From Rhodobacteraceae bacterium D3-12 (lineage in GTDB: Bacteria > Pseudomonadota > Alphaproteobacteria > Rhodobacterales > Rhodobacteraceae): a stretch of DNA of 64,000 bases. The position numbers and the translations under genes are program-made. The notes under the pieces are model-generated. The model was not told the origin of the DNA and did not search any database. It worked only from the letters and a program-made list of their open reading frames with translations. The stretch lies in the NCBI GenBank assembly GCA_025916135.1, contig CP104793.1:1-64000 (forward strand), written 5' to 3'. Shown one piece after another: positions 1 to 64,000 of this stretch. Positions within the stretch are counted from its first letter, which is position 1; each line of letters starts with the position of its first letter.

Positions 1-257
1 CCAAAACCCGGCAATCGGGGGTCGATGCGGCTGTGCAGTCAAAAAAGTGTATAAGGGTAAACGCGTAAGTGATCCAAATTACTTGCTTTCTTCTCCCGCT
101 TGCTCTTTTGTTTCAAAGAGCGATTCAGTGCGACGGGAGGCGCATTTGCATCTACTTTAAAATCCACTGATTTCACGCTGATGGTGGTCTCCTTTGCGGG
201 GCCGGCCCAATATTGACGACAAGAAACGACTACAACAGAAAACTCGGAGGAGACTAA

Positions 258-1343
258 ATGGAACGTCGTAAGTTTTTGAAAGGCGCCGCTCTTGGAGCTG
301 GCGCAACCGCATTGGCAACACCGGCGCTGGCGCAAGGTGGCAAGCAGATGACAATCGTGTCGACCTGGCCGCGGGATTTCCCGGGTCTGGGTGTTTCGGC
401 CCAGCGTCTGGCGGCCAATATCGCAAAAGTTTCCGATGGCGCGTTCAACGTTGAATATTTCGCAGCCGGTGAGCGCGTTGGCGCGTTTGACAGCTTTGAC
501 GAAGTGGCCAGCGGCAACAGCCAAGCCTATATCGGTGCTGACTACTACTGGGGCGGCAAGCACCCCGGCTGGAACTATTTCACATCCGTGCCGTTCGGCA
601 TGTCGACACCGGAATGGCAAGCATGGATCACCTTTGGTGGCGGTCAGGAACTGTGGGACGAGCTGGCGGGTGAATTCGGCCTCAAGAACGTGATGTGCGG
701 TTCGACCGGCACGCAGGCCGGTGGCTGGTTCAACAAGGAAATGAACAGCCCCGACGACTTCAAGGGTCTGAAAATGCGTATGCCGGGCCTTGGCGGTCAG
801 GTTCTGACCAAAATGGGCGCGTCGACTGTTTCGCTTCCGGGTGGCCAGATTTATGAAAACCTTGTGTCGGGTGCGATTGAAGCGACCGAATGGGTTGGCG
901 CCTATAACGACTACTTCATGAAGTTCTATGAAGCGGCCAAATACTATTACACTGGCGGTATGCATGAGCCGGGTGGTGGTCTTGCGCTGGGCATGAACAA
1001 ATCCTGGTGGGAGTCGCTGAGCGAAACCGAGCAGGCGATCATCACAACCTGTGCACAGGAAGAGCAGCTTCTGTCGCATTCCGAAGCATGGGCGAAAAAC
1101 GGCGAATACATGGGCAAGCTGGTCAATGACCACGGTGTTCAGGTTCGTGCGTTCAACGACGACATCTGGGATGCGTTTGGTGACGCGGCTGCGGAAGTCT
1201 TTGAAGATGTGCGCGACCATTCGGATCTTGCCAAGAAGATTGACGACGGCTTCCAAGGCAAGCTGAAGGAAATCGGTGGCACGCTTGCTGCGTTTGAAGG
1301 CACGTTCATCAACCAGCGTAACCGTGTGCTTGGGCTGACATAA
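258..1343 (+). CDS. TRAP transporter periplasmic solute-binding protein (TakP/DctP type)
   Basis: This is the periplasmic binding subunit of a tripartite ATP-independent transporter. It captures an organic acid and hands it to the two permease genes that follow. The 361-residue product begins with a twin-arginine-like leader (ERRKFLKG, then a hydrophobic stretch ending ATPALAQ near residue 26). The mature part has the family pattern of the 2-oxo-acid binder TakP: TGTQAGGWF near residue 155, a GLKMRMPGLGG strand, and EATEWVGAYND near residue 213, where the conserved Arg and Trp contact a substrate carboxylate. AGGAG lies 7-11 bases before the ATG. The ligand is inferred only as a monocarboxylate or 2-oxo acid. 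The 257 bases upstream hold no gene I can support and should contain the promoter. Confidence 0.92.
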   Translation: MERRKFLKGAALGAGATALATPALAQGGKQMTIVSTWPRDFPGLGVSAQRLAANIAKVSDGAFNVEYFAAGERVGAFDSFDEVASGNSQAYIGADYYWGGKHPGWNYFTSVPFGMSTPEWQAWITFGGGQELWDELAGEFGLKNVMCGSTGTQAGGWFNKEMNSPDDFKGLKMRMPGLGGQVLTKMGASTVSLPGGQIYENLVSGAIEATEWVGAYNDYFMKFYEAAKYYYTGGMHEPGGGLALGMNKSWWESLSETEQAIITTCAQEEQLLSHSEAWAKNGEYMGKLVNDHGVQVRAFNDDIWDAFGDAAAEVFEDVRDHSDLAKKIDDGFQGKLKEIGGTLAAFEGTFINQRNRVLGLT

Positions 1344-1366
1344 GTCGGCTTTGCACGAAGACTATG

Positions 1367-1395
1367 AGCGGGGCTTTGCATTGGCCCCGCTCTTT
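1367..1395 (+). terminator. Hairpin between the TRAP binding-protein and permease genes
   Basis: A perfect 8-bp stem, AGCGGGGC with GCCCCGCT, and a 9-base loop follow the binding-protein stop by 23 bases, with a weak T-rich tail (CTTTCT). It sits inside the transporter operon, so it is probably a partial terminator or mRNA 3'-end stabiliser that leaves more binding protein than permease. Confidence 0.6.
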
Positions 1396-1463
1396 CTGCA
1401 TATAGACGCCATAAAATTCGGCGCGATTGCCTTTTCAGGTTTGCAGCAGGGACGGGAGATTCA

Positions 1464-2462
1464 ATGACAACCGCAAGTGATGTGTCGGCCATACCCAAAG
1501 AGGGAGACCCGGCGCCGATTGCCAGGCTGTTCGCCTGGTGTATGTTAGCGGTTCTTGCCGCATTTTGTATTAACAACGTGCTGATCATAGGCTGGGGTGT
1601 GCCGAGCCTGAGAGATGTGTTTGCAGGGAACGCAGGCGCGTCCGGGATCATTCCCGCTGCAAGCTATGTGATCTGTCTTGTGGTGGCGGCGGGCTATGTC
1701 CTTGGCACCGCGACGCGGGCGATGCGATGGGACGCGATGCTGATCCATCGGTTCAATTGCTATATCATCCGGGCGTGTTTCTGGACCGTGTTGCTGGTGG
1801 GGGTTACGGATGCCTTTATCGCCGTGATGCGGGTGGAAAGCCTGTTTGACGGGTTGCTGAGCGAACAGGTCGTGAAAGACATGGGCCGGGTGCAGTTCGT
1901 GGCGCCCAATATTCACATTCCGCTGGTGATTGTTGCGCTTGTCGTGGCGCTGTTCACGCGGACATTGGGATTTCACTGGCTGGCGCTGATGATTGTGGCG
2001 GCCGAGCTGGCGATCGTGATTTCGCGCTTTGGCTTCTCGTATGAGCAAGCTTTGATGGGCGATCTGGTGCGCTATTGGTATGCGGCGCTTTTCCTGTTTG
2101 CCAGCGCGTTCACGCTGTTTGAGGACGGCCACGTGCGGGTTGATGTTCTTTATGCCGGGTTTGGTCCGACCAAGCGCGGTTTTGTTAACGCTTGGGGGAC
2201 GATCCTGTTGGGGATGTCGACGGCGTGGGTCATCATTTACATCGGTTTCAACGGCAAGCAGTCGATCATCAACAGCCCGGTGGTGAATTTTGAAATCACC
2301 CAATCGGGCGCGACCGGGATGTTCATCAAGTATCAGATGGCCGCGTTTCTGGGCATTTTCGCAATCACCATGCTGATTCAGTTTGTCAGCTATTTTCTTG
2401 AATCCGTCGCCGATTGGCGCGACCAGCCGGGGCACCGCGAAGTGACCCCGACAGGTCACTGA
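1464..2462 (+). CDS. TRAP transporter small permease (DctQ family), long form
   Basis: Small membrane subunit of the TRAP transporter, which joins the binding protein to the large permease. The product has 332 residues, against roughly 160-200 for a typical DctQ. The extra length is an N-terminal half with several hydrophobic segments (about residues 20-45, 60-85, 105-125 and 150-190). The DctQ-like part occupies about residues 190-315, with LFASAFTLFEDGHVRVDVLY as the family signature. GGGACGGGAG precedes the ATG. The binding-protein gene is upstream and the large permease starts 16 bases after the stop. A long DctQ beside a TakP-type binder is in keeping with that transporter subgroup, by recollection of the family. 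Confidence 0.88.
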   Translation: MTTASDVSAIPKEGDPAPIARLFAWCMLAVLAAFCINNVLIIGWGVPSLRDVFAGNAGASGIIPAASYVICLVVAAGYVLGTATRAMRWDAMLIHRFNCYIIRACFWTVLLVGVTDAFIAVMRVESLFDGLLSEQVVKDMGRVQFVAPNIHIPLVIVALVVALFTRTLGFHWLALMIVAAELAIVISRFGFSYEQALMGDLVRYWYAALFLFASAFTLFEDGHVRVDVLYAGFGPTKRGFVNAWGTILLGMSTAWVIIYIGFNGKQSIINSPVVNFEITQSGATGMFIKYQMAAFLGIFAITMLIQFVSYFLESVADWRDQPGHREVTPTGH

Positions 2463-2478
2463 GGGAGGAACAGGACAG

Positions 2479-5139
2479 ATGGAACTTTATTTCCTCGCTC
2501 TTTTGATTTTTGTCATGGCGATTGCGCTTGGCTCGGGCTTTCCGGTGGCCTTTGCGCTGCCGGGGGCGGCGATCATTTCGATCGGTGCAGCGGCTGGGGC
2601 TGGCTATCTCTTTACCGGGTCGACGGACGCGTATTTTCATTCCGGCGGGCCGCAGCAGTGGCTGTCGGCGGGTGTGACCAACCTGAGGGGGGTCTATTGG
2701 GAGGTTGAGCGAGATACGCTGATTGCGATTCCGCTGTTTATCTTCATGGGCATCATGCTTCAGCGATCGAAAATCGCGGAAGACCTGCTTGTCACTATGG
2801 CGCGGCTGTTCGGGCCGGTGCCTGGTGGGCTTGGGATTTCGGTGGTGTTTGTGGGCGCTCTCTTGGCCGCGACGACCGGGATTGTGGGCGCGACTGTTGT
2901 GGCGATGGGGTTGATCTCTCTGCCTGCGATGTTGCGTAACAACTATTCGCCCAGCCTTGCCACCGGCACGATTGCGGCCAGCGGCACCTTGGGGCAGATC
3001 ATTCCGCCGTCGATTGTTTTGATCATCCTTGCTGACCAGTTGGCCAGCGCGACAGATCAGGCATCGACCGCCCGTAAAGCCTTGCACAAGGTGTCGACCG
3101 GCGAGTTGTCGATGCCATCCGAATTTGATGTGGCCTCGACCAGCGCGGGCGAGATGTTCCTTGGGGCGTTTGTGCCGGGCATCCTGCTGGTGTTGATCTA
3201 TATGGCGTATATTCTGGTCTTTGCCATGTTGAACCCCAAGGCGGCACCGGCGGTGCGGACCTCGGGCGGGTTTGACGGCAAATTCTGGGCGGAAGTTGCG
3301 CTGACGCTTATTCCGCCGCTGACGCTTATCTTCTTGGTTCTGGGGTCGATCATCACCGGTGTGGCCACTGTGAATCAGGCGGGTGCGATTGGTGCGGCAG
3401 GTGCGCTTGTCATGGCGGGGTACCGGCTGACCGAGGATAGCGGCAAGCTTACTTATGTTCCCGCTTTGCTGGGCATGGCGGCATTGGGTTTGCTGTCATT
3501 CGCGCTGTCGAATTATGACATGAACCTTAAATCCGCGAGTTCCGCCGAGGATTGGGCGGGCATCTGGATCGGGCTGATTGCCAGTGCGATGCTGCTTGTC
3601 TCGTTGGTGTGGAGTGGTTTGCGGGTTCTGAAGATCGAGAACACCATGCACGGTGTGATGATGGAAACGGCGAAGACGACATCGCTGGTGTTCATCATTC
3701 TGCTGGGGGCTGCGATGCTTACGGCAGCGTTCCGGGCGTTTGGTGGCGAAGAGCTTGTGCGGGACTTCCTCAATAGTTTGCCGGGCGGGTTTTGGACCCA
3801 GTTCATCATCGTGATGCTGGTGATCTTCGTTCTGGGCTTCTTTCTCGATTTTATCGAGATTGCGGTTGTTGTGGTGCCGATTGTTGCGCCGATCCTATTG
3901 ATGGATCCGAGCGCGAACATCACCGCGGTTTGGCTGGGTGTGATGATCGGTCTGAATATCCAGACGAGTTTCCTTACGCCGCCCTTCGGCTTTGCGTTGT
4001 TCTATTTGCGAGGGGTTGCGCCGCAGAGCGTTAAAACCGTGCAGATGTACAAGGGCGTTATTGCATTCATCACGCTGCAGCTTGTTGCGTTGGGAATTGT
4101 CGGGGCCTATCCGCCGTTGGTGAATTACCTGCCGAGCCGGGTGTCGTTTCTTTCGGAGACGGCTCCGCCGCCAAGAAACCCCAAGCTTCAGTATTGCATC
4201 GAAGAATACACCGGTGGTGTTTTCGCGGATGGGGCCGGACCGGGTGCTGCGATTGCGACAGCGCGGGAGCTTGATCTGAGTGTTTTGCCGAAGAATTTGG
4301 CGAAAGACCTGACAAGCAGCTTTGACAGCGGTGACGTGGCGATTGCGAGCCTTAACGAAGCATTCGGGGCTGAAAAGGCTGTGAATGCGGCGGCGGTGGA
4401 GTATCGCCCGCTTCAGATCGAAGTGCGTGCGCTTGAGAAAGTGGTGCGTAAGCTTGAGGAAGAAGCGGATGAGCTGCGTGTGATCATTGGGCGGATGCAC
4501 GATGACTCGCAGGCGGAGCGTCGCGCCGAGCTTGAGGCGAAGCGCGAGGCATTGCTTGCCGAGGCGGAGCAGCTGAAGGGCGAGATTCCGGGCAACTGGG
4601 AAGAGGTGCATAAGGTCTTTGCCGAGTTGACCACCAAAGAGCAAAAGGCGCGCACGACCTATCGTCGTCAGGCGGACCAGTCATGGCAGGCCGCTGATGA
4701 GGTGTTGCAGGTGTTGCAGTCGAACGAGGCCTATGCCGCGTTGGAAGGCGATTTGACGGCGATGGGGGATTACATTCGCACCGTGCCGGATGCCGACCCC
4801 CAAGCCGAGGACACGGTCAAGGCGCTTGAGGCCAAGTTCAGCGATGTGGCCGGGTCCGGGGACGTGAAGTCGGCATTGGGCAAGGCGCGTCGGGCGCTTC
4901 GGGCGAAACGCTTCGATCGTGAGAAGGCGCTTGCGGAGTTCGCCAAGGCCGAAGCGGCATATGCCGAGCAAAAGGCGTGGCGCGCAGATGCGGCCGGGTT
5001 GATCCCCGGTTTGCAGGCCTATCACGATGGTATCCGCAGCACCTTGGGTATCCGCTCGCAAGATCGGCTGAACCGCGAGCAGGCGCTCTATATGGCGGCC
5101 TGTAGCGCGAAGCACCGCGATATATCGCTGAACTTCTAA
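2479..5139 (+). CDS. TRAP transporter large permease (DctM family) with long C-terminal coiled-coil extension
   Basis: Transport subunit that moves the bound organic acid across the inner membrane with a cation gradient. The first roughly 560 residues are hydrophobic and DctM-like: PLFIFMGIMLQRSKIAEDLL near residue 90, a GTLGQIIPPSIVL segment near residue 170, and LGFFLDFIEIAVVVVP plus IGLNIQTSFLTPPFGFALFY toward the end of the membrane domain. DctM proteins usually end about there at 430-630 residues. Here another 320 hydrophilic residues follow, rich in Glu, Ala, Lys and Arg with heptad-like stretches (LEKVVRKLEEEADELR, LEAKREALLAEAEQLKGE), so the total is 886. Reading frame and codon style do not change at the junction, and a terminator follows the stop. 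Confidence 0.9.
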   Translation: MELYFLALLIFVMAIALGSGFPVAFALPGAAIISIGAAAGAGYLFTGSTDAYFHSGGPQQWLSAGVTNLRGVYWEVERDTLIAIPLFIFMGIMLQRSKIAEDLLVTMARLFGPVPGGLGISVVFVGALLAATTGIVGATVVAMGLISLPAMLRNNYSPSLATGTIAASGTLGQIIPPSIVLIILADQLASATDQASTARKALHKVSTGELSMPSEFDVASTSAGEMFLGAFVPGILLVLIYMAYILVFAMLNPKAAPAVRTSGGFDGKFWAEVALTLIPPLTLIFLVLGSIITGVATVNQAGAIGAAGALVMAGYRLTEDSGKLTYVPALLGMAALGLLSFALSNYDMNLKSASSAEDWAGIWIGLIASAMLLVSLVWSGLRVLKIENTMHGVMMETAKTTSLVFIILLGAAMLTAAFRAFGGEELVRDFLNSLPGGFWTQFIIVMLVIFVLGFFLDFIEIAVVVVPIVAPILLMDPSANITAVWLGVMIGLNIQTSFLTPPFGFALFYLRGVAPQSVKTVQMYKGVIAFITLQLVALGIVGAYPPLVNYLPSRVSFLSETAPPPRNPKLQYCIEEYTGGVFADGAGPGAAIATARELDLSVLPKNLAKDLTSSFDSGDVAIASLNEAFGAEKAVNAAAVEYRPLQIEVRALEKVVRKLEEEADELRVIIGRMHDDSQAERRAELEAKREALLAEAEQLKGEIPGNWEEVHKVFAELTTKEQKARTTYRRQADQSWQAADEVLQVLQSNEAYAALEGDLTAMGDYIRTVPDADPQAEDTVKALEAKFSDVAGSGDVKSALGKARRALRAKRFDREKALAEFAKAEAAYAEQKAWRADAAGLIPGLQAYHDGIRSTLGIRSQDRLNREQALYMAACSAKHRDISLNF

Positions 5140-5150
5140 AGATGCGTTGC

Positions 5151-5183
5151 GGCCCCGGAGAAATCCGGGGCCGTTGCCTTTTT
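5151..5183 (+). terminator. Rho-independent terminator of the TRAP operon
   Basis: A 9-bp GC-rich stem, GGCCCCGGA with TCCGGGGCC, and a 4-base loop, followed by GTTGCCTTTTTG. It begins 11 bases after the large-permease stop and separates that operon from the convergent DUF4202 gene. Confidence 0.85.
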
Positions 5184-5232
5184 GGGCGGGCCCAAAAGCA
5201 ATTTTTTCGTGAAATCGAGGGTGGTTTGCGGT

Positions 5233-5801
5233 CTAGCCGTCGGTGCGGAAGGCGGCGGCGAGGGGCTTTGGCAGGTCGAACTCTTGCAGAACACGCGCCC
5301 GGCCTTGGGCGGACATTTTGAGGGCTGTGCGATCAACGATCCGCTGCAGCCCCTCGGCTGTTTTGTCCGCAGCGAAGGGCGAAAAATACCACGTGAGAAA
5401 GGTAAAACAAATCACGTCCTCAAGGGCTTGGACCTCAGGGTCGCGCTTGATGCCTTCTTTACGCAGGAGCGTGGCAACGCGGGCTTGATCGGCGTCGCAA
5501 TAGCCCGCGTCAGCCATTAGCCCGGCGAGGCGTTCGCCGTGCCGGCGCCCTTGCTCTTTGCGCCATGCAAAATAGCCGGGGCGCGTTTTGGGATAGTCGG
5601 CACGAGGCAGCAACCAGCGTTCGATATGCTGTCCACGCGCCGCGATTTGCAGCACCTCGGAGGCGTCGGGAAAGAGGCGCGACAGTTGGGAAGTCATCCG
5701 CTCGCCATACAGGAGCGCGGCTGGGCGGCCGTCTTCTGTATTTGGGTCGGCGGCGTTTGCCGCGTCGATTGCGGCGATGACATTGCCCAACGGGTCAGAC
5801 A

Positions 5802-5802
<1 letters not shown>
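5233..5802 (-). CDS. DUF4202 family protein
   Basis: A 189-residue soluble protein of unknown function matching the DUF4202 family: N-terminal DPLGNVIAAIDAANAADPN, the HIERWLLPRADYP block near residue 60, RPGYFAWRKEQGRRHGE near residue 75, and EDVICFTFLTWYF near residue 128. Its ATG shares one base with the gyrB stop (TGATG), so it is probably translated by coupling from gyrB mRNA. No catalytic role is assigned. Confidence 0.85.
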
Positions 5803-8251
<2,449 letters not shown>

Positions 8252-8383
8252 TTATACAATTTCCGGGGGGGATGTCACGCGTGGACGCCATGTTTTGTGG
8301 GCCAGCAGAAAATGAAAATGCGCCTTAGTTTTCACGCTATCGCCACATTGTTTCCCCGGTTCAAATTCATAGAGGTTGGTAAG

Positions 8384-8764
8384 ATGCGAAGACGAAAAAG
8401 GGCGACCGATATGGCACTGAAGAACGCTGGTGTGAGCAACCCTGCATTTGGCGCGACGGAACAGCTTTCTGGCGAGGCGCCAGCGCAAGGCAAGGTCAAA
8501 ATGAGCCGCACGGAGCGATTGGGCCATGCGTGGCGCGTGCGCGATGATGCGCTTTGGAACCCGTTTGAAGTGATCGCCTTCCTTGTGAACATCATTTTCG
8601 TGTTTGGATTTGTTCTGGGGCAGAGCCACTATTTGTTCGTGGCGGAGTTGTTCTTTCCGGTGATCCTTTTGTCGGTTTGCGTGCTTGTCTATCAGGCCAT
8701 CGCGCGGCGGCGTTCCGGCGAAAGCGGTGCGCTTGAAGTGATGCGTGACAGGATCGGATACTAG
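8384..8764 (+). CDS. Small membrane protein of unknown function
   Basis: A 126-residue protein lying between gyrB and recF on the opposite strand. The N-terminal half is hydrophilic and basic (MRRRKRATD). After ERLGHAWRVRDDALWNPFE come two membrane segments (about residues 67-85 and 90-110) and a short charged tail. I chose the ATG at 8384 because AGAGG lies 8 bases before it; an in-frame start at 8297 would add 29 residues without a better ribosome site. I do not recognise the family. Confidence 0.6.
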   Translation: MRRRKRATDMALKNAGVSNPAFGATEQLSGEAPAQGKVKMSRTERLGHAWRVRDDALWNPFEVIAFLVNIIFVFGFVLGQSHYLFVAELFFPVILLSVCVLVYQAIARRRSGESGALEVMRDRIGY

Positions 8765-8800
8765 CGGGGCTAAAAGGCTGTGCGTGTCAGCCGGTAAGCA

Positions 8801-9910
8801 TCAGACAGCGGGTTTGTGCGCGGTTTCAGAGAGGCCATTGGTTTCGGTGACTTCGAGGTATTGCGCCTTGTCACCCAGCTCTGCGAATAGCTCCAATCCG
8901 GTGCCGGTCATCCACGCCTGGGCGCCGAGGGTGCAAATCTCGTCATAGAGCGCCGCGCGGCGGGTGGCGTCGAGGTGGGCGGCGACTTCATCAAGCAACA
9001 ACAGCGGCGGCGCGCCGAAGTCTGCGGCAAGGGCGCGGGCGTTGGCGAGGATCAGGGAGACAAGCAGCGCCTTTTGCTCTCCGGTAGAGCAATCACGGGC
9101 GGGCACGCCCTTGGCCGCGAAAACGCCGTAGAGATCGGTGCGGTGGGGGCCGACGAGGGTGCGCCCGGCGGCAAGGTCGCGAAAGCGCGACTCGGCCAGT
9201 GCTTCGGCAAGGTCGGTTTCGGTCTGGGGCATAGCGCCCTCGCTCTGTGTGAGCTCGAGATCGGCGGTTGGAAAGGCGGTTTCGGCTTGGGTTTGCGCAT
9301 CGGTGAGTTGGTCCAGCGCGGCGATGCGGTTGGCGTGAATGGCGGCGCCAGAGGTGGCCATTTGGGTTTCGAGCGCGCCATACCAATGCGGGTCGCGGAC
9401 CTGATCCTTGAGCAGGCGATTCCGCTCGCGCATGGCTTTTTCATAGGTGAGCGAAAGCTCGGCGTGGGTGGGAAAGAAGCTGAGCGTCATGCGGTCAAGG
9501 AACCGGCGGCGGCCTTCGGCGCCTTCGATCCAGAGGCGGTCCATTGACGGAATGAGCCAGAGCACGCGGGCGATGCGCCCTAGGGCGGTTTGCGGGGCTG
9601 GTTTAGAGTCGATCCGTGTTTGGCGGGCGTTGCCGCCTTCGGACCAGATTTCGACCTCATGCGTTTGATGCAGGCTGGTGAGTAGGCCGGTGAGTTTCCA
9701 ACCCAGAGACTCAGGTCGGCGGGCCATGTCCTGTGCCGCGGCGCGCCGTAGGCCGCGACCGGGGGAGAACAGCGAGACGGCTTCGAGGATGTTGGTTTTG
9801 CCTGCGCCATTGGGACCGTAGATGGCGACGGGGCGGGTGTCACATTCGATAAACGCGTGTTTGTGCGAGCGGAAATGCGAGAGGGTGAGTTGCGAGAGTG
9901 ACAGCGTCAT
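8801..9910 (-). CDS. recF: DNA replication and repair protein RecF
   Basis: RecF is an SMC-like ATPase that acts with RecO and RecR to load RecA on gapped DNA. The 369-residue protein has the Walker A motif YGPNGAGKTNILEAVS near residue 33, the signature region TGEQKALLVSLILANA near residue 270 and a Walker B LLLLDEVAAHLD near residue 300. I start at the ATG at 9910 (MTLSLSQLTLSHFRSH); an upstream in-frame GTG at 9919 would add three residues. It lies between dnaN and gyrB in the usual order. A gap of 117 bases after dnaN carries a repeat element, so it may have its own promoter. Confidence 0.95.
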   Translation of the reverse strand: MTLSLSQLTLSHFRSHKHAFIECDTRPVAIYGPNGAGKTNILEAVSLFSPGRGLRRAAAQDMARRPESLGWKLTGLLTSLHQTHEVEIWSEGGNARQTRIDSKPAPQTALGRIARVLWLIPSMDRLWIEGAEGRRRFLDRMTLSFFPTHAELSLTYEKAMRERNRLLKDQVRDPHWYGALETQMATSGAAIHANRIAALDQLTDAQTQAETAFPTADLELTQSEGAMPQTETDLAEALAESRFRDLAAGRTLVGPHRTDLYGVFAAKGVPARDCSTGEQKALLVSLILANARALAADFGAPPLLLLDEVAAHLDATRRAALYDEICTLGAQAWMTGTGLELFAELGDKAQYLEVTETNGLSETAHKPAV

Positions 9911-9947
9911 GACGGCCACGCAAACTGTGGGCGGCGCGGGCAGAAGC

Positions 9948-9998
9948 GGGGGGCCAGCCCCCGCACCCCCCGGAGTATTTCCGGCAAGATGAAGGGGG
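9948..9998 (+). repeat. Short GC-rich intergenic repeat, copy 1
   Basis: The dnaN-recF gap contains a C-rich/G-rich block with a GGGGGCCAGCCCCC hairpin, followed by CCGGAGTATTTCCGGCAAGA and TGAAGGGGG. A related copy lies inverted at 63787-63838, sharing the hairpin, the CCGG-TATTT core and AGATGAAGGGGG. I recall near-identical elements between genes in many Rhodobacteraceae, but their function is not settled. Confidence 0.7.
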
Positions 9999-10027
9999 CG
10001 GCTGTATTGGTTGCGGCAGCGGTTCTG

Positions 10028-11146
10028 TCAAACCCGCATCGGCATGACGACATAGACGGCGGAGGTGTCATTGCCTTCGCGCATCAGGGTCGGGTCGCCG
10101 GCGGAGTTGAACATGAAGACCGCATTTTCGCGGTCAACCTGACTTGCGATTTCCAGCAGGTATTTCGCGTTGAAGCCGATTTCGAGACGTTCGTCGCCAT
10201 AGGCGACCGCGAGTTCTTCTTCGGCGGCGCCGCTGTCGGGAGCGTTGACCGAGAGCGTGAGCTTGTCCTCGTCGAGGGAGAGTTTCACGGCGCGCGACCG
10301 CTCGGAAGAGACGGTGGCCACACGATCCACCGCTTGGGCAAATTCGGCGGCGTCAACTTCGAGGCGGCGGGTGTTGCCGGAAGGAATAACCCGGGTGTAG
10401 TCCGGGAAAGTGCCGTCGATCACCTTGGATGTCAGGGTGATTTCCGGCGTGGCGAAGCGGATCTTGGTTTCGGAGACGGACACAGCGATCTGGGTTTCGT
10501 CATTGTCGAGCAGTTTGCGCAGCTCGCCCACTGTTTTGCGGGGCACGATGACGCCGGGCATGTCGGCGGCGCCGTCGGGCAGGTCGGCGTCAATTCGAGC
10601 GAGGCGGTGGCCATCGGTGGCGACACAGCGCAGCACTTTGCCGCCGTCGGAATCGGAGATATGCATATAGACGCCGTTGAGGTAGTAGCGCGTCTCTTCG
10701 GTGGAAATGGCGAATTTCGATTTGTCGAACAGGCGGCGCAGCATTGGCGCGGGCGCGGAGAAGTTCGAGCTGTATTCCGAGCTTGCCATGACCGGGAAGT
10801 CTTCTTTCGGGAGGGTGGCAAGATTGAAGTGCGAGCGGCCTGCTTCGACCGAGAGGCGACCGGCGGTGCCATCATCGGAGAGTGTGACCAGAGCGCCATC
10901 GGGCAGCTTGCGCACGATCTCGTGCAGGGTGACGGCGGACACGGTTGTGGCACCGGCGCGTTCGACCTGAGCGGGGGCTTTGTCGACCACCTCGATATCA
11001 AGGTCGGTGGCGCGGAAATGCACGTCGGAGCCTTCGGCCTCGATCAGCACATTGGCGAGGATAGGGATGGTGTTGCGCCGTTCAACGACGGACTGCGCCT
11101 GAGCGACAGCCTTCAGCAATACGCTGCGTTCAATGCTGAGTTTCAT
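10028..11146 (-). CDS. dnaN: DNA polymerase III beta subunit (sliding clamp)
   Basis: Ring-shaped processivity clamp that tethers DNA polymerase III to DNA and recruits other repair and replication proteins. The 372-residue protein has the three-part clamp layout. It starts MKLSIERSVLLKAVAQAQSV, carries ERRNTIPILANVLIEA near residue 22 and IDGTFPDYTRVIP near 243, and ends DTSAVYVVMPMRV, the usual clamp C-terminus. dnaA lies 171 bases upstream on the same strand and recF downstream. Confidence 0.97.
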   Translation of the reverse strand: MKLSIERSVLLKAVAQAQSVVERRNTIPILANVLIEAEGSDVHFRATDLDIEVVDKAPAQVERAGATTVSAVTLHEIVRKLPDGALVTLSDDGTAGRLSVEAGRSHFNLATLPKEDFPVMASSEYSSNFSAPAPMLRRLFDKSKFAISTEETRYYLNGVYMHISDSDGGKVLRCVATDGHRLARIDADLPDGAADMPGVIVPRKTVGELRKLLDNDETQIAVSVSETKIRFATPEITLTSKVIDGTFPDYTRVIPSGNTRRLEVDAAEFAQAVDRVATVSSERSRAVKLSLDEDKLTLSVNAPDSGAAEEELAVAYGDERLEIGFNAKYLLEIASQVDRENAVFMFNSAGDPTLMREGNDTSAVYVVMPMRV

Positions 11147-11317
11147 GCCCTCTCACTCCTGATCGTGTGCCGGGAGGGGCACCCTAGCGGGTTCCGCCTT
11201 TGACACAAGTGTTTTGTAGAGTTTTCGGGCCTAATGCGGGGGAGGTCAAGGGGCTGTTCGGCCTTTGCCGGTGACCCTTCGTAGATTGCGGGGGCCTGCC
11301 GACAAAATGGCCACGTC

Positions 11318-12730
11318 TCAGGCTTCGAGCGAGCGGCGCAGAAGTTCGAGATCTTCTTCGATCTGGGCGTCCTGGGCGCGGAGTTCTTCGATCCGGCGCA
11401 CGCCGTGCATCACGGTGGTGTGGTCGCGGCCACCGAAGCGGCGACCGATTTCCGGCAAGGAGCGCGAGGTCAGCTGTTTGCACAGATACATCGCCACCTG
11501 ACGCGGGCGGGCAAAGCTGCGCACGCGTTTGGGGCCGACCATATCCGACAGGCGGATGTTATAGTGGCTGGCGACCTGCTTTTGGATTTCATCAATGCTG
11601 ATCTTGCGATCGGAGGCGCGCAGGATGTCGGCGAGACAATCCTGGGCCAGGTCGAGGGTGATTTCGCGGCCAACGAGGGAGGCGAAGGCAAACAACCGGG
11701 TGAGCGCCCCTTCGAGGACGCGGACGTTTGTGCTGATCCGGTGGGCGAGGAATTCGAGCACGCCATCGGCGAGTTGCAGCGTCGGGTATTGCTCGCGTTG
11801 CTGGACCACTTTGGATTGCAGGATACCGAGGCGCAATTCGTAGTCGGTTGGGTGCAGGTCAACCACGAGGCCGCATTGCAGGCGGCTCTTGATGCGGTTT
11901 TCGAGGTCCTTGATTTCACCGGGCGCGCGGTCGGCCGAGATGACGATCTGGCGGTTCTGATCCACGAGAGCGTTGAAGGTGTGGAAGAATTCTTCCTGAG
12001 TTGAGTCCTTGCCGGCGATGAATTGCACGTCATCGACCATCAGGACATCGACGGAGCGGAACAGTTCCTTGAAATCCATCATCTTGCGTTCGCGCAGGGC
12101 CTGAACAAAGCGATACATGAATTGTTCAGCGGATAGATAGAGCACATTGAGATCGGGGCGACGGGCTGAAAGCTCGTGCGCTATGGCGTGCATCAGGTGC
12201 GTTTTGCCGAGGCCAACGCCGCCGTAGAGAAACAGCGGGTTGAAGGTGACCGGGCCACCTTCGGCGACGCGTTTGGCCGCGGCGTGGGCCAGTTCGTTGG
12301 GTTTGCCGACGACGAAGCTTTCGAAGGTGAAGCGGGAATCGAGCGGGGCGGCGGGCAGGAGATCGTCGCGCGCGGGAGACTGGAACGCATTGGAGGCGCT
12401 GGCGGTGGCGGCAACGGTTTGCGGGGCGGGTGTTGCATTCGGCTGGGCCGCTGGCGTGTTCTTGTTCGCCGGTGCCTTGCCCGACATGGCGGGCACGTCA
12501 AAGCGGATGCGGCGCACATCGGCGCCTGCGGAGGTCATCTGATAGAGCATCACCTCGCCAAAATTCTGGCGCACGTAATTTCCCAGAAAGCTGGTGGGGA
12601 CATGAAACGTCGCGACGCCATCACTGCTGATGTTGTCGAATTCAAGCGGTTCGATCCAAGTCTTGAAATTGTTCTTGCCGAGCGAGTTAAGCAGAGCTTC
12701 TTGAACCTGACCCCATTGTTCCTGCGTCAT
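11318..12730 (-). CDS. dnaA: Chromosomal replication initiator protein DnaA
   Basis: DnaA binds and melts the replication origin. The 470-residue protein shows domain I ([17 protein letters not shown]), a variable Ala/Pro/Gln-rich linker near residues 85-125, and the AAA+ domain with Walker [18 protein letters not shown] near residue 169, Walker [14 protein letters not shown] near 230 and the sensor region near 265. Domain IV carries the DnaA-box reader [19 protein letters not shown] near 440. rpsT is upstream and dnaN follows, the standard alphaproteobacterial order. No canonical TTATCCACA box is visible in the flanking gaps. Confidence 0.97.
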
Positions 12731-13193
12731 CTTTTCCCCGTTTCACTTTCATCGTTCTAACGCCTAGGCCAACAACACGTCACGGATGCCATCCCGGACG
12801 CGGCGTGCTTTCACGATCCAAACAGCAGCACGCCACCATCATCGTTGATGACGTGTGTTGCTGCCCCCAAAAGGACCGCCTTAAACGGTGTTTGCATCCC
12901 CAAGTGGACGCGCCGGACCTTCCCAAAGGGTCAGGCGCAGGGAATGCGCAACCGCACAAAAACTAAGATGGACAAGGCAGCGCCGACAGATCGGCATAGC
13001 GATTTCGCGACCTCAAAAGGTGAGGCGGAAATTAGCAGTTTCTAGGTCTTGTCCCCCAAGTCGAAGCGACTCGCAGGATCGAAATTAGCAACTGCTTGCG
13101 GTGCTGGGCAATGAAACTTCGCGCTTGACTCGGATTTTTACGACAAAGAATCTCTGAAGTGCTTATGGGCCAAGGAAATAAGGGGTCACACAG
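12731..13193. other. Gene-free region between dnaA and rpsT
   Basis: About 460 bases with no supportable gene. The region should carry the dnaA promoter. I looked for clusters of DnaA boxes and an AT-rich unwinding stretch and found neither, so I do not call an origin here. Confidence 0.5.
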
Positions 13194-13194
13194 A

Positions 13195-13228
13195 AAAAGA
13201 GGCGCTCTGGCTGGAGCGCCTCTTTTTT
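13195..13228 (-). terminator. Rho-independent terminator of rpsT
   Basis: AAAGAGGCGCTC and GAGCGCCTCTTTTTT pair around a 6-base loop. The hairpin is 22 bases past the rpsT stop. A-rich and T-rich flanks make it usable from both strands. Confidence 0.92.
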
Positions 13229-13249
13229 ATAGCTTTAACAAGAATCGCT

Positions 13250-13513
13250 TTAGCCGAGGCTTTTGACCCGTGCCGAAAGACGCGACATTTTGCGCGATGC
13301 GGTGTTCTTGTGGAAGATGCCTTTGGAGACGCCGCGCATCAGTTCTGGCTGAGCTGCGCGAAGCGCGCTGGTTGCGGCTTCTTTGTCACCAGAAGCGATT
13401 GCTTCTTCGACGGTGCGCAGGAAGGTGCGGATACGCGAACGGCGCGCTTTGTTGACGGCGAGGCGACGCTCATTCTGGCGTGCGCGTTTCTTGGCCTGGG
13501 GCGAATTTGCCAT
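13250..13513 (-). CDS. rpsT: 30S ribosomal protein S20
   Basis: Small basic protein that binds 16S rRNA in the 30S subunit. The 87-residue sequence is typical: [20 protein letters not shown] at the N-terminus, [15 protein letters not shown] near residue 25 and a C-terminal [26 protein letters not shown] precedes the ATG. A strong terminator follows. rpsT upstream of dnaA is the normal arrangement in Rhodobacterales. Confidence 0.98.
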
Positions 13514-13755
13514 GGGTGGCCCTTTCTCTGGTTCGGTTCAAACGGTGTCGCACGCAATACCCCGAGCGGGCCCCCGTCGTACGGGGCATGATTCTTGCCT
13601 AAGCGGGCATCACGCGCATATCTGGGCCGCTTAATAAGGATTTGGCGCGGAAATGCAATTGAGAATATGCAACGCGTCAGAGTTTGCGCGCGCGGGGTGG
13701 TGGCGTTTGCGAAGGTGAGTGTGGTAGCGAGAGGAAAAGCCGGGCAGGAAGGCAG

Positions 13756-14427
13756 ATGTTGCATAAAGAGATCATCGTCCAATCGGCGGCGTTGCTCAGG
13801 ACCTTGAACGAGGCCGGGTTTGATTGCGAAGCCGAAGATGATTTTGCGCGCATCACGCGATGGCTTGCGCAGGAAGAGAAGCTTTCCCAGAACCCGAAAA
13901 TCTCGCTTGTGCGCAACGATTTCGTCGCGGGGTCGGCGTTCTGGACGTTTCTGCTTCAGGGGGAGGACCGCGTCGGGCGGCTGGCGGCGCGATACTATGA
14001 TCTAAATGGCGAGACGCTTGGCAGCTATCTTGAGCGCACAAGCAATGCGCAGTTTGGCGGCGGGCGCGAGGTGGTTGATTACATTGCCCCGTCGGTGTCA
14101 CAGCTTATTGGTGGGCGGCTGATTTTTTTTGGCGATCTGGAAGTGTCGTTGCGGACGCGCACCAGTCGCAAGACCTTGTCGGCCTATGCGCGGCTGACCA
14201 TGGTGCTGTCGGGCATGACGTGGCCGGATTTTGATTGGATGTACGGCTTTGTGACCAAGCAGCACGCGCGTCAGGCCGAGCTTTATGGGTTTACCTATCG
14301 CGTGCCGCGCGTGGTGACGTGGAAAAAGCCAATACCGGAAGGGCGCGAGGATACGCATGTTCTGGTCGCGATCCCGGCGGCGGACTTCTGGCATATGCTA
14401 CGCACGGGGGAAATGAGTGAGCTTTGA
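13756..14427 (+). CDS. Uncharacterised protein, possibly acyltransferase-like
   Basis: A 223-residue soluble protein. I start at the ATG at 13756, which follows GGAAGGCAG; an in-frame start at 13684 would add 24 Gly/Arg-rich residues of unlikely coding quality. Features are a charged helical N-terminus (RTLNEAGFDCEAEDD), an aromatic-rich core (FVAGSAFWTFLLQGEDRVGR, then RYYDLNGETLGSYLE), and MTWPDFDWMYGFVTKQHARQ followed by AELYGFTYRVPRVV. The last part resembles the end of some acyltransferase-like folds, but this is only an impression. Its 3' end overlaps the convergent regulator gene by 30 bases. Confidence 0.6.
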   Translation: MLHKEIIVQSAALLRTLNEAGFDCEAEDDFARITRWLAQEEKLSQNPKISLVRNDFVAGSAFWTFLLQGEDRVGRLAARYYDLNGETLGSYLERTSNAQFGGGREVVDYIAPSVSQLIGGRLIFFGDLEVSLRTRTSRKTLSAYARLTMVLSGMTWPDFDWMYGFVTKQHARQAELYGFTYRVPRVVTWKKPIPEGREDTHVLVAIPAADFWHMLRTGEMSEL

Positions 14428-15123
14428 GAAGGAAAGCGTGAGCTTGCGCCCGTCAGTGTCGGTCACCGGTGCGAGCAGGCGGCGGTAGGTGCCCTTGACG
14501 CGAATGCCTTTGGAAACGGTGTCCACCTTGCGATCGGTGATCAGGTAAGGTTTGTCGGCGCAATCGAGATGCGCCTGAACGATGGCGCGGCGCGTGTCCT
14601 CGTCATAGCATTGTATGATCTCGTTATAGCTTTCGACGCTGAGAATGCTAAAGAACTTGGCCGAGAGGCTTTTGGGGCCGATGCGGTAAGGTGTTGGCGC
14701 CGTGTCGCCCGGCTTGATGGGCAGGAACAGGTTGAACCAGTCGATCAGTTCCTTGCAGTTCACCAGTTGGCTGTTGTTGGCCATCAGCCAGTCGAGCATG
14801 TCATCAATGTTTATTTGACGGCTTCGCTTGGTCGGTCGCGTTTGTTTGAGCACAAGATCGGACATGATGCGCGCCGTTTCGATCTGCTCGTCGTTGAACA
14901 AATCGACGGGCTCAAAGGTGAAGGGCGCTGCGTTTTGTGAAAAGTGGCTGATCGGGAGCGCCAGAGCGGTGGCGAGCCTGTCGATTGTCGAAAACGGAAT
15001 TTCGCGGCGGTTGTGAATCTGGGCGTGCAGAGTAGAATACCGCAGGTCAGCCTTCTTACAGGCCGCTGCGAGAGACAGGTCGCGCATTTTGCATGCGCTC
15101 AAGATATGCGTGCCAAGATCCAA
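14398..15123 (-). CDS. XRE-type helix-turn-helix transcriptional regulator
   Basis: A 241-residue protein with an N-terminal Cro/CI-type DNA-binding domain (about residues 1-60: LSLAAACKKADLRYSTLHAQ, then FSTIDRLATALALPIS). A larger C-terminal domain of unknown ligand covers about residues 110-235 (KELIDWFNLFLPIKPGD, GPKSLSAKFFSILSVESYNE). The C-terminal part ends in strands (DGRKLTLSFSKLTHF) and looks like a sensor or oligomerisation domain. The gene converges on and overlaps the preceding gene. Its targets cannot be read from the sequence. Confidence 0.78.
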   Translation of the reverse strand: MDLGTHILSACKMRDLSLAAACKKADLRYSTLHAQIHNRREIPFSTIDRLATALALPISHFSQNAAPFTFEPVDLFNDEQIETARIMSDLVLKQTRPTKRSRQINIDDMLDWLMANNSQLVNCKELIDWFNLFLPIKPGDTAPTPYRIGPKSLSAKFFSILSVESYNEIIQCYDEDTRRAIVQAHLDCADKPYLITDRKVDTVSKGIRVKGTYRRLLAPVTDTDGRKLTLSFSKLTHFPRA

Positions 15124-15242
15124 TCAGCTATCCACGTCCGTGTATTCTCGCTTTGGTTGAATTGACAAAATTGAATGTGTCGGCCAATCCGGTTCAGGAC
15201 ATGATGTTTTTCATGGAAGTTTGTGTTTTTTAGGCTGAAAAA

Positions 15243-15434
15243 GTGACAGAATTGAACGACATTGGCGAACAGGTTGGCAAAATTCTGACGGAGGAAGATC
15301 CGCAGAAATGCATCGCACTATCGCGGCGGTTGCGCTGTGATCTGTGGTATCGACTTGATCGGGAAGACCGTAAAAAGCTGTGCGATCTAGGCGTTGACCT
15401 GTCCATATTGCAAGGCGGCTTGCGCGAGGCGTGA
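15243..15434 (+). CDS. Possible small protein, 63 residues
   Basis: A GTG-started frame encodes a charged, helix-prone 63-residue protein (KILTEEDPQKCIALSRRLR, WYRLDREDRKKLCDLGVD, ILQGGLREA). Amino-acid content is plausible for a real small protein, it ends just before a terminator hairpin, and it fills an otherwise empty gap. The ribosome site is weak and I know no family. Confidence 0.4.
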   Translation: MTELNDIGEQVGKILTEEDPQKCIALSRRLRCDLWYRLDREDRKKLCDLGVDLSILQGGLREA

Positions 15435-15445
15435 TGGGCAACTTG

Positions 15446-15486
15446 TAAAAAAAACACCCGGTCTCTGGTGAGCGCCGGGTGTTCTT
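15446..15486 (-). terminator. Rho-independent terminator of the enoyl-CoA hydratase gene
   Basis: AACACCCGG and CCGGGTGTT pair around a 13-base loop. Read on the reverse strand the stem is followed by a run of seven or more T. It lies 20 bases beyond the hydratase stop and may also end the small forward frame. Confidence 0.85.
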
Positions 15487-15506
15487 ATTGTGGCAGAAAC
15501 TTGTGT

Positions 15507-16283
15507 TTAGCGGTCGCGGAACTGGGCTTCGCGCTTTTCCATGAAGGCGGCCATGCCTTCTTTTTGATCTTCGGTCGCAAACAGGGAATGGAACACGCGG
15601 CGTTCAAAGAGCAAGCCTTCGCGCAGGGTGGTTTCATAGGAACGGTTAACCGATTCCTTGACGGCCATGACGGTGATCACGCTTTTCTCCGCGATTTTGG
15701 CGGCGGCGCCCATCGCTTCTTCCATGAGCTTTTTGGCGGGAACCACACGCGAGACGAGCCCGGCGCGTTCGGCTTCTTCGGCGTCCATGAAGCGGCCGGT
15801 CAGGTTCATGTCCATCGCCTTGGATTTGCCGATGAGACGGGTGAGGCGCTGGGTGCCACCAATGCCCGCCATAACGCCGAGATTGATCTCGGGCTGGCCG
15901 AATTTCGCGGTGTCGGCGGCGATGATGAAGTCGCAGAGCATCGCCAGTTCACAGCCGCCCCCAAGCGCATAGCCAGCAACAGCAGCGATAATGGGCTTGC
16001 GCACGCGGCTGATCGTGTCTGTTTCGTTGGTGAAGAGGTCTTCGGTGAATACGTCGGCAAAGCTCTTTTCGCTCATCATCTTGATGTCGGCCCCGGCGGC
16101 GAAGGCCTTTTCGGATCCGGTCAGGACGATGCAGCGGACTTTGTCGTTTGCCTGTGCTTCGGTCATCGCCCGAGCCAGTTCGCTGAGCAGCTGATCATTG
16201 AGCGCATTCAGGGCATCGGGGCGATGAAGTTTTATGAGGCAGATATGATCTTCTACTTCGACGATGATCGTCTCAAAGGCCAT
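15507..16283 (-). CDS. Enoyl-CoA hydratase (crotonase family)
   Basis: Adds water across the 2,3 double bond of enoyl-CoA in fatty-acid and amino-acid breakdown. The 258-residue protein has the crotonase fold: [20 protein letters not shown] near residue 55 (oxyanion-hole AGADI), [20 protein letters not shown] near 100, and [19 protein letters not shown] near 128, which carries the two catalytic Glu positions. The start at 16283 ([17 protein letters not shown]) matches the usual 257-260 residue length; an upstream in-frame extension overlaps mutM and is rejected. It is the mitochondrial ECHS1-like subtype typical of alphaproteobacteria. Confidence 0.95.
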
Positions 16284-16347
16284 GATGATAGCTTTCGGCT
16301 GTTTCGCATGAACCTGATTCCTTACCATTGTCGGTGATTGGTTCAAG

Positions 16348-17199
16348 CTATCTTTGGCATTGCGGGCAGTAGAAACTTGATCGTCCGGCTTGGACGATTC
16401 GGCGAATCTCTCCGCTGCATTGGGGGGTGGGGCAGGGTGCGCCTTGGCGATCGTAGACGTCAAAACGGTGTTGAAAATACCCCAGCTCGCCGCTTGCCTG
16501 GCGAAAATCCTTGAGGCTTGAACCGCCTGCGGCGATGGCTTGGGTCAGCACGTCGCGGATGATCGGGACAAGGGTTGCAACACGCGGCGCACTTATGCGG
16601 CCAGCCTTGCGGGTCGGCGAGATGCGGGCACGGTAAAGTGCTTCACAGACATAGATATTTCCCAAGCCGGCGATGATGCGTTGATCCAGAAGGGCCGTTT
16701 TGATCGGAGTGTTTTTGCCGGCAAGAGCGCGTATGAGGTAGGGTTCATCGAAGCTGTTGCCCAAGGGTTCGGGGCCAAGTTTGGCGAGAAGCGGATGGCG
16801 TTCAGCGTTGTCGGTTGAGATGAGGTCCATCGCGCCGAAGCGGCGGGGATCGTTGAAGGTGATGCGCGCGCCGTTCGCCATATCGAGAATGACGTGATCG
16901 TGTTTTTCCTGAGCCGGGTGGTGATGGACAAATTGCCCCAGAGGGTCGCCCGAAACGGTCATTCGGCCGGACATTCCGAGATGGATCAGGAGCGATTCTC
17001 CCTGATCGAGATCGGCGAGGATGTATTTCGAGCGACGGCGCAGACGGGCGATGTGGCGTCCGGTCAGGCGCTCTGCGAAATGGTCGGGGAACGGCCACCG
17101 CAGATCGGGGCGGTTGACCGTGGCGGTTGCAATTACCTGTCCCTCCATCGAAGGGGCGAGGCCACGGCGAACAGTTTCGACTTCGGGCAGTTCGGGCAT
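16348..17199 (-). CDS. mutM: Formamidopyrimidine-DNA glycosylase
   Basis: Base-excision repair enzyme that removes 8-oxoguanine and ring-opened purines and nicks the abasic site. The 283-residue protein begins with the catalytic [14 protein letters not shown] (Pro2 nucleophile, Glu3). It has the helix-two-turn-helix region [18 protein letters not shown] near residue 172 and ends in a zinc finger ([18 protein letters not shown], then FYCPQCQR). It is divergent from ubiE with an 82-base gap, which should hold both promoters. Confidence 0.97.
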
Positions 17200-17281
17200 C
17201 GGAAATTCCGGTCATTACGGCGCATTGTGTGCGTCTTGCACCCGTTATAGAGAGGGGCATGGACCCGGTAAGGCAAGACCC

Positions 17282-18025
17282 ATGAGCGACAAGACCACAC
17301 ATTTTGGATTTCAGGACGTTCCCGAAGCGGAAAAAGCCGGGAAGGTGCAGGGTGTTTTCGGCTCGGTTGCGTCGAAATATGACGTGATGAACGATGCGAT
17401 GAGCATGGGCATCCACCGCATTTGGAAAAATGCGATGATGGATTGGCTTGCGCCACGTCCGGGGCAGCGGCTTTTGGATGTTGCGGGGGGCACCGGCGAT
17501 ATTTCGTTCAAGTTTCTGAAACGTGCGGGGCAGGGTCATGCCACCGTGCTTGATCTGACGGAGCCGATGTTGATCGCGGGGCGCAAACGGGCCGAGGCCG
17601 ACCGCATGGCCGATAGTCTGGATTGGGTGGTTGGGGATGCGATGGCTTTGCCGTTCCCTGACAATACGTTTGATGTTTACACGATCAGCTTTGGCATTCG
17701 GAATGTGACGCGCCCGCAGGAGGCCTTGAACGAGGCGTTCCGGGTGTTAAAGCCGGGCGGGAGGTTGATGGTTCTGGAGTTCAGCCAGATCCCCAATGAG
17801 TTGATGCAGAAAGTGTATGATTTGTATTCGTTCAACATCATTCCGCAGATGGGGAAGATGATTGCGAATGATCGGGATAGCTATCAGTATCTTGTTGAAT
17901 CCATTCGCAAGTTTCCTGACCAATATACGTTCCTTGGGATGGTCAGGGACGCGGGTTTTGAGCAGGCGAAATATCGCAATCTGTCGATGGGCATTGCCTG
18001 TTTGCATTCGGGTTGGAAGCTGTGA
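17282..18025 (+). CDS. ubiE: Demethylmenaquinone/2-polyprenyl benzoquinol C-methyltransferase UbiE
   Basis: SAM-dependent C-methyltransferase of ubiquinone biosynthesis. The 247-residue protein starts [20 protein letters not shown] and carries [20 protein letters not shown] near residue 25, the SAM motif [17 protein letters not shown] near 63, and [20 protein letters not shown] near 138. Its stop overlaps the ubiB GTG start (GTGA), so the two are coupled. The upstream in-frame extension overlapping mutM is not used. Confidence 0.97.
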
Positions 18026-19553
18026 GGGGGCCGCATAATATCATCCGGCTGATCCGCACGGGGGCCACTCTGGAGCGGACCGGAGCGATGAAAGTCATCC
18101 TTGATGCCTATCAAGCGCCACCGTTGCTTAGGATGGTGATGCGCGGGCTGGTCTGGCCGGTGCAGTGGCTGGGCGACAAGGGGGACGCGTCGATGCCGCC
18201 TGCGACGCGGGCGTTGACGGCTCTTGGGCCGGCTTATGTAAAATTCGGGCAGATATTGAGCACGCGGCCAGATGTTGTGGGCGACGAGCTTGCTGTGCAG
18301 CTTAGGGTCTTGCAGGACAAGCTGCCACCGTTTCCCACCGAGCTTGCCAAGGCCGAAGTGCGCGAAACGCGCGGCGTGGAAGTTGACGAAATTTTCGAGG
18401 ATTTCTCGGATGCGGTGGCGGCGGCGTCGATTGCACAGGTGCATCGCGCGCGGTTGAAGGAAACGCAGGAGGACGTGGCCGTCAAGGTGCTGCGGCCCGG
18501 AATCGAGCGCGCGTTTCAACGTGACATAGACGCGTTTTACTTTGCGGCGGATGTCATCGAATTTCTGAGCCCGGCCTCGCGCAGGTTAAAGCCGCGCGAT
18601 GTGATCACGCATTTCGAAGGTGTGGTAAAAGGCGAGTTGGACCTGAGGCTGGAGGCGTCGTCGGCCAGCGAATTCGCTGCCAACACGGTAGACGACGAAG
18701 GGTTCCGCCTGCCTCAGGTAAAGTGGGCCTATTCGAACCGTCGGGTCATGACGATGAGTTGGGCCGAGGGCATTCCGCTGGGCGACAATGCCGCGCTTGA
18801 GGCGGCGGGGCATGATTTGACTGCGCTGGGAGAGCGGGTGTTGCAGCTTTTCCTGAGCCATGCCCTTCGGGACGGATTTTTTCATGCGGACATGCATCAG
18901 GGCAACCTGAAGGTCGCGCCGAATGGCGATATCATAGCTTTTGATTTCGGTATTATGGGGCATATCGACGAATACACGCGGCGGGTTTATGCAGAGATCC
19001 TGTTCGGCTTTATCCAGCGTGATTACAAGCGCGTGGCAGAGGTGCATTTCGAGGCGGGATATGTGCCTGCTGATCGTGATGTTGATGATTTCGCGCGTGC
19101 TTTGCGGGCCGTTGGTGAGCCGATTTTCGGCATGGACGCCAGCCAGCTTTCGATGGGGCGGTTGTTGTCTTATCTGTTTGAAGTCACAGAGCGTTTCGGG
19201 ATGGAGACGCGCACCGAGCTGATCCTATTGCAGCGCACGATGGTTGTCGTAGAGGGCGTGGCGCGGTCATTGTCGCCGCATCTGAATATCTGGGACGTCG
19301 CCAAACCGATCGTTGCCGATTACATCAAAGGGTCAATCGGGCCACGTGCCTTTGCGCGGGACATGGCGAAAACGGCGCGTGTTCTGGCGCGGTTTGGGCC
19401 GCGGCTTCCTGGGATAGTGGAGCAGGCGTTGGTGCGGCAGGGACAGGTCCGGATCAAACAATACACAAGCGGTCGCGCTTTGGCTGGCTGCTTTGGCTGG
19501 TGTTGGGCGCAGGTTTGGGCGGCGGGGCGGTGGCTCTGTCGATGATGGTTTGA
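18022..19553 (+). CDS. ubiB: Ubiquinone biosynthesis kinase-like protein UbiB, frameshifted near the C-terminus
   Basis: UbiB is an atypical kinase-fold ATPase needed for ubiquinone biosynthesis. Visible motifs: [20 protein letters not shown] near residue 52, the Ala-rich loop [15 protein letters not shown] near 135, and catalytic [13 protein letters not shown] plus [11 protein letters not shown] near 285-305. The GTG at 18022 overlaps the ubiE stop. The uninterrupted frame ends at 19545 with an unlikely tail ([16 protein letters not shown]). Another frame gives the expected membrane anchor, [19 protein letters not shown] then AVALSMMV, stopping at 19553. One extra base just before about 19475 joins them into 510 residues. 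A single-base sequence error is the simplest reading. Confidence 0.92.
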
Positions 19554-19559
19554 GGCTGA

Positions 19560-20549
19560 ATGGCGGGCGCTAAGAATCCCTATTACGAGGGGCCGGTAAG
19601 CGACCATTTTGATGGTGTTCGGTTTTTTAACCCCGGTGGCGTTCAGCCAAAACAGCTGCGAGACGTTTTGAAATGGCAACTGCAAGGCGGGCGTGAGCGA
19701 TGGCCGAAACATCACCCCAGCCCGTTTGAAAGTGCAAAGCCTGTTGCGCGATTGGGCAAGGGCGATTGCGAGGTGACGCATATTGGCCATGCGTCGTTTC
19801 TTTTGCAGGCGGGCGGGCTGAATATCCTGATTGATCCGGTGTTTTCAGAGCGCGTTAGCCCGTTGAGCTTTGCCGGACCCAAACGGGTGAATGCGCCGGG
19901 AATTGCAGCCGGTGATCTGCCTGAAATTGATCTGATCCTGATCACGCATAACCACTATGACCATCTTGATCTATTGGCGCTGAAAGCGATTTGCGCCCAG
20001 TTTGATCCGAGGATCATAACCCCGCTTGGCAATGATACGATCATCCGCAAGGCCATTGGGGCGGCGCGTGTAGACGCGGTGGATTGGGGCGATGTGATTG
20101 AGGTGAAGGGCGTGGCCATTCACACCGAGCCGACGCACCATTGGTCGGCGCGTGGGGTGGGTGACAGGTGCATGGCGCTTTGGGCGAGTTTTGTTATCGA
20201 GACTGCGACGCACCGGATTTACCACGTTGGGGACAGCAGTTTTTTTGAAGGGCGCAATTTTAAGGATGCGGCGGTGCGTCACGGGGCGTTTGATTTGGCG
20301 ATCTTGCCGATCGGTGCCTATGAGCCGCGCTGGTTCATGAAGGATCAGCATATGAACCCATTGGAGTCGGTAGAAGCGTTCCGTCTGCTTGGCGCGGAGC
20401 GCGCCGTGGGGCATCATTGGGGCACATTTCAGCTTACCAATGAAGGTATTGAGGTGCCGCGCGAGGCGCTTGTGCAGGCTTTGGATGAGGCGGGCGTGTC
20501 GCAGGAGGCGTTTTTGCCGCTCTCTCCGGGGCAGCAGATACGCATTTGA
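19560..20549 (+). CDS. MBL-fold metal-dependent hydrolase (NAPE-PLD/UlaG-like)
   Basis: A 329-residue metallo-beta-lactamase-fold protein of the group that includes NAPE-hydrolysing phospholipase D and UlaG-like lactonases. Metal ligands are visible: THIGHASFLLQAGG near residue 74, the HxHxDH motif ITHNHYDHLDLLA near 127, EPTHHWSARG near 185, YHVGDSSFFEG near 221 and GHHWGTFQL near 281. The ATG lies 6 bases after the corrected ubiB stop, so it probably belongs to that transcript. The substrate is unknown; a phospholipid or N-acyl lipid is an inference from the family. Confidence 0.85.
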   Translation: MAGAKNPYYEGPVSDHFDGVRFFNPGGVQPKQLRDVLKWQLQGGRERWPKHHPSPFESAKPVARLGKGDCEVTHIGHASFLLQAGGLNILIDPVFSERVSPLSFAGPKRVNAPGIAAGDLPEIDLILITHNHYDHLDLLALKAICAQFDPRIITPLGNDTIIRKAIGAARVDAVDWGDVIEVKGVAIHTEPTHHWSARGVGDRCMALWASFVIETATHRIYHVGDSSFFEGRNFKDAAVRHGAFDLAILPIGAYEPRWFMKDQHMNPLESVEAFRLLGAERAVGHHWGTFQLTNEGIEVPREALVQALDEAGVSQEAFLPLSPGQQIRI

Positions 20550-20675
20550 GGGACGTCATGCAATATTGCGACACTGACTAACGGGTTGCATGCCCGCTTG
20601 GTATCGGCCCTGTTCAAATGGGGTAGAAGCCCATAAAATCGACACAAAGAGGCTTATAAGGCAGGCGGCAGACAG

Positions 20676-22826
20676 ATGCAGTTGATCAGAAAGTCAGCAC
20701 TTGGCGTGCTAATTTCAATGGTTCCGGGGGCTGCTTTGCCCGAAACCCTGCTGACCTATTCCAAGAATATGTATGGCACGCCCGGTGGTCTTGTGGATAT
20801 GCCGTCCGCGGAAATGGCGCGGGATGGCGAGTTGAGCACCACGATCTCGCATTTTGGCGGCACGACGAAGACCACGCTGACGTTTCAGATATTGCCGCGC
20901 CTGACCGGGTCATTCCGCTATTCGGCGCTTAAGAACTATAAGCCGGGCCGGGGTGGCGCGAATGCCTATCCGAACTCAAGCTATTATGATCGCTCGTTTG
21001 ACTTGAAGTATCTGCTTGTGACTGAAGGAAAATATCGCCCGGCTGTTGCGGTGGGTTTTCGCGACTTTATCGGAACCGGGCTTTATTCTTCGGAGTATTT
21101 GGTGGCGACAAAATCCATCGGTCCAAGGCTTAGGCTGACGGGTGGTTTCGGCTGGGGCCGACTTGGCAGTTTTGACAGCTTTAGTTCGACCGGCACGCGC
21201 CCTGCATCAGGGGCGATCGGGTCGGGTGGGAACCTGCGGACAGACCGGTGGTTTCGCGGCCCGGTTTCTGCCTTTGGCGGGGTAAGCTATCAGGCGACTG
21301 ATCGATTGAAGTTTACGGCCGAGTATTCGACCGATGCCTATGTCGAGGAACAGGGCGGCGGGCAAGACCCGGGCGCGACCATGTTTCAGCGCAAGAGCCC
21401 GTGGAATTTCGGGGTCGATTACAAGCTGGGCGATATGGTGAATTTCGGGGCCTATTACCTGTATGGGTCTGAAATTGGCATGCGGGTGACGTTGGCTTTG
21501 GATGCCAAGGGGTCGCCCGTTCCCGGTGGGTCCGAAACTGCGCCTTTGCCGGTTGCGGTAAGGCCTAAGTTTTCGGCGCGTGATCTGGGCTGGACCACGA
21601 CGCCGGGGCGCCCCGAAGCTGTGCGCACGGATGTCGCCAAGGCGTTGTCAAACGAAGGTATGGTTCTCGAAGGTATGAAGCTTGACGGGAACCGAGTTCG
21701 GATTGTGATGCGCAATCCACGCTATGATCGGGACGCGCAGGCGTTTGGACGTGCGGCACGGGTTTTGACACGGGTTTTGCCAAACTCTGTCGAAGAATTC
21801 ACCATCGCGCAGAGCTATAACGGGATGCCCACTGGCGCGGTGACCATGACGCGCAGTGACATCGAAAAGCTTGAAAATGCGCCAGCCGTAAACATGCTGG
21901 ACCGGGTGACATTCAGCGGCGGTGCGGGGTCGTGGGACGGAATAACCCCAGTTGAGGGCGCCTATCCCAGATTGGCGTGGAGTTTTGGCCCCTATACCAA
22001 GTTGAGCGTATTTGACCCCGACAACCCTGTGCGGGTTGATTTGGGATTGAAGCTGGACGCGGATTACCACATCGCGCGGGGTTGGGTTTTGTCAGGTGCG
22101 GTGACCGTGAAGGGCGCAGGCAACGTGGGCGATCAGGTGCCGGGGCGAAACACGACAGGTGCGGGACCGGGAACGCTTCCGCCTGTGCGCTCTGATGCGG
22201 CATTGTATTCGCGCGGCAACGACCCGCGGATCGAGTATCTGACCTTGGCCAAATACGGACGGTTGGGCGAAGATTGGTACACTCGGGTGACAGTTGGATA
22301 CCTCGAGTCGATGTACGCTGGGGTCTCGGGTGAGGTTTTGTGGAAGCCGGCCAGCAGCCGCTTGGCCTTTGGCGCAGAGCTTAACTATGTGGCCAAGCGC
22401 GATTATGATCAGTTGTTTGGCGTGCAAAGCTATAACATCGCGACCGGCCACGTATCGACCTACTACGATTTCGGCAACGGGTTTCATGGTCAGCTTGACG
22501 TGGGACGTTATCTTGCCGGGGATTGGGGCGCGACCGTTGCGATTGATCGCGAGTTCGGCAACGGTTGGAAGGTTGGTGCCTTTGTAACCAAGACGAATGT
22601 GTCCGCCGCCGCCTTTGGCGAAGGATCGTTTGACAAGGGTATCCGCTTTACGATGCCGATGAGTTGGGCGATTGGCTCGCCGTCGAAGAAAACCAACAAG
22701 ATTATTGTCCGATCGCTGTCGCGAAACGGCGGGGCGCGTTTGAGTGTAAACGGTCGTCTGTATGAGGCGGTGCGTGGCACCCATCGGCCGGAAATGGCCA
22801 AAACATGGGGGAGGTTCTGGAGATGA
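20676..22826 (+). CDS. YjbH-domain outer-membrane protein (exopolysaccharide export)
   Basis: A 716-residue protein resembling YjbH/GfcD outer-membrane barrel proteins of exopolysaccharide or group 4 capsule systems. It has an N-terminal signal peptide (about residues 1-22, cut near GAALPETLL), the family opening YGTPGGLVDMPSAEMARDGE, and long runs of alternating aromatic and polar residues typical of beta strands (FRYSALKNYKPGRGG, FGVDYKLGDMVNFGAYYLYG). The C-terminal third carries KYGRLGEDWYTRVTVGYLES and GFHGQLDVGRYLAGDWGATV. Its stop overlaps the start of the lipoprotein gene that follows (ATGA). No glycosyltransferase genes adjoin it here. Confidence 0.87.
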   Translation: MQLIRKSALGVLISMVPGAALPETLLTYSKNMYGTPGGLVDMPSAEMARDGELSTTISHFGGTTKTTLTFQILPRLTGSFRYSALKNYKPGRGGANAYPNSSYYDRSFDLKYLLVTEGKYRPAVAVGFRDFIGTGLYSSEYLVATKSIGPRLRLTGGFGWGRLGSFDSFSSTGTRPASGAIGSGGNLRTDRWFRGPVSAFGGVSYQATDRLKFTAEYSTDAYVEEQGGGQDPGATMFQRKSPWNFGVDYKLGDMVNFGAYYLYGSEIGMRVTLALDAKGSPVPGGSETAPLPVAVRPKFSARDLGWTTTPGRPEAVRTDVAKALSNEGMVLEGMKLDGNRVRIVMRNPRYDRDAQAFGRAARVLTRVLPNSVEEFTIAQSYNGMPTGAVTMTRSDIEKLENAPAVNMLDRVTFSGGAGSWDGITPVEGAYPRLAWSFGPYTKLSVFDPDNPVRVDLGLKLDADYHIARGWVLSGAVTVKGAGNVGDQVPGRNTTGAGPGTLPPVRSDAALYSRGNDPRIEYLTLAKYGRLGEDWYTRVTVGYLESMYAGVSGEVLWKPASSRLAFGAELNYVAKRDYDQLFGVQSYNIATGHVSTYYDFGNGFHGQLDVGRYLAGDWGATVAIDREFGNGWKVGAFVTKTNVSAAAFGEGSFDKGIRFTMPMSWAIGSPSKKTNKIIVRSLSRNGGARLSVNGRLYEAVRGTHRPEMAKTWGRFWR

Positions 22827-23497
22827 GCAGCATGTTGCGAGCGATTACTGTTCTTGTCGCGCTGGCTGTGCTGGCCGGATGCGGGAACCGAACGGATCAG
22901 GGCGTGTTTCTGAAAACGGCACGCGGTGGCGGGCTTAAGAAAGCCGGTCAGGGAAGTGCACCCAGTCAGGAACAGTTGGCGGCGGCGATACAGGGCGCTT
23001 TGACAGCGACCGACCTTCCGGTGGCTCTTGCGGTGGTGGAGGGGCGCAATGCGACCGCGCTTTTGACCCGGATTGAGACGAATGGGGCCTATCAGACATG
23101 GGGCACGCCGGACCGGCGGACGGTGACAACGCGCGGCGGTGTCGTGACGGCGACGCGTGGGCTGGGCAACGATATTATGTCGTCTACGGTTTCGGACAGT
23201 CTGGCCTTGATCTCGGCGCGCAAGGCGGGCTCGGCGACGCGGATTATGCGATATCTTGACGGTGGGAATGCGACCGTGGAGTTGGTTGCCACATGTCAGT
23301 ATTCAAAAGGCGGTACGCAGCGTATTTCAGCCGGTGAATTGAAGAACGTTGCCACGACCAAAATCACCGAAACCTGTTCCGCCGGAGAGCGGAGCTTTAC
23401 CAATACATATCTTGTGGATGGTCGAGGGACGCCGGTTCAGTCGCGCCAGTGGCTGAACCCGGTCAGCGGACACATTCTTTTGCAGCGCCTGCGGTGA
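22823..23497 (+). CDS. YjbF-like lipoprotein
   Basis: A 224-residue lipoprotein of the YjbF/GfcB type, a partner of YjbH in exopolysaccharide secretion. The lipobox VLAGCG at about residues 17-22 follows a short hydrophobic leader. GGGAGGTT precedes the ATG at 22823, which overlaps the yjbH-like stop; an in-frame ATG at 22805 is less well placed. Conserved-looking features are TPDRRTVTTRGGVVTATRGL near residue 95 with LGNDIMSS after it, and a paired-Cys segment (CQYSKGG ... TETCSAGERSFTNTY). It is probably anchored to the outer membrane. Confidence 0.85.
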   Translation: MSSMLRAITVLVALAVLAGCGNRTDQGVFLKTARGGGLKKAGQGSAPSQEQLAAAIQGALTATDLPVALAVVEGRNATALLTRIETNGAYQTWGTPDRRTVTTRGGVVTATRGLGNDIMSSTVSDSLALISARKAGSATRIMRYLDGGNATVELVATCQYSKGGTQRISAGELKNVATTKITETCSAGERSFTNTYLVDGRGTPVQSRQWLNPVSGHILLQRLR

Positions 23498-23508
23498 GTG
23501 TTCATAAA

Positions 23509-23536
23509 AAAATGGCGGCCTAAAGGCCGCCATTTT
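23509..23536. terminator. Bidirectional terminator
   Basis: AAAATGGCGGCC and GGCCGCCATTTT form a perfect 12-bp stem with a TAAA loop. It sits between the convergent lipoprotein gene and the small exported-protein gene, flanked by A-rich and T-rich bases on both sides. Confidence 0.88.
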
Positions 23537-23573
23537 CATAGCTTAAACACATCCGGCAAAAGCCGGTGTGAAA

Positions 23574-23771
23574 TTAGCTGTCGTCCGACGTGGTGATCGC
23601 GATGGCGAGGGCAACAGCAGCAACAGCTGCAACGCCAGCACCAGCCGCGCCCAGACCCAGGGCACCCTGTGTCGAAACGAACGGATCTTGAGTTTTGGTT
23701 TCAGCAGCAACCGGTGCGGCGGTTGCCACGGCCAGAGCAGCAGCAGCTGCAATGATCGAAAGCTTGTTCAT
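23574..23771 (-). CDS. Small exported Ala/Gly-rich protein (YjbE/GfcA-like position)
   Basis: A 65-residue protein with a clear signal peptide (MNKLSIIAAAAALAVATAAP, cut near AAETKTQ). The mature part is one hydrophobic Ala/Gly/Val stretch ending in TTSDDS. GGAGATT lies just before the ATG. E. coli YjbE is also a tiny exported Ala-rich protein encoded with yjbF and yjbH, so this may be a functional analogue. Here the gene is convergent rather than in the operon, and sequence similarity to YjbE is too weak to decide. Confidence 0.7.
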   Translation of the reverse strand: MNKLSIIAAAAALAVATAAPVAAETKTQDPFVSTQGALGLGAAGAGVAAVAAVALAIAITTSDDS

Positions 23772-24095
23772 AATAATCTCCAAACCACAGTTAAGCCGAC
23801 CAAAATCGGCACGACCGGCACCTGTATCGCACAAATTGCCCTCAGTTGAAATAGAAATTGAGGTAATCCTGTAGAAATGGGACCTGCTGAGCGAGGCCGA
23901 ACCCGCTCTGTGCAATCCGTTGAAAAGCATGGACATTGTGTGCTTTTGACGCGCGCTCGCGGTTGCACTTGTTGGAATTAGGATCGTCTTGTTGCTGCGG
24001 TGCAACATGGACTTGAAATGGCAAAACGAGGGAGGGCTTTGTGCCGGTGCCGCGGTGTGCGGCCTTACCGATTCGCGCCGGTGGCTGCGCTAAGC
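23772..24095. other. Gene-free region upstream of the small exported protein
   Basis: About 320 bases with no supportable gene. It should hold the promoter of the small exported-protein gene and the 3' untranslated end of the kinase-like gene. No strong hairpin or repeat was seen. Confidence 0.4.
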
Positions 24096-24983
24096 CTAGT
24101 CTTGAAGGGCAGCTAGTTCGAGCGTCATTGCGGCGTGATACTCCTCTGCTCCGTTTTCGTATCGCCACAAACAATAGGCCGCCATGCGCCAATGATACCA
24201 AGGGGTAAGGGCATGGTGGCGTTGGATCAGGTTTGCATCGGTGAAGCTTTTGAGGAAGGATTCCTCTTGGGCTTTGGTCAATACGGCGCCGCGATAGATG
24301 AGTTGCATTGCGGGCGACAAAAAGATCGCCAGATCATTCACCGGGTCGCCGCGCATAGGACATTGCCAGTCGATGAAAACAATCCGATCAGTATTGGTGA
24401 TCAAGTTGCCGGGAACCGGATCGCCATGCAGCAGGCAATCTACCCCGCTCGCGGGAACCTGAGAGGTGGGTCTTAAGTCTGCGATGGTGTGCGCTTTAGC
24501 GTGTTTGCAGGCCTTTAGAATTGCCAATGTTTGTTTGGTTAACTCTGCGCTGCCATCGGGCGCGCGGGGGAGTGAGGGCAGCAGGGGGGCATCGTGCAGT
24601 TGTTCGAAGGCGCGTGCCGCTTTGCTTGTCTCGTCATGCCAAGTGCTGCCGTCAATATGTGAGTAAACCAACACAGGCCCATGCGGGAGGTGTAGAAAAT
24701 CCAGCAAGTCGGGCGCAAGCGCCGTGCCGTGAAGGTGGCGCAGAACCCGTTCCTCATCATCGGGCGAGTTTGGGAAAAGTGGGTTGTTGCCCGGTTTTGT
24801 GTAGCTTTTGATCACGATAGGGCCGTTGACCGTATCGGCGCGCCAAAGGTGATTTGTTCGTCCGCCAGTCAGGGGAACAACCTTGGATGTGGGAGAAATG
24901 ATTTGCCGCGAGAAGAGAGCTTCACGCAAGGGAGCGGGCATATTCGGGGAGCCAGCAATTGGTGCTTGTGAAGGCCCGGGCAT
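24096..24983 (-). CDS. APH/choline-kinase-family phosphotransferase
   Basis: A 295-residue kinase-fold enzyme of the aminoglycoside phosphotransferase / choline kinase superfamily. Visible parts: the nucleotide loop LTGGRTNHLWRADT near residue 38, the ATP lysine in IVIKSYTKPG near 56, the catalytic loop CLLHGDPVPGNLI near 183 (Brenner motif HGDxxxxN), and the metal-binding FIDWQCPMRGDPVNDLAIFL near 200. The form resembles choline- or thiamine-kinase relatives more than antibiotic enzymes, but the substrate is not readable. The start could be the internal ATG at residue 15. Confidence 0.82.
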   Translation of the reverse strand: MPGPSQAPIAGSPNMPAPLREALFSRQIISPTSKVVPLTGGRTNHLWRADTVNGPIVIKSYTKPGNNPLFPNSPDDEERVLRHLHGTALAPDLLDFLHLPHGPVLVYSHIDGSTWHDETSKAARAFEQLHDAPLLPSLPRAPDGSAELTKQTLAILKACKHAKAHTIADLRPTSQVPASGVDCLLHGDPVPGNLITNTDRIVFIDWQCPMRGDPVNDLAIFLSPAMQLIYRGAVLTKAQEESFLKSFTDANLIQRHHALTPWYHWRMAAYCLWRYENGAEEYHAAMTLELAALQD

Positions 24984-25106
24984 TGCGGCGTTTCCCTACG
25001 CATATCTGGCGACATTGATGCAAGGCGGCGCACGGCCGTTTTGCGAACCTGTATCGACCTACTTGAGTAAGAGGGGCCAATCAATAGCGGGCTTGGGTAT
25101 GCGCAT

Positions 25107-25793
25107 TCAGATGGGATTGCGAAGTGCGGTGACATCGGAGGCATAAACGGGCACGCCGCCATCCAGCATCAGGACCATAACACCGTCGACGTTTTGCGCC
25201 TCGGTCACATTGGCATAATGCTCTACCGGAGTGGTGCCAATGGCTTCACCCTTGGCGAAATTTTCCACCTCGAAGCCATAAACGCCATTCGCAAGAGGGC
25301 TGCCATTGGCGCCGACACCGGCCCAGACGATGTCATCACCGCTGAGGTTGATTGCTTCGCGAGAGACTTCTGTGCCGGTTGCGTCGCGCACCACGAGCCA
25401 TGCTTCGTCGGCAAGCACGGCGGAGCGGGGAGAGAGCGTAACGGGGCTCCCATCGAAGTTGATCGGCGCGGTGGTGCGGGCGTCCATACCAACCCATCCG
25501 GCAAGTTGGGAAATGCTTGTGCTGGACATCTGAGAAATCATGCTGGTCAGCAAGTCGTTGGTTAGCACCTGCTGTTCCACCGAAGAGAAGGTGGCGAGTT
25601 GCACCGCGTAATCAGAGCTATCAATCGGATTGAGCGGATCTTGGTTTGTCATTTGCGCGGTCATCATTTGCAGAAAGGTCTGGAAATCTGAGCTGATGAC
25701 TTTTTGGCCCGAGGTCGTGGCGTTAGCAGCGGCGGCTGATTGGGCTGCGGCTGCGGAGGCGGCGGAGGCTGTTGGGGTGACGATGTTGGCCAT
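25107..25793 (-). CDS. flgD: Flagellar hook capping protein FlgD
   Basis: FlgD caps the growing hook and lets FlgE subunits assemble. The 228-residue protein has an Ala/Ser-rich N-terminus and the family signature FQTFLQMMTAQMTNQDPLNP near residue 38 followed by IDSSDYAVQLATFSSVEQQ. The C-terminal half has the FlgD Ig/Tudor-like strands (AWLVVRDATGTEVSREAINL, GVYGFEVENFAKGE). fliK lies 25 bases upstream on the same strand, so the two probably form one operon. Confidence 0.93.
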   Translation of the reverse strand: MANIVTPTASAASAAAAQSAAAANATTSGQKVISSDFQTFLQMMTAQMTNQDPLNPIDSSDYAVQLATFSSVEQQVLTNDLLTSMISQMSSTSISQLAGWVGMDARTTAPINFDGSPVTLSPRSAVLADEAWLVVRDATGTEVSREAINLSGDDIVWAGVGANGSPLANGVYGFEVENFAKGEAIGTTPVEHYANVTEAQNVDGVMVLMLDGGVPVYASDVTALRNPI

Positions 25794-25818
25794 TTGAGGA
25801 GGCTCCTTTCAGGTCGGC

Positions 25819-27474
25819 TTAGAATCGCAGATCCAGCCCGCTTTGGGTGGGCGATTGAGGGTGAGATCCGCTGATCGATTCTTGTTGTTTGGACCCGGAC
25901 AGTTCCGGTTTGGGGGTGCCTTGCCCGTCGTCATGCTGAGGGCTGTTCTGATCGGCGTTACCCTGAGGAGATGATCCGAAGGTGAAGGTGACATCATCAT
26001 ACCCAAGCTCTTGGAATTCAGTTTCGAGCTGGCTGATGTGGCGGCGCATCAAGTCGAGAGTTTCGCCGCGTTCTGCCACGATTGAGACAGTCATCGCAGT
26101 TTCACCCGGCGACAGAAGCAACCGCACGCGGCCAAGCTCTTCTGGGTGCAGGCGCAGTTCTATAGCGCGGTTTTCCTGCTTCGGGGTGGATGCAATTTGC
26201 ATCGCTACTTGGCGCGCGAGCTCTGTTTGGCGCGTTGGCAGGGCGCTTGGCTGTGATGGGGTGGGCGTTTCTGACCTAAGTGGTTCTGAGGTCGGTGAAA
26301 TGCTGAATTCTAGCTGGCTTTGGCTGTCCTTGTTGGGGATGGCGAGAGGGCCGGGGTTCGGGAACGGATTGGGTGGCGTTGTCTCCTTGGGGGTTGTCGT
26401 CGCATTGGCCGTTTCCAAACTTCTGCTGGAGTTTGCCATGGGAGAGGGAGAGCTCTTGGACGCGTGGCTACTTTCTGCCGCTACACCAGTTTTTGCGGAA
26501 GGTGTCATGCTTGGCAGGGTTGGCTCTGCAAGTAGCGGCAGTTTCTGCGGCTCGACTTTTGGAAGGGGGGCAGCCGTATTAGGCGTGATACTGGCGGGCT
26601 GTGGTGTGCTTGGGCCTGATAGCGTTGTTTCGAGCGTGGCGGGCGCATGGACAACGGGTGCTGTTTGCGGGAGTTCAGGTTTGGCTGCGTCGTTTTGAGC
26701 GACAATGCTTGTCAACGGCGTGTTCAAGACAGGCGTATTTTGGACGGGAGTATTTGGGACGGGAGTTAATTGAGCTGACGCATTTGGCTGTGCGGCCTTG
26801 CCATCGGCAGAGGTGGGCGTTTGAGGGGTGGATTTGCGGGAAGCTTCCAATTGGTTTGGAGGCGGGCGAAGGGCCTTTTCTGTAGGAAGGTTGGCTTGGA
26901 GATCGGGACGCGCAGTCGCAGCGTGTGTTTGGCCCAGCTCTAGTGTCGCGGACTGCGGCGCAGAGGTTTTCTGATTGGTTTTCAATGCGGGTAAGTCGGC
27001 TTCTAAGAGTTGCTGCGCTTGGGGTGCTGCGGGCGTATTTGCTTTGCTGAGCGGAGTAACGGCAGCGCTAAAGCTCTCACGGTGGTTATTGTGGTGTGCT
27101 TGGTCTGCATTGGGGATGGTGATTGGGGGGGCGACGATTGCGGGCTCAACGATCTTCGTCAAAGGAGGGGCTTGGATTTCAGCCTCAAGGGGCTGCTGTA
27201 AGGTGGTGTCAGCGTCTTCGATTTCGGAGGGCTGCAAGGCGGTTTCCTGCAGACCTTCAGTGTCCTGTTGATCTGGCTCTGGTGATTGCTCTGAGGCAGA
27301 TGGCGCCAAAGGCTCAACCTTAGGCGCTGACGAAGGTGCAGTGTGCAGGGCTGCAAAGATTTCACCAAATGCATGTGCAGTCGCCGAGCGTCCGGAAACC
27401 GCCGCCAGAGCAACAGGTTGCTTGGCAAGAGTATGCTGTGCATCGGTGGTTTGCAGTAGCTGGATATCGGTCAT
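25819..27474 (-). CDS. fliK: Flagellar hook-length control protein FliK
   Basis: FliK measures hook length and triggers the export-specificity switch. The 551-residue protein is low-complexity, Pro/Thr/Gln/Ala-rich over about residues 40-400, typical of the secreted ruler region, including a run of similar short units (TPVPNTPVQNTPVLNTPLT). The conserved C-terminal domain covers about residues 410-510: ARQVAMQIASTPKQENRAIE then LRLHPEELGRVRLLLSPGE and LMRRHISQLETEFQELGYDD. It is divergent from the flgJ-like gene across a 112-base gap that should carry flagellar promoters. Confidence 0.92.
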   Translation of the reverse strand: MTDIQLLQTTDAQHTLAKQPVALAAVSGRSATAHAFGEIFAALHTAPSSAPKVEPLAPSASEQSPEPDQQDTEGLQETALQPSEIEDADTTLQQPLEAEIQAPPLTKIVEPAIVAPPITIPNADQAHHNNHRESFSAAVTPLSKANTPAAPQAQQLLEADLPALKTNQKTSAPQSATLELGQTHAATARPDLQANLPTEKALRPPPNQLEASRKSTPQTPTSADGKAAQPNASAQLTPVPNTPVQNTPVLNTPLTSIVAQNDAAKPELPQTAPVVHAPATLETTLSGPSTPQPASITPNTAAPLPKVEPQKLPLLAEPTLPSMTPSAKTGVAAESSHASKSSPSPMANSSRSLETANATTTPKETTPPNPFPNPGPLAIPNKDSQSQLEFSISPTSEPLRSETPTPSQPSALPTRQTELARQVAMQIASTPKQENRAIELRLHPEELGRVRLLLSPGETAMTVSIVAERGETLDLMRRHISQLETEFQELGYDDVTFTFGSSPQGNADQNSPQHDDGQGTPKPELSGSKQQESISGSHPQSPTQSGLDLRF

Positions 27475-27586
27475 AGCGGCCTCGAGAATTCTTCCTCAAC
27501 TTCTCTACTATCGCTGTTTCTGGTTACCGGTTCTTTACCGATATCTGCGCTTATTGGGAAAAGTCCCTTGAATTGGAGGTATTCCC

Positions 27587-27821
27587 GTGACCGTTTTTTC
27601 ACCAATCCCGGCAACGCCACCGGCACAGTATAACGGCCAGGGGGCGAGCCCACGTGATTCAAAAATCATGGCGGCAGCGCAAAATTTGGAAGCGACGTTT
27701 TTATCGGAAATGCTGAAGGCGGCTGGGTTTGGAAAGTCGCGAGGAGCGTTTGGGGGCGGCGCTGGCGAAGACCAGTTCGCTTCCTTCCTGCGCGATGCGC
27801 AGGCGCAGGAAATGGTTAAGG
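27587..27821 (+). pseudogene. flgJ: flgJ-like rod-binding protein gene, 3' end lost at an IS element
   Basis: The first 78 or so codons match small rod-binding proteins related to the N-terminal domain of FlgJ: SKIMAAAQNLEATFLSEMLK near residue 25 and FGGGAGEDQFASFLRDAQAQ near residue 53. The family normally continues with a Gly-rich helix, often AGGIGL-like, for about 15-20 more residues. Here, after EMVK, the reading runs into the IS left end and stops at 27862 with 13 unrelated residues (SDVSTYGTDMRI). GGAGG lies upstream of the GTG start. The missing end is not found beyond the IS. Confidence 0.82.
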
Positions 27822-27906
27822 TGTCTGACGTCAGCACCTATGGGACAGATATGAGGATTTGAATAACGGAGGGTTTCTGGTTCATCGTAGCCTTTAAGGA
27901 GCGAAG

Positions 27907-28281
27907 ATGAACAAGAAGCCCGGAACATCGAAAGGCGCAGCTGACAAGCTGGTCAAAAACATCCGCCGCAAGACCCGCCAGACCTACTCGGCGGAGGAGA
28001 AGATCCGCATTGTTTTGGCCGGATTGCGCGGGGAGGAAAGCATCTCGGCGTTATGTCGCCGCGAGGGTATTTCTGACAGCCTGTATTACACTTGGTCGAA
28101 GGAATTCCTTGAGGCTGGAAAGCGTCGTCTTTCCGGCGACACGGCGCGTCAAGCGACATCGCCTGAGGTGAAGGAGTTGAGATCTGAGGCCATGGCCCTG
28201 AAGGAATGCGTGGCCGACCTCACCTTGGAAAACCGTCTGCTCAAAAAAAGCATGACAGGGGCTGGGGAGTTCGAGGAATGA
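27907..28281 (+). CDS. IS3-family transposase OrfA
   Basis: A 124-residue DNA-binding subunit with a helix-turn-helix (YSAEEKIRIVLAGLRGEESI, then SALCRREGISDSLYYTWSKE) and a leucine-zipper-like end (VKELRSEAMALKECVADLTL, ENRLLKK). Near its 3' end A7 followed by G (28243-28250) is a classic slippery site. A -1 shift there joins KK to KHDRGWGVRG in the orfB frame and would make the OrfAB transposase. The stop overlaps the orfB ATG (ATGA). Confidence 0.9.
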   Translation: MNKKPGTSKGAADKLVKNIRRKTRQTYSAEEKIRIVLAGLRGEESISALCRREGISDSLYYTWSKEFLEAGKRRLSGDTARQATSPEVKELRSEAMALKECVADLTLENRLLKKSMTGAGEFEE

Positions 28282-29258
28282 GGTATCCAGCAACCGAGAA
28301 GTTGGAGATCATTCGCACAGTTGAAGGGTCGCATCTGCCAACCAAGAAGACCCTTGATATGCTGGGCATCCCGCGCACCACATTTTACCGATGGTATGAC
28401 CGATATGTCGAAGGTGGCTTGGATGCCTTGGCAGATCGTTCGCCACGTCCAAAGTCGGTCTGGAACCGCATCCCTGATATCCGCCGTGACGATCTGATCG
28501 AGTTTGCGTTGGAGCATGAGGCACTGACCACACGCGAGCTGGCCGTTAAATATACCGATGAGAAGCGATATTTTGTCTCTGAATCATCGGTTTACCGCAT
28601 CCTGAAAGCCGCTGATCTGATTACTGCGCCGGACTACGTGGTGATCAAGGCCGCCGATGAGTTCACGGACAAGACCACCGCCATCAACCAGATGTGGCAG
28701 ACTGACTTCACCTACTTCAAGATCATTGGCTGGGGCTGGTATTACCTGTCCACCATCCTCGACGACTACAGCCGCTACATCATCGCCTGGAAGCTCTGCA
28801 CGAACATGCGGGCCGAGGATGTGACCAGCACGATCGAGCTGGCGCTTCAGGCATCGGGCTGCGACCAGGCCGTGGTCCGACACAAACCCCGTCTGCTCAG
28901 CGACAACGGATCCTGTTACATCTCTGGCGATCTGGCCAAATGGCTGGAGGATCAGAAGATGGACCACGTTCGCGGAGCGCCATTCCACCCGCAAACCCAA
29001 GGCAAAATAGAACGATGGCATCAGACCATGAAGAACCGTGTTCTGCTGGAGAATTACTACCTGCCCGGTGATCTCGAGCGACAGATCGGGGCCTTCGTCG
29101 ACTACTACAACAACCAGCGCTACCACGAGAGCCTGAATAACGTCACACCCGCCGACGTCTACTTTGGACGGGACAAAGCCATTCTGAGAGAAAGGGAGAA
29201 GATCAAGAAACTGACGATCCGACAACGCCGCTTGCAACATCAAAAACAAGCCGCATAA
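28278..29258 (+). CDS. IS3-family transposase OrfB (DDE integrase domain)
   Basis: A 326-residue catalytic subunit. It has an N-terminal helix-turn-helix (TKKTLDMLGIPRTTFYRWYD) and an rve-type DDE core: first Asp in MWQTDFTYFKIIGWGW, second Asp in RLLSDNGSCYISGDL, Glu in PQTQGKIERWHQTMKNR, and the C-terminal VDYYNNQRYHESLNNVTPAD. All three catalytic residues are intact, so the element may be active. It can start at its own ATG or be made as a fusion with OrfA by frameshifting. Confidence 0.93.
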   Translation: MRYPATEKLEIIRTVEGSHLPTKKTLDMLGIPRTTFYRWYDRYVEGGLDALADRSPRPKSVWNRIPDIRRDDLIEFALEHEALTTRELAVKYTDEKRYFVSESSVYRILKAADLITAPDYVVIKAADEFTDKTTAINQMWQTDFTYFKIIGWGWYYLSTILDDYSRYIIAWKLCTNMRAEDVTSTIELALQASGCDQAVVRHKPRLLSDNGSCYISGDLAKWLEDQKMDHVRGAPFHPQTQGKIERWHQTMKNRVLLENYYLPGDLERQIGAFVDYYNNQRYHESLNNVTPADVYFGRDKAILREREKIKKLTIRQRRLQHQKQAA

Positions 29259-29331
29259 TCAATCACGCAACCGAACCAGAGCCTCCAATGTTCAAGCCGC
29301 TCTGATGTCCCATTTTATATGACGACTGACA

Positions 29332-29390
29332 ATGCGTATTTCGAAGAACTGGAACATTCCGTGCCAAAGGAGACGAAAAATGCCGGTTGA
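29332..29390 (+). pseudogene. 3' remnant of a flagellar gene upstream of fliN
   Basis: Directly after the IS right end, one frame encodes AYFEELEHSVPKETKNAG and stops at 29388-29390, overlapping the fliN ATG by 11 bases. Such an overlap is normal between flagellar operon genes, so this is probably the C-terminal tail of the gene that once preceded fliN. fliH is a common neighbour, but that identity is a guess. Its frame does not continue any reading from the left side of the IS. Confidence 0.5.
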
Positions 29391-29679
29391 AGAGGGTGCA
29401 AACGAGGCGAACAGCAAGGGAAATGGCGGTCTTTTCTCGTCAGTTCCGATTGAAATTACGATTTCCGTGGGCAAGGCACGCCCGCTCATCCGAGATTTGT
29501 TGTCTCTGGGGGAAAATGCGGTGTTGCCACTCGACACGAAGGTCGATGATCCGGTGGAACTTTTCGTGGGCGATCAATTGATTGCGCGCGGCGAACTTGA
29601 GGAGCTGGAAGGGGAAAGCGAAGGGCAATTGGCAGTCCGGTTGACTGAAGTCATTGAGCTGGGAAATGGGTTGGAATGA
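29380..29679 (+). CDS. fliN: Flagellar motor switch protein FliN
   Basis: FliN builds the C-ring that sets rotation direction and helps export. The 99-residue protein is a complete short FliN: a variable N-terminus, then the SpoA domain (VPIEITISVGKARPLIRDLL, LDTKVDDPVELFVGDQLIAR, GELEELEGESEGQLAVRLTE). AAAGGAGAC precedes the ATG at 29380; an ATG at the IS edge (29332) is in frame but not needed. Its stop overlaps the fliP start (ATGA). Confidence 0.94.
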   Translation: MPVEEGANEANSKGNGGLFSSVPIEITISVGKARPLIRDLLSLGENAVLPLDTKVDDPVELFVGDQLIARGELEELEGESEGQLAVRLTEVIELGNGLE

Positions 29680-30428
29680 GGCCCGGCTTTTGCGTTGTCC
29701 GGTTAGGTATGTTGTTCGCGGTGATCGCAGCTGCCTTAGTGCTTCCTCAGGTGGCTAATGCGCAGGAAATAGCGATTTCTCTGGACGAGGGTGGTTCGCT
29801 TAGCGGGCGGACGGTTCAGCTGATCATGTTGATTACCGTTCTAAGCCTCGCTCCCGGGCTTGCTATCATGGTCACTTGCTTTCCCTTTATTGTGACGGTT
29901 TTGTCAATCCTCCGTCAGGCTATCGGATTGCAACAATCCCCGCCGAATATGTTAATTATCAGCCTAGCGCTGTTTTTGACGTATTTTGTGATGGAACCAG
30001 TTTTCGCCGAGGCTTGGACTCAAGGAGTGGCGCCGCTTGTCGCGGAGGAAGTCGAGATTGCAGTGGCTTTCCCCAAGATAATCGCCCCGTTTAAGGTCTT
30101 TATGTCCGACCGGCTGGACCCAGAAACATTCGCGGCGATGGCTGCTCTTCGTCCAGACGTGACGGATTTGACCCCTAGTCCCGATGCGGACCTCTCTGTT
30201 CTTGTTCCGAGCTTTCTTCTGTCGGAGATTTCCAGAGCTTTCCAAATAGGCTTTTTGATATTTATGCCATTTCTTATCATCGATCTAGTTGTTGCTGCTA
30301 TCTTGATGTCGATGGGTATGATGATGGTCCCACCGGCCATCGTGTCGCTTCCATTCAAGCTGTCGTTTTTTGTGATCGCGGATGGGTGGAGTTTGATCGC
30401 GAGCAGTCTTGTGCGCAGTTACTTTTAG
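29676..30428 (+). CDS. fliP: Flagellar biosynthesis protein FliP
   Basis: Core channel subunit of the flagellar type III export gate. The 250-residue protein has an N-terminal signal peptide (to about residue 28, NAQEIAI). The conserved membrane parts follow: VQLIMLITVLSLAPGLAIMV near 47, VTVLSILRQAIGLQQSPPNM near 72, ISRAFQIGFLIFMPFLIIDL near 185 and MGMMMVPPAIVSLPFKLSFF near 213. It is coupled to fliN. The usual neighbours fliQ, fliR, flhA and flhB are absent from this window. Confidence 0.96.
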   Translation: MRPGFCVVRLGMLFAVIAAALVLPQVANAQEIAISLDEGGSLSGRTVQLIMLITVLSLAPGLAIMVTCFPFIVTVLSILRQAIGLQQSPPNMLIISLALFLTYFVMEPVFAEAWTQGVAPLVAEEVEIAVAFPKIIAPFKVFMSDRLDPETFAAMAALRPDVTDLTPSPDADLSVLVPSFLLSEISRAFQIGFLIFMPFLIIDLVVAAILMSMGMMMVPPAIVSLPFKLSFFVIADGWSLIASSLVRSYF

Positions 30429-30457
30429 GCTTCCAGGCCGCGTGTCGCGCGGCGTGG

Positions 30458-32507
30458 TTAACGGCGCCCTTCGCGCAACCACGCCATAATAGTGAGCATC
30501 CCGACAAGGACAAAAACCAGCCACTCGGGCAAAAGTGGAACTTGTTCTACACCGGTTGTTTTGTAGGCGCTGCGCGGCGTTAGCCCGAGCCAATTTCGCC
30601 CAGATGCGGGCCGGCCCCTGCGCACATGACGTAGGTTTGGAAGGTTGTCGGAAAGGCGCGCGATGCCGCCCCCTGTTTTTTCAACGACGGGTTCGAGCTG
30701 GACGGCGCTTGCGACTGTCTGAATGAATTCCCGAGGCGCGCTTGGCCCCAGCCCAATGACCGCCGATGTGTCGCCATTCGTCAATCGGAAGAGGCCGATT
30801 TCATTACCCTTATAGGTGCCTTCAAACCGACCCGGCTCAACTTCGGATAAAGTAAGCTCAGTTTCCACACCGGATGGTGAGGTCACGGTTACTGTACCGA
30901 CCTCGCTTGAAAGAGTTCTACGGATGATGCGCAGCGTTTGACCATTTGGCTCTGCCCACAAGGCTTCTTCTTCGAGTTCGGGCTCTTTCATCATCCAGTG
31001 GGCCAAGCGCCGTAGCAACTCTAGCTGAGGCCCGCCGCTTTCAAACCCACGGCTCCAAAGCCATGCGTGATCTGATGCCAGAAGCGCAACGCGACCTTCA
31101 CCGACTCGATCGAGCACGAGAAGGGGGTTTCCTCAAAGCCTGACATAACCACATTGCCACTCTGCGCAGTGACTTCGATTTGCCGCAACCAGCGCCCCCA
31201 AGTTGCTGCATCCCGTCCCGGACTCAGATTGGAGGTGACCGGGTGCCGGTCGCCAAGATCTGTTACGGTGGGGCGAAACCCTTGCTCGATAACGCGCGCT
31301 GTGGGGCCGGCTGGAATGATCTCGGCCAAGGGAGATCGGTAGATGCTGTCTGCACTCGCAAAATCTGGCCCGGCAGCGATGAGGATCGCACCGCCTTTCT
31401 CCGCATATGATTTGACGTTTTCCAAGTATATCGACGGCAAAATGCCACGGCGCTTGTAGCGATCGAATACGATCAGATCGAAGTCGTCAACCTTTTCGAG
31501 GAAGAGTTCGCGCGTGGGAAAGGCAATGAGAGATAGCTCGCTCACTGGAACGCCGTCTTGTTTTTCGGGGGGCGGAGAATGGTGAAATGGACGAGGTCAA
31601 CGGAGCTGTCAGATTTGAGCAGGTTGCGCCACGTGCGCCCGCCGGGATGTGGCTCTCCTGAGACCAACAACACGCGCAAACGATCACGTACACCGTTGAT
31701 TTGCACCAATGCGGTGTTGTTGCGCGAAGTGAGTTCGCCTTCGGATGTCGGCACGGTGAATTGCAAAACGTTGCGTCCGCCGTGTGGGAGAGTCACGGGC
31801 AGATCAATTGATTGTCCTATCGGAACTTGGAAAACCATTGGCGCACCGCCATCAACCGCGATTTCGAGCGGTGTGAGCGTTTGGCCCTCAGGCACCTTCC
31901 CCTGATCCTCAACCCTTAGCGTTAGCGAGATTTCCTCGCCAAGAATGGCGAAGGCTGGTGCGTTTTCGATGACGATACGGCGGTCCCAATCGTCCGGTTC
32001 TCCGGTCAGAATTAGGTGCAATGGTGCCGGAAAGGTAGGGGCGGCGTCGATATCGTGCACGCGTCCATCACTCAGCATAATCAGCCCGGAGATACGCGAT
32101 GCGGGTTCTTCGGCCAACACATCCGACAATGCAGCGAAGGCAAGAGTGCCTAAATCGCCAGCCCCGTCAGGGAGATTAATCCGTCGCAATTCCGTATTGG
32201 GTAATGCCTCGATCTGTTTTGCAATCTCGTCGGCAGCGTCTTTGGTTTGTGCCGCGCGATCACCGAGCTGCTGGCTTGAGGATTGGTCGACCAGTAGAAT
32301 AGCGATATCTGAAAGAGCTTCGCGTTCCTCTTGCTGCCATACCGGGCGCGTCAACGCCAAGAGGACAATCAACGCGGCGAGCCCGCGCAATGCCCAACCG
32401 GACAGCCCCTTGAAGAAGGCAAAAACCGTTGCCGCGAACATCAGGATGCCGAGCGCGGCGATAAACCACCAAGGCATCAACGGGTCGAAGAGGATGGTCG
32501 AAGTCAT
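30458..32507 (-). CDS. Large membrane protein of the MoxR/DUF58/DUF4159 cluster, broken by two one-base frameshifts
   Basis: Three adjoining frames form one protein. The first (MPWWFIAALGILMFAATVF, two N-terminal membrane segments, then VWA-like IAILLVDQSSSQQLGD and SGLIMLSDGRVHDI) breaks at an A5 run near 31559-31563, where one more A continues into VSELSLIAFPTRELFLEKVD. That part resembles a glutamine-amidotransferase-like domain (FDLIVFDRYKRRGILPSIYL, GGAILIAAGPDFAS). It breaks again at a C5 run near 31124-31128, where one more C gives TPLLVLDRVGEGRVALLAS. It ends in a membrane anchor (LLPEWLVFVLVGMLTIMAWL). With both bases restored it is 683 residues. It overlaps the DUF4159 stop (ATGA). 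Its role is unknown; the cluster is aerotolerance-like. Confidence 0.8.
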
Positions 32508-35251
32508 TGGCCTAACCTCTCGAGAAGTGCGGGAACATGAACCTGATCAGATTTATAGTTACCAGTTAACGCGTGCATCACCAGATTGACCCCAAAGCGA
32601 TAGGCCAATTCACGTTGTCGCTCACCTGCCATGCCCCTGCCGACGGGAAACAGCGTTTTGCCGCTTGCATCCATTGCCCAGGCAGCGGCCCAATCGTTGC
32701 CGCCAATAATCACCGGTGTGACGTTGTCATTTAGATTTCGAAACGGCATTCCTTCAACACGCTCAGCGTCGGCAGGGGCGGCTTCGACCCAAACGTCACG
32801 CCCATTGTACCTTCCTGGGAATTGCTGAAGCAGGTAGAATGTTCGTGTGAGAACATGATCGGACGGAATAGGCTCAATCGCAGGGATGTCCAAGGGGGCT
32901 GCGAGCTGTTGCAACTTGCGACCATTCGGGCTTGCCGATCCAAACCCAGCGATATCTGCATCCCGTGTATCAAATAGGATCATCCCACCGGACCGCAAAT
33001 ACCGGTTAAGCTTGTCATAAGCGGCGGCTGAGGGTGTCGCTTGATCAGGCGTTATTGGCCAATACAGCAGCGGAAAGAACGCCAGTTCATCGGTTTCGAT
33101 GTTAACCGCCATAGGGGTGGCTGGTTCGATTGAGGTTCGAAAATAGAGGGTTTCGGAAAGGCCAAGCAACCCTGCTTGTGCGGTGTCATCAATCTGACGA
33201 TTGCCGGTAATGACATGGGCAAGCACCACCTCTGCGGCGGCATCTATGGCTCGGTTGTCATCGGCCCTCAGGTCTGCGGGTGTGAGGGCCAGCGCGAGTA
33301 GGATCGTTGCGGCGCGCGCTGCGACGAGGCGGCCCGACAGGGCCAGAGACGCGACAATATCAAGGGCAAGCAAACCAAGAGCGAGCGATAAAAGCCAGCC
33401 GCCCAACGGAAGCTCTTTTGCTTCAGTGAAGCCGTTGATGGGTGTTGAGGAGGGCCAAGCCGCGCGAGAGATTTGCTCATCCGAGCGCAGAACGTTTCTA
33501 GCGATTTGTCGGTTTGTGCTGCCATATAGGCCGGGTTGTAAAGCGTTACTTATAGGTGCTTCGGCGAGCAGCTCTCCGGGGACGCCGGAAAGAGACGCTC
33601 CATCTAGCAATGCGCCAAACCCATCGAGCACTTTGAGCGGTTTCCAGATCGATCCTGCCAGATCTTCAGCAGTTGGCGTGGTTGTCATGGCTGATACGGC
33701 CAACCTTTCGAGCATAGACATGAAGAGACCGGACAGCGGCAGGGAAGACCATTCGGCGTTTGCAGTGACGTGGAACAGCACGACCTGCCCCTGACCGATT
33801 TTCTTGCGGGTAACGAGCGGGGTGCCATCGCTGAGTGTCGCTATCACGCGGTCCGCGAGTGTCGGATCAGGTTGCGCCAAAACCTGTGCTGTGATGCGCA
33901 CTTCTTCGGGAACGCTGAGACCAAAAAAGGGGGAATCTTTGTCGAAGGGCGCGAGGGTTTTTGGTGCTCCCCAACTCATTGCACCGCCAACGGTTCGCCC
34001 GCCCGCTCGCAACCGGACAGGCATAAGCGGGTCTTCGGTGCGGCGGCTGATTTCGCTTGCAGCGATACGAGGGCCCGCAAAGCGTAACACCATCCCGCCC
34101 GCTTCAGCCCATTCTAGCAACGCTGCGTCTTCAGCGGCAGTAAGCTTTGCGATGTCCGCCAATACAATGACGTCGGGGTTCGCGGGCAGCACATCAAGCA
34201 GCGAACCTTCGATCAGTTCCGCAGAGGGAGCGAAAGCTTGCCGCAAATAGTGCAAGGGGGACAACAGTTCCAACCCCTCACGGTTTTCCCGACCCGTGAT
34301 CAGCGCGATCTCGCGTTTGCGGAGGCTGTCATCCGTGAGAGTGACGCCTCCTGCGCCATCAAGCCCTTTGATTTGAAAGCGGGAAAGGCGGTTGCGAAGT
34401 TCTGCGGGAAGAACAATTTTGCCTTCCGCTGCAATTGAAGAAGGCGCGAAAACAAGCGGTAATTCTGCCAAAATACGTTCGGTGCCGGATGGATCACGGC
34501 CAACGGCTTGCACGACAATATTGCGTTCATGAGCGGCATTGTCGCGTCTGGCGGTGAGCTTCACTGCGCCTTCTGAAAACACGGCGGGTGCGAGCGCCAA
34601 AATGGGCTGATCGCTTTGCATTACTGTGAGCGGCCCGGCCTTGGTCAATGCTTGATGAAGCGCTGCGCGCCCGTCGCGTGCGAGCCCGTCTGAAAACCAA
34701 ATGGTCTCGATAGATTGGTCAACGGGTAGGTTCTGGGCAAGTAGTTGCATGGTGTCGGTGTTCGGAGCCCACGATTTTGGAGTAAGCCCCGGAAGGCGCG
34801 CGCGCCAAGCTTGGGCGGCTTGGAATACAGGTGCTTCAAGGTCTGTAAGCATCGCAATGGCAGCGGTGCGCCCGGTGCGGCCAGATTCGTCAAGGATTTG
34901 TTCGAGCGCCAACACGCGTTGGTTCCAATTGCGTGCGCTTGCCCAGCTGGCGTCCATAACGATGAGAAGCGGATCGCGAGATGTTGTCGCGCTATTTGAA
35001 GGGTTGAGGACCGGCCCTGCAAGGCCAAGGATAACCACCGCCATCGCAAGCATTCGCAACAACAAGAGCCACCATGGTGTGCGATCCGAGACGCTGTCGT
35101 CATCGCGCAATCCGAGCAGCAAAGTTACCGCCGGGAACATTCGGCGAATGGGCGCCGGTGGGATTGCGCGTAATAAAAACCACAGAATTGGCAGCGCCAG
35201 CAAGACAGCCAACAGCCACGGTGTCGTAAAAGCTACGGACCCGGCGATCAT
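32504..35251 (-). CDS. BatA-like N-terminal / DUF4159 membrane protein
   Basis: A 915-residue membrane protein. The N-terminus has the aerotolerance-type BatA leader with two membrane helices (TTPWLLAVLLALPILWFLLR, LLLLRMLAMAVVILGLAGP). A VWA-like domain (LLIVMDASWASARNWNQRV) follows, then a large periplasmic or cytoplasmic middle part, membrane helices near residues 650-700, and the C-terminal DUF4159 domain (AFFPLLYWPITPDQATPS, LNRYLRSGGMILFDTRDADI). The ATG at 35251 overlaps the DUF58 stop. MoxR-DUF58-VWA-DUF4159 sets are widespread in alphaproteobacteria, and the complex formed is thought to be an envelope-associated chaperone system. Confidence 0.85.
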   Translation of the reverse strand: MIAGSVAFTTPWLLAVLLALPILWFLLRAIPPAPIRRMFPAVTLLLGLRDDDSVSDRTPWWLLLLRMLAMAVVILGLAGPVLNPSNSATTSRDPLLIVMDASWASARNWNQRVLALEQILDESGRTGRTAAIAMLTDLEAPVFQAAQAWRARLPGLTPKSWAPNTDTMQLLAQNLPVDQSIETIWFSDGLARDGRAALHQALTKAGPLTVMQSDQPILALAPAVFSEGAVKLTARRDNAAHERNIVVQAVGRDPSGTERILAELPLVFAPSSIAAEGKIVLPAELRNRLSRFQIKGLDGAGGVTLTDDSLRKREIALITGRENREGLELLSPLHYLRQAFAPSAELIEGSLLDVLPANPDVIVLADIAKLTAAEDAALLEWAEAGGMVLRFAGPRIAASEISRRTEDPLMPVRLRAGGRTVGGAMSWGAPKTLAPFDKDSPFFGLSVPEEVRITAQVLAQPDPTLADRVIATLSDGTPLVTRKKIGQGQVVLFHVTANAEWSSLPLSGLFMSMLERLAVSAMTTTPTAEDLAGSIWKPLKVLDGFGALLDGASLSGVPGELLAEAPISNALQPGLYGSTNRQIARNVLRSDEQISRAAWPSSTPINGFTEAKELPLGGWLLSLALGLLALDIVASLALSGRLVAARAATILLALALTPADLRADDNRAIDAAAEVVLAHVITGNRQIDDTAQAGLLGLSETLYFRTSIEPATPMAVNIETDELAFFPLLYWPITPDQATPSAAAYDKLNRYLRSGGMILFDTRDADIAGFGSASPNGRKLQQLAAPLDIPAIEPIPSDHVLTRTFYLLQQFPGRYNGRDVWVEAAPADAERVEGMPFRNLNDNVTPVIIGGNDWAAAWAMDASGKTLFPVGRGMAGERQRELAYRFGVNLVMHALTGNYKSDQVHVPALLERLGQ

Positions 35252-36126
35252 GCCGTTCCTCCTTCGAGTGCTCGATACAGCCAAAGCAGCGCAGCGGTCG
35301 CGCTTTCGTTGGTGTGATGGCAGTGGTAGCGCCAGCCTGACGCTGCGCAGAGGGACGTTAATTCGTCTTTTCGCGACGCCAGTCGTTCGAGATATCGTTG
35401 GCGAAGGTCACCGGCTTTGAGGGTCTCATGCGATAAAGAACCGCCGACGCTCTGAAAAATGGTGCGACCTCGGTATGGAAACGCCTCCTCGCTTGGATCG
35501 AGTACCTGGACCAAAACGCCTTGGACGCCCCGGTCAGAAGCTTTGGTCAAAGCCGTGACAATGTTTGAAATGTCCGAAAAAAAGTCAGAGACAAAGATCG
35601 CTCGGGCGTGTGGCGGTAGGCCGCGTGCATCGGGCGAGAGGTAGTCATCTGGCGATTCTTTTGAAAGAAGCTCAGCAAGACGTGATATCTGTGCCTCGCC
35701 GCTGCGCGGCAGCAATGCGCCGCCGGTCAGGCCTACGCGCTCTCCGCCACGGATCAAAAGTATCGAGGCGGCCAAGGCAAGGATCCGGGCGCGATCTGCT
35801 TTTTCGGGGAGTTCGTCAGAGCTCTTGAAGCGCATGGAGCTGGCTGGATCGACCCAAAGCAGCACGCTCTGAGCGATTTGCCATTCCTTTTCTCTGACAT
35901 ATTGCGCGTCTGATTTGGCCGAACGACGCCAGTCAATCATGCGCCGCGAGTCGCCTGGTTGCATTGGGCGATACTGCCAAAAATCATCGCCGAGCCCGCT
36001 ACGTCTCCGCCCATGTTCGCCAACAAGAACTGTTGAGGCCAGTTGTTCTGCGTGGGCCAAGAGCGGAGGCAGCGTGGCCGCCTGCTCTTCGGCGCGAACC
36101 CGCAGATGAAGGGGAGGGGTGCTCAC
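35248..36126 (-). CDS. DUF58 domain-containing protein
   Basis: A 292-residue soluble protein with the DUF58 signature: GEHGRRRSGLGDDFWQYRPM near residue 36, then QPGDSRRMIDWRRSAKSD. A VWA-like core follows (QSVLLWVDPASSMRF with a partly intact metal site, then RAIFVSDFFSDISNIVTAL). The GTG start overlaps the moxR stop (GTGA). It works beside MoxR in the same operon, but the client is unknown. Confidence 0.92.
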   Translation of the reverse strand: MSTPPLHLRVRAEEQAATLPPLLAHAEQLASTVLVGEHGRRRSGLGDDFWQYRPMQPGDSRRMIDWRRSAKSDAQYVREKEWQIAQSVLLWVDPASSMRFKSSDELPEKADRARILALAASILLIRGGERVGLTGGALLPRSGEAQISRLAELLSKESPDDYLSPDARGLPPHARAIFVSDFFSDISNIVTALTKASDRGVQGVLVQVLDPSEEAFPYRGRTIFQSVGGSLSHETLKAGDLRQRYLERLASRKDELTSLCAASGWRYHCHHTNESATAALLWLYRALEGGTA

Positions 36127-37130
36127 GCAGCGGCCTCTTTCACCAAGATAGATTGCAACGTGTTGTTGATAAGCCCGGTCAAGTCTTCTCCTCGGGCGCG
36201 TGATGCAAAGTTAAGCGCCATGCGATGTATCAATACGGAATGTGCCATAGCAATTACATCGTCAGTGTCCGGCGCCAAGCGCCCTTGGATAAGTGCGCGG
36301 GCCCGCACCGATAGCATCAATGCCTGCGCTGCGCGCGGGCCTGGGCCCCAAGCAACGGATTGGCGCACGATCTCGCTTGCGCTTGGATCTTCGGGCCGGA
36401 ATGCGCGCACCAGATCCAAAATCTGTTCGGCGATTGCATCACCGACAGGCATTCGGCGCAAAAGCTTCTGTGCAGCGAGCAAGTCAGCGGCTGTGAACAC
36501 TGCATGCGCCTGATCTTCGGTCTCGCCGGTTGTCGCGATGAGGATGTTTTTCTCGGTTACGCGGTCAGGGTAGGTGACATCAATCTGCACAAGAAAGCGG
36601 TCAAGTTGAGCCTCGGGCAGTGGATAGGTGCCCTCTTGTTCGATTGGGTTTTGTGTCGCCAAGACGTGAAAGGGCGCATCGAGCTCTCTATCTTTGCCTG
36701 CGACTGTAACTTGCCGTTCCTGCATGGCCTGCAAGAGGGCCGATTGCGTCCGAGGGCTGGCCCGGTTGATTTCATCTGCCATGAGGAGCTGACAGAAAAC
36801 CGGACCGGGAATGAACTTGAAGGTTCGGCTTCCATCAGCGCCAGTTTCCAAGACCTCTGATCCCAGAATATCAGCGGGCATCAGATCTGGCGTAAACTGG
36901 ATTCGGTTTCCGTTTAGCCCCATAACGGTGCCAAGCGTTTCAACCAGGCGCGTCTTGCCAAGGCCGGGCAATCCGACGAGCAAAGCGTGACCGCCGCAAA
37001 GCAGGGCGGAGAGAGCGAGGTCAACGACCTGCTCCTGACCAATGAAACGCCGCATGATCGAAGCTTTGGCCTGCACCAATTTTTGCTCCAGTGCTTCAAT
37101 GTCCTGCACTAACTCTGCAGCCTCGGTCAT
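36123..37130 (-). CDS. MoxR-family AAA+ ATPase
   Basis: A 335-residue AAA+ chaperone-like ATPase that usually acts with VWA-domain partners, here the DUF58 and BatA-like proteins downstream. Motifs: Walker A LVGLPGLGKTRLVETLG near residue 55, ELGSEVLE-type linker at ADILGSEVLETG, Walker B LLMADEINRASPRTQSALLQ near 114, and sensor 1 VLATQNPIEQEGTYPLPEAQ near 152 with LDRFLVQIDV after it. It is first in a four-gene, overlap-coupled operon and is divergent from DUF1285 with a 32-base gap. Confidence 0.94.
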   Translation of the reverse strand: MTEAAELVQDIEALEQKLVQAKASIMRRFIGQEQVVDLALSALLCGGHALLVGLPGLGKTRLVETLGTVMGLNGNRIQFTPDLMPADILGSEVLETGADGSRTFKFIPGPVFCQLLMADEINRASPRTQSALLQAMQERQVTVAGKDRELDAPFHVLATQNPIEQEGTYPLPEAQLDRFLVQIDVTYPDRVTEKNILIATTGETEDQAHAVFTAADLLAAQKLLRRMPVGDAIAEQILDLVRAFRPEDPSASEIVRQSVAWGPGPRAAQALMLSVRARALIQGRLAPDTDDVIAMAHSVLIHRMALNFASRARGEDLTGLINNTLQSILVKEAAA

Positions 37131-37162
37131 GGTGTCGCTCCCTTTTTTGCGCTAGGCTTTGA

Positions 37163-37789
37163 ATGAGTGTAACGCGGCTGACGGGAATGGCAAAAGCTAT
37201 GAGCGGGCAAATGAACGTGAAGCCATCGGCAGAGGGTCTTGCAAAGACAGCGCGAGCAGCGGCCAAAGGCAAGGGTTTGCCGCCTGTTCACCTATGGAAT
37301 CCGCCGTTTTGTGGCGATTTGGATATGCGGATCGCGCGCGACGGGACGTGGTTTTATTTGGGAACACCCATTGGCCGGCCAGAGCTTGTGCGACTTTTTT
37401 CAACGATCTTGCGCAAAGATGGAGATGACTACTTCCTTGTCACGCCGGTTGAGAAGGTTGGAATCACCGTTGACGACGCGCCATTTGTTGCCGTGGATTT
37501 CGAATCCGACGGGCAAGGCGATGGTCAGAAGCTTGAGTTTGAAACGAACGTAGGTGACAAGGTTGTTGCGGGTCCAAACGCGCCGATCCGGGTTGAGCGT
37601 GATCCGGTGACAGGGGAACCATCGCCATATGTGCGCGTTCGTGCCAACCTTGAGGCGCTTATCGATCGTAAGAGTTTTTATCGTTTGGTCGATATCGGGA
37701 CGCATCATCCCGTTGATGGTGAAAACTGGTTCGGTATTTGGTCACAAGCCCAGTTCTTTCCAATAATTCCATCTTCTGAACTGGCTTAG
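37163..37789 (+). CDS. DUF1285 family protein
   Basis: A protein of up to 208 residues matching DUF1285: GLPPVHLWNPPFCGDLDMRI near residue 38, FYLGTPIGRPELVRLFSTIL near 64, YFLVTPVEKVGITVDDAPFV near 89, and the C-terminal YRLVDIGTHHPVDGENWFGI. The start is uncertain: the ATGs at 37163, 37187 and 37199 are all in frame with weak ribosome sites, and family members usually begin about 20 residues before GLPPVHLW, which favours 37199. Divergent from moxR, which is its usual neighbour in related genomes. Its stop overlaps the flgI stop region. Confidence 0.88.
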   Translation: MSVTRLTGMAKAMSGQMNVKPSAEGLAKTARAAAKGKGLPPVHLWNPPFCGDLDMRIARDGTWFYLGTPIGRPELVRLFSTILRKDGDDYFLVTPVEKVGITVDDAPFVAVDFESDGQGDGQKLEFETNVGDKVVAGPNAPIRVERDPVTGEPSPYVRVRANLEALIDRKSFYRLVDIGTHHPVDGENWFGIWSQAQFFPIIPSSELA

Positions 37790-38892
37790 TGGACCACAAA
37801 CTCTGCGTGCAACGCGCCTGCTGCTTTGATGCTCTTGAGGATGTCGATCATATCGCGAGGAGAAACGCCAAGCGCGTTCAGTCCGGCGATGACTTCCGAG
37901 AGGGATGTCCCCGACGGAACCTCTGCCAAATTGATGCCCGGTTCTTCATTTAGGTTTGCCTGTGTGCGGGGAACTACAACTGTTTGCCCGTCGGAGAAAG
38001 GGTTGGGTTGGACAACCAATGGGGTTTCCTGAATGCGCAGGGTCAAATTGCCTTGGGAGACCGCGACTCTGGAAATGCGAACATCCTCACCCATGACAAT
38101 AGTACCGGAACGTTGATCAACGACCACTCGTGCTTTTCGCTCTGGTTGGACGAGAATGTTCTCAATACGCCCAAGCGCATGGGCCGGTGATCTCATCCGA
38201 GTTTTTTCGATGTCGAGGCGCACTGTCCCGGAATCGAGCATCACGGCGACAGCGCGACCGAAATCGCGATTGATCTGGCGCTCGATCCTTGCTGCAGTGG
38301 TGAAATCCGGTTCCCTCAAGGCTAGACGCAAAGTTCTGAGCGACGACAGCTCAAACTCAATCTCTCGTTCAACGCGTGCTCCAGACGGAATTACTCCGGC
38401 AGTGGGAACGCCTTGCACCACGCCGCCTGCATCACCTTCTGCGGCGACCCCTCCTGCGATTATCGTTCCTTGAGAAACAGCGTAAATTTGTCCATCGGCT
38501 GCATTTAGTGGCGTCATGATCAAGGTGCCACCTAGCAGGCTTTTAGCGTCACCGATTGCGGAGACAGTTACATCGATTTGGGATCCAACGCGGGAGAACG
38601 GTCGCAAATTTGCAGTTACAAATACGGCCGCGACGTTCTTGGGCCGAAATTGTTCTCCGGTGACATTGACGCCAAGCCGCTCGAGAATGTTCGACATTAT
38701 TTCTTCGGTAAAGGGTGCGTTGCGAATGCCATCGCCGGTGCCGTTCAATCCGACAACAAGGCCATATCCAACAAGATCGTTGCTTCGCACACCGTCGAAT
38801 TCAACCAGGTCTTTTATCCGCACGGGGGTTGCTTCGCCAAGAGACGGTAGTGCCAACAAGAGAGTGAATAGCAGTGCAAGAGCACGTATCAT
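37786..38892 (-). CDS. flgI: Flagellar P-ring protein FlgI
   Basis: FlgI forms the bushing in the peptidoglycan layer around the rod. The 368-residue protein has a signal peptide (MIRALALLFTLLLALPSLG), RIKDLVEFDGVRSNDLVGYG near residue 25, GLVVGLNGTGDGIRNAPFTE near 44, a Gly-rich VSQGTIIAGGVAAEGDAGGV near 140, and the C-terminal LAEVPSGTSLSEVIAGLNAL then GVSPRDMIDILKSIKAAGAL. It is last in the operon flgE-flgK-flgL-flgI, and its ATG overlaps the flgL stop. Confidence 0.96.
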   Translation of the reverse strand: MIRALALLFTLLLALPSLGEATPVRIKDLVEFDGVRSNDLVGYGLVVGLNGTGDGIRNAPFTEEIMSNILERLGVNVTGEQFRPKNVAAVFVTANLRPFSRVGSQIDVTVSAIGDAKSLLGGTLIMTPLNAADGQIYAVSQGTIIAGGVAAEGDAGGVVQGVPTAGVIPSGARVEREIEFELSSLRTLRLALREPDFTTAARIERQINRDFGRAVAVMLDSGTVRLDIEKTRMRSPAHALGRIENILVQPERKARVVVDQRSGTIVMGEDVRISRVAVSQGNLTLRIQETPLVVQPNPFSDGQTVVVPRTQANLNEEPGINLAEVPSGTSLSEVIAGLNALGVSPRDMIDILKSIKAAGALHAEFVVH

Positions 38893-39899
38893 CTTAAATA
38901 CTCCACCAAGGAGAGCCCGGATAGACGCGCGGTTGCTGTATACAGGCTCTCCAGTTGAAATTGCACAGCTTTAAGGCGCGTCGCGGTGTCGTACAAATCG
39001 ACGCCCAGCAACTCGTTGCGCGAAATCTCAAAGCTGGTTTTTTCGGCGGAAACACGGGTTTTGCTTTCTTCGATGCGTGCTTCAGCATAGCCGAGGTCGG
39101 CGCGCACGCCAACGAGCTCACTTTGCGAAGTGATCAGACTCTCCCCGGCGGAGACAATCATCGCACTTTGCAAGTTGGTCGAATATCCGAGCGCAGGGTC
39201 AGCAGCGAGTGCCGCCATGGCGGTGCTTTTTAGTAAGTCGCGGATAACTTGTGTGTCGCCGCGCAGGGCGAGGGTCACTGTTTCGCCTTCTCCGACAAGA
39301 AAAGGTGAAAGGTCCGTGGTCGCACCGAGGTATCCGTCAGTTTCAAATCCGCCTCCGGAGGTATCAAACCAAGCGTCGATAGCGGTTTTTATGTCGTGCA
39401 GAGACGTCAGCCCAGAAATCTCTGTGCGAAGGTGCGAAAGGAAGTCATCGGCAGAAGCGAATGTCGCGGTGTCAGTTGACGCGCCCGAAAAAAGCGCGCG
39501 TCCTGCAACGTTGGTGTTTAGCGCGGACAGGATGGCCGACAGTTCGCCACGGGCATTGTTTGAAGCAGCCTCCATACCTTGAGGCAAGTTGGTATTGCCG
39601 GCGAGGATCAGATCGGATGATAGAGTGGTGGTTGTTTGCTGAACTTTTTCTAGGGCTGACTGCATAGCGCTCGTAAAGCTGGAGGCCTCTTTCGCGGCCG
39701 TATCAAAGCCTTCAAGCAGGCGGAGATTTCGTTCAACATCACCCAAATAGGAGTAGTTTCCATTGAGGTGTTTGGAAACATCGGCAGCTTGACCGCTTGC
39801 CATTTCTTCAGTCAGTTTTGCAAGCTCGGCATTCATGCTTACATTCTGGCGCCGCAGCATAAAACTGGAAGCCATATCGCCAATAGAATAAAGGGGCAT
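38889..39899 (-). CDS. flgL: Flagellar hook-associated protein FlgL (HAP3, flagellin-like)
   Basis: HAP3 joins the hook to the filament. The 336-residue protein has the D0 helices at both ends. The N-terminus is SIGDMASSFMLRRQNVSMNA with ELAKLTEEMASGQAAD, and the C-terminus FEISRNELLGVDLYDTATRL with LKAVQFQLESLYTATARL. The flagellin-like GVRADLGYAEARIEESKTRV lies before it. The gene starts 3 bases after flgK and overlaps flgI. Confidence 0.9.
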   Translation of the reverse strand: MPLYSIGDMASSFMLRRQNVSMNAELAKLTEEMASGQAADVSKHLNGNYSYLGDVERNLRLLEGFDTAAKEASSFTSAMQSALEKVQQTTTTLSSDLILAGNTNLPQGMEAASNNARGELSAILSALNTNVAGRALFSGASTDTATFASADDFLSHLRTEISGLTSLHDIKTAIDAWFDTSGGGFETDGYLGATTDLSPFLVGEGETVTLALRGDTQVIRDLLKSTAMAALAADPALGYSTNLQSAMIVSAGESLITSQSELVGVRADLGYAEARIEESKTRVSAEKTSFEISRNELLGVDLYDTATRLKAVQFQLESLYTATARLSGLSLVEYLR

Positions 39900-39902
39900 G
39901 TA

Positions 39903-41357
39903 TCAAATCCTCATCAGGGCTTGCATCATTTCATCGAGCACCTGCAACATTCGTGCATTGGCGGCGTAGGCCTGCTCGATAAGGATCAGGCGCTGCATTT
40001 CTTGGTCCGAATCGACGCCATTTTCCAACAGTTGGGTCGTGGCAGAGGCGTAGCGCGCTCCGGAGAACGCTAGGGTCTGGTCGCTGACCTCTCTCGCGGT
40101 ACCGATTTCGCCCAAGAAGGTGGCTTGTAGCTGCGAGGTGCTTTGCGCTGTTGGCCCAAAGTTCCCCGAGGCAGGCACCCGCAAAGCGGTCAGCGCGTCT
40201 TTCATATCCTGGAGGAGTTGGGAACTACCCACGGGACCGGGCGTCGCGGCGCCGAGGCCATCGCGCAAGCGCCATGTTTCACCGCCCGATGCCGGGTCAA
40301 CGGCCGCGTTAATGGACATGCGTGAAGCCAGTCCAACCTCATCAACAACTGCAAATGCCGCGCCTTGATCGGTAAACAGCCCCGCAGCACCGGGCGCGCG
40401 GGTCGCGTCAAGCGAGGCATCCTGAAAGCGTTCCACGAGGTCACGGGCCGTTGCATCCAGTTGGGTTTGGGACTCCACCGCTAAATCATCGCGAATATGA
40501 AAAAGCGCGGCGAGTTTCCCGCCTGCGAGAGGGCCGGTGCTGACATCGCTGGATACCGCGACCCCGTTGATTTCGATGCCTGATATGTGGCCACCGGCTT
40601 GAGTCAAATGAGGCACGACGACATTGGTCGCGGTGAAGCTTAACTCTGCCGCGTCGCCATCGACAAGAATAGCACCGTTGGGCGTGAAGAGGGCGACGGC
40701 CCCAAGGTCTCGCGGGACTTCGTTCACAGGGACAATTTCGGCGACCCTGTCGATGAGCAGTTGGCGTTGGTCCTGAAGGGCCGAGGAGTCGTGGCCCAAC
40801 ACCGTTGCCTGCGAAATTTGAATGTTGAGCGTTCGAACTTGCGATAAGGACGTGTTCAATTGCTCTACGGTTGCCGCGATTTCACGATTGGCTTCGCCAC
40901 GCAGAGCCTGAATGCCGTCGGAAACCGAGGCGAAGGTTTGCGCGACCTCGCTCGCATCATTGAAAACCTGGGTTAGGCGGTCCTGCAAATCGGGGCGGCT
41001 TGCGGCGGCGACAAGGCTTGCTTCGAAGTCCGCGAGTTGCGCAGTCAGGGAGCTGCCGTCTGCCGGGGTGCCGACAAGACCCTCCAAACGATTGTGAAAG
41101 TCTGACAGCTGCGTGTTGAAGGCCTGATCGGCGCTGGTTGATCGTCGGAGCGATATCAAGCTCGGATCCGCGCGTCGCACGATGCCGCTCACAGTGACGC
41201 CGCCACCGCTGCCCAAGCTGCGCGAGCTCAGCTCCAACTCGCGCCGGGCATAGCCATCCGTCATGACATTGGCGAGGTTGGACGCGGTCACCTGTGCATT
41301 GCGCGAGGCCGCGGTAAGCCCGGTAAGAGCATTGGATAGGGCTCCGGAAAGACTCAT
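39903..41357 (-). CDS. flgK: Flagellar hook-associated protein FlgK (HAP1)
   Basis: HAP1 sits between hook and HAP3. The 484-residue protein begins with the rod/hook signature SLSGALSNALTGLTAASRNA and ASNLANVMTDGYARREL. It ends in the conserved C-terminal helix pair LLENGVDSDQEMQRLILIEQ and AYAANARMLQVLDEMMQALM. The middle carries NREIAATVEQLNTSLSQVRT and DQRQLLIDRVAEIVPVNEVP. It is short for a FlgK, as is common in roseobacters. It lies between flgE and flgL. Confidence 0.95.
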   Translation of the reverse strand: MSLSGALSNALTGLTAASRNAQVTASNLANVMTDGYARRELELSSRSLGSGGGVTVSGIVRRADPSLISLRRSTSADQAFNTQLSDFHNRLEGLVGTPADGSSLTAQLADFEASLVAAASRPDLQDRLTQVFNDASEVAQTFASVSDGIQALRGEANREIAATVEQLNTSLSQVRTLNIQISQATVLGHDSSALQDQRQLLIDRVAEIVPVNEVPRDLGAVALFTPNGAILVDGDAAELSFTATNVVVPHLTQAGGHISGIEINGVAVSSDVSTGPLAGGKLAALFHIRDDLAVESQTQLDATARDLVERFQDASLDATRAPGAAGLFTDQGAAFAVVDEVGLASRMSINAAVDPASGGETWRLRDGLGAATPGPVGSSQLLQDMKDALTALRVPASGNFGPTAQSTSQLQATFLGEIGTAREVSDQTLAFSGARYASATTQLLENGVDSDQEMQRLILIEQAYAANARMLQVLDEMMQALMRI

Positions 41358-41400
41358 CTTTTTTCCCTTTCTTACTGGTGTATCGCGGCCTTAGTCAGGG

Positions 41401-42702
41401 TTAGCGTTTGATGTTGGTTGTTTCCTGCAACATCTCGTCCACGGTCTGAATGACTTTTGCGTTGGACGAATAAGCCCGTTGTGTCTGGATCATATCGGTT
41501 AATTCACCGGCGACATCGGTTGTTGATTCTTCGCGTGCGTAGGCGACGATATCGCCGGTTGGGCCGTCGCTTGCATCCCAGAGAAAGTAGGAGCCGCTTT
41601 CCGGTGAAGGCAGATAGGTTTGCTGATCAAGCGCGACGAGCCCGTTCGGATTGGGCAGATCCACAAGTGGAATTTGATAGATCGTGCGGGATATTCCGGT
41701 ATCGAAGAAGGCGTGAACAAATCCATTTGCGTCAACTTCAACTGAGGTCATGTTGCCGACTGGATACCCATCTTTGGAAATGGAAACCGGTGCAAAGGTG
41801 TCGGAAAGTTGGGTCAGCCCATCCGACGCGCCAACCAGCCCGATATCAACTTCGATCGGCCCACCTGCGACATTGACGATCAGGCTTCCCGTGACCGGAT
41901 CATAAGCGCCGCCGCTAACCGTAGCGACAGATTGAAGAGTGCCGCCCGTGGTACGACTGTCGTCGAAGGTGAGCGTGTATTCGCCAATCACCGCGCCGGC
42001 CGAAGCCGTGTCAGTGATTGTCATGGTCCATTCATTTGATGATCCGGTGCCAGGAACCGTTGGAGTAAACTCGATTGTCAGGTTCTCTGATGTGCCGAGA
42101 TTATCGTAGTATTCGACCGAAAGTTCAGAGGCGGCTCCCGCGGCCCCCGCCTCGGTTTCCGTCGCAGGTAGGTTGACACCAAGGTCGATTTGCGTTGTGG
42201 GTTCGCCCGAGAATTGGTTGACGTTTATCTGAACAGGTTCAAGCCCGTCTGAGGTGTCACGCGGGTAAGTAGGCACCGTGCCATCGGGCAAGGCCGGCCA
42301 GCCCATTAGGACCAGACCGGATTCGGTGACAAGATATCCTTCGTCATCAGTGCGGAAAGATCCGGTTGTCGTCAGGTACATCTGTGGAGACCCATTTGCG
42401 GTGCCCACTTCGGCGATTGAGGCGACGGGAAGCATTCCGCGGCCCCGCACGGCAAGGTCAGTTGGGTTTGATGTTGCGACGAGCGCGCCACCCTGATCAA
42501 CCAACCGTTGCGTTGTTGTACGCACACCCCCCGCAGAATAAGTGCCGCCGGTCGACGAGATCACCATTGAGTGGAAATCTGCTTCGATGCGCTTGTAGCC
42601 AAAGGTGGCCGAGTTCGCGATGTTGTCTGAGATAGTTGCCAACCGTGTTGCGTTTGCGGAAAGGCCCGCAACCCCGGCATTTAGTGAAGAAGAAATTGTC
42701 AT
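41401..42702 (-). CDS. flgE: Flagellar hook protein FlgE
   Basis: Main subunit of the flagellar hook. I place the start at the ATG at 42702 (MTISSSLNAGVAGLSANATR), giving 433 residues, because this is the usual N-terminus and AAAGGCG precedes it; an in-frame ATG at 42729 would add nine residues. Features are the ANATRLATISDNIANSATFG rod signature, the FlgE insert near residues 130-300, and the C-terminal GELTDMIQTQRAYSSNAKVI then QTVDEMLQETTNIKR. First gene of the flgE-flgK-flgL-flgI run. Confidence 0.95.
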   Translation of the reverse strand: MTISSSLNAGVAGLSANATRLATISDNIANSATFGYKRIEADFHSMVISSTGGTYSAGGVRTTTQRLVDQGGALVATSNPTDLAVRGRGMLPVASIAEVGTANGSPQMYLTTTGSFRTDDEGYLVTESGLVLMGWPALPDGTVPTYPRDTSDGLEPVQINVNQFSGEPTTQIDLGVNLPATETEAGAAGAASELSVEYYDNLGTSENLTIEFTPTVPGTGSSNEWTMTITDTASAGAVIGEYTLTFDDSRTTGGTLQSVATVSGGAYDPVTGSLIVNVAGGPIEVDIGLVGASDGLTQLSDTFAPVSISKDGYPVGNMTSVEVDANGFVHAFFDTGISRTIYQIPLVDLPNPNGLVALDQQTYLPSPESGSYFLWDASDGPTGDIVAYAREESTTDVAGELTDMIQTQRAYSSNAKVIQTVDEMLQETTNIKR

Positions 42703-42800
42703 GGATACGCCTTTTTGCTGCATCGACATTCACTGCTGCTACAGGCATAGCGCCCCACCACTTAACACCGCGCTAACAATTAAAATTGGTCGGACATTCC

Positions 42801-43658
42801 TTATTTCGTTCTGAGTAGTATAACTTCTAACCGATTGTTTCGCGTTGCCATTGGATTGCGCACAGCGAGGGTTTTGTCGGCGTGGCCGGAGATACGTTGA
42901 ATCCGGTCCCCGGTGAGGTTTTCGGCTTCTAGCAAATGGCGCATTGCATGAGCGCGTGCGGTTGACAGGTCCCACACCGGGTTGTCCACCAATACGATGG
43001 GCTGCGCGCGCGTATGCCCGCCGATTGCGACGTTGTTTTCGACCAGTGAGATGATCCGCCCAAGCATTTCAGCAAGATCGCGCAAAGCCGCTGTAGGCTT
43101 GGCAGTGCCCGGTTCAAAAATTGCAATGTCATCAAGATCGAAAATCTCGATGATCAGGCCTTCATCCGTTACGCGTGTAATGATGTGTTTGAGAATTCCG
43201 TCTGAGACCGTGCTTTCGCCGGCAAGGCCGCGCAAGGCTTCCTCGACAGTTTTGAAAGCCTCGGAGTCACCGCTTTTGCCGTCGCCGGAAGACGCCGCTC
43301 CATTTGTGTCCACGCCATTTTCGCCACGGGCTTGCCGGGCTTCAGTTGGTCGCAAACTTGTCGCGCCGGTGCCGTTTTGCGGCAACGTCATTTCCGAGAA
43401 AACGCTATCGCCGCCAAAAGATCCCTCACCGCCACCTGAGACACGATTGATTGCCACCGTGGGGCTGAAATAATCAGCAACACCCTTGCGTTGTTTTTCT
43501 GTTGTCGCGTTCAGCAGCCACATCAGCAGAAAGAACGCCATCATAGCGGTTACGAAGTCGGCATAAGCTACTTTCCAAGCACCGCCATGATGCCCATCGC
43601 CGCCAACGACTTTCTTTCGTTTGATGATGACCGGAGCCGCATTGTTTTGTGCGCTCAT
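42801..43658 (-). CDS. motB: Flagellar motor stator protein MotB
   Basis: Stator subunit that anchors the motor to peptidoglycan. The 285-residue protein has the N-terminal basic segment IIKRKKVVGGDGHHGGAWKV, then one membrane helix with the proton-carrying Asp in VAYADFVTAMMAFFLLMWLL near residue 35. A variable linker and a C-terminal OmpA-like domain follow (FEPGTAKPTAALRDLAEMLG, DLSTARAHAMRHLLEAENL, MATRNNRLEVILLR). I use the ATG at 43658 with AGGTGG before it, rather than the GTG nine bases earlier. motA is not in this window. Confidence 0.94.
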   Translation of the reverse strand: MSAQNNAAPVIIKRKKVVGGDGHHGGAWKVAYADFVTAMMAFFLLMWLLNATTEKQRKGVADYFSPTVAINRVSGGGEGSFGGDSVFSEMTLPQNGTGATSLRPTEARQARGENGVDTNGAASSGDGKSGDSEAFKTVEEALRGLAGESTVSDGILKHIITRVTDEGLIIEIFDLDDIAIFEPGTAKPTAALRDLAEMLGRIISLVENNVAIGGHTRAQPIVLVDNPVWDLSTARAHAMRHLLEAENLTGDRIQRISGHADKTLAVRNPMATRNNRLEVILLRTK

Positions 43659-43749
43659 ATCCACCACCTAAGTACTCACCCAGTTAAGAGGGTTAGCACA
43701 GGGCTCTTACTGACAGATTAATGGTGGCGAATTGGCAAGGCTGCAGGTT

Positions 43750-44778
43750 CTAGTGGCGGAGCATGGTATTGCCGGGGGAAAACGTTGGCGTCAATTCGAC
43801 CATGTCGATCTTTGGCTCTGTTCCTGTTCCACGGCTTCGCTCAAGAATGATTTCCGCTGCTTTTTGGCCAATTTCAAAGCGGCATGCGTCCATTGTGCTG
43901 AGTTGTTTTGGCAGTCCCTGAAGCAACTCAACGCCATTGAAGCCCGCGAGGCCTATGTCGCCGGGAACATCAATTCCCTTCTCCAACAGATAGAGCAAAC
44001 CACCGGCGCCGATCATGTCGTTCGAATAGTAGATAAAATCCAGATCCGGTGAGCGTGACAAGACGGCCTCGGTCATCTCGCGCCCTTTTAGGAGCGCGGA
44101 GCCGCCGGAATAGAATTCCTGATCGGCGATTTCCACACCGGCTTTTGCCAAGGCTTGAGTGAAACCTTCAAAACGTTTGCGCGCACGGTGATCCAACGGC
44201 ATTTTCGTGCCGAGAAAGGCAATCTTGCGATAGCCTTCGGAGGCAATCGTTTCGCCAATCCGGCGTCCGGCGGACCGATGCGAAATGCCGACCATCGTAT
44301 CAATCGGCATACCATCAACGTCCATGATTTCCACGACGGGGATCCCGCTGGCGCGCAGCATGGCGCGCGAGGCGTCGGAATGTTCCAGACCCGCAATGAT
44401 CACCCCAGAAGGGCGCCATGACAGCATCTCATAGAGCACCCGCTCTTCCTTTTCCGGGAGGTAGTCGGTGATCCCCACAACCGGTTGCAGGTCGGTGTCT
44501 TCCAGAGTTCGGCTGATCCCGGTCATGACCTCGGGAAATACCATATTCGACATGGACGGTATGATTACGGCGACAAGATTGACTCGTTGGCTCGCCAGCG
44601 CCCCGGCAATTTTGTTGGGCACATAGCCAAGTCGCTTTGCGGCCTGAAGTACCTTTTCGCGCGTTGATTCAGAGACGTCGCCTCGGTTTCGCAAAACCCG
44701 ACTTACGGTCATTTCAGATACACCGGACGCTTCGGATACGTCGCGGAGAGTTAGTGGGCGCTTTTCATCAATTGTCAC
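43750..44778 (-). CDS. LacI-family transcriptional regulator (GntR-gluconate-type)
   Basis: A 342-residue repressor-type regulator. The N-terminal LacI helix-turn-helix and hinge are clear: TLRDVSEASGVSEMTVSRVL near residue 10 and REKVLQAAKRLGYVPNKIAG near 40. The effector domain is periplasmic-binding-protein-like (VAVIIPSMSNMVFPEVMTGI, RPSGVIIAGLEHSD, IGLAGFNGVELLQGLPKQLS). It resembles regulators of sugar-acid catabolism such as gluconate. A GTG start is used. No sugar genes lie beside it, so the target is elsewhere or lost. A palindrome lies 6 bases upstream of its start. Confidence 0.9.
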   Translation of the reverse strand: MTIDEKRPLTLRDVSEASGVSEMTVSRVLRNRGDVSESTREKVLQAAKRLGYVPNKIAGALASQRVNLVAVIIPSMSNMVFPEVMTGISRTLEDTDLQPVVGITDYLPEKEERVLYEMLSWRPSGVIIAGLEHSDASRAMLRASGIPVVEIMDVDGMPIDTMVGISHRSAGRRIGETIASEGYRKIAFLGTKMPLDHRARKRFEGFTQALAKAGVEIADQEFYSGGSALLKGREMTEAVLSRSPDLDFIYYSNDMIGAGGLLYLLEKGIDVPGDIGLAGFNGVELLQGLPKQLSTMDACRFEIGQKAAEIILERSRGTGTEPKIDMVELTPTFSPGNTMLRH

Positions 44779-44783
44779 GGAGT

Positions 44784-44797
44784 CTCAACCAGTTGAG
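44784..44797. promoter_or_regulatory. Candidate LacI-family operator
   Basis: CTCAAC-CA-GTTGAG is a perfect 6-bp inverted repeat with a 2-base centre, 6 bases upstream of the GTG of the LacI-family gene. LacI proteins bind short centred palindromes, so it may be an autoregulatory site. The site is AT-neutral and short, so chance is possible. Confidence 0.4.
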
Positions 44798-44950
44798 TGC
44801 TTCCTGAGAATGCTACATCAAAAATTTGCCAAGACGCAAGGCGCGGCGCTGGCGGCACATCGTCTTTGCGGACATCCGAACACAGATGAGATGCGTTTTC
44901 AGTTAATTGTGGGCTGACAGGCGAATTTTGACGGGGTATGGGAAATCAAT

Positions 44951-45027
44951 GGCCCCGTGGCTCAACTGGATAGAGCAGCCCCCTCCTAAGGGGCAGGTTG
45001 CAGGTTCGAATCCTGCCGGGGTCACCA
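44951..45027 (+). tRNA. tRNA-Arg (anticodon CCT)
   Basis: A 77-base tRNA with encoded CCA. The acceptor stem GGCCCCG pairs with CGGGGTC (one G-T). The D arm contains GGCTCAACTGGATAGAGC, the anticodon stem-loop is CCCCTCCTAAGGGG with anticodon CCT, and the T arm is GCAGGTTCGAATCCTGC. Its 3' 47 bases plus one more are duplicated at 58033-58080, so it is the integration site of the island that follows, and its function is preserved by the duplicated end. Confidence 0.97.
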
Positions 45028-45028
45028 A
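44981..45028 (+). repeat. attL: 48-bp direct repeat in the tRNA-Arg 3' end
   Basis: The 48 bases starting CCCTCCTAAGGGGCAG and ending GGGGTCACCAA run from the anticodon loop to one base past the CCA. They are identical to 58033-58080. This is the usual footprint of a tyrosine integrase using a tRNA gene. Confidence 0.95.
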
Positions 45029-45182
45029 AAACACCTGAAAAATATGACTTATTTACAGTGCTTTGTGCAGAAGCGTGCAGAAACTCCCGCGAGCTTTCGG
45101 GCCGAATTCTACTGAAACGGCGGAAATCTCGTACAAAACCTGTACAAATTTCGCACGTCTTTGCGCCTTTTAGGGCCATTCA

Positions 45183-46037
45183 ATGAGCTGGCGGGTGGCA
45201 AACACATGCGCGGAACGGAAGTTCGGCAGCGCGACGCGCAAGCAGATCATCATGTTTCTGGCCGATAAGGCGAGCGATGACGGCTCAGGCATCTGGTGTT
45301 CAAAGGGTACGATCCAGCGGCACACCGAGCTGGGAGAGACCACCGTTAAGCGAACCGTCCGCGAATTCCTGAAGGAAGGCATCCTGGTCGAGACCGGCGC
45401 ACGGACCTGCAAGAACGGTTTCACCGTCGTTTACCGGATCGATCTTGCCAAGGTCGAGGCCCTGGAACCCACGCTGGAACCCGAAATTGAGACGGGGTCC
45501 ACAGTGGCCCCCGTCCAGTCTGGCCCCGGTACGGGGGCCACTGTGGCCGGGGTACCGGGGCCACCACGGCCCCCAAACCATCCTAAAACCATCCATAAAC
45601 CACCTACGCGCAAGCGCGAGGCGGTAGAGGTTGAAGACGCCGAGAAGATTCTGGCGGTGTATCCACCGGATCGCCTTCGCGGCAAAGCTTCCTGCCTTGC
45701 CCAGATCGAAGAGGCCATGAAGGAAGGGATCAGGCCGGAGGACCTGCGGCAAGCCGTCCAATCCTACGCGACCGACAGCGCAGGTTTCACCCGCTCCAAG
45801 GTCTGCTTTTCTGACAATTGGTTTCAGTCACGGCGCTGGCAGGCCTATATTGAGAAGCAGGCAGAAGACCGGGAAAAGGCGGCAGCGTTGGCGGCTGATC
45901 ACCAAGCGCGACTCGCCTGTTGGATCAGTGATCGCAGCCCGATGTGCAAACACATCACGGGCACCCAAGTCACAGCCTTGCTTGCGTCGAAGATGGTTTC
46001 CGAGGCCCAAATCCAAGCCGCAGGCCTCAGATCATGA
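45183..46037 (+). CDS. Helix-turn-helix protein of the mobilizable element (possible replication initiator)
   Basis: A 284-residue protein at the left end of the element. The N-terminal third has a winged-helix DNA-binding region (KQIIMFLADKASDDGSGIWC, then KGTIQRHTELGETTVKRTVR), as in plasmid and phage replication-type HTH proteins. A Pro/Gly/Thr-rich linker follows (GTGATVAGVPGPPRPPNHP), then a helical domain (EDLRQAVQSYATDSAGFTRS, DNWFQSRRWQAYIEKQAED). The linker coincides with compound inverted repeats in the DNA. Its stop overlaps the mobC start (ATGA). Either replication or regulation of transfer would fit; neither is proven. Confidence 0.75.
   Translation: MSWRVANTCAERKFGSATRKQIIMFLADKASDDGSGIWCSKGTIQRHTELGETTVKRTVREFLKEGILVETGARTCKNGFTVVYRIDLAKVEALEPTLEPEIETGSTVAPVQSGPGTGATVAGVPGPPRPPNHPKTIHKPPTRKREAVEVEDAEKILAVYPPDRLRGKASCLAQIEEAMKEGIRPEDLRQAVQSYATDSAGFTRSKVCFSDNWFQSRRWQAYIEKQAEDREKAAALAADHQARLACWISDRSPMCKHITGTQVTALLASKMVSEAQIQAAGLRS
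45499..45562. repeat. Compound perfect inverted repeats (candidate oriT or protein-binding site)
   Basis: CCACAGTGGCCCCCGT (45499-45514) and its exact complement ACGGGGGCCACTGTGG (45531-45546) form a 16-bp perfect inverted repeat with a 16-base loop. A second perfect pair, GGCCCCGGTAC (45522-45532) and GTACCGGGGCC (45552-45562), interlocks with it. They encode only the Pro/Gly/Thr linker of the HTH protein. The DNA structure may matter more than the protein sequence here. Confidence 0.7.
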
Positions 46038-46507
46038 CCGCAACAGATCCGACCGAAGAGCAAACAGCAAGGCGACCCATGTCATACGCTGGCGCTGCTG
46101 ACACGGGACCTTGCGAGGGGCGGCACGCCTCCCCTTCGAACCCCACCGGCGCGGGAAAAGCCCGCACCAAAGAGCCGCTGACTGAGACCTTCGTCTTCCG
46201 GTGTGGCGCCGCCGAGAAGGCCCAGTTGCGCGCCAAGGCAGAGGCTGCTGGCCTGCCCGCTGCGACCTTGCTACGCGAGGCGCTTGGCCTGACCGAGGCC
46301 CGCCGACGCAAGCCGATCCCCCGCGTTGATCCCGCGCTGGTATTGGCAGTCGGGCGCATCGGCGGCAACCTCAACCAGATCGCCCGCTGGCTGAACCGCG
46401 CGATGCTGTTGGGCCGTGTCGACCTCGACGCGCTCACCGTTGCCCGCCGTCTGCTGACCATCGAACGCCAGCTTGCGCAGATCATCGAAGCCGCCCGCCG
46501 ATGCTGA
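46034..46507 (+). CDS. MobC/MbeC-like relaxosome accessory protein
   Basis: A 157-residue DNA-binding accessory of the relaxase. After a low-complexity N-terminus of about 50 residues, the ribbon-helix-helix-like part reads TETFVFRCGAAEKAQLRAKA then GLPAATLLREALGL. The MobC signature VGRIGGNLNQIARWLNRAML lies near residue 112. The gene overlaps the HTH gene at its start and the relaxase gene at its end (7 bases). Such proteins bend or open oriT DNA for the relaxase. Confidence 0.9.
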   Translation: MTATDPTEEQTARRPMSYAGAADTGPCEGRHASPSNPTGAGKARTKEPLTETFVFRCGAAEKAQLRAKAEAAGLPAATLLREALGLTEARRRKPIPRVDPALVLAVGRIGGNLNQIARWLNRAMLLGRVDLDALTVARRLLTIERQLAQIIEAARRC

Positions 46508-48024
46508 TCAAGTTCTTCCGCAACGGCAAAGGCGCGGGCGCAGGCCCCGTCGGCTACCTCGTCGCGGACAAGGTGCTGGCCTATGACGAGAACCGCGACC
46601 TGATCCGCGATGCGGACGGCCAGCCCATGACCGTCACACGGGAACCCTCGCCCGAGGTTCTGCGTGGCAACCCCGACCGCATCGAAGCCCTGATCGACGC
46701 CAGCCGCCACCAGTGGACCTACCGCGCGGGTGTGATCAGCTTTGCCGCCGAGGATGCCCCGACCGAGGAACAGCAGGCCGAGGTCATGGACGGCTTCGAG
46801 CGTCTGGCCTTCGCGGGGCTGGACCCTGAGCAATATGAGGTGCTCTGGGTCCGACATACCCACGAAGACCGCGTCGAGCTTCACTTCTGCACACCGCGCT
46901 TGGAGCTGACCTCGGGGCGGAGCTTGAACATTGCGCCGCCCGGCTATGAGAAAGCCTTCGATTCCTTGCGCGACGTGATGAACCAGCGACACGGCTGGGC
47001 CGATCCGATGGAGCTTGAGCGGGTCCAAGAGGTCCGCGACACCATCGAAGCCCCAGCCCGCGCGCAGGGGCGTGACGAGCTGCATGCGTGGATTTTGGAC
47101 CAAGTCAGCGTTGGCTTAATCACTGACCGTGGGAGCATGCTCGACGCCCTTACAGATGCGGGCTTTGACATCCCGCGCACAGGCAAAGCCTACCTCACTG
47201 CCCAAGACCCCGACACCGGCGAGCGCTGGCGTTTGAAAGGAGAAATTTTCCATGAAAACTGGCAAGCCGACACGGCTGAGCGAGAAACTGAACGCGGAGC
47301 TGGACACGATCCGGCAAGACTACGCCGCCTCGATGGAATCCCAGCTGGAGAGCTTCAGGAGCGATTTGGGCAGCATTGCGACCATCGCGCATCGTACAAT
47401 CGAGAGCGATACCCGCAACTTTCTGCGACAGAACAAGAGCTGGCTGACGATCTCGCCCTGGCTGATCACGGGGACGTTCTTGGCGGGGATCGTCTCGATG
47501 ATGGCCGCGAGCTTGCTTTGGACGCTGATGCTGGCGAGTTCAGAACTGACGGACTTGGGCCTGACACGGATCGACAGGGAGGACGGGACATGGCTGGTGC
47601 TGGACCCGACCAAGACGCGGCTGAGGACCTGCACGCTGGGCGGCAGGTCAGTGACCTGCATCAAGATCGAGGAGGATTAGATGACGACACCCCTGACAGC
47701 CTTGGAACGCGACTTGCTCGCCTGCGTCGAGCGGTTGGTGACGGCCTGCGAGGTCTCAGCAAAGGAATTGAGCGGGTTAGAGGAACGCTCAACGACCAGG
47801 ATGCAGAACCAGATGGATGGATTGGCCGCCTGCGTGTCAGTGCTCATTCAATCGCAAGTGGCGTCCGTAGCTGCGTTGCACGGCTTGCTGAACGAGGGCT
47901 CGAACTACGGGAAGCTGCGCACGCAACTCGAGACCAGCTTGAAATTAGTGAAGGCCGCCGAAGAGAGGTTGAGACAGAGCTAGAGGAGCGGGAGGTCGAG
48001 ATGGACCGAGGGATGACGCATTAG
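46501..48024 (+). CDS. Relaxase / mobilization nuclease (ColE1 MbeA-like, MOB-P type)
   Basis: Nicks the transfer origin and pilots the strand into a recipient. The 507-residue protein starts MLIKFFRNGKGAGAGPVGYL. It has the metal/active-site region YEVLWVRHTHEDRVELHFCT near residue 120 and LELTSGRSLNIAPPGYEKAF near 140, typical of alphaproteobacterial plasmid relaxases. The N-terminal 260 residues are the nuclease. The C-terminal half is low-complexity and Asp/Arg-rich, as expected where its sequence is constrained by two other genes nested in the next frame (47252-47983). It ends with a charged helical tail (GRRREVETELEEREVEMDRG). Confidence 0.9.
   Translation: MLIKFFRNGKGAGAGPVGYLVADKVLAYDENRDLIRDADGQPMTVTREPSPEVLRGNPDRIEALIDASRHQWTYRAGVISFAAEDAPTEEQQAEVMDGFERLAFAGLDPEQYEVLWVRHTHEDRVELHFCTPRLELTSGRSLNIAPPGYEKAFDSLRDVMNQRHGWADPMELERVQEVRDTIEAPARAQGRDELHAWILDQVSVGLITDRGSMLDALTDAGFDIPRTGKAYLTAQDPDTGERWRLKGEIFHENWQADTAERETERGAGHDPARLRRLDGIPAGELQERFGQHCDHRASYNRERYPQLSATEQELADDLALADHGDVLGGDRLDDGRELALDADAGEFRTDGLGPDTDRQGGRDMAGAGPDQDAAEDLHAGRQVSDLHQDRGGLDDDTPDSLGTRLARLRRAVGDGLRGLSKGIERVRGTLNDQDAEPDGWIGRLRVSAHSIASGVRSCVARLAERGLELREAAHATRDQLEISEGRRREVETELEEREVEMDRGMTH
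47252..47680 (+). CDS. MobB/MbeB-like mobilization protein, nested in the relaxase gene
   Basis: A 142-residue protein read in another frame inside the relaxase gene. The N-terminal half is helical (LNAELDTIRQDYAASMESQL). A membrane helix follows (SPWLITGTFLAGIVSMMAAS) and then a short C-terminal part with GLTRIDREDGTWLVLDPTK. This plan (amphipathic helix, one membrane helix, then xGxxLVLP-like strand) is that of MobB/MbeB proteins of ColE1-type plasmids, whose genes also overlap the relaxase gene. A strong ribosome site, AAAGGAG, lies 9 bases before the ATG. Confidence 0.85.
   Translation: MKTGKPTRLSEKLNAELDTIRQDYAASMESQLESFRSDLGSIATIAHRTIESDTRNFLRQNKSWLTISPWLITGTFLAGIVSMMAASLLWTLMLASSELTDLGLTRIDREDGTWLVLDPTKTRLRTCTLGGRSVTCIKIEED
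47681..47983 (+). CDS. MobD/MbeD-like mobilization protein, nested in the relaxase gene
   Basis: A 100-residue helical protein in the same frame as the mobB-like gene and starting immediately after its stop (TAG-ATG). GGAGG lies 5 bases before the ATG. The sequence opens LTALERDLLACVERLVTACE, the MbeD/MobD-like start, and continues as a long helix (TTRMQNQMDGLAACVSVLIQ, LETSLKLVKAAEERLR). ColE1 mbeD is likewise inside mbeA. The order mobC-mobA-(mobB-mobD) matches ColE1. Confidence 0.8.
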   Translation: MTTPLTALERDLLACVERLVTACEVSAKELSGLEERSTTRMQNQMDGLAACVSVLIQSQVASVAALHGLLNEGSNYGKLRTQLETSLKLVKAAEERLRQS

Positions 48025-48062
48025 GGGATAGTTACCGTCGGAGGTGCAGAGTAAGTCGCAAT

Positions 48063-48803
48063 TCAGAATAGTTGTGCGGCCAACTCCAGAATGCTGCCAA
48101 TGAATCCACGGACGTTACCCCAAGCAATTACCGCTGATGCACCTGCTGCCGTAGCTGCGCCCTTGATGGCGGCATCAACTCCAACAGTAGCGCGCGTGCC
48201 AAGCCAATTGGCAACCCGGCCCGACAGGTCAGTCAAATACTGGATTGCAGACCTCGCTTTATCTGTATTTGGTTCAGGCTGCTTCAACTCAACAATGAAC
48301 GCTTCGACAGACCGGACGGCTTTCTTTGTTTCTTCAAAGTCAATTGGGCGCTCGCGAATATGCTCTGGGGGATTGTTATGCCCCATCCCTGCATGCGGAA
48401 GGGTTTCAATTAATTGATCCCTCAAATCACCAAGTTGGGCGACCAGATCTGTGGTTAGCTTTCTCTCTAAGGTGCCCTTGAGCACCTCTACCTGATCCTG
48501 TTCTTGCTTTGGCAGCCATTCCCGCCCAACTTCCTCGACCTCAGCTAGGGCTAGTTCGATCACATTGTCAGACAAGAAGTCTCCGAATTGATCAAAAAGA
48601 ATGGTTCTCGCGTTTAAGAACCGGTCACTTTGCCAACCTTCGTCATGCACTGCATCCTGAAAGACTCGTGAGGAGGGTCTTTTGAAATTTTCTAGAAGCC
48701 AATGTACCGCTAAGTTAACCTGCTCGTCAGTCGACATTTTCTCGAGGTCTAGGTCAGTGTAAGGCCTATCGCCATCGAAGCGCGAATAAAGTCGATGGGC
48801 CAT
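48063..48803 (-). CDS. Uncharacterised island protein with GHNNPPE motif
   Basis: A 246-residue protein convergent to the mob genes. It has a polar N-terminus (LYSRFDGDRPYTDLDLEKMS), a long helical region (VIELALAEVEEVGREWLPKQ), the short motif GMGHNNPPEHIRERP near residue 140, and a hydrophobic Ala/Gly-rich end (VDAAIKGAATAAGASAVIAW). I recall the GHNNPPE string from other proteobacterial mobile-element proteins without a known function. The C-terminus could insert in a membrane. The gene stands alone, with 209 bases before the HigA stop. Confidence 0.65.
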   Translation of the reverse strand: MAHRLYSRFDGDRPYTDLDLEKMSTDEQVNLAVHWLLENFKRPSSRVFQDAVHDEGWQSDRFLNARTILFDQFGDFLSDNVIELALAEVEEVGREWLPKQEQDQVEVLKGTLERKLTTDLVAQLGDLRDQLIETLPHAGMGHNNPPEHIRERPIDFEETKKAVRSVEAFIVELKQPEPNTDKARSAIQYLTDLSGRVANWLGTRATVGVDAAIKGAATAAGASAVIAWGNVRGFIGSILELAAQLF

Positions 48804-49012
48804 GTCTATGAACCTTTGTTGGAGCTTTGGAAACTAAGCTTAGATAAAGCAGTTTTTTGTAAACTTCTTCAAGTGCAGCATGGATGTGTTCCCAGCCGAA
48901 CGTTAGTGGATCGGGCAGCATTTGTTTTCTGGCTTTCCACGGACGCTTTCCGTGCCAAAGAAGCTAACTTGGTGTTAGCGCGTGGAGTAGGTCCCATACC
49001 AACTGATCAACA

Positions 49013-49309
49013 TTAGGCGGCGACCAGCGGTTCGATGTCGGAAACGTCGATCTCTTTGGCCGCGACGGCCATATCGTAATTAGTCTGCAAGTTGACCCAA
49101 TAGGCCGGCGACGTGTTGAACACACGGGCCAGACGCAGTGCGGTGTCAGGCGTGATCCCAGTGGTACCCTTGATCAACCGCTCGATTCGTGTCCGTGGTA
49201 CACCCAGACGCCGCGCAAACGCGATTGCCCCCATGTCCAAGGGATCAAGGTAAAGCTCTTTCAGGACTTCACCAGGGTGCATCGGGTCTTTAAACAGGCT
49301 CATCAGCAT
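49013..49309 (-). CDS. higA: HigA-family antitoxin
   Basis: A 98-residue antitoxin and repressor. It has the HigA opening MHPGEVLKELYLDPLDMGAI and the XRE helix-turn-helix (AFARRLGVPRTRIERLIKGT, GITPDTALRLARVFNTSPAY, WVNLQTNYD). It lies 6 bases after the toxin gene, in the toxin-first order usual for HigBA. A start at 49303 (MSLFKDPMHPG) is also possible. HigA normally neutralises HigB and represses the pair at a palindrome upstream. Confidence 0.93.
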   Translation of the reverse strand: MLMSLFKDPMHPGEVLKELYLDPLDMGAIAFARRLGVPRTRIERLIKGTTGITPDTALRLARVFNTSPAYWVNLQTNYDMAVAAKEIDVSDIEPLVAA

Positions 49310-49315
49310 ATCCTC

Positions 49316-49597
49316 TCAATGGTAATCGACAATCTCGACATCGGCGGGACCGTTCGGCGTCCAGACAAAGCAGATGCGCCATTGCCCGTTGATCCGCACG
49401 GAGTGTTGCCCAGCCCGATCACCTTTCAGTTCTTCTAAGTGGTTGCCCGGCGGAAAGCGTAAATCCTCCACAACAACCGCAGCATCTAGCGCCGTGAGCA
49501 TTGCCCGCGTGCGCTTAACCAAGTCACCGGGGAAGCCTTTGCCATATTTGCCTTTTACGGCACTGGCAGCGAGTTTGCCTTTGGTGCTTTGGATCAT
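49316..49597 (-). CDS. higB: HigB/RelE-family toxin
   Basis: A 93-residue ribosome-dependent mRNA interferase of the RelE/HigB fold: VVEDLRFPPGNHLEELKGDR near residue 42, then AGQHSVRINGQWRICFVW, and the C-terminal DVEIVDYH. The conserved basic and aromatic residues are present, so the toxin looks active. It is translated first and antitoxin second. The pair probably stabilises the element. Confidence 0.92.
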   Translation of the reverse strand: MIQSTKGKLAASAVKGKYGKGFPGDLVKRTRAMLTALDAAVVVEDLRFPPGNHLEELKGDRAGQHSVRINGQWRICFVWTPNGPADVEIVDYH

Positions 49598-49606
49598 AAT
49601 GATTGT

Positions 49607-49642
49607 GTATCATGAGGTGATACGCGTGTCAATGGATGATAC
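49607..49642. promoter_or_regulatory. Candidate HigA operator
   Basis: GTATCA-TGAGG-TGATAC (49607-49623) is a perfect 6-bp inverted repeat 9 bases upstream of the higB ATG, and another TGATAC half-site follows at 49637-49642. This position fits HigA autoregulation. Confidence 0.6.
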
Positions 49643-49655
49643 ATGGCCGAGTATT

Positions 49656-51047
49656 CTAATGAAAAGATATTGTGCCAATTCTTGAGTTGTAAGCCGAGAA
49701 GCGATGTATCCAGCTTTGCAGCAAACTTTCCCGAATCCGAAGTTTTTTCGTAAGCTGGAGTTCATCAGAGATAATTAACTTTTCAGACAATGCTGTTATG
49801 TATTTAGACGAAAATCCTAGCAGGTAATTTGTGCCATCCAAGACAATCTTGACTACAATCGTCGAGTCCGATTCTTTCAAATTAACCTCATTTGTTATGC
49901 TGTCCACCGGAACCAAAACGCCCAGTGCTATCGTCTTAAGCGGCTTCTTTTGATTGGCAAAATCACACGCTGGGCTGATTTCAATCAGCGCTATCTGACA
50001 AGCTCGCTTCGCATCGCGGAGCGGTGTCGAACATCTGTCCTGATATTGAGTTTGCAGTGCAGCTTTAGCCTCGGGGTCTTGCTCAGCCCGAACCTGAGCG
50101 TCGAGGTCGTGACCTACTAGCGAGAGAGTTAGAAATTCATCTTTCATTCGTTCTGACTGGTTGTGGGCTTCTTTGCCGACATCGACTTTTTGAAATAACA
50201 TTTTCGGCTTGGAAGAAATCCAGACGTCCCCAGGGCAGATGATTTTGTCTTGAGGTGACGTTTCAATATGCAAAATCGTATTGAGTTGATGCTTAGAGGT
50301 TTCTTGAACTTCGCCGTCAGCGTTAGCAAACACGTTGTCCCAAACCTCTTGCGTGTAGTCTGTGAGGCTTAGAAGGCCCAGTTTGTCCTTGAGAACGTAG
50401 GAAAAGGCTTCATTGATCGCTGTTGCCTCAAAACCCCTTAGATTGCTACCGGCAACGCTGACGGCAAGAGACCTCAAGCTCTGAGGAAGTGTATCTTTAT
50501 CAAATCCTGCCAGAGTATTCACACTTTCTATCGCAGCCTGCAGAACACTGCACTCCCAGTGCATAAGGGCTCTAACTGATGCCTCGCCAGCCAAATGTTC
50601 TTGGAACTGTTTAAGGATCTCTGCCGCTGAATATTCTTTGTCACCAGTACTGCAGTCGTTTTTGCAGATTCGATCAAAGTACATTGGCAATCTGATACCA
50701 GCTTTTTCGAAATACTCGGTAACTCTGTCTTTTAACTCATCGAGAGCCTCCGGCTTCGAAGTCCAAGCCAAGACAACATAGGGCCCCTTCGTTGCACTAA
50801 CGATGTTTGCAAGACAAGCAGCGACGGTCGACAAGTCGGACTTTGTTGGAGCCGCACCGCCATCTCTGAGTTGGATGTCGGTTATTATAACTCGTGGCGA
50901 AGCTGCCGCCATTTTCTGGCACAACGCTAGAGCAGCGGTCGGTTCCCGGTAGTGCACCGGAAGAGTAGATATACCCAACTCTGCCAGTGCTGTTGTGACG
51001 CCAATGATATCTTCAATCTCATTGTCGATTACTACGGCGTTAATCAC
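49656..51047 (-). CDS. Receiver-domain protein of the restriction/GHKL operon
   Basis: A 463-residue protein. About residues 1-125 look like a response-regulator receiver: acidic pair in AVVIDNEIEDIIGVTTALAE, candidate phospho-Asp in PRVIITDIQLRDGG near residue 58, and YVVLAWTSKPEAL near 92 as the usual Thr/Ser strand. The remaining 340 residues are not a known DNA-binding output domain. They contain a Cys-rich patch (YFDRICKNDCSTGDKE), helices, and strands with LIEISPACDFANQKKPLKT. I start at the GTG at 51047, which overlaps the ATPase stop (GTGA); a TTG nine bases earlier is possible. Last gene of the operon, presumably the partner of the kinase-like ATPase. Confidence 0.78.
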   Translation of the reverse strand: MINAVVIDNEIEDIIGVTTALAELGISTLPVHYREPTAALALCQKMAAASPRVIITDIQLRDGGAAPTKSDLSTVAACLANIVSATKGPYVVLAWTSKPEALDELKDRVTEYFEKAGIRLPMYFDRICKNDCSTGDKEYSAAEILKQFQEHLAGEASVRALMHWECSVLQAAIESVNTLAGFDKDTLPQSLRSLAVSVAGSNLRGFEATAINEAFSYVLKDKLGLLSLTDYTQEVWDNVFANADGEVQETSKHQLNTILHIETSPQDKIICPGDVWISSKPKMLFQKVDVGKEAHNQSERMKDEFLTLSLVGHDLDAQVRAEQDPEAKAALQTQYQDRCSTPLRDAKRACQIALIEISPACDFANQKKPLKTIALGVLVPVDSITNEVNLKESDSTIVVKIVLDGTNYLLGFSSKYITALSEKLIISDELQLTKKLRIRESLLQSWIHRFSAYNSRIGTISFH

Positions 51048-53197
51048 TTCTTGCAAGGCGTACCCCCATTAAAGACCAGCGCGACAATCGCGCCGTCTGC
51101 TTGCTCAGGCACACCGTCAATTTCTCCCTGATCGAGCAGCACAAGCTCGCCGCCTAACATCTGCATCACGGTATCCGTGTAGTACAATCCAATACCCATC
51201 CCACCAGATTTGGTGGTCTTAAAGGGTTTGACCATTTCGTCTTTGCTAATGTCGCGCCAGCCGGGCCCGTTGTCAGCGATTATGATAGCTGGACCTTTGT
51301 CGAACTCTTCACTGACACCTATGTGGATGTACTTTTTGCCAGTTTCCCCGCCCCACCGCTTGTCCAACCAGTAAATAGCATTGTCTATGAGGTTATTTAC
51401 TGCGCTGACAATGAGGTTCCGTTGCGCCTTCACAATATAGTTAGGATGTTCACCCGTCAGAACTGGGCAACTATGAATGATATCGTGCAGTGTGAAACGG
51501 ACGTCCGCCAAATCTACGTTGGATTTCAGAATAGACTTAAGCTCCCATTCACGAGCTTTTTCCTGCTTCAGCAGGTTGGCATAGGTATCCAAGAGCAGTT
51601 CAAATCGGTCAAATTGCTCTATCACAATGCTAATGTCTTTGCCCGCAAGCAGGTTCTTTTTTGCGTCGGATATGCCATGTTGTATTTCATGGAATGCTAA
51701 GGTCATATTCAGACCCGCCATGCCAGATGTAAGCATGATATCTTGCATGTCGTTGTAGCGTTTTTCGGTGCGTTCGATTGCTGGAGCCAACTGCTCTTCC
51801 CAACCGTTTTCTATTGCGATTTGTTTTAATTCATCTACGGGATTGTCCAACCCAGCATGAGATACGGAAGGGGACTTCTTTGTAACCTGGCGAAGTCTGT
51901 CTTTGTCATTGTGCCGAAGGCTCTCGAGCTTCCCAAGGGCAGAATTGATGACCTCCTTAAGCTTGAAAAACGTGTCATTTTCTATGAAGCCTTCCCTGTT
52001 GGTTTTCTCAACAAGGTTGGGGCAGTTCTCTAGTTCCAGCGAGATTGCTCCAACGGCAATTCTTCGATTAATGCCTTTGCCCAGTCGGTTAACCCGACGG
52101 CTGTCCATCTCGAGCCAGTCGTCATTAGGTTCACCATAGTTGTAGACACGGATACCATCACGATAGACACGTATCCCCTGGTTTTCGCTCAGCCATCTCT
52201 TGATGGCATTTTGCTCACCAAGCGCGGCGTCAAAATCAAACACATACACTTCGCCTAGGATTGGACCGATATCGTTCAGGAACCCTGCACGATCAGCTTG
52301 GTACATTGCGTGGAAGTTTGTTTCGGACCCAACGTTACCTTTCGGAAGCTCAAGGTAGCTGTTGGTCTCAGAAGTAGTGCGACCCTCAATTTTGAACTGC
52401 TTCTTCAGTTGTTCGCTGGGCACAAATTTATAGTCCCAAGACCAAGTATCTCCAGCAAACAAGAACGAAAATCTGAACAGGGATTGTTCAATGATCGCTT
52501 TCAGATCAAAAAGATCTGTCGTCCATTCTTCGTGTCCTGGAACGCTCAATGAAACATCAAATGTTGGCACCTCTTTGTCGAGCCGATATGTCTCAAATTC
52601 AAACGGGGACTTGATCGATTGAATATTTCGGTAGAGGCTTCTGACATCCCCGCGTGAAAGGCTCGAGTTCAGTTCTTTTATGATGATCTGGGTTCCGGTG
52701 CTTTCGCCTTTAAAAACCTGAGGCACTTCCCGCTCTTCGATCTCAATTTCGGCATCTTCAATGTACTTACAGTGTTCAAGGATAGCCCAATCTATCCTCA
52801 AAAAGACTTCACGGGCGTCTTTAGTTTTGGTCGTTAATTCAATAACTTGTCCCAATTTATGCACAGCAAACCTACCTACACCTTTTTCCCCTAGAGGTAG
52901 TCTGTCATGCTTGGCTGTTCTCTTCCCCTCAATGCGAGAAGTTTGCTTGTGGTCGGCGCCCGGTTCGAGCCAAATATTCAGAATTGTGTCCAGACTCATC
53001 CCTTCGCCACCGATGTCGGTCACTTCGATGCTTGCTTTTGTGACGTCTTCAGGGTTTGAGATTATTATCTCAACACTATCAGCATCGGCGTCGTAGGAGT
53101 TCTTCACTAGCTCAAACACCGCTAGTTGCGGCGTACCAATTAACTGGTCCCCCAACAGCTTTAACAATCTTGCCCGCGGTTTAAATGATGCTTTCAT
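51044..53197 (-). CDS. Protein with two GHKL ATPase modules (Hsp90/MORC-like plus histidine-kinase-like)
   Basis: A 717-residue protein. The N-terminal module has all GHKL boxes: AVFELVKNSYDADADSVEII near residue 25, VTDIGGEGMSLD near 60, and LPLGEKGVGRFAVHKLGQV near 97, as in Hsp90/MutL/MORC proteins. The middle resembles a transducer domain. Near residue 500, NMTLAFHEIQHGISDAKKNL looks like a phospho-acceptor H-box. The C-terminal module is a kinase-type ATPase: NNLIDNAIYWLDKRWGG, IIIADNGPGWRDI and TTKSGGMGIGLYYTDTVMQM. TTTGGAG precedes the ATG at 53197. It is between the HNH gene and the receiver gene. Two complete ATPase folds in one chain are unusual. Confidence 0.82.
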   Translation of the reverse strand: MKASFKPRARLLKLLGDQLIGTPQLAVFELVKNSYDADADSVEIIISNPEDVTKASIEVTDIGGEGMSLDTILNIWLEPGADHKQTSRIEGKRTAKHDRLPLGEKGVGRFAVHKLGQVIELTTKTKDAREVFLRIDWAILEHCKYIEDAEIEIEEREVPQVFKGESTGTQIIIKELNSSLSRGDVRSLYRNIQSIKSPFEFETYRLDKEVPTFDVSLSVPGHEEWTTDLFDLKAIIEQSLFRFSFLFAGDTWSWDYKFVPSEQLKKQFKIEGRTTSETNSYLELPKGNVGSETNFHAMYQADRAGFLNDIGPILGEVYVFDFDAALGEQNAIKRWLSENQGIRVYRDGIRVYNYGEPNDDWLEMDSRRVNRLGKGINRRIAVGAISLELENCPNLVEKTNREGFIENDTFFKLKEVINSALGKLESLRHNDKDRLRQVTKKSPSVSHAGLDNPVDELKQIAIENGWEEQLAPAIERTEKRYNDMQDIMLTSGMAGLNMTLAFHEIQHGISDAKKNLLAGKDISIVIEQFDRFELLLDTYANLLKQEKAREWELKSILKSNVDLADVRFTLHDIIHSCPVLTGEHPNYIVKAQRNLIVSAVNNLIDNAIYWLDKRWGGETGKKYIHIGVSEEFDKGPAIIIADNGPGWRDISKDEMVKPFKTTKSGGMGIGLYYTDTVMQMLGGELVLLDQGEIDGVPEQADGAIVALVFNGGTPCKK

Positions 53198-53285
53198 GAA
53201 AACTCCAAAACTATAAATATCAGTGGCATAGCCATACAACTTGCGCAAGGATTGCTGAATGCAGGAAGTTGCCGCTCAGCTTGTC

Positions 53286-54116
53286 TCACGATGATTTTGT
53301 GTCCGTTCGGTTGACTGCCTCGGTTAGCCTCGGAGGCTTCGAACATACATCCTTGAGGTTTGCATGAACAAAACGATGGCAGTTGGCGCAGAGACACTGA
53401 AGGTCGCTCAACCTTGTTTTGTGACCCGATGTCATTTTGGAAACAGCGACAGCTCTGTGATGAACTTCTATGCATGCCTTCGCCGCTTCATCTTTGTAGG
53501 TAGAAACCGGATCAAATTGACACTTTTCGCAGTATAGCTTGCCATGCTCTTGGATGAATGCCGTTTTCTTTGCATCGCTTAAGCCGTTGGCCCGCTCTCG
53601 CCTCAAATGGGAAACTAACCGAAAATCACCCTCCGCCCAGTAGAGATCGACTGAAGACAGATCAGTGCGATCAGCAGAAGCATTGATGGGTGTATCTCCA
53701 TTTGCAATCTGCACGAGATCAGTGAGAGAGGCATTCGAAAAGGTGAAGCGGATTCGCTTGTTAGCATTTCCGGTGTGGCGCTCGGTGGTGGGCGGCTTGC
53801 CAACCGCCTGCATACGCCGACTCATAACCGTAAAAATCTCTTCAAGCGATCTGGAAAGATCAGTTTGATCCAGAACTTGCCTGTCTACCTTGGAGATTTT
53901 TTGAACTCGATTGCTATCCACGAAACCGTTGACGAACAGGTCTTTGTTCTGTTGAAGGCGTGCTAACAAAAGCCTCAAGGCCGTTGAGTAATCAGTGTTT
54001 TTTGCCTGTTCGGTGCCCTTTGTTCCGCCCCGGCTTTGCAAAACAATTGAGCTGTCAACGATTTCGACCGCTGCGTCAACCGGGTCTCCGTTTTCGTCAC
54101 GAACCAAAAATTCCAA
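53286..54116 (-). CDS. HNH endonuclease of the restriction cassette
   Basis: A 276-residue protein with a C-terminal HNH nuclease of McrA type: zinc Cys pair GKLYCEKCQFDPVS near residue 193, catalytic ACIEVHHRAVAVSKM near 215, and LQCLCANCHRFVHANLKD near 238. The N-terminal 180 residues (FLVRDENGDPVDAAVEIVD, SRSLEEIFTVMSRRMQAVG, WAEGDFRLVSHLRRERANG) form an unrecognised domain that may read DNA. The start is TTG at 54116 with GGAGGA 9 bases upstream. It lies 26 bases after the methyltransferase, the position of a restriction enzyme beside its protective methylase. Confidence 0.85.
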   Translation of the reverse strand: MEFLVRDENGDPVDAAVEIVDSSIVLQSRGGTKGTEQAKNTDYSTALRLLLARLQQNKDLFVNGFVDSNRVQKISKVDRQVLDQTDLSRSLEEIFTVMSRRMQAVGKPPTTERHTGNANKRIRFTFSNASLTDLVQIANGDTPINASADRTDLSSVDLYWAEGDFRLVSHLRRERANGLSDAKKTAFIQEHGKLYCEKCQFDPVSTYKDEAAKACIEVHHRAVAVSKMTSGHKTRLSDLQCLCANCHRFVHANLKDVCSKPPRLTEAVNRTDTKSS

Positions 54117-54142
54117 CTTCTTTAATCCTCCAAAATGCCAAT

Positions 54143-55713
54143 TTACTCCAACTTAGGCTGTAGCCTGTCGATATAGTCAAAGACTGGTAGAAGCGCCTCA
54201 GCAATCTGTTTAGCCAAGTAAGGTGGTACAGCGTTACCAACCTGCACAAACTGTTGAGTGCGGTTGCCGAGAAAATGGTAGTTGTCAGGAAAAGTTTGAA
54301 GTCTTGCGGCTTCCCTGACCGTGAGGCTCCGACACTGTGTAGCATCTGGATGGATATAATAGTGTCCATCTTTTGAAATATGACTGGTAACCGTTGTAGC
54401 AGGTGCATCCCAACGCTGGACCCGAAACCGATCGCTAAATTTGCCCGTCCCCCAATTCGCATGATTTGGGGCTAGGTCTTTTGGAAACTCATCTGCTTTC
54501 GGGCTTCTACCTTCCGCCGTCGCAAAACAGCTTGCGAAAAGGTAGCGCGCAAGGTCGGTGTCCATGTGCCCACGGGTTTCGTTACTTGATAAAGCTTTAA
54601 TTCGCTCATCAGTTAGAAAAACCTTCAGGTCTTCTGAGATACTCTTCGGGTATGGTGCTCTTGCTTTAGATGCACGTTTTTTATTTTTGTTAAGGACTGA
54701 GGTTTCCACCCTACCCAGCTCACTTAGAAATTTCGACTTGTTGCTTCCCTTGTAGTTGTCGAGACAGCTTTTAACGCTTTCGATAGCAGCAACCAGCGCA
54801 CCATACCAAGCTAGGACATCATCATTTTTGCTCAGCCCGCTCCTCAGTTTAGGCATTCCACTAAGGACGTCTCTTACTGTCGATTTTAGTTTCTTTTTCG
54901 GAAGGAATGGCAGAAATTCCTCTGGAATTTTTTCTGCAATGGAACGCTTTATCCCAACGATAATAACTCTGTGCCGAGACTGTGGCACGCCAAAATCTTC
55001 TGTCTTCAACACAAAGCTGCGGGGCGCGGGACGATCAAGGTCACGCTCTGTTCCGGACAACGCAAAAAGCCGGTATCCTTCGCCTGCAGACTCTAAGTCA
55101 TTCATGACGGTTTCAAAGATCGCTAGGCCTTCGACGGACGATGAGAGCATTCCCTTCACGTTCTCCATAACGAACACGCTTGGCGAGTATTCGGTAAGAA
55201 CTCTGCAGTATTCTTGGTACAGAAAGTGCCGGTGGTCTTTTTTCGGCTTGTAGGTCTTGATGCCCGAATTGCGGGATCTGCCAACCAAGGAATATGCCTG
55301 ACAAGGAGGGCCGCCGATCAGCAGGGTTCGTTCGCCAGCTAGACCTTTGATCTCTTGAATTTTCTTCGAAAGTTCAGCAGATGTCGAAGCCGTCCCAAGT
55401 TCGGCATTCCATGCCTCGTCCTGTGCTAGCTTCCATTGATCAGGATAAAGTTCTGACCAGTTTGGTTCTTCTAACTTACCTGCTAGCCAAATATAATATT
55501 CAGGAGGAAAAGTGTCGAATTTTCTCAGAAAAGCGCGCAGTGCGAGCGTGTTGTGGGCGGCAACGTCCTTTTCGACTGATACGTCGATACGGTAGCTCAG
55601 CTTGCCTTCTGTCGCATGCGACGCACAAAAGCCTTCACCCAGCCCCCAGGTCCGGAGAACAAATCAACTATATGAATATCGGTACCCAAGTCGACATCCT
55701 TAGCTAACGTCAT
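54143..55713 (-). CDS. DNA (cytosine-5-)-methyltransferase, interrupted by a one-base frameshift
   Basis: Methylates C5 of cytosine in a specific site. From the ATG at 55713: motif I HIVDLFSGPGG near residue 16, then a break at a G5 run (C5 at 55643-55647 on the forward strand), where one extra G continues GLGEGFCASHATEGKLSYRI. The single corrected frame gives motif IV LLIGGPPCQAYSLVGR near 155, motif VI VFVMENVKGMLSS near 195, motif VIII FGVPQSRHRVIIVGIKR, and motifs IX-X RSLTVREAARLQTFP and FVQVGNAVPPYLAKQIAEAL. The variable target region lies between. With one base added it is exactly 524 codons. It is first in the operon. Target sequence is unknown. Confidence 0.88.
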
Positions 55714-55835
55714 ATTTCCACTGAGCACAGAGATACAGCTTACCTCGAAGCACTTCCAGGCCGGAAATCAGCAAGCTCCCCGACCTTTGAGGAGTAGAGT
55801 GCAGACTTCCTTGCGCATAACATTGTGAATTTTGA

Positions 55836-56132
55836 TCACTCACCAGCCAATTTTCGCAAACGGCGGTGGGCGAAATGTATGGTAAGCACTGATCCTGTGA
55901 GCACAGGTATGAGCGCACCGCAGATTGCAGCAATCAGCAAAATTAAAACAGACGAAAATGTATAATCACTTCCTACGTCAAAAAAATTAAATCGTGCGAA
56001 TCCAAAAAGATAGCATAGGCAAACGCTAGCGTAGATCGTGTATAGTGGTTTAAACGGTTCAAATACTGAACGTTCCGCCCTATTCAGCACTGCCAGACGT
56101 AGGCTCTGCCAGTTCTTAGTTGGCTTTTCCAT
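55836..56132 (-). CDS. Small two-helix membrane protein
   Basis: A 98-residue protein with a basic N-terminus (MEKPTKNWQSLRLAVLNRAE), two membrane segments (LYTIYASVCLCYLFGFARF and FSSVLILLIAAICGALIPVL) and a basic tail (HFAHRRLRKLAGE). AAGGGAG precedes the ATG, and it starts 3 bases after the repressor gene, so they are co-transcribed. No family recognised. It stands between the repressor and the methyltransferase. Confidence 0.65.
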   Translation of the reverse strand: MEKPTKNWQSLRLAVLNRAERSVFEPFKPLYTIYASVCLCYLFGFARFNFFDVGSDYTFSSVLILLIAAICGALIPVLTGSVLTIHFAHRRLRKLAGE

Positions 56133-56135
56133 TAG

Positions 56136-56558
56136 TCACTCCCTTACTAACTCGATCCATGTGTGAACGTCATCATCGGTAACCTCTCGCCCTTCTACGT
56201 GTGATTGATACCAGCGGGCGATGATGGCCCCGCGTTTTTCGCTTTTGATCTTGATGGCTTCTTCATTGAGATGCTGATCGAGCGAGGTCTCGATCCTCTT
56301 TAGCGCGTCGAAGTCATGGGCTGCGCGGACCGCTTTTGTTCCTAACAGTATCCACGCTGCGTCGACGTTGAACCGATCGGCCATAGCGACCAGAGCTTCA
56401 ACCGGCAGGCCACGCTGGCCTTTTTCGTAACTGTGATATGCGCGATGTGAGACACCAATCGCTTCCGCCATGGCGGTTTGAGTCAAGCCGACTTCATTGC
56501 GCGCAATCGCAAGACGCGCACCCATGGAAGTGAAGACAGACTTAGAATCCTGCGCCAT
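56136..56558 (-). CDS. XRE-family repressor of the mobile element
   Basis: A 140-residue Cro/CI-type protein. The N-terminal HTH reads RLAIARNEVGLTQTAMAEAI then GVSHRAYHSYEKGQRGLPVE, followed by ADRFNVDAAWILLGTKAV, and a charged C-terminal helix bundle (FDALKRIETSLDQHLNEEAI). I start at the ATG at 56558 (MAQDSKSVF) rather than upstream in-frame codons. It is divergent from the excisionase-like gene across about 150 bases with palindromes, the layout of an integration/excision switch. Confidence 0.85.
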   Translation of the reverse strand: MAQDSKSVFTSMGARLAIARNEVGLTQTAMAEAIGVSHRAYHSYEKGQRGLPVEALVAMADRFNVDAAWILLGTKAVRAAHDFDALKRIETSLDQHLNEEAIKIKSEKRGAIIARWYQSHVEGREVTDDDVHTWIELVRE

Positions 56559-56612
56559 GCAAGGTTTTCCATTGATCAAACTGCCAATTCGCGCGAAACT
56601 GCACAAAATGAC

Positions 56613-56648
56613 GTAAAATTACATTCAAATTCATCTGACCACGTCAGA
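56613..56648. promoter_or_regulatory. Palindromes in the repressor/excisionase control region
   Basis: GTAA-AA-TTAC (56613-56622) and TCTGAC-CAC-GTCAGA (56634-56648) are perfect inverted repeats between the divergent repressor and excisionase-like genes. They are the best candidates for operators of the XRE repressor. Confidence 0.55.
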
Positions 56649-56711
56649 AGGTGCGGAACAAGCGATTCCATGCGTACAGCAAATTCAACTCAACGGACAA
56701 GGATGACTGAA

Positions 56712-57059
56712 ATGGCAGAAATTGACAAAACCGACAGCTCACAAATCCTGGGGCTTGGAAAGACGCCAGCTCAATGGGTTGAGATCATGGCTGAGCGAGA
56801 GATTGAGATTTCCGAACGCACATTGCGTGAGCGGGCAAATGACACGGGTGCGTTTTATCGGCTGGGGCGGACCATGCTGATCACACCTGCACAGATCGAT
56901 ACGATTTTTGAAGGAGGTCAGGCATGCCGCTCAAAATCACCGAGAGGGACGGATACTATTACGTCTACGGCAAGATCGAATACAACGGCCGCCCGATCAC
57001 CGGTACATACCGAAAAAGCACTAAGTCGACTACAGAAGCAGGCGCACGGGACTGGGTAG
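56712..57059 (+). CDS. Excisionase-like small DNA-binding protein
   Basis: A 115-residue frame. The first 75 residues form a helix-turn-helix-like unit (LGKTPAQWVEIMAEREIEIS, ERTLRERANDTGAFYRLGRT, LITPAQIDTIFEGGQ), similar in plan to AlpA/excisionase proteins. The last 40 residues overlap the integrase start in another frame and are probably of little structural value. AAGGA lies 9 bases before the ATG at 56712; an ATG at 56703 is also in frame. It would direct excision with the integrase. Confidence 0.65.
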   Translation: MAEIDKTDSSQILGLGKTPAQWVEIMAEREIEISERTLRERANDTGAFYRLGRTMLITPAQIDTIFEGGQACRSKSPRGTDTITSTARSNTTAARSPVHTEKALSRLQKQAHGTG

Positions 57060-58018
57060 CCCGTGAGACCGAAAATCAAATACGTCAGTATTTGCTTGGC
57101 GATGAGCCGAGCAAAACATTTTCGGATGCGATCATGCTTTACAATGCGTCCCCGAAAGCGGCCAAGCAGTTGATCCCAATCGTCGAAGAAATTGGGAATA
57201 CGCCGTTGCGAGTGATTTCCGGTGCGCTGCTGAAAGGGTTAGGGCCAAAATTAAAGCCGAAGGCGTCTACCGACACGTGGTGGCGCGAGATCGTGACACC
57301 CGCCAGCGCGGTCATCAACAACGCGCATGAGTTGGAAGGCACACCGCTGATACGGGTGAAACCCTACGACAAGTTCGAACGGATTGCCCAAGACCGGCGA
57401 CGTGGGAAGGTTAGTAGGGTGGAACGAACTCCATCGGACAAGGAATGGATCGAGGCGTTTTGTAGCGCCGCCGATCCGTACAATGCGGCGTTGGTGCGAT
57501 TCATGTTCGAGACGGCGGCGCGGATTGATCAGGCAGTCTCGTTGGAGCCAGACGATCTGCGGCCCGCAGAGAATAAGGTCCGGGTGAAAGCACAGAAGGG
57601 GCATCCAGAGAGCTGGATCACCGTTTCGCCTGAAATGATGGACGAGCTGCTGGCTTTGCCAGCGAAGCGACCCAAGAACCGCAAGACAGGTAAGTTTATG
57701 ACGCCACGCGTGTTCGGCTATGGCAGTTCGACAGGCTACAACACACGCTGGAAGACGATCTGTAAGCGGGCGGGCATCCAATACCTGTCTGCCCACCCAG
57801 CAGGACGGCACGGCTTCTTTACAGAATTGGTTGTACGGCAGGGCGTCGATCCGGTCACAGCGGCCAAGGCCGGACGCTGGTCAGACCCTAATCTGCCGAT
57901 GCGCATTTATGCCCACGCAGAGACAGACGAGGCCGATGTCAGGGCCCGTTTTCGTACAAACCATGTACAGGAAGACGCAGTACAAACACCCAAACAACAG
58001 AAATCAAAGAAGGAATAA
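56924..58018 (+). CDS. Tyrosine recombinase / integrase
   Basis: Integrates and excises the island at tRNA-Arg. The 364-residue protein has an N-terminal arm-binding and SAM-like part (YYVYGKIEYNGRPITGTYRK, KTFSDAIMLYNASPKAAKQL). The catalytic domain shows MFETAARIDQAVSLEPDD with the first Arg, SAHPAGRHGFFTELVVRQGV with the HxxR box, and KAGRWSDPNLPMRIYAHAET with the nucleophile Tyr near residue 327. The stop is 14 bases before the right 48-bp repeat. GGAGG precedes the ATG. Confidence 0.94.
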   Translation: MPLKITERDGYYYVYGKIEYNGRPITGTYRKSTKSTTEAGARDWVARETENQIRQYLLGDEPSKTFSDAIMLYNASPKAAKQLIPIVEEIGNTPLRVISGALLKGLGPKLKPKASTDTWWREIVTPASAVINNAHELEGTPLIRVKPYDKFERIAQDRRRGKVSRVERTPSDKEWIEAFCSAADPYNAALVRFMFETAARIDQAVSLEPDDLRPAENKVRVKAQKGHPESWITVSPEMMDELLALPAKRPKNRKTGKFMTPRVFGYGSSTGYNTRWKTICKRAGIQYLSAHPAGRHGFFTELVVRQGVDPVTAAKAGRWSDPNLPMRIYAHAETDEADVRARFRTNHVQEDAVQTPKQQKSKKE

Positions 58019-58032
58019 CGCTATGAACGGTT

Positions 58033-58080
58033 CCCTCCTAAGGGGCAGGTTGCAGGTTCGAATCCTGCCGGGGTCACCAA
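58033..58080 (+). repeat. attR: 48-bp direct repeat
   Basis: Exact copy of the 48 bases of the tRNA-Arg(CCT) 3' end, from the anticodon loop to one base past CCA. It marks the right end of the island and lies 12 bases before the modC stop. Confidence 0.95.
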
Positions 58081-58092
58081 TAGTGTTTCTTC

Positions 58093-59207
58093 TTACGCGT
58101 CAGAGGTGCCAAGTGCTTGCGCTTGGTGGCTGCTGATGTTTTGCGGGGCGATACCGACCGTCTTGATGATGGCAAAACACTCCACACCTTGCTCTAGATC
58201 GAGTGCTTGGGCGGAGCGGCGTGTGATGCGTGCGAGGATAAGACCGGCGGGGGTGTCGAGGGTGACGATGGTTCCGGGGCCATCGCCGGAATGAATTTTT
58301 GCCACCCGCCCGCCAAGGATGTTGAGTGCGGAGAGACCTGTTGGTCTGGTTCGAGACAGGATCACATCGTGCGCTGCGATCCGAATGCGCAGTTGGGCGC
58401 CTTGGGATTGAGATGTCCGGGGAGGAAAAACCGCGCGCCGTTTGCGTCGAGTTCGGTAAGCCCGTCTGCATGATGTTTCATAACCCGTGCATCAATGAGC
58501 GCGCCAACGTCGCGCACGCCTGTGGGCAAAACCGTGGGGTCGCTCAAGACGTCAGCAGCGCTGCCTTGACGCGCGACGCGACCGTCTTTGAGGGCGACAA
58601 CGCTCGTGGCCAGACGCGCCACTTCGCTGGCGGAGTGGCTGACGTAAAGGATGGGGATGCTCTGTTCATCACGCAGGCGCTCAAAATAGGGGATGATCTC
58701 GGCCTTGCGTTGTTCATCCAATGCGGCAAGAGGCTCGTCAGCGATGATCAGCTTGGGGTTTGCAAGAAGCGCACGGCCAATGGCAATGCGCTGTTTTTCA
58801 CCACCAGACAGCGCACCGGGGCGGCGGTTGAGCAGGGTGGAAACTCCCAGCAGCTCGACCACGCGATCAAACCCGTCCTTCGACGGGCGCAGGCGTGAGA
58901 ACCCGCGCCCATAGGTTAGGTTTTGCCTGACGCTGAGGTGGGGGAACAGGCGAGCTTCTTGGAAGATATAGCCAATTTGCCTTTGATGTGTGGGGATGTC
59001 CGTGCCAACGGAGCTGTCAAAGAGCGTCCGTCCATCGACTGTGATGCGCCCCTCGTTGGGCCGCAGCAAGCCGGCAACTGCGTTTGAAATGGTGGTTTTC
59101 CCAGAGCCGGAGCGACCAAAAAGAACGGTCAGCCCGGGAGGCGCGCTGAAGGCGACGTCGAGAGTAAATGTGGAAAACTGGTGTTTGATCTCGACCGATA
59201 CCGTCAT
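58093..59207 (-). CDS. modC: Molybdate ABC transporter ATP-binding protein ModC, one-base frameshift
   Basis: ATPase subunit that powers molybdate uptake. From the ATG at 59207: Walker A LTVLFGRSGSGKTTISNAVA near residue 24, Q-loop GYIFQEARLFPHLSVRQNL, signature ALSGGEKQRIAIGRALLANP near 133, Walker B LIIADEPLAALDEQRKAEII, and H-loop ILYVSHSASEVARLA. The C-terminal MOP-type domain is in two frames. HLNPK breaks at a C3 run near 58411-58413, and one more C continues QGAQLRIRIAAHDVILSRTR to the stop at 58093. That gives exactly 372 codons. Its start overlaps the modB stop (ATGA). Confidence 0.92.
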
Positions 59208-59899
59208 GCGCCGCTCACCCGTTTTGCCGCCCGGCGGGCCAGAATTTCGGACACAAGAAGCGCGAGCATTGCGATGGCGACTGATATCAGTACCAGCCGA
59301 ATGGCCGCGCCTTCGCCGCCCGGAACTTGGAGAAAAGCGTAGATTGCAGATGGCAGCGTCTGTGTTTGGCCGGGGATATTTGAGACGAAAGTGATCGTGG
59401 CTCCGAATTCTCCCATCGCTTTGGCGAAGGCGAGAATGCCGCCCGAAAGAACGCCGGGAAGGATCATCGGCAGGGTGATTGTCAGATACACCCAAAGGCG
59501 CGAGGCCCCCAGCGTTGACGCGGCTTCCTCAAGCTTGGGGTCGACGGTTTCGATAGACAGCCGGATCGCCCGCACCATAAGGGGGAACGCCATGACAGAC
59601 GCGGCCAAGGCGGCGCCGGTCCAGCGAAAGGCGACGGTGATGCCGAGCGGTTGGAGCAGGCTTCCGATGGGGCCCTGTGTGCCAAAACCAAGCAGGAGCA
59701 AATAGCCGGTGACAACCGGTGGCAGTATCAGCGGTAGATGCACCAAACCGTTCAACAAAGCTTTGCCGGGAAAGCTCCACCGGGCGAGCGCGTGGGCGGT
59801 TAGCAAACCAAGAGGCAGCGATAGCAGGGTCGCCCAGAAGGCGACCTTGAGCGATAGTGCGACCGCCTGCCATTCTTCGGGGCCGAGCCAGCTTGTCAT
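59204..59899 (-). CDS. modB: Molybdate ABC transporter permease ModB
   Basis: Membrane channel for molybdate. The 231-residue protein has five or so membrane helices (AVALSLKVAFWATLLSLPLG, LVHLPLILPPVVTGYLLLL) and the conserved ABC-permease loop EEAASTLGASRLWVYLTITL near residue 140, followed by GILAFAKAMGEFGATITFVS. I start at the ATG at 59899, one base after the modA stop. It overlaps modC. Confidence 0.95.
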   Translation of the reverse strand: MTSWLGPEEWQAVALSLKVAFWATLLSLPLGLLTAHALARWSFPGKALLNGLVHLPLILPPVVTGYLLLLGFGTQGPIGSLLQPLGITVAFRWTGAALAASVMAFPLMVRAIRLSIETVDPKLEEAASTLGASRLWVYLTITLPMILPGVLSGGILAFAKAMGEFGATITFVSNIPGQTQTLPSAIYAFLQVPGGEGAAIRLVLISVAIAMLALLVSEILARRAAKRVSGA

Positions 59900-59900
59900 G

Positions 59901-60696
59901 TTAAGGCTCCAACACGGAAAAGCCGTGCCGGGCAAATATTTGCGCCGCTGTCGGGCTTTTCAGGAAGGTGAGCAGCGCGACGCTGGTTTCGGTTGTTTGG
60001 CCTTTGATCGCCGCCATGGGATAGCGGATGGGGGGGTGGCTGTTGGTTGGGAAGGTGGCGACAATGCTGACTTTTGGTTCTGATTTGGCGTCGGTCTCAT
60101 AGGTGACGCCCAAACGCGCTTCGCCCAATGCCACAAGGGCAAGCGCGGCGCGCACATTGTCGGTTAGTTTGAGCGACCTGTGAGGCAATCCCCTCCCAGA
60201 GCCCGAAGTGATCGAGCGCAGCCTTGCCATAGATGCCTGCAGGGACAGCATTGACCAAAGCCATCGCAAGGAACCCACCGTTAAGATGAGCGGCAAGGTC
60301 CATCCCGCGTTCAAGCTTGATGGGCTGTGCCAAGGCGGTTGGCGCCACCAAAACAAGCCGGTTGGTCAGAAGGTCGTGACGGGTTGCGCTCTCGATCAAA
60401 TCGCCCTTGGCGAGATAGTCCATCCAGTCGCTGTTGGCAGAGATGAAAACATCCGCCGGCGCACCCAACTCGATTTGGCGGGCAAGGGCCGAGGACCCAG
60501 CGTAGGACCGGGTGACGGTGTGCCCGGTTCGGCTCTCGAAAGTCTCTGCCACCTCATCCAAAGCGGTTTTCAGGCTTGCCGCGGCGAACACGGTGACATC
60601 CCCTGCTCTGGCTGTTTCGTGGCCTAAGCCGAGCCAAAGCAAAGCTGTGAGCGTCGCCACGTGAAGGGCGCGATAAAAGGGGCGGCATCGTGGCAT
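59901..60696 (-). CDS. modA: Molybdate-binding protein ModA, one-base frameshift
   Basis: Periplasmic molybdate receptor. The N-terminus has a signal peptide (LHVATLTALLWLGLGHETAR). The binding domain follows: VTVFAAASLKTALDEVAETF near residue 33, TVTRSYAGSSALARQIELGA near 57, and GAPADVFISANSDWMDYLAK near 77. After EGIASQVAQT the frame breaks: removing one T/A at 60164-60165 gives TDNVRAALALVALGEARLGV then TYETDAKSEPKVSI and the stop at 59901. That makes 265 codons. This is the one break that needs a base removed rather than added. It is first in modABC, divergent from the TIGR03084 gene. Confidence 0.92.
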
Positions 60697-60889
60697 TTGG
60701 CAAGATGGCTTTCGTTGGTTTCGCTGACTATCCGCTGCGGGTTTGGACCATGCAAGCATTGATTTGCGGGCTGAATTCACGAGATGTATCTTTGAACTTA
60801 GCACCACAAAGGCGGTGGCATCCGTAGCCCACGCGAGTAGACTGGTGTAACAGAGCACCACGGGTCGCGACAAGCAAAAAGGAAGCGGT

Positions 60890-61684
60890 ATGGGTTTTGA
60901 GCAAGTACAAGATTTCCTTGATGAAAGCGAAGCCTTATTCGACGTGGTGCGCGCGTTGGAGGACGAGGATTTTGAGCGCAAAACCCAGTTCAAGGATTGG
61001 ACAATCGAAGACGTTCTGCGCCATCTGCACTACTGGAACCGCGCGGCGGATTTTGCAAGCCAAGGGGAAGAGGCGTTCAGCGGCTTGAAAGCACGCGCTT
61101 CGGCGGCGATCAAAGCCAGAAAATCCCTCCGAGAAGTGGAGCGCAAGGCAGTGCCCGAAACGGGAAAAATCCTTCGGGCGAGCTGGATTGGGTTTGCCCG
61201 GTCGCTGGCGAAACGCTGGGCGGATATGGACCCGAAAGCGCGCTTGCCATGGATCGGCCCGGATATGTCTGCCCGCTCGGCCATGACTGCGCGGCAAATG
61301 GAAACCTGGGCGCATGGCTTTGAAATTTTTGACCTTTTGGGGCAACCAAGGGTCGAGCATGACCGCATCAAAAACATTGTGATACTCGGCGCGAACACCT
61401 TTGGCTGGTCACACAAGGTGCAAGGCTTGCCAGTGCCAGACGCCATGCCGAAACTGGTTTTGCAAAGCCCGTCCGGCGAGGTTTGGGAGATGGGCGAGGC
61501 GGGGGTAGGGCAGATCACCGGTTTGGCGGCAGATTTCGCCGCTGTGGTCACGCAAACCCGCGCCTTGGCCGATACCGAACTTGCGGTAGAGGGCGATGTG
61601 GCAAAGATGTGGATGGCGCATGCCCAGTGCTTTGCCGGGCCGCCAGAAACACCGCCCGCCAAGGGCTCTCGGTACCGGCTATGA
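60890..61684 (+). CDS. TIGR03084-family (DinB-like) protein
   Basis: A 264-residue protein of the TIGR03084 family. It has a DinB/maleylpyruvate-isomerase-like N-terminal helix bundle, with metal-ligand type residues in WTIEDVLRHLHYWNRAADFA near residue 44 and MTARQMETWAHGFEIFDLLG near 130. The C-terminal wing carries LVLQSPSGEVWEMGEAGVGQ. Substrate and partner thiol are unknown. AAAAAGGAAG precedes the ATG. Its stop overlaps a possible 45-codon frame leading to the NnrU gene. Confidence 0.85.
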   Translation: MGFEQVQDFLDESEALFDVVRALEDEDFERKTQFKDWTIEDVLRHLHYWNRAADFASQGEEAFSGLKARASAAIKARKSLREVERKAVPETGKILRASWIGFARSLAKRWADMDPKARLPWIGPDMSARSAMTARQMETWAHGFEIFDLLGQPRVEHDRIKNIVILGANTFGWSHKVQGLPVPDAMPKLVLQSPSGEVWEMGEAGVGQITGLAADFAAVVTQTRALADTELAVEGDVAKMWMAHAQCFAGPPETPPAKGSRYRL

Positions 61685-61818
61685 AGCGGATGACGCGCGT
61701 GGTTGCGGAGGGCTATTTGAGCGGCGCAATGGGAGCGAGGGCCATCGCGCTTAGCTTGCGCCAACCCGAGTGTTTGGTGGTCTCGTTGCGCGGGTTACAT
61801 TGGCGAAAGGTGGGATGA
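61681..61818 (+). CDS. Possible 45-residue protein
   Basis: An ATG overlapping the previous stop (ATGA) opens 45 codons (MKRMTRVVAEGYLSGAMGAR, RQPECLVVSLRGLHWRKVG), ending one base before the NnrU ATG. The tight packing supports translation, but no family is known and it may only be a coupling leader. Confidence 0.3.
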   Translation: MKRMTRVVAEGYLSGAMGARAIALSLRQPECLVVSLRGLHWRKVG

Positions 61819-61819
61819 G

Positions 61820-62506
61820 ATGGGGTGGATAGAATACGTTGCCGCGCTGTTGTTTTTCATGGCGTCTCATCGGGTTCCGGCGACGCCGGCGCTCAAAACG
61901 CGGCTGGAGGGTTTGTTTGGCCGCAGGGGGTACATCATTGTTTTCAGTGTGTTATCCACGCTTCTTTTGGTCTGGGTGATCTCAGCTGCGGCGCGTGCTC
62001 CGGTTGTGACGCTGTGGGATCAGGCGATATGGCATCGCTGGTTGCTCAACCTCACCATGCCCGTTGTGGTGGCATTGGTCGCGTTCGGCGTGGGGGCACC
62101 CAACCCCTTCGCTTTTGAGGGCCGCGCATCAGGGTTTGACCCTGCCAATCCGGGCATTGCCGGGCTGACGCGGCAACCGCTTCTTTGGGCGATGGCGCTG
62201 TGGTCCGCCGCACATCTGCTGGCGAATGGTGATCTGGCTCATGCGATCCTTTTCGGGTTGTTTTTGGCGTTCTCGCTGGCTGGCATGTGGATTGTTGAAC
62301 GGAGGCGACGTTTGGCCATTGGAGATGGCGCGTGGGGCGAGATCACCGCGCGAACCAGCCTGTTTCCCTTTGCTGCGTTGATTTCTGGAAGATGGCGACC
62401 GCGAGGTCTGCCCTCGCCCATGCGAGCGGCGATTTGGTTGGTCAGTTGGGCCGCGCTTTGGCACCTTCATGAACCGGTGATCGGAGTTTGGCCCGGTGTT
62501 GGATGA
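61820..62506 (+). CDS. NnrU-family membrane protein
   Basis: A 228-residue integral membrane protein of the NnrU family, first named beside nitrite/nitric oxide reductase genes. Six or so hydrophobic segments are visible, with ALLFFMASHRVPATPALKTR near residue 9, GRRGYIIVFSVLSTLLLVWV, GIAGLTRQPLLWAMALWSAA near 110 and WIVERRRRLAIGDGAWGEIT. No denitrification gene is in this window, so the name says only family. Its stop touches a strong palindrome. Confidence 0.88.
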   Translation: MGWIEYVAALLFFMASHRVPATPALKTRLEGLFGRRGYIIVFSVLSTLLLVWVISAAARAPVVTLWDQAIWHRWLLNLTMPVVVALVAFGVGAPNPFAFEGRASGFDPANPGIAGLTRQPLLWAMALWSAAHLLANGDLAHAILFGLFLAFSLAGMWIVERRRRLAIGDGAWGEITARTSLFPFAALISGRWRPRGLPSPMRAAIWLVSWAALWHLHEPVIGVWPGVG

Positions 62507-62528
62507 TGCTGACAGGATGCTGTCAGCA
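62507..62528. promoter_or_regulatory. Palindromic operator upstream of the VOC-YafY operon
   Basis: TGCTGACA-N6-TGTCAGCA is a perfect 8-bp inverted repeat starting right after the NnrU stop and 47 bases before the VOC ATG. The two-gene operon downstream ends in a YafY-type regulator, so this is the likely autoregulatory operator. Confidence 0.65.
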
Positions 62529-62575
62529 GGGCTGTGCAACAAGGGGTCATCAACCGAGATCAAAGGAGCGTCTCA

Positions 62576-62947
62576 ATGTCTACACAACCCGTCCTCGTCT
62601 GGTGTGAAATCCCCGTCAGAAACCTGAAGAAAGCGTGCGAATTCTATTCAAAAACATACGGTTACGAAGTTAAAATTACAGAAGATGGCCCTAATCCGAC
62701 GGCTGTTTTAAACAATGAAACCGACGTGCCAGCCGGCAATCTATACGTCGGCGAACCGGGCGCGGGAGGCGGTGTGACTGTCCACCTTGCCCTGGCCCAT
62801 GGTGACACGGTCGAAGCCGCATCCGCACGCGCAACCGAGGCCGGTGCCACCATCACGGGGCCGTTAGTGGAAATGCCGTTTGGCCGCTGGACCTATGCGA
62901 CCGACCCCGATGGCAACTCCATCGGCCTGTTTCAGGCGGCGGGTTAA
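62576..62947 (+). CDS. VOC (glyoxalase/bleomycin-resistance fold) family protein
   Basis: A 123-residue single-domain VOC protein: VLVWCEIPVRNLKKACEFYS near residue 6, TYGYEVKITEDGPNPTAVLN, VTVHLALAHGDTVEAASARA, and MPFGRWTYATDPDGNSIGLF near 100. His/Glu metal positions are only partly kept. AAAGGAG lies upstream of the ATG. It starts the operon with the YafY-type regulator, whose ATG is 3 bases after its stop. The substrate is unknown. Confidence 0.9.
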   Translation: MSTQPVLVWCEIPVRNLKKACEFYSKTYGYEVKITEDGPNPTAVLNNETDVPAGNLYVGEPGAGGGVTVHLALAHGDTVEAASARATEAGATITGPLVEMPFGRWTYATDPDGNSIGLFQAAG

Positions 62948-62950
62948 GCT

Positions 62951-63649
62951 ATGCGCCGGGCCGACCGCCTCTTTCAGATCGTTCAGCATTTGCGCGGCGG
63001 TCGGCTTGTCACCGCGGCGCATCTGGCCGACCGGCTCGAAGTGAGCCAACGCACGATCTATCGTGATGTCGCCGATTTGATCGGCTCAGGTGTGCCGATA
63101 GATGGCGAAGCAGGCGTGGGATATATTATGCGCGCTGGCTACGATCTTCCGCCATTGATGTTTACAAATGATGAAGTCGCCGCGCTGGTGGCGGGTGCGC
63201 GCCTGCTTCAGGCCTGGGGCGGGGCAGCGATGGGCGAAGCCGCGCAAGAAGCCTTGGTCAAGATCGAGGCAGTGCTGCCCGACACCGCCCGCGCCAAGGC
63301 CGAGCAAGTTCAGGTGCACGCTTTCCAATCCCATGAAATGACAGAGAAATTGCGCGCTCTCTTCGACAGGATCGACAGCTCTATCAAATCCAGAACCCGC
63401 ATCGAAATTGACTATGAAGACAAGGACGGCGCCGCAAGTGCGCGCATTATCCGCCCCCTTGGGCTGTTCTTCTGGGGCAAGGTCTGGACATTGGTGGGAT
63501 GGTGCGAATTACGCAATGATTTCAGAATGTTCCGCCTAGATCGCATAGGGGCCGCAACGGCCTTGGACCGGTTTCGAGAGGAGCGCGATAAATCGCTCAA
63601 AAACTTCTATGCATGCGCCCGTGAGCGCGGGGCGCAAATTCATTCCTAA
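62951..63649 (+). CDS. YafY-type (HTH-WYL) transcriptional regulator
   Basis: A 232-residue regulator. N-terminal helix-turn-helix: RADRLFQIVQHLRGGRLVTA then HLADRLEVSQRTIYRDVADL, IGSGVPIDGEAGVGYIMRAG. The WYL ligand domain follows: RIEIDYEDKDGAASARIIRP near residue 150, LGLFFWGKVWTLVGWCELRN, and FRMFRLDRIGAATALDRFRE. WYL proteins often sense nucleic acid or small ligands. It is co-transcribed with the VOC gene behind a palindrome. Confidence 0.92.
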   Translation: MRRADRLFQIVQHLRGGRLVTAAHLADRLEVSQRTIYRDVADLIGSGVPIDGEAGVGYIMRAGYDLPPLMFTNDEVAALVAGARLLQAWGGAAMGEAAQEALVKIEAVLPDTARAKAEQVQVHAFQSHEMTEKLRALFDRIDSSIKSRTRIEIDYEDKDGAASARIIRPLGLFFWGKVWTLVGWCELRNDFRMFRLDRIGAATALDRFREERDKSLKNFYACARERGAQIHS

Positions 63650-63940
63650 GCCATTTCTTATCGATGCGTTCGGCATGGTTAATGCCCTAAGCAGGCAAAA
63701 ACTCAACTGTATGACTCCCGGCTGACTCCCGGCTGCCGTGTTCCCCGAATTTGGTTAATGCCGGATTAAGTTAACTCAGCGTACGGCCCCCCTTCATCTG
63801 ACTGAAAATATCCCGGGGGTGTGGGGGCTGACCCCCACTTAAATCTGCGCGTGTCGCACCAGAGGTGCGCATCAAATCTGGCTTGGCCCTCAAACCCAAG
63901 AAACCTGTGCGGCGCAGCCGCTCCTTTTGACAACAGTCGT
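63650..63940. other. Intergenic region with an 11-bp tandem duplication and repeat copy 2
   Basis: No gene is supported. GACTCCCGGCT occurs twice in tandem at 63713-63734. The GC-rich repeat of this family lies at 63787-63838. The rest shows nothing distinctive. Confidence 0.5.
63787..63838 (-). repeat. Short GC-rich intergenic repeat, copy 2
   Basis: Read on the reverse strand: GTGGGGGTCAGCCCCCAC hairpin, CCCCGGGATATTTTCA and CAGATGAAGGGGGG. It matches the element at 9948-9998 in order and spacing, with scattered differences, in the opposite orientation. Confidence 0.7.
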
Positions 63941-64000
63941 TCAGTCGCGCGGCGTGATTTGGCGGATCAGCCCTTCTTGCGTGGCATTGGCCACAAGCCG
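63941..64000 (-). CDS. tesB: Partial gene, C-terminal end, probably acyl-CoA thioesterase II
   Basis: The last 19 codons of a reverse-strand gene that runs off the window: LVANATQEGLIRQITPRD and TGA. The ASTVQEGxxR-like ending is that of TesB-type acyl-CoA thioesterases. Only this tail is visible, so the call is tentative. Confidence 0.55.
   Translation of the reverse strand, partial: RLVANATQEGLIRQITPRD

Follow-up and report, generated by a model that had tools for sequence, protein, structure and literature searches.

The mobilization module and its integrative element

The window, that is, the whole stretch of DNA that was analysed, covers 64,000 nucleotides of Rhodobacteraceae bacterium D3-12. 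In it, the relaxase gene mobA (46,501-48,024, forward strand) encodes an MbeA-related protein of 507 aa which matches NCBIfam relax_MbeA_E1 and Pfam Relaxase (PF03432). The start of mobA is overlapped by mobC (46,079-46,507, forward strand), which encodes a NikA/MobC-like accessory protein (Pfam NikA-like 3e-11, MobC 2.7e-5) and whose start was picked by analogy to the annotated MobC of a Ruegeria locus (L131). Within mobA, in its +1 frame and on the same strand, lie mobB (47,252-47,680), for a protein of 142 aa with a predicted coiled helix, membrane helix and four-strand C-terminal domain, and mobD (47,681-47,983), for a protein of 100 aa which begins right at the mobB stop, the junction reading TAG-ATG. 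The predicted ribosome site of mobB, AAAGGAG (47,236-47,242, forward strand), falls within the relaxase codons for L-K-G-E, and that of mobD, GGAGG (47,671-47,675, forward strand), within the final mobB codons. The coordinates of the nested genes, the +1 frame, both ribosome sites and the TAG-ATG joint had been proposed in a sequence-only reading of the window, and all of them were found as claimed.

The module is part of a 13-kb element (45,028-58,079) that is cleanly bounded at tRNA-Arg(CCT). The attL site (45,003-45,027, forward strand) is the 3' end of this tRNA gene (44,951-45,027; ARAGORN) and recurs as a perfect 25-bp repeat at attR (58,055-58,079, forward strand); the 23-bp core of the repeat occurs just twice in the genome, at attL and attR. 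A tyrosine integrase gene (56,924-58,018, forward strand; Pfam Phage_integrase 5.7e-11) adjoins attR. A Pfam scan of the larger ORFs of the element found no type IV secretion genes among them, and therefore transfer would need a helper. An integrase, att repeats at a tRNA and a relaxase, with no secretion system of its own among the larger ORFs, make this an integrative mobilizable element; its att repeats, tRNA-Arg and integrase bear out the earlier designation as an alphaproteobacterial integrative element.

On the reverse strand, the element carries cargo (49,656-55,288) which resembles a defence or restriction-modification gene set, comprising a C5 DNA methylase (DrmMII/MTase_II-like), a protein of 276 aa that matches a methyl-directed restriction enzyme weakly, an ATPase of 734 aa in which there are two HATPase domains, and a further protein of 466 aa, response-regulator-like by eye. 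Adjacent ORFs of 98 and 93 aa (49,013-49,597, reverse strand) have, also by eye, the look of a HigA/HigB-type toxin-antitoxin system. Upstream of mobC, strong nested G/C palindromes with 16-nt perfect arms (45,491-45,579) lie in a helix-turn-helix gene and are a possible candidate for the oriT.

Openness of the nested frames and their translation signals

Two long open frames in a GC-rich gene with an odd codon bias could be chance ORFs. When the codons of the single window relaxase were shuffled synonymously, both frames were open in 1.6% of trials (P = 0.016), so the window sequence by itself is suggestive, not decisive, and an origin by chance is not absurd when judged from one sequence. 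Of the genomes sampled, 47 of 394 from the family and 73 of 390 from the order contained homologues, and a further 39 homologue loci were obtained from genome contigs. They reach down to about 30% identity and are nearly all from Rhodobacterales, with outliers named Nitratireductor and Martelella. In nearly all of these relatives the nested ATG lies at an offset of 751 nt from the relaxase start. In the 83 relaxases that were intact and non-redundant, +1-frame stops number 3 over mobB (10,927 codons) and 7 over mobD (8,004 codons), together 10 in 18,931, as against 933 in 20,584 (4.5%) in the upstream part (codons 1-248). The homologues thus keep the second frame open, the loss of which would, by the terms of the sequence-only reading, have refuted it.

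This openness in relatives, the dN/dS of about 0.2 in the nested frames (see below) and the occurrence of the same arrangement in Campylobacter with 33% GC leave a chance origin with a negligible probability. Chance ORFs are ruled out by the comparative openness together with the dN/dS, and sequence comparison confirms the nested mobB and mobD as real genes.

The translation signals are conserved as well. At the mobB ribosome site, the AAA and GGA codons are each present in 74 of the 83 genes, and GGA makes up 3% of the Gly codons further upstream in these genes. For the Ile directly past the ribosome-site Gly, the codon is ATT in 66 of 83 versus 11%. Nearly all relatives have a GGAG-type site ahead of mobD, at the mobB/mobD junction. 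Both nested genes are thereby shown to carry conserved putative ribosome sites of their own.

The layout differs in several loci. Three relaxases (L159, L166 and L177) have no nested mobB and short tails (350-379 aa), one locus (L172) retains only a mobD-like +1 ORF at the relaxase end, and in another (L171) the relaxase frame is broken and a MobB-like protein is still readable. Separately, five loci (L028, L073, L076, L116 and L129) encode a MobD which is 82-94% identical to that of the window, and a MobB which is only about 50% identical; this contrast suggests that recombination may have taken place within the overlap.

Selection on the two frames

Nucleotide changes in 34 disjoint close pairs were placed in four classes by their effect in both frames. 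In the upstream control, dN/dS was 0.09 for the relaxase and 0.94 for the +1 frame, which is the value expected of a non-gene and indicates that the control works. Over mobB, the relaxase frame had a dN/dS of 0.72 (0.62-0.85) and MobB one of 0.21 (0.18-0.24), and over mobD the values were 0.53 for the relaxase and 0.26 for MobD; a set of 556 pairs gave a consistent pattern. Conservation in the overlap is thus stronger in the nested frames, whose dN/dS is lower than that of the relaxase frame. The codon constraint that had been suggested as a check is therefore present. The earlier statement that the overlap has been kept holds for its retention; its wording is too weak, since the nested frames are constrained and the relaxase frame is near neutral.

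Divergence by codon position follows the same pattern: at the third positions of the relaxase it falls from 0.41 upstream to 0.26 over mobB and 0.25 over mobD, and at the first positions, which are the wobble positions of the nested genes, it rises from 0.17 to 0.30 and 0.34, respectively. Synonymous shuffles of mobB (92 loci) led us to expect 213 relaxase-frame stops inside it, of which 2 were observed, and those of mobD 70, of which 0 were observed, these being counts from related sequences, spanning down to about 30% identity, and not independent events. This shows the relaxase frame across the overlap to be weakly constrained in sequence, yet held stop-free.

In the literature found, which lies outside most subscription journals, there was no treatment of selection on both frames or of unannotated pairs. 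What is new here is the reversed constraint, with the relaxase frame as the weakly constrained one in the overlap. The locus offers a natural case of two long overlapping frames of which one is selected for its protein sequence and the other mainly for openness, and this double-coding region belongs to a widespread marine element family and has been missed by general models.

The MobB and MobD proteins

A single segment of MobB is strongly hydrophobic (Kyte-Doolittle mean over 19 residues of 2.0 at residue 76) and is predicted to be a membrane helix at residues 76-94 (47,477-47,533, forward strand); the segment was found in 104 of 104 homologues, with a mean of at least 1.64 in each. Its AlphaFold2 model has a long helix (residues 9-101) and then four strands (104-109, 112-117, 122-129 and 132-139), the second of which is the TWLVLD stretch. 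The membrane helix and LVLD strand that had been attributed to the MobB-like protein from its letters are thus both recovered as predictions.

No credible family was obtained for the nested proteins in Pfam, NCBIfam and PHROGs searches. The Pfam matches to MbeB_N (PF04837) and MbeD_MobD (PF04899) that had been proposed as a check did not appear: MobB had no match to MbeB_N at E<=1, where ColE1 MbeB itself scores 3.6e-22, and MobD had none to MbeD_MobD. A fold search with the MobB model in the PDB gave nothing significant (best E 1.8), and a MobB profile search of a class-wide sample gave one marginal match outside the family. The direct profile comparison of MobB with MbeB is weak (17%), and the common part is the C-terminal LVL strand only. 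A bridge is provided by the pAsal2-type MobB: hhalign aligned it with the window's MobB family (95.9%, E 5e-9) and also with MbeB (98%, E 1.4e-13), and the probability in reversed and shuffled controls for both comparisons stayed at about 1.5% or less. Homology of MobB to MbeB is thus supported at the profile level, and is reached only via this intermediate. For MobD, the hhalign profile score against MbeD was no better than that of the reversed control, and its N-terminus resembles the 'MTxLExxLL' of MbeD; the proposed MobD-like identity is upheld by position and N-terminal resemblance and not by a significant profile score.

The relaxase and its C-terminal tail

The relaxase matches relax_MbeA_E1 over residues 1-388 (1.3e-39) with 136.6 bits, the strict cut-off of the model being far above this at 500 bits, and is homologous to MbeA over the relaxase domain. 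A phmmer search against PDB sequences gave no match. The catalytic Tyr19 of motif I is conserved in 87 of 87 aligned relatives. Motif III, RHTHEDRVELHF, supplies H, E and H in an H-x6-E-L-H pattern, and the third residue is H in 25 of 25 variants among those listed. The HEN triad is therefore absent, motif III reading HEH, and we did not place the relaxase in MOBP5/HEN sensu stricto.

In the AlphaFold2 model of the relaxase, the N-terminal domain is folded, residues 308-405 over mobB have very low confidence (pLDDT about 26-39), and helices are present where the tail overlaps mobD. The last 13 codons (495-507; 47,983-48,021, forward strand) lie past mobD and end in RGMTH, and there the dN/dS of the relaxase frame is back to 0.13. 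Ends within the family are RGMTH, RGLRH and GHSL, and by eye those of ColE1 (DGPSLGW), pJD1 (RGWGMSR), Haemophilus (RGMSR), Acinetobacter (RGMSWGM) and pAsal2 (RGLSM) look similar. The first 55 residues of the tail are still similar to Aeromonas relaxase tails; no profile similarity was seen between ColE1-type tails and either the Aeromonas tails or the tails of the window family. In several relatives the relaxase frame is cut short and mobB is intact, at codon 242 (L053), 303 (L045), 345 (L044) and 439 (L007), which means that the tail is dispensable in some elements or that those elements are decaying.

The tail could be a by-product, with the functional part confined to roughly the first 250 residues and the openness merely keeping ribosomes on the mRNA, by which an open frame would avert transcription polarity for mobB and mobD. 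The near-neutral dN/dS of the relaxase frame in the overlap, the disordered model of the tail, the natural truncations with intact mobB and the dissimilarity of the ColE1-type tails are all consistent with this explanation. Polarity, however, explains neither the constraint on the last 13 codons and their resemblance to the C-termini of distant MOBP5 relaxases, nor the similarity of the first 55 tail residues to Aeromonas relaxases, and we consider the by-product explanation rather unlikely.

Breadth of the nested pair and gaps in annotation

Paired long +1 frames were also found in relaxase genes of plasmids from Acinetobacter, Haemophilus, Vibrio and Campylobacter jejuni (L134, L136, L137 and L138), that of Campylobacter having 33% GC. 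All four genes are annotated as relaxases only; the frames start about the same motif, and the first has a membrane segment. It appears that a mobB/mobD-like pair is present, unannotated, in these relaxase genes. A paper on pRAY-type Acinetobacter plasmids gives only MobA and MobC. Closer to the window, the Ruegeria record lists the relaxase alone at the overlap, and a Neotabrizicola plasmid lists the nested genes alone, in a gene table that is known to have gaps. If the plasmids of Campylobacter, Acinetobacter, Vibrio and Haemophilus do carry the pair, as is probable, mobilization genes are missing from plasmid annotation.

A broader statement can be ventured, to which we give slightly less than even chances: that a nested mobB-mobD pair is general and often unannotated in MOBP5-like relaxases of Alpha-, Beta- and Gammaproteobacteria and Campylobacterota, and that selection on protein sequence in the overlap acts on the hidden genes, while the C-terminal half of the relaxase would be a nearly neutral tether, extended secondarily and avoiding stops, which serves to carry a short, conserved transfer motif at the C-terminus beyond them.

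Proposed working of the module

For the locus itself, we hold it very probable that this is the mobC-mobA(mobB, mobD) module of a 13-kb marine Rhodobacterales element, homologous to that of ColE1 including the overlap, and that it works as follows. MobC and MobA would nick the oriT, and MobB, as a membrane-anchored coiled-coil protein, would deliver the complex of relaxase and DNA to the coupling protein that a helper type IV secretion system supplies, by analogy with MobB of R1162; MobD would assist. The nesting and the tight junctions may lead to co-expression of the three proteins, and the relaxase tail may be a flexible tether that is translated through to present the C-terminal end. The different selection on the two overlapping frames makes it possible to test directly what relaxase C-termini and MobB-type membrane proteins do in type IV transfer.

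Comparison with known mobilization systems

Overlapping mobA and mobB genes have been published, and the kind of overlap is thus already known; in ColE1-like mobA, MobB and MobD are described as internally encoded (PMC9282650). ColE1 (NC_001371; MOBP5/HEN) and the window are alike in gene order, +1 phase, nested start motif and the position of MobD directly after MobB, and MobB has the same layout of a coiled helix, a membrane helix and a C-terminal part with LVL. They differ in that the window module is integrated at a tRNA, has HEH in place of HEN, and has nested proteins of 142 and 100 aa (172 and 77 aa in ColE1) which fall outside MbeB_N and MbeD_MobD. The nested ATG is located at RL(K/T)G[AE]xY of the relaxase, in the same phase, in ColE1, Hafnia, Salmonella, Leclercia, Erwinia, pJD1 and Aeromonas, and at RLKGEIFH in the window. 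As in a ColE1-type module, the end of mobC (46,507) overlaps the start of mobA (46,501), and mobB in the +1 frame from the RLKG motif is followed by mobD. The earlier comparison to ColE1 was well founded, the nested genes matching mbeB and mbeD in position and phase.

An overlap that arose in Rhodobacterales independently of that of ColE1, with merely analogous MobB proteins, would account for the missing direct Pfam match and the weak direct MobB-MbeB profile score, and such convergence is conceivable because in RSF1010 (MOBQ), too, mobB lies within mobA in a different frame (PMC2200642). Yet the phase and the start position at RLKG[AE] are identical, the bridge through the pAsal2-type MobB is significant with clean controls, and the order mobC-mobA-mobB-mobD is the same, which makes an independent origin quite improbable. 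We regard the overlap, judged from these sequence features, as homologous to that of ColE1 mbeC-mbeA(mbeB, mbeD), that is, as the same ancestral overlap.

Aeromonas pAsal2/pKAM471_3 share the nesting and the start site, and their MobB links the window family with MbeB; they are small plasmids, and motif III of pKAM471_3 is of the canonical 3H type (H...H-x-H). HEN defines the MbeA sub-family (PMC12857230), and as the window has H-E-H and the Aeromonas relative H-H-H, the overlap occurs both in relaxases that have the HEN triad and in others that lack it. By the description in passages of PMC3832669, Paracoccus pMARC2 and pAES4 are alphaproteobacterial MOBP5 plasmids with overlapping mobA, mobB and mobC, and differ from the window in being small plasmids; the same passages, from 2013, report their modules as similar to pAsal2. 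RSF1010/R1162, by its published description, is alike in having mobB in another frame inside mobA and differs in belonging to another relaxase family, and, according to a title cited in PMC3297438, the relaxase of R1162 requires MobB for its type IV transport.
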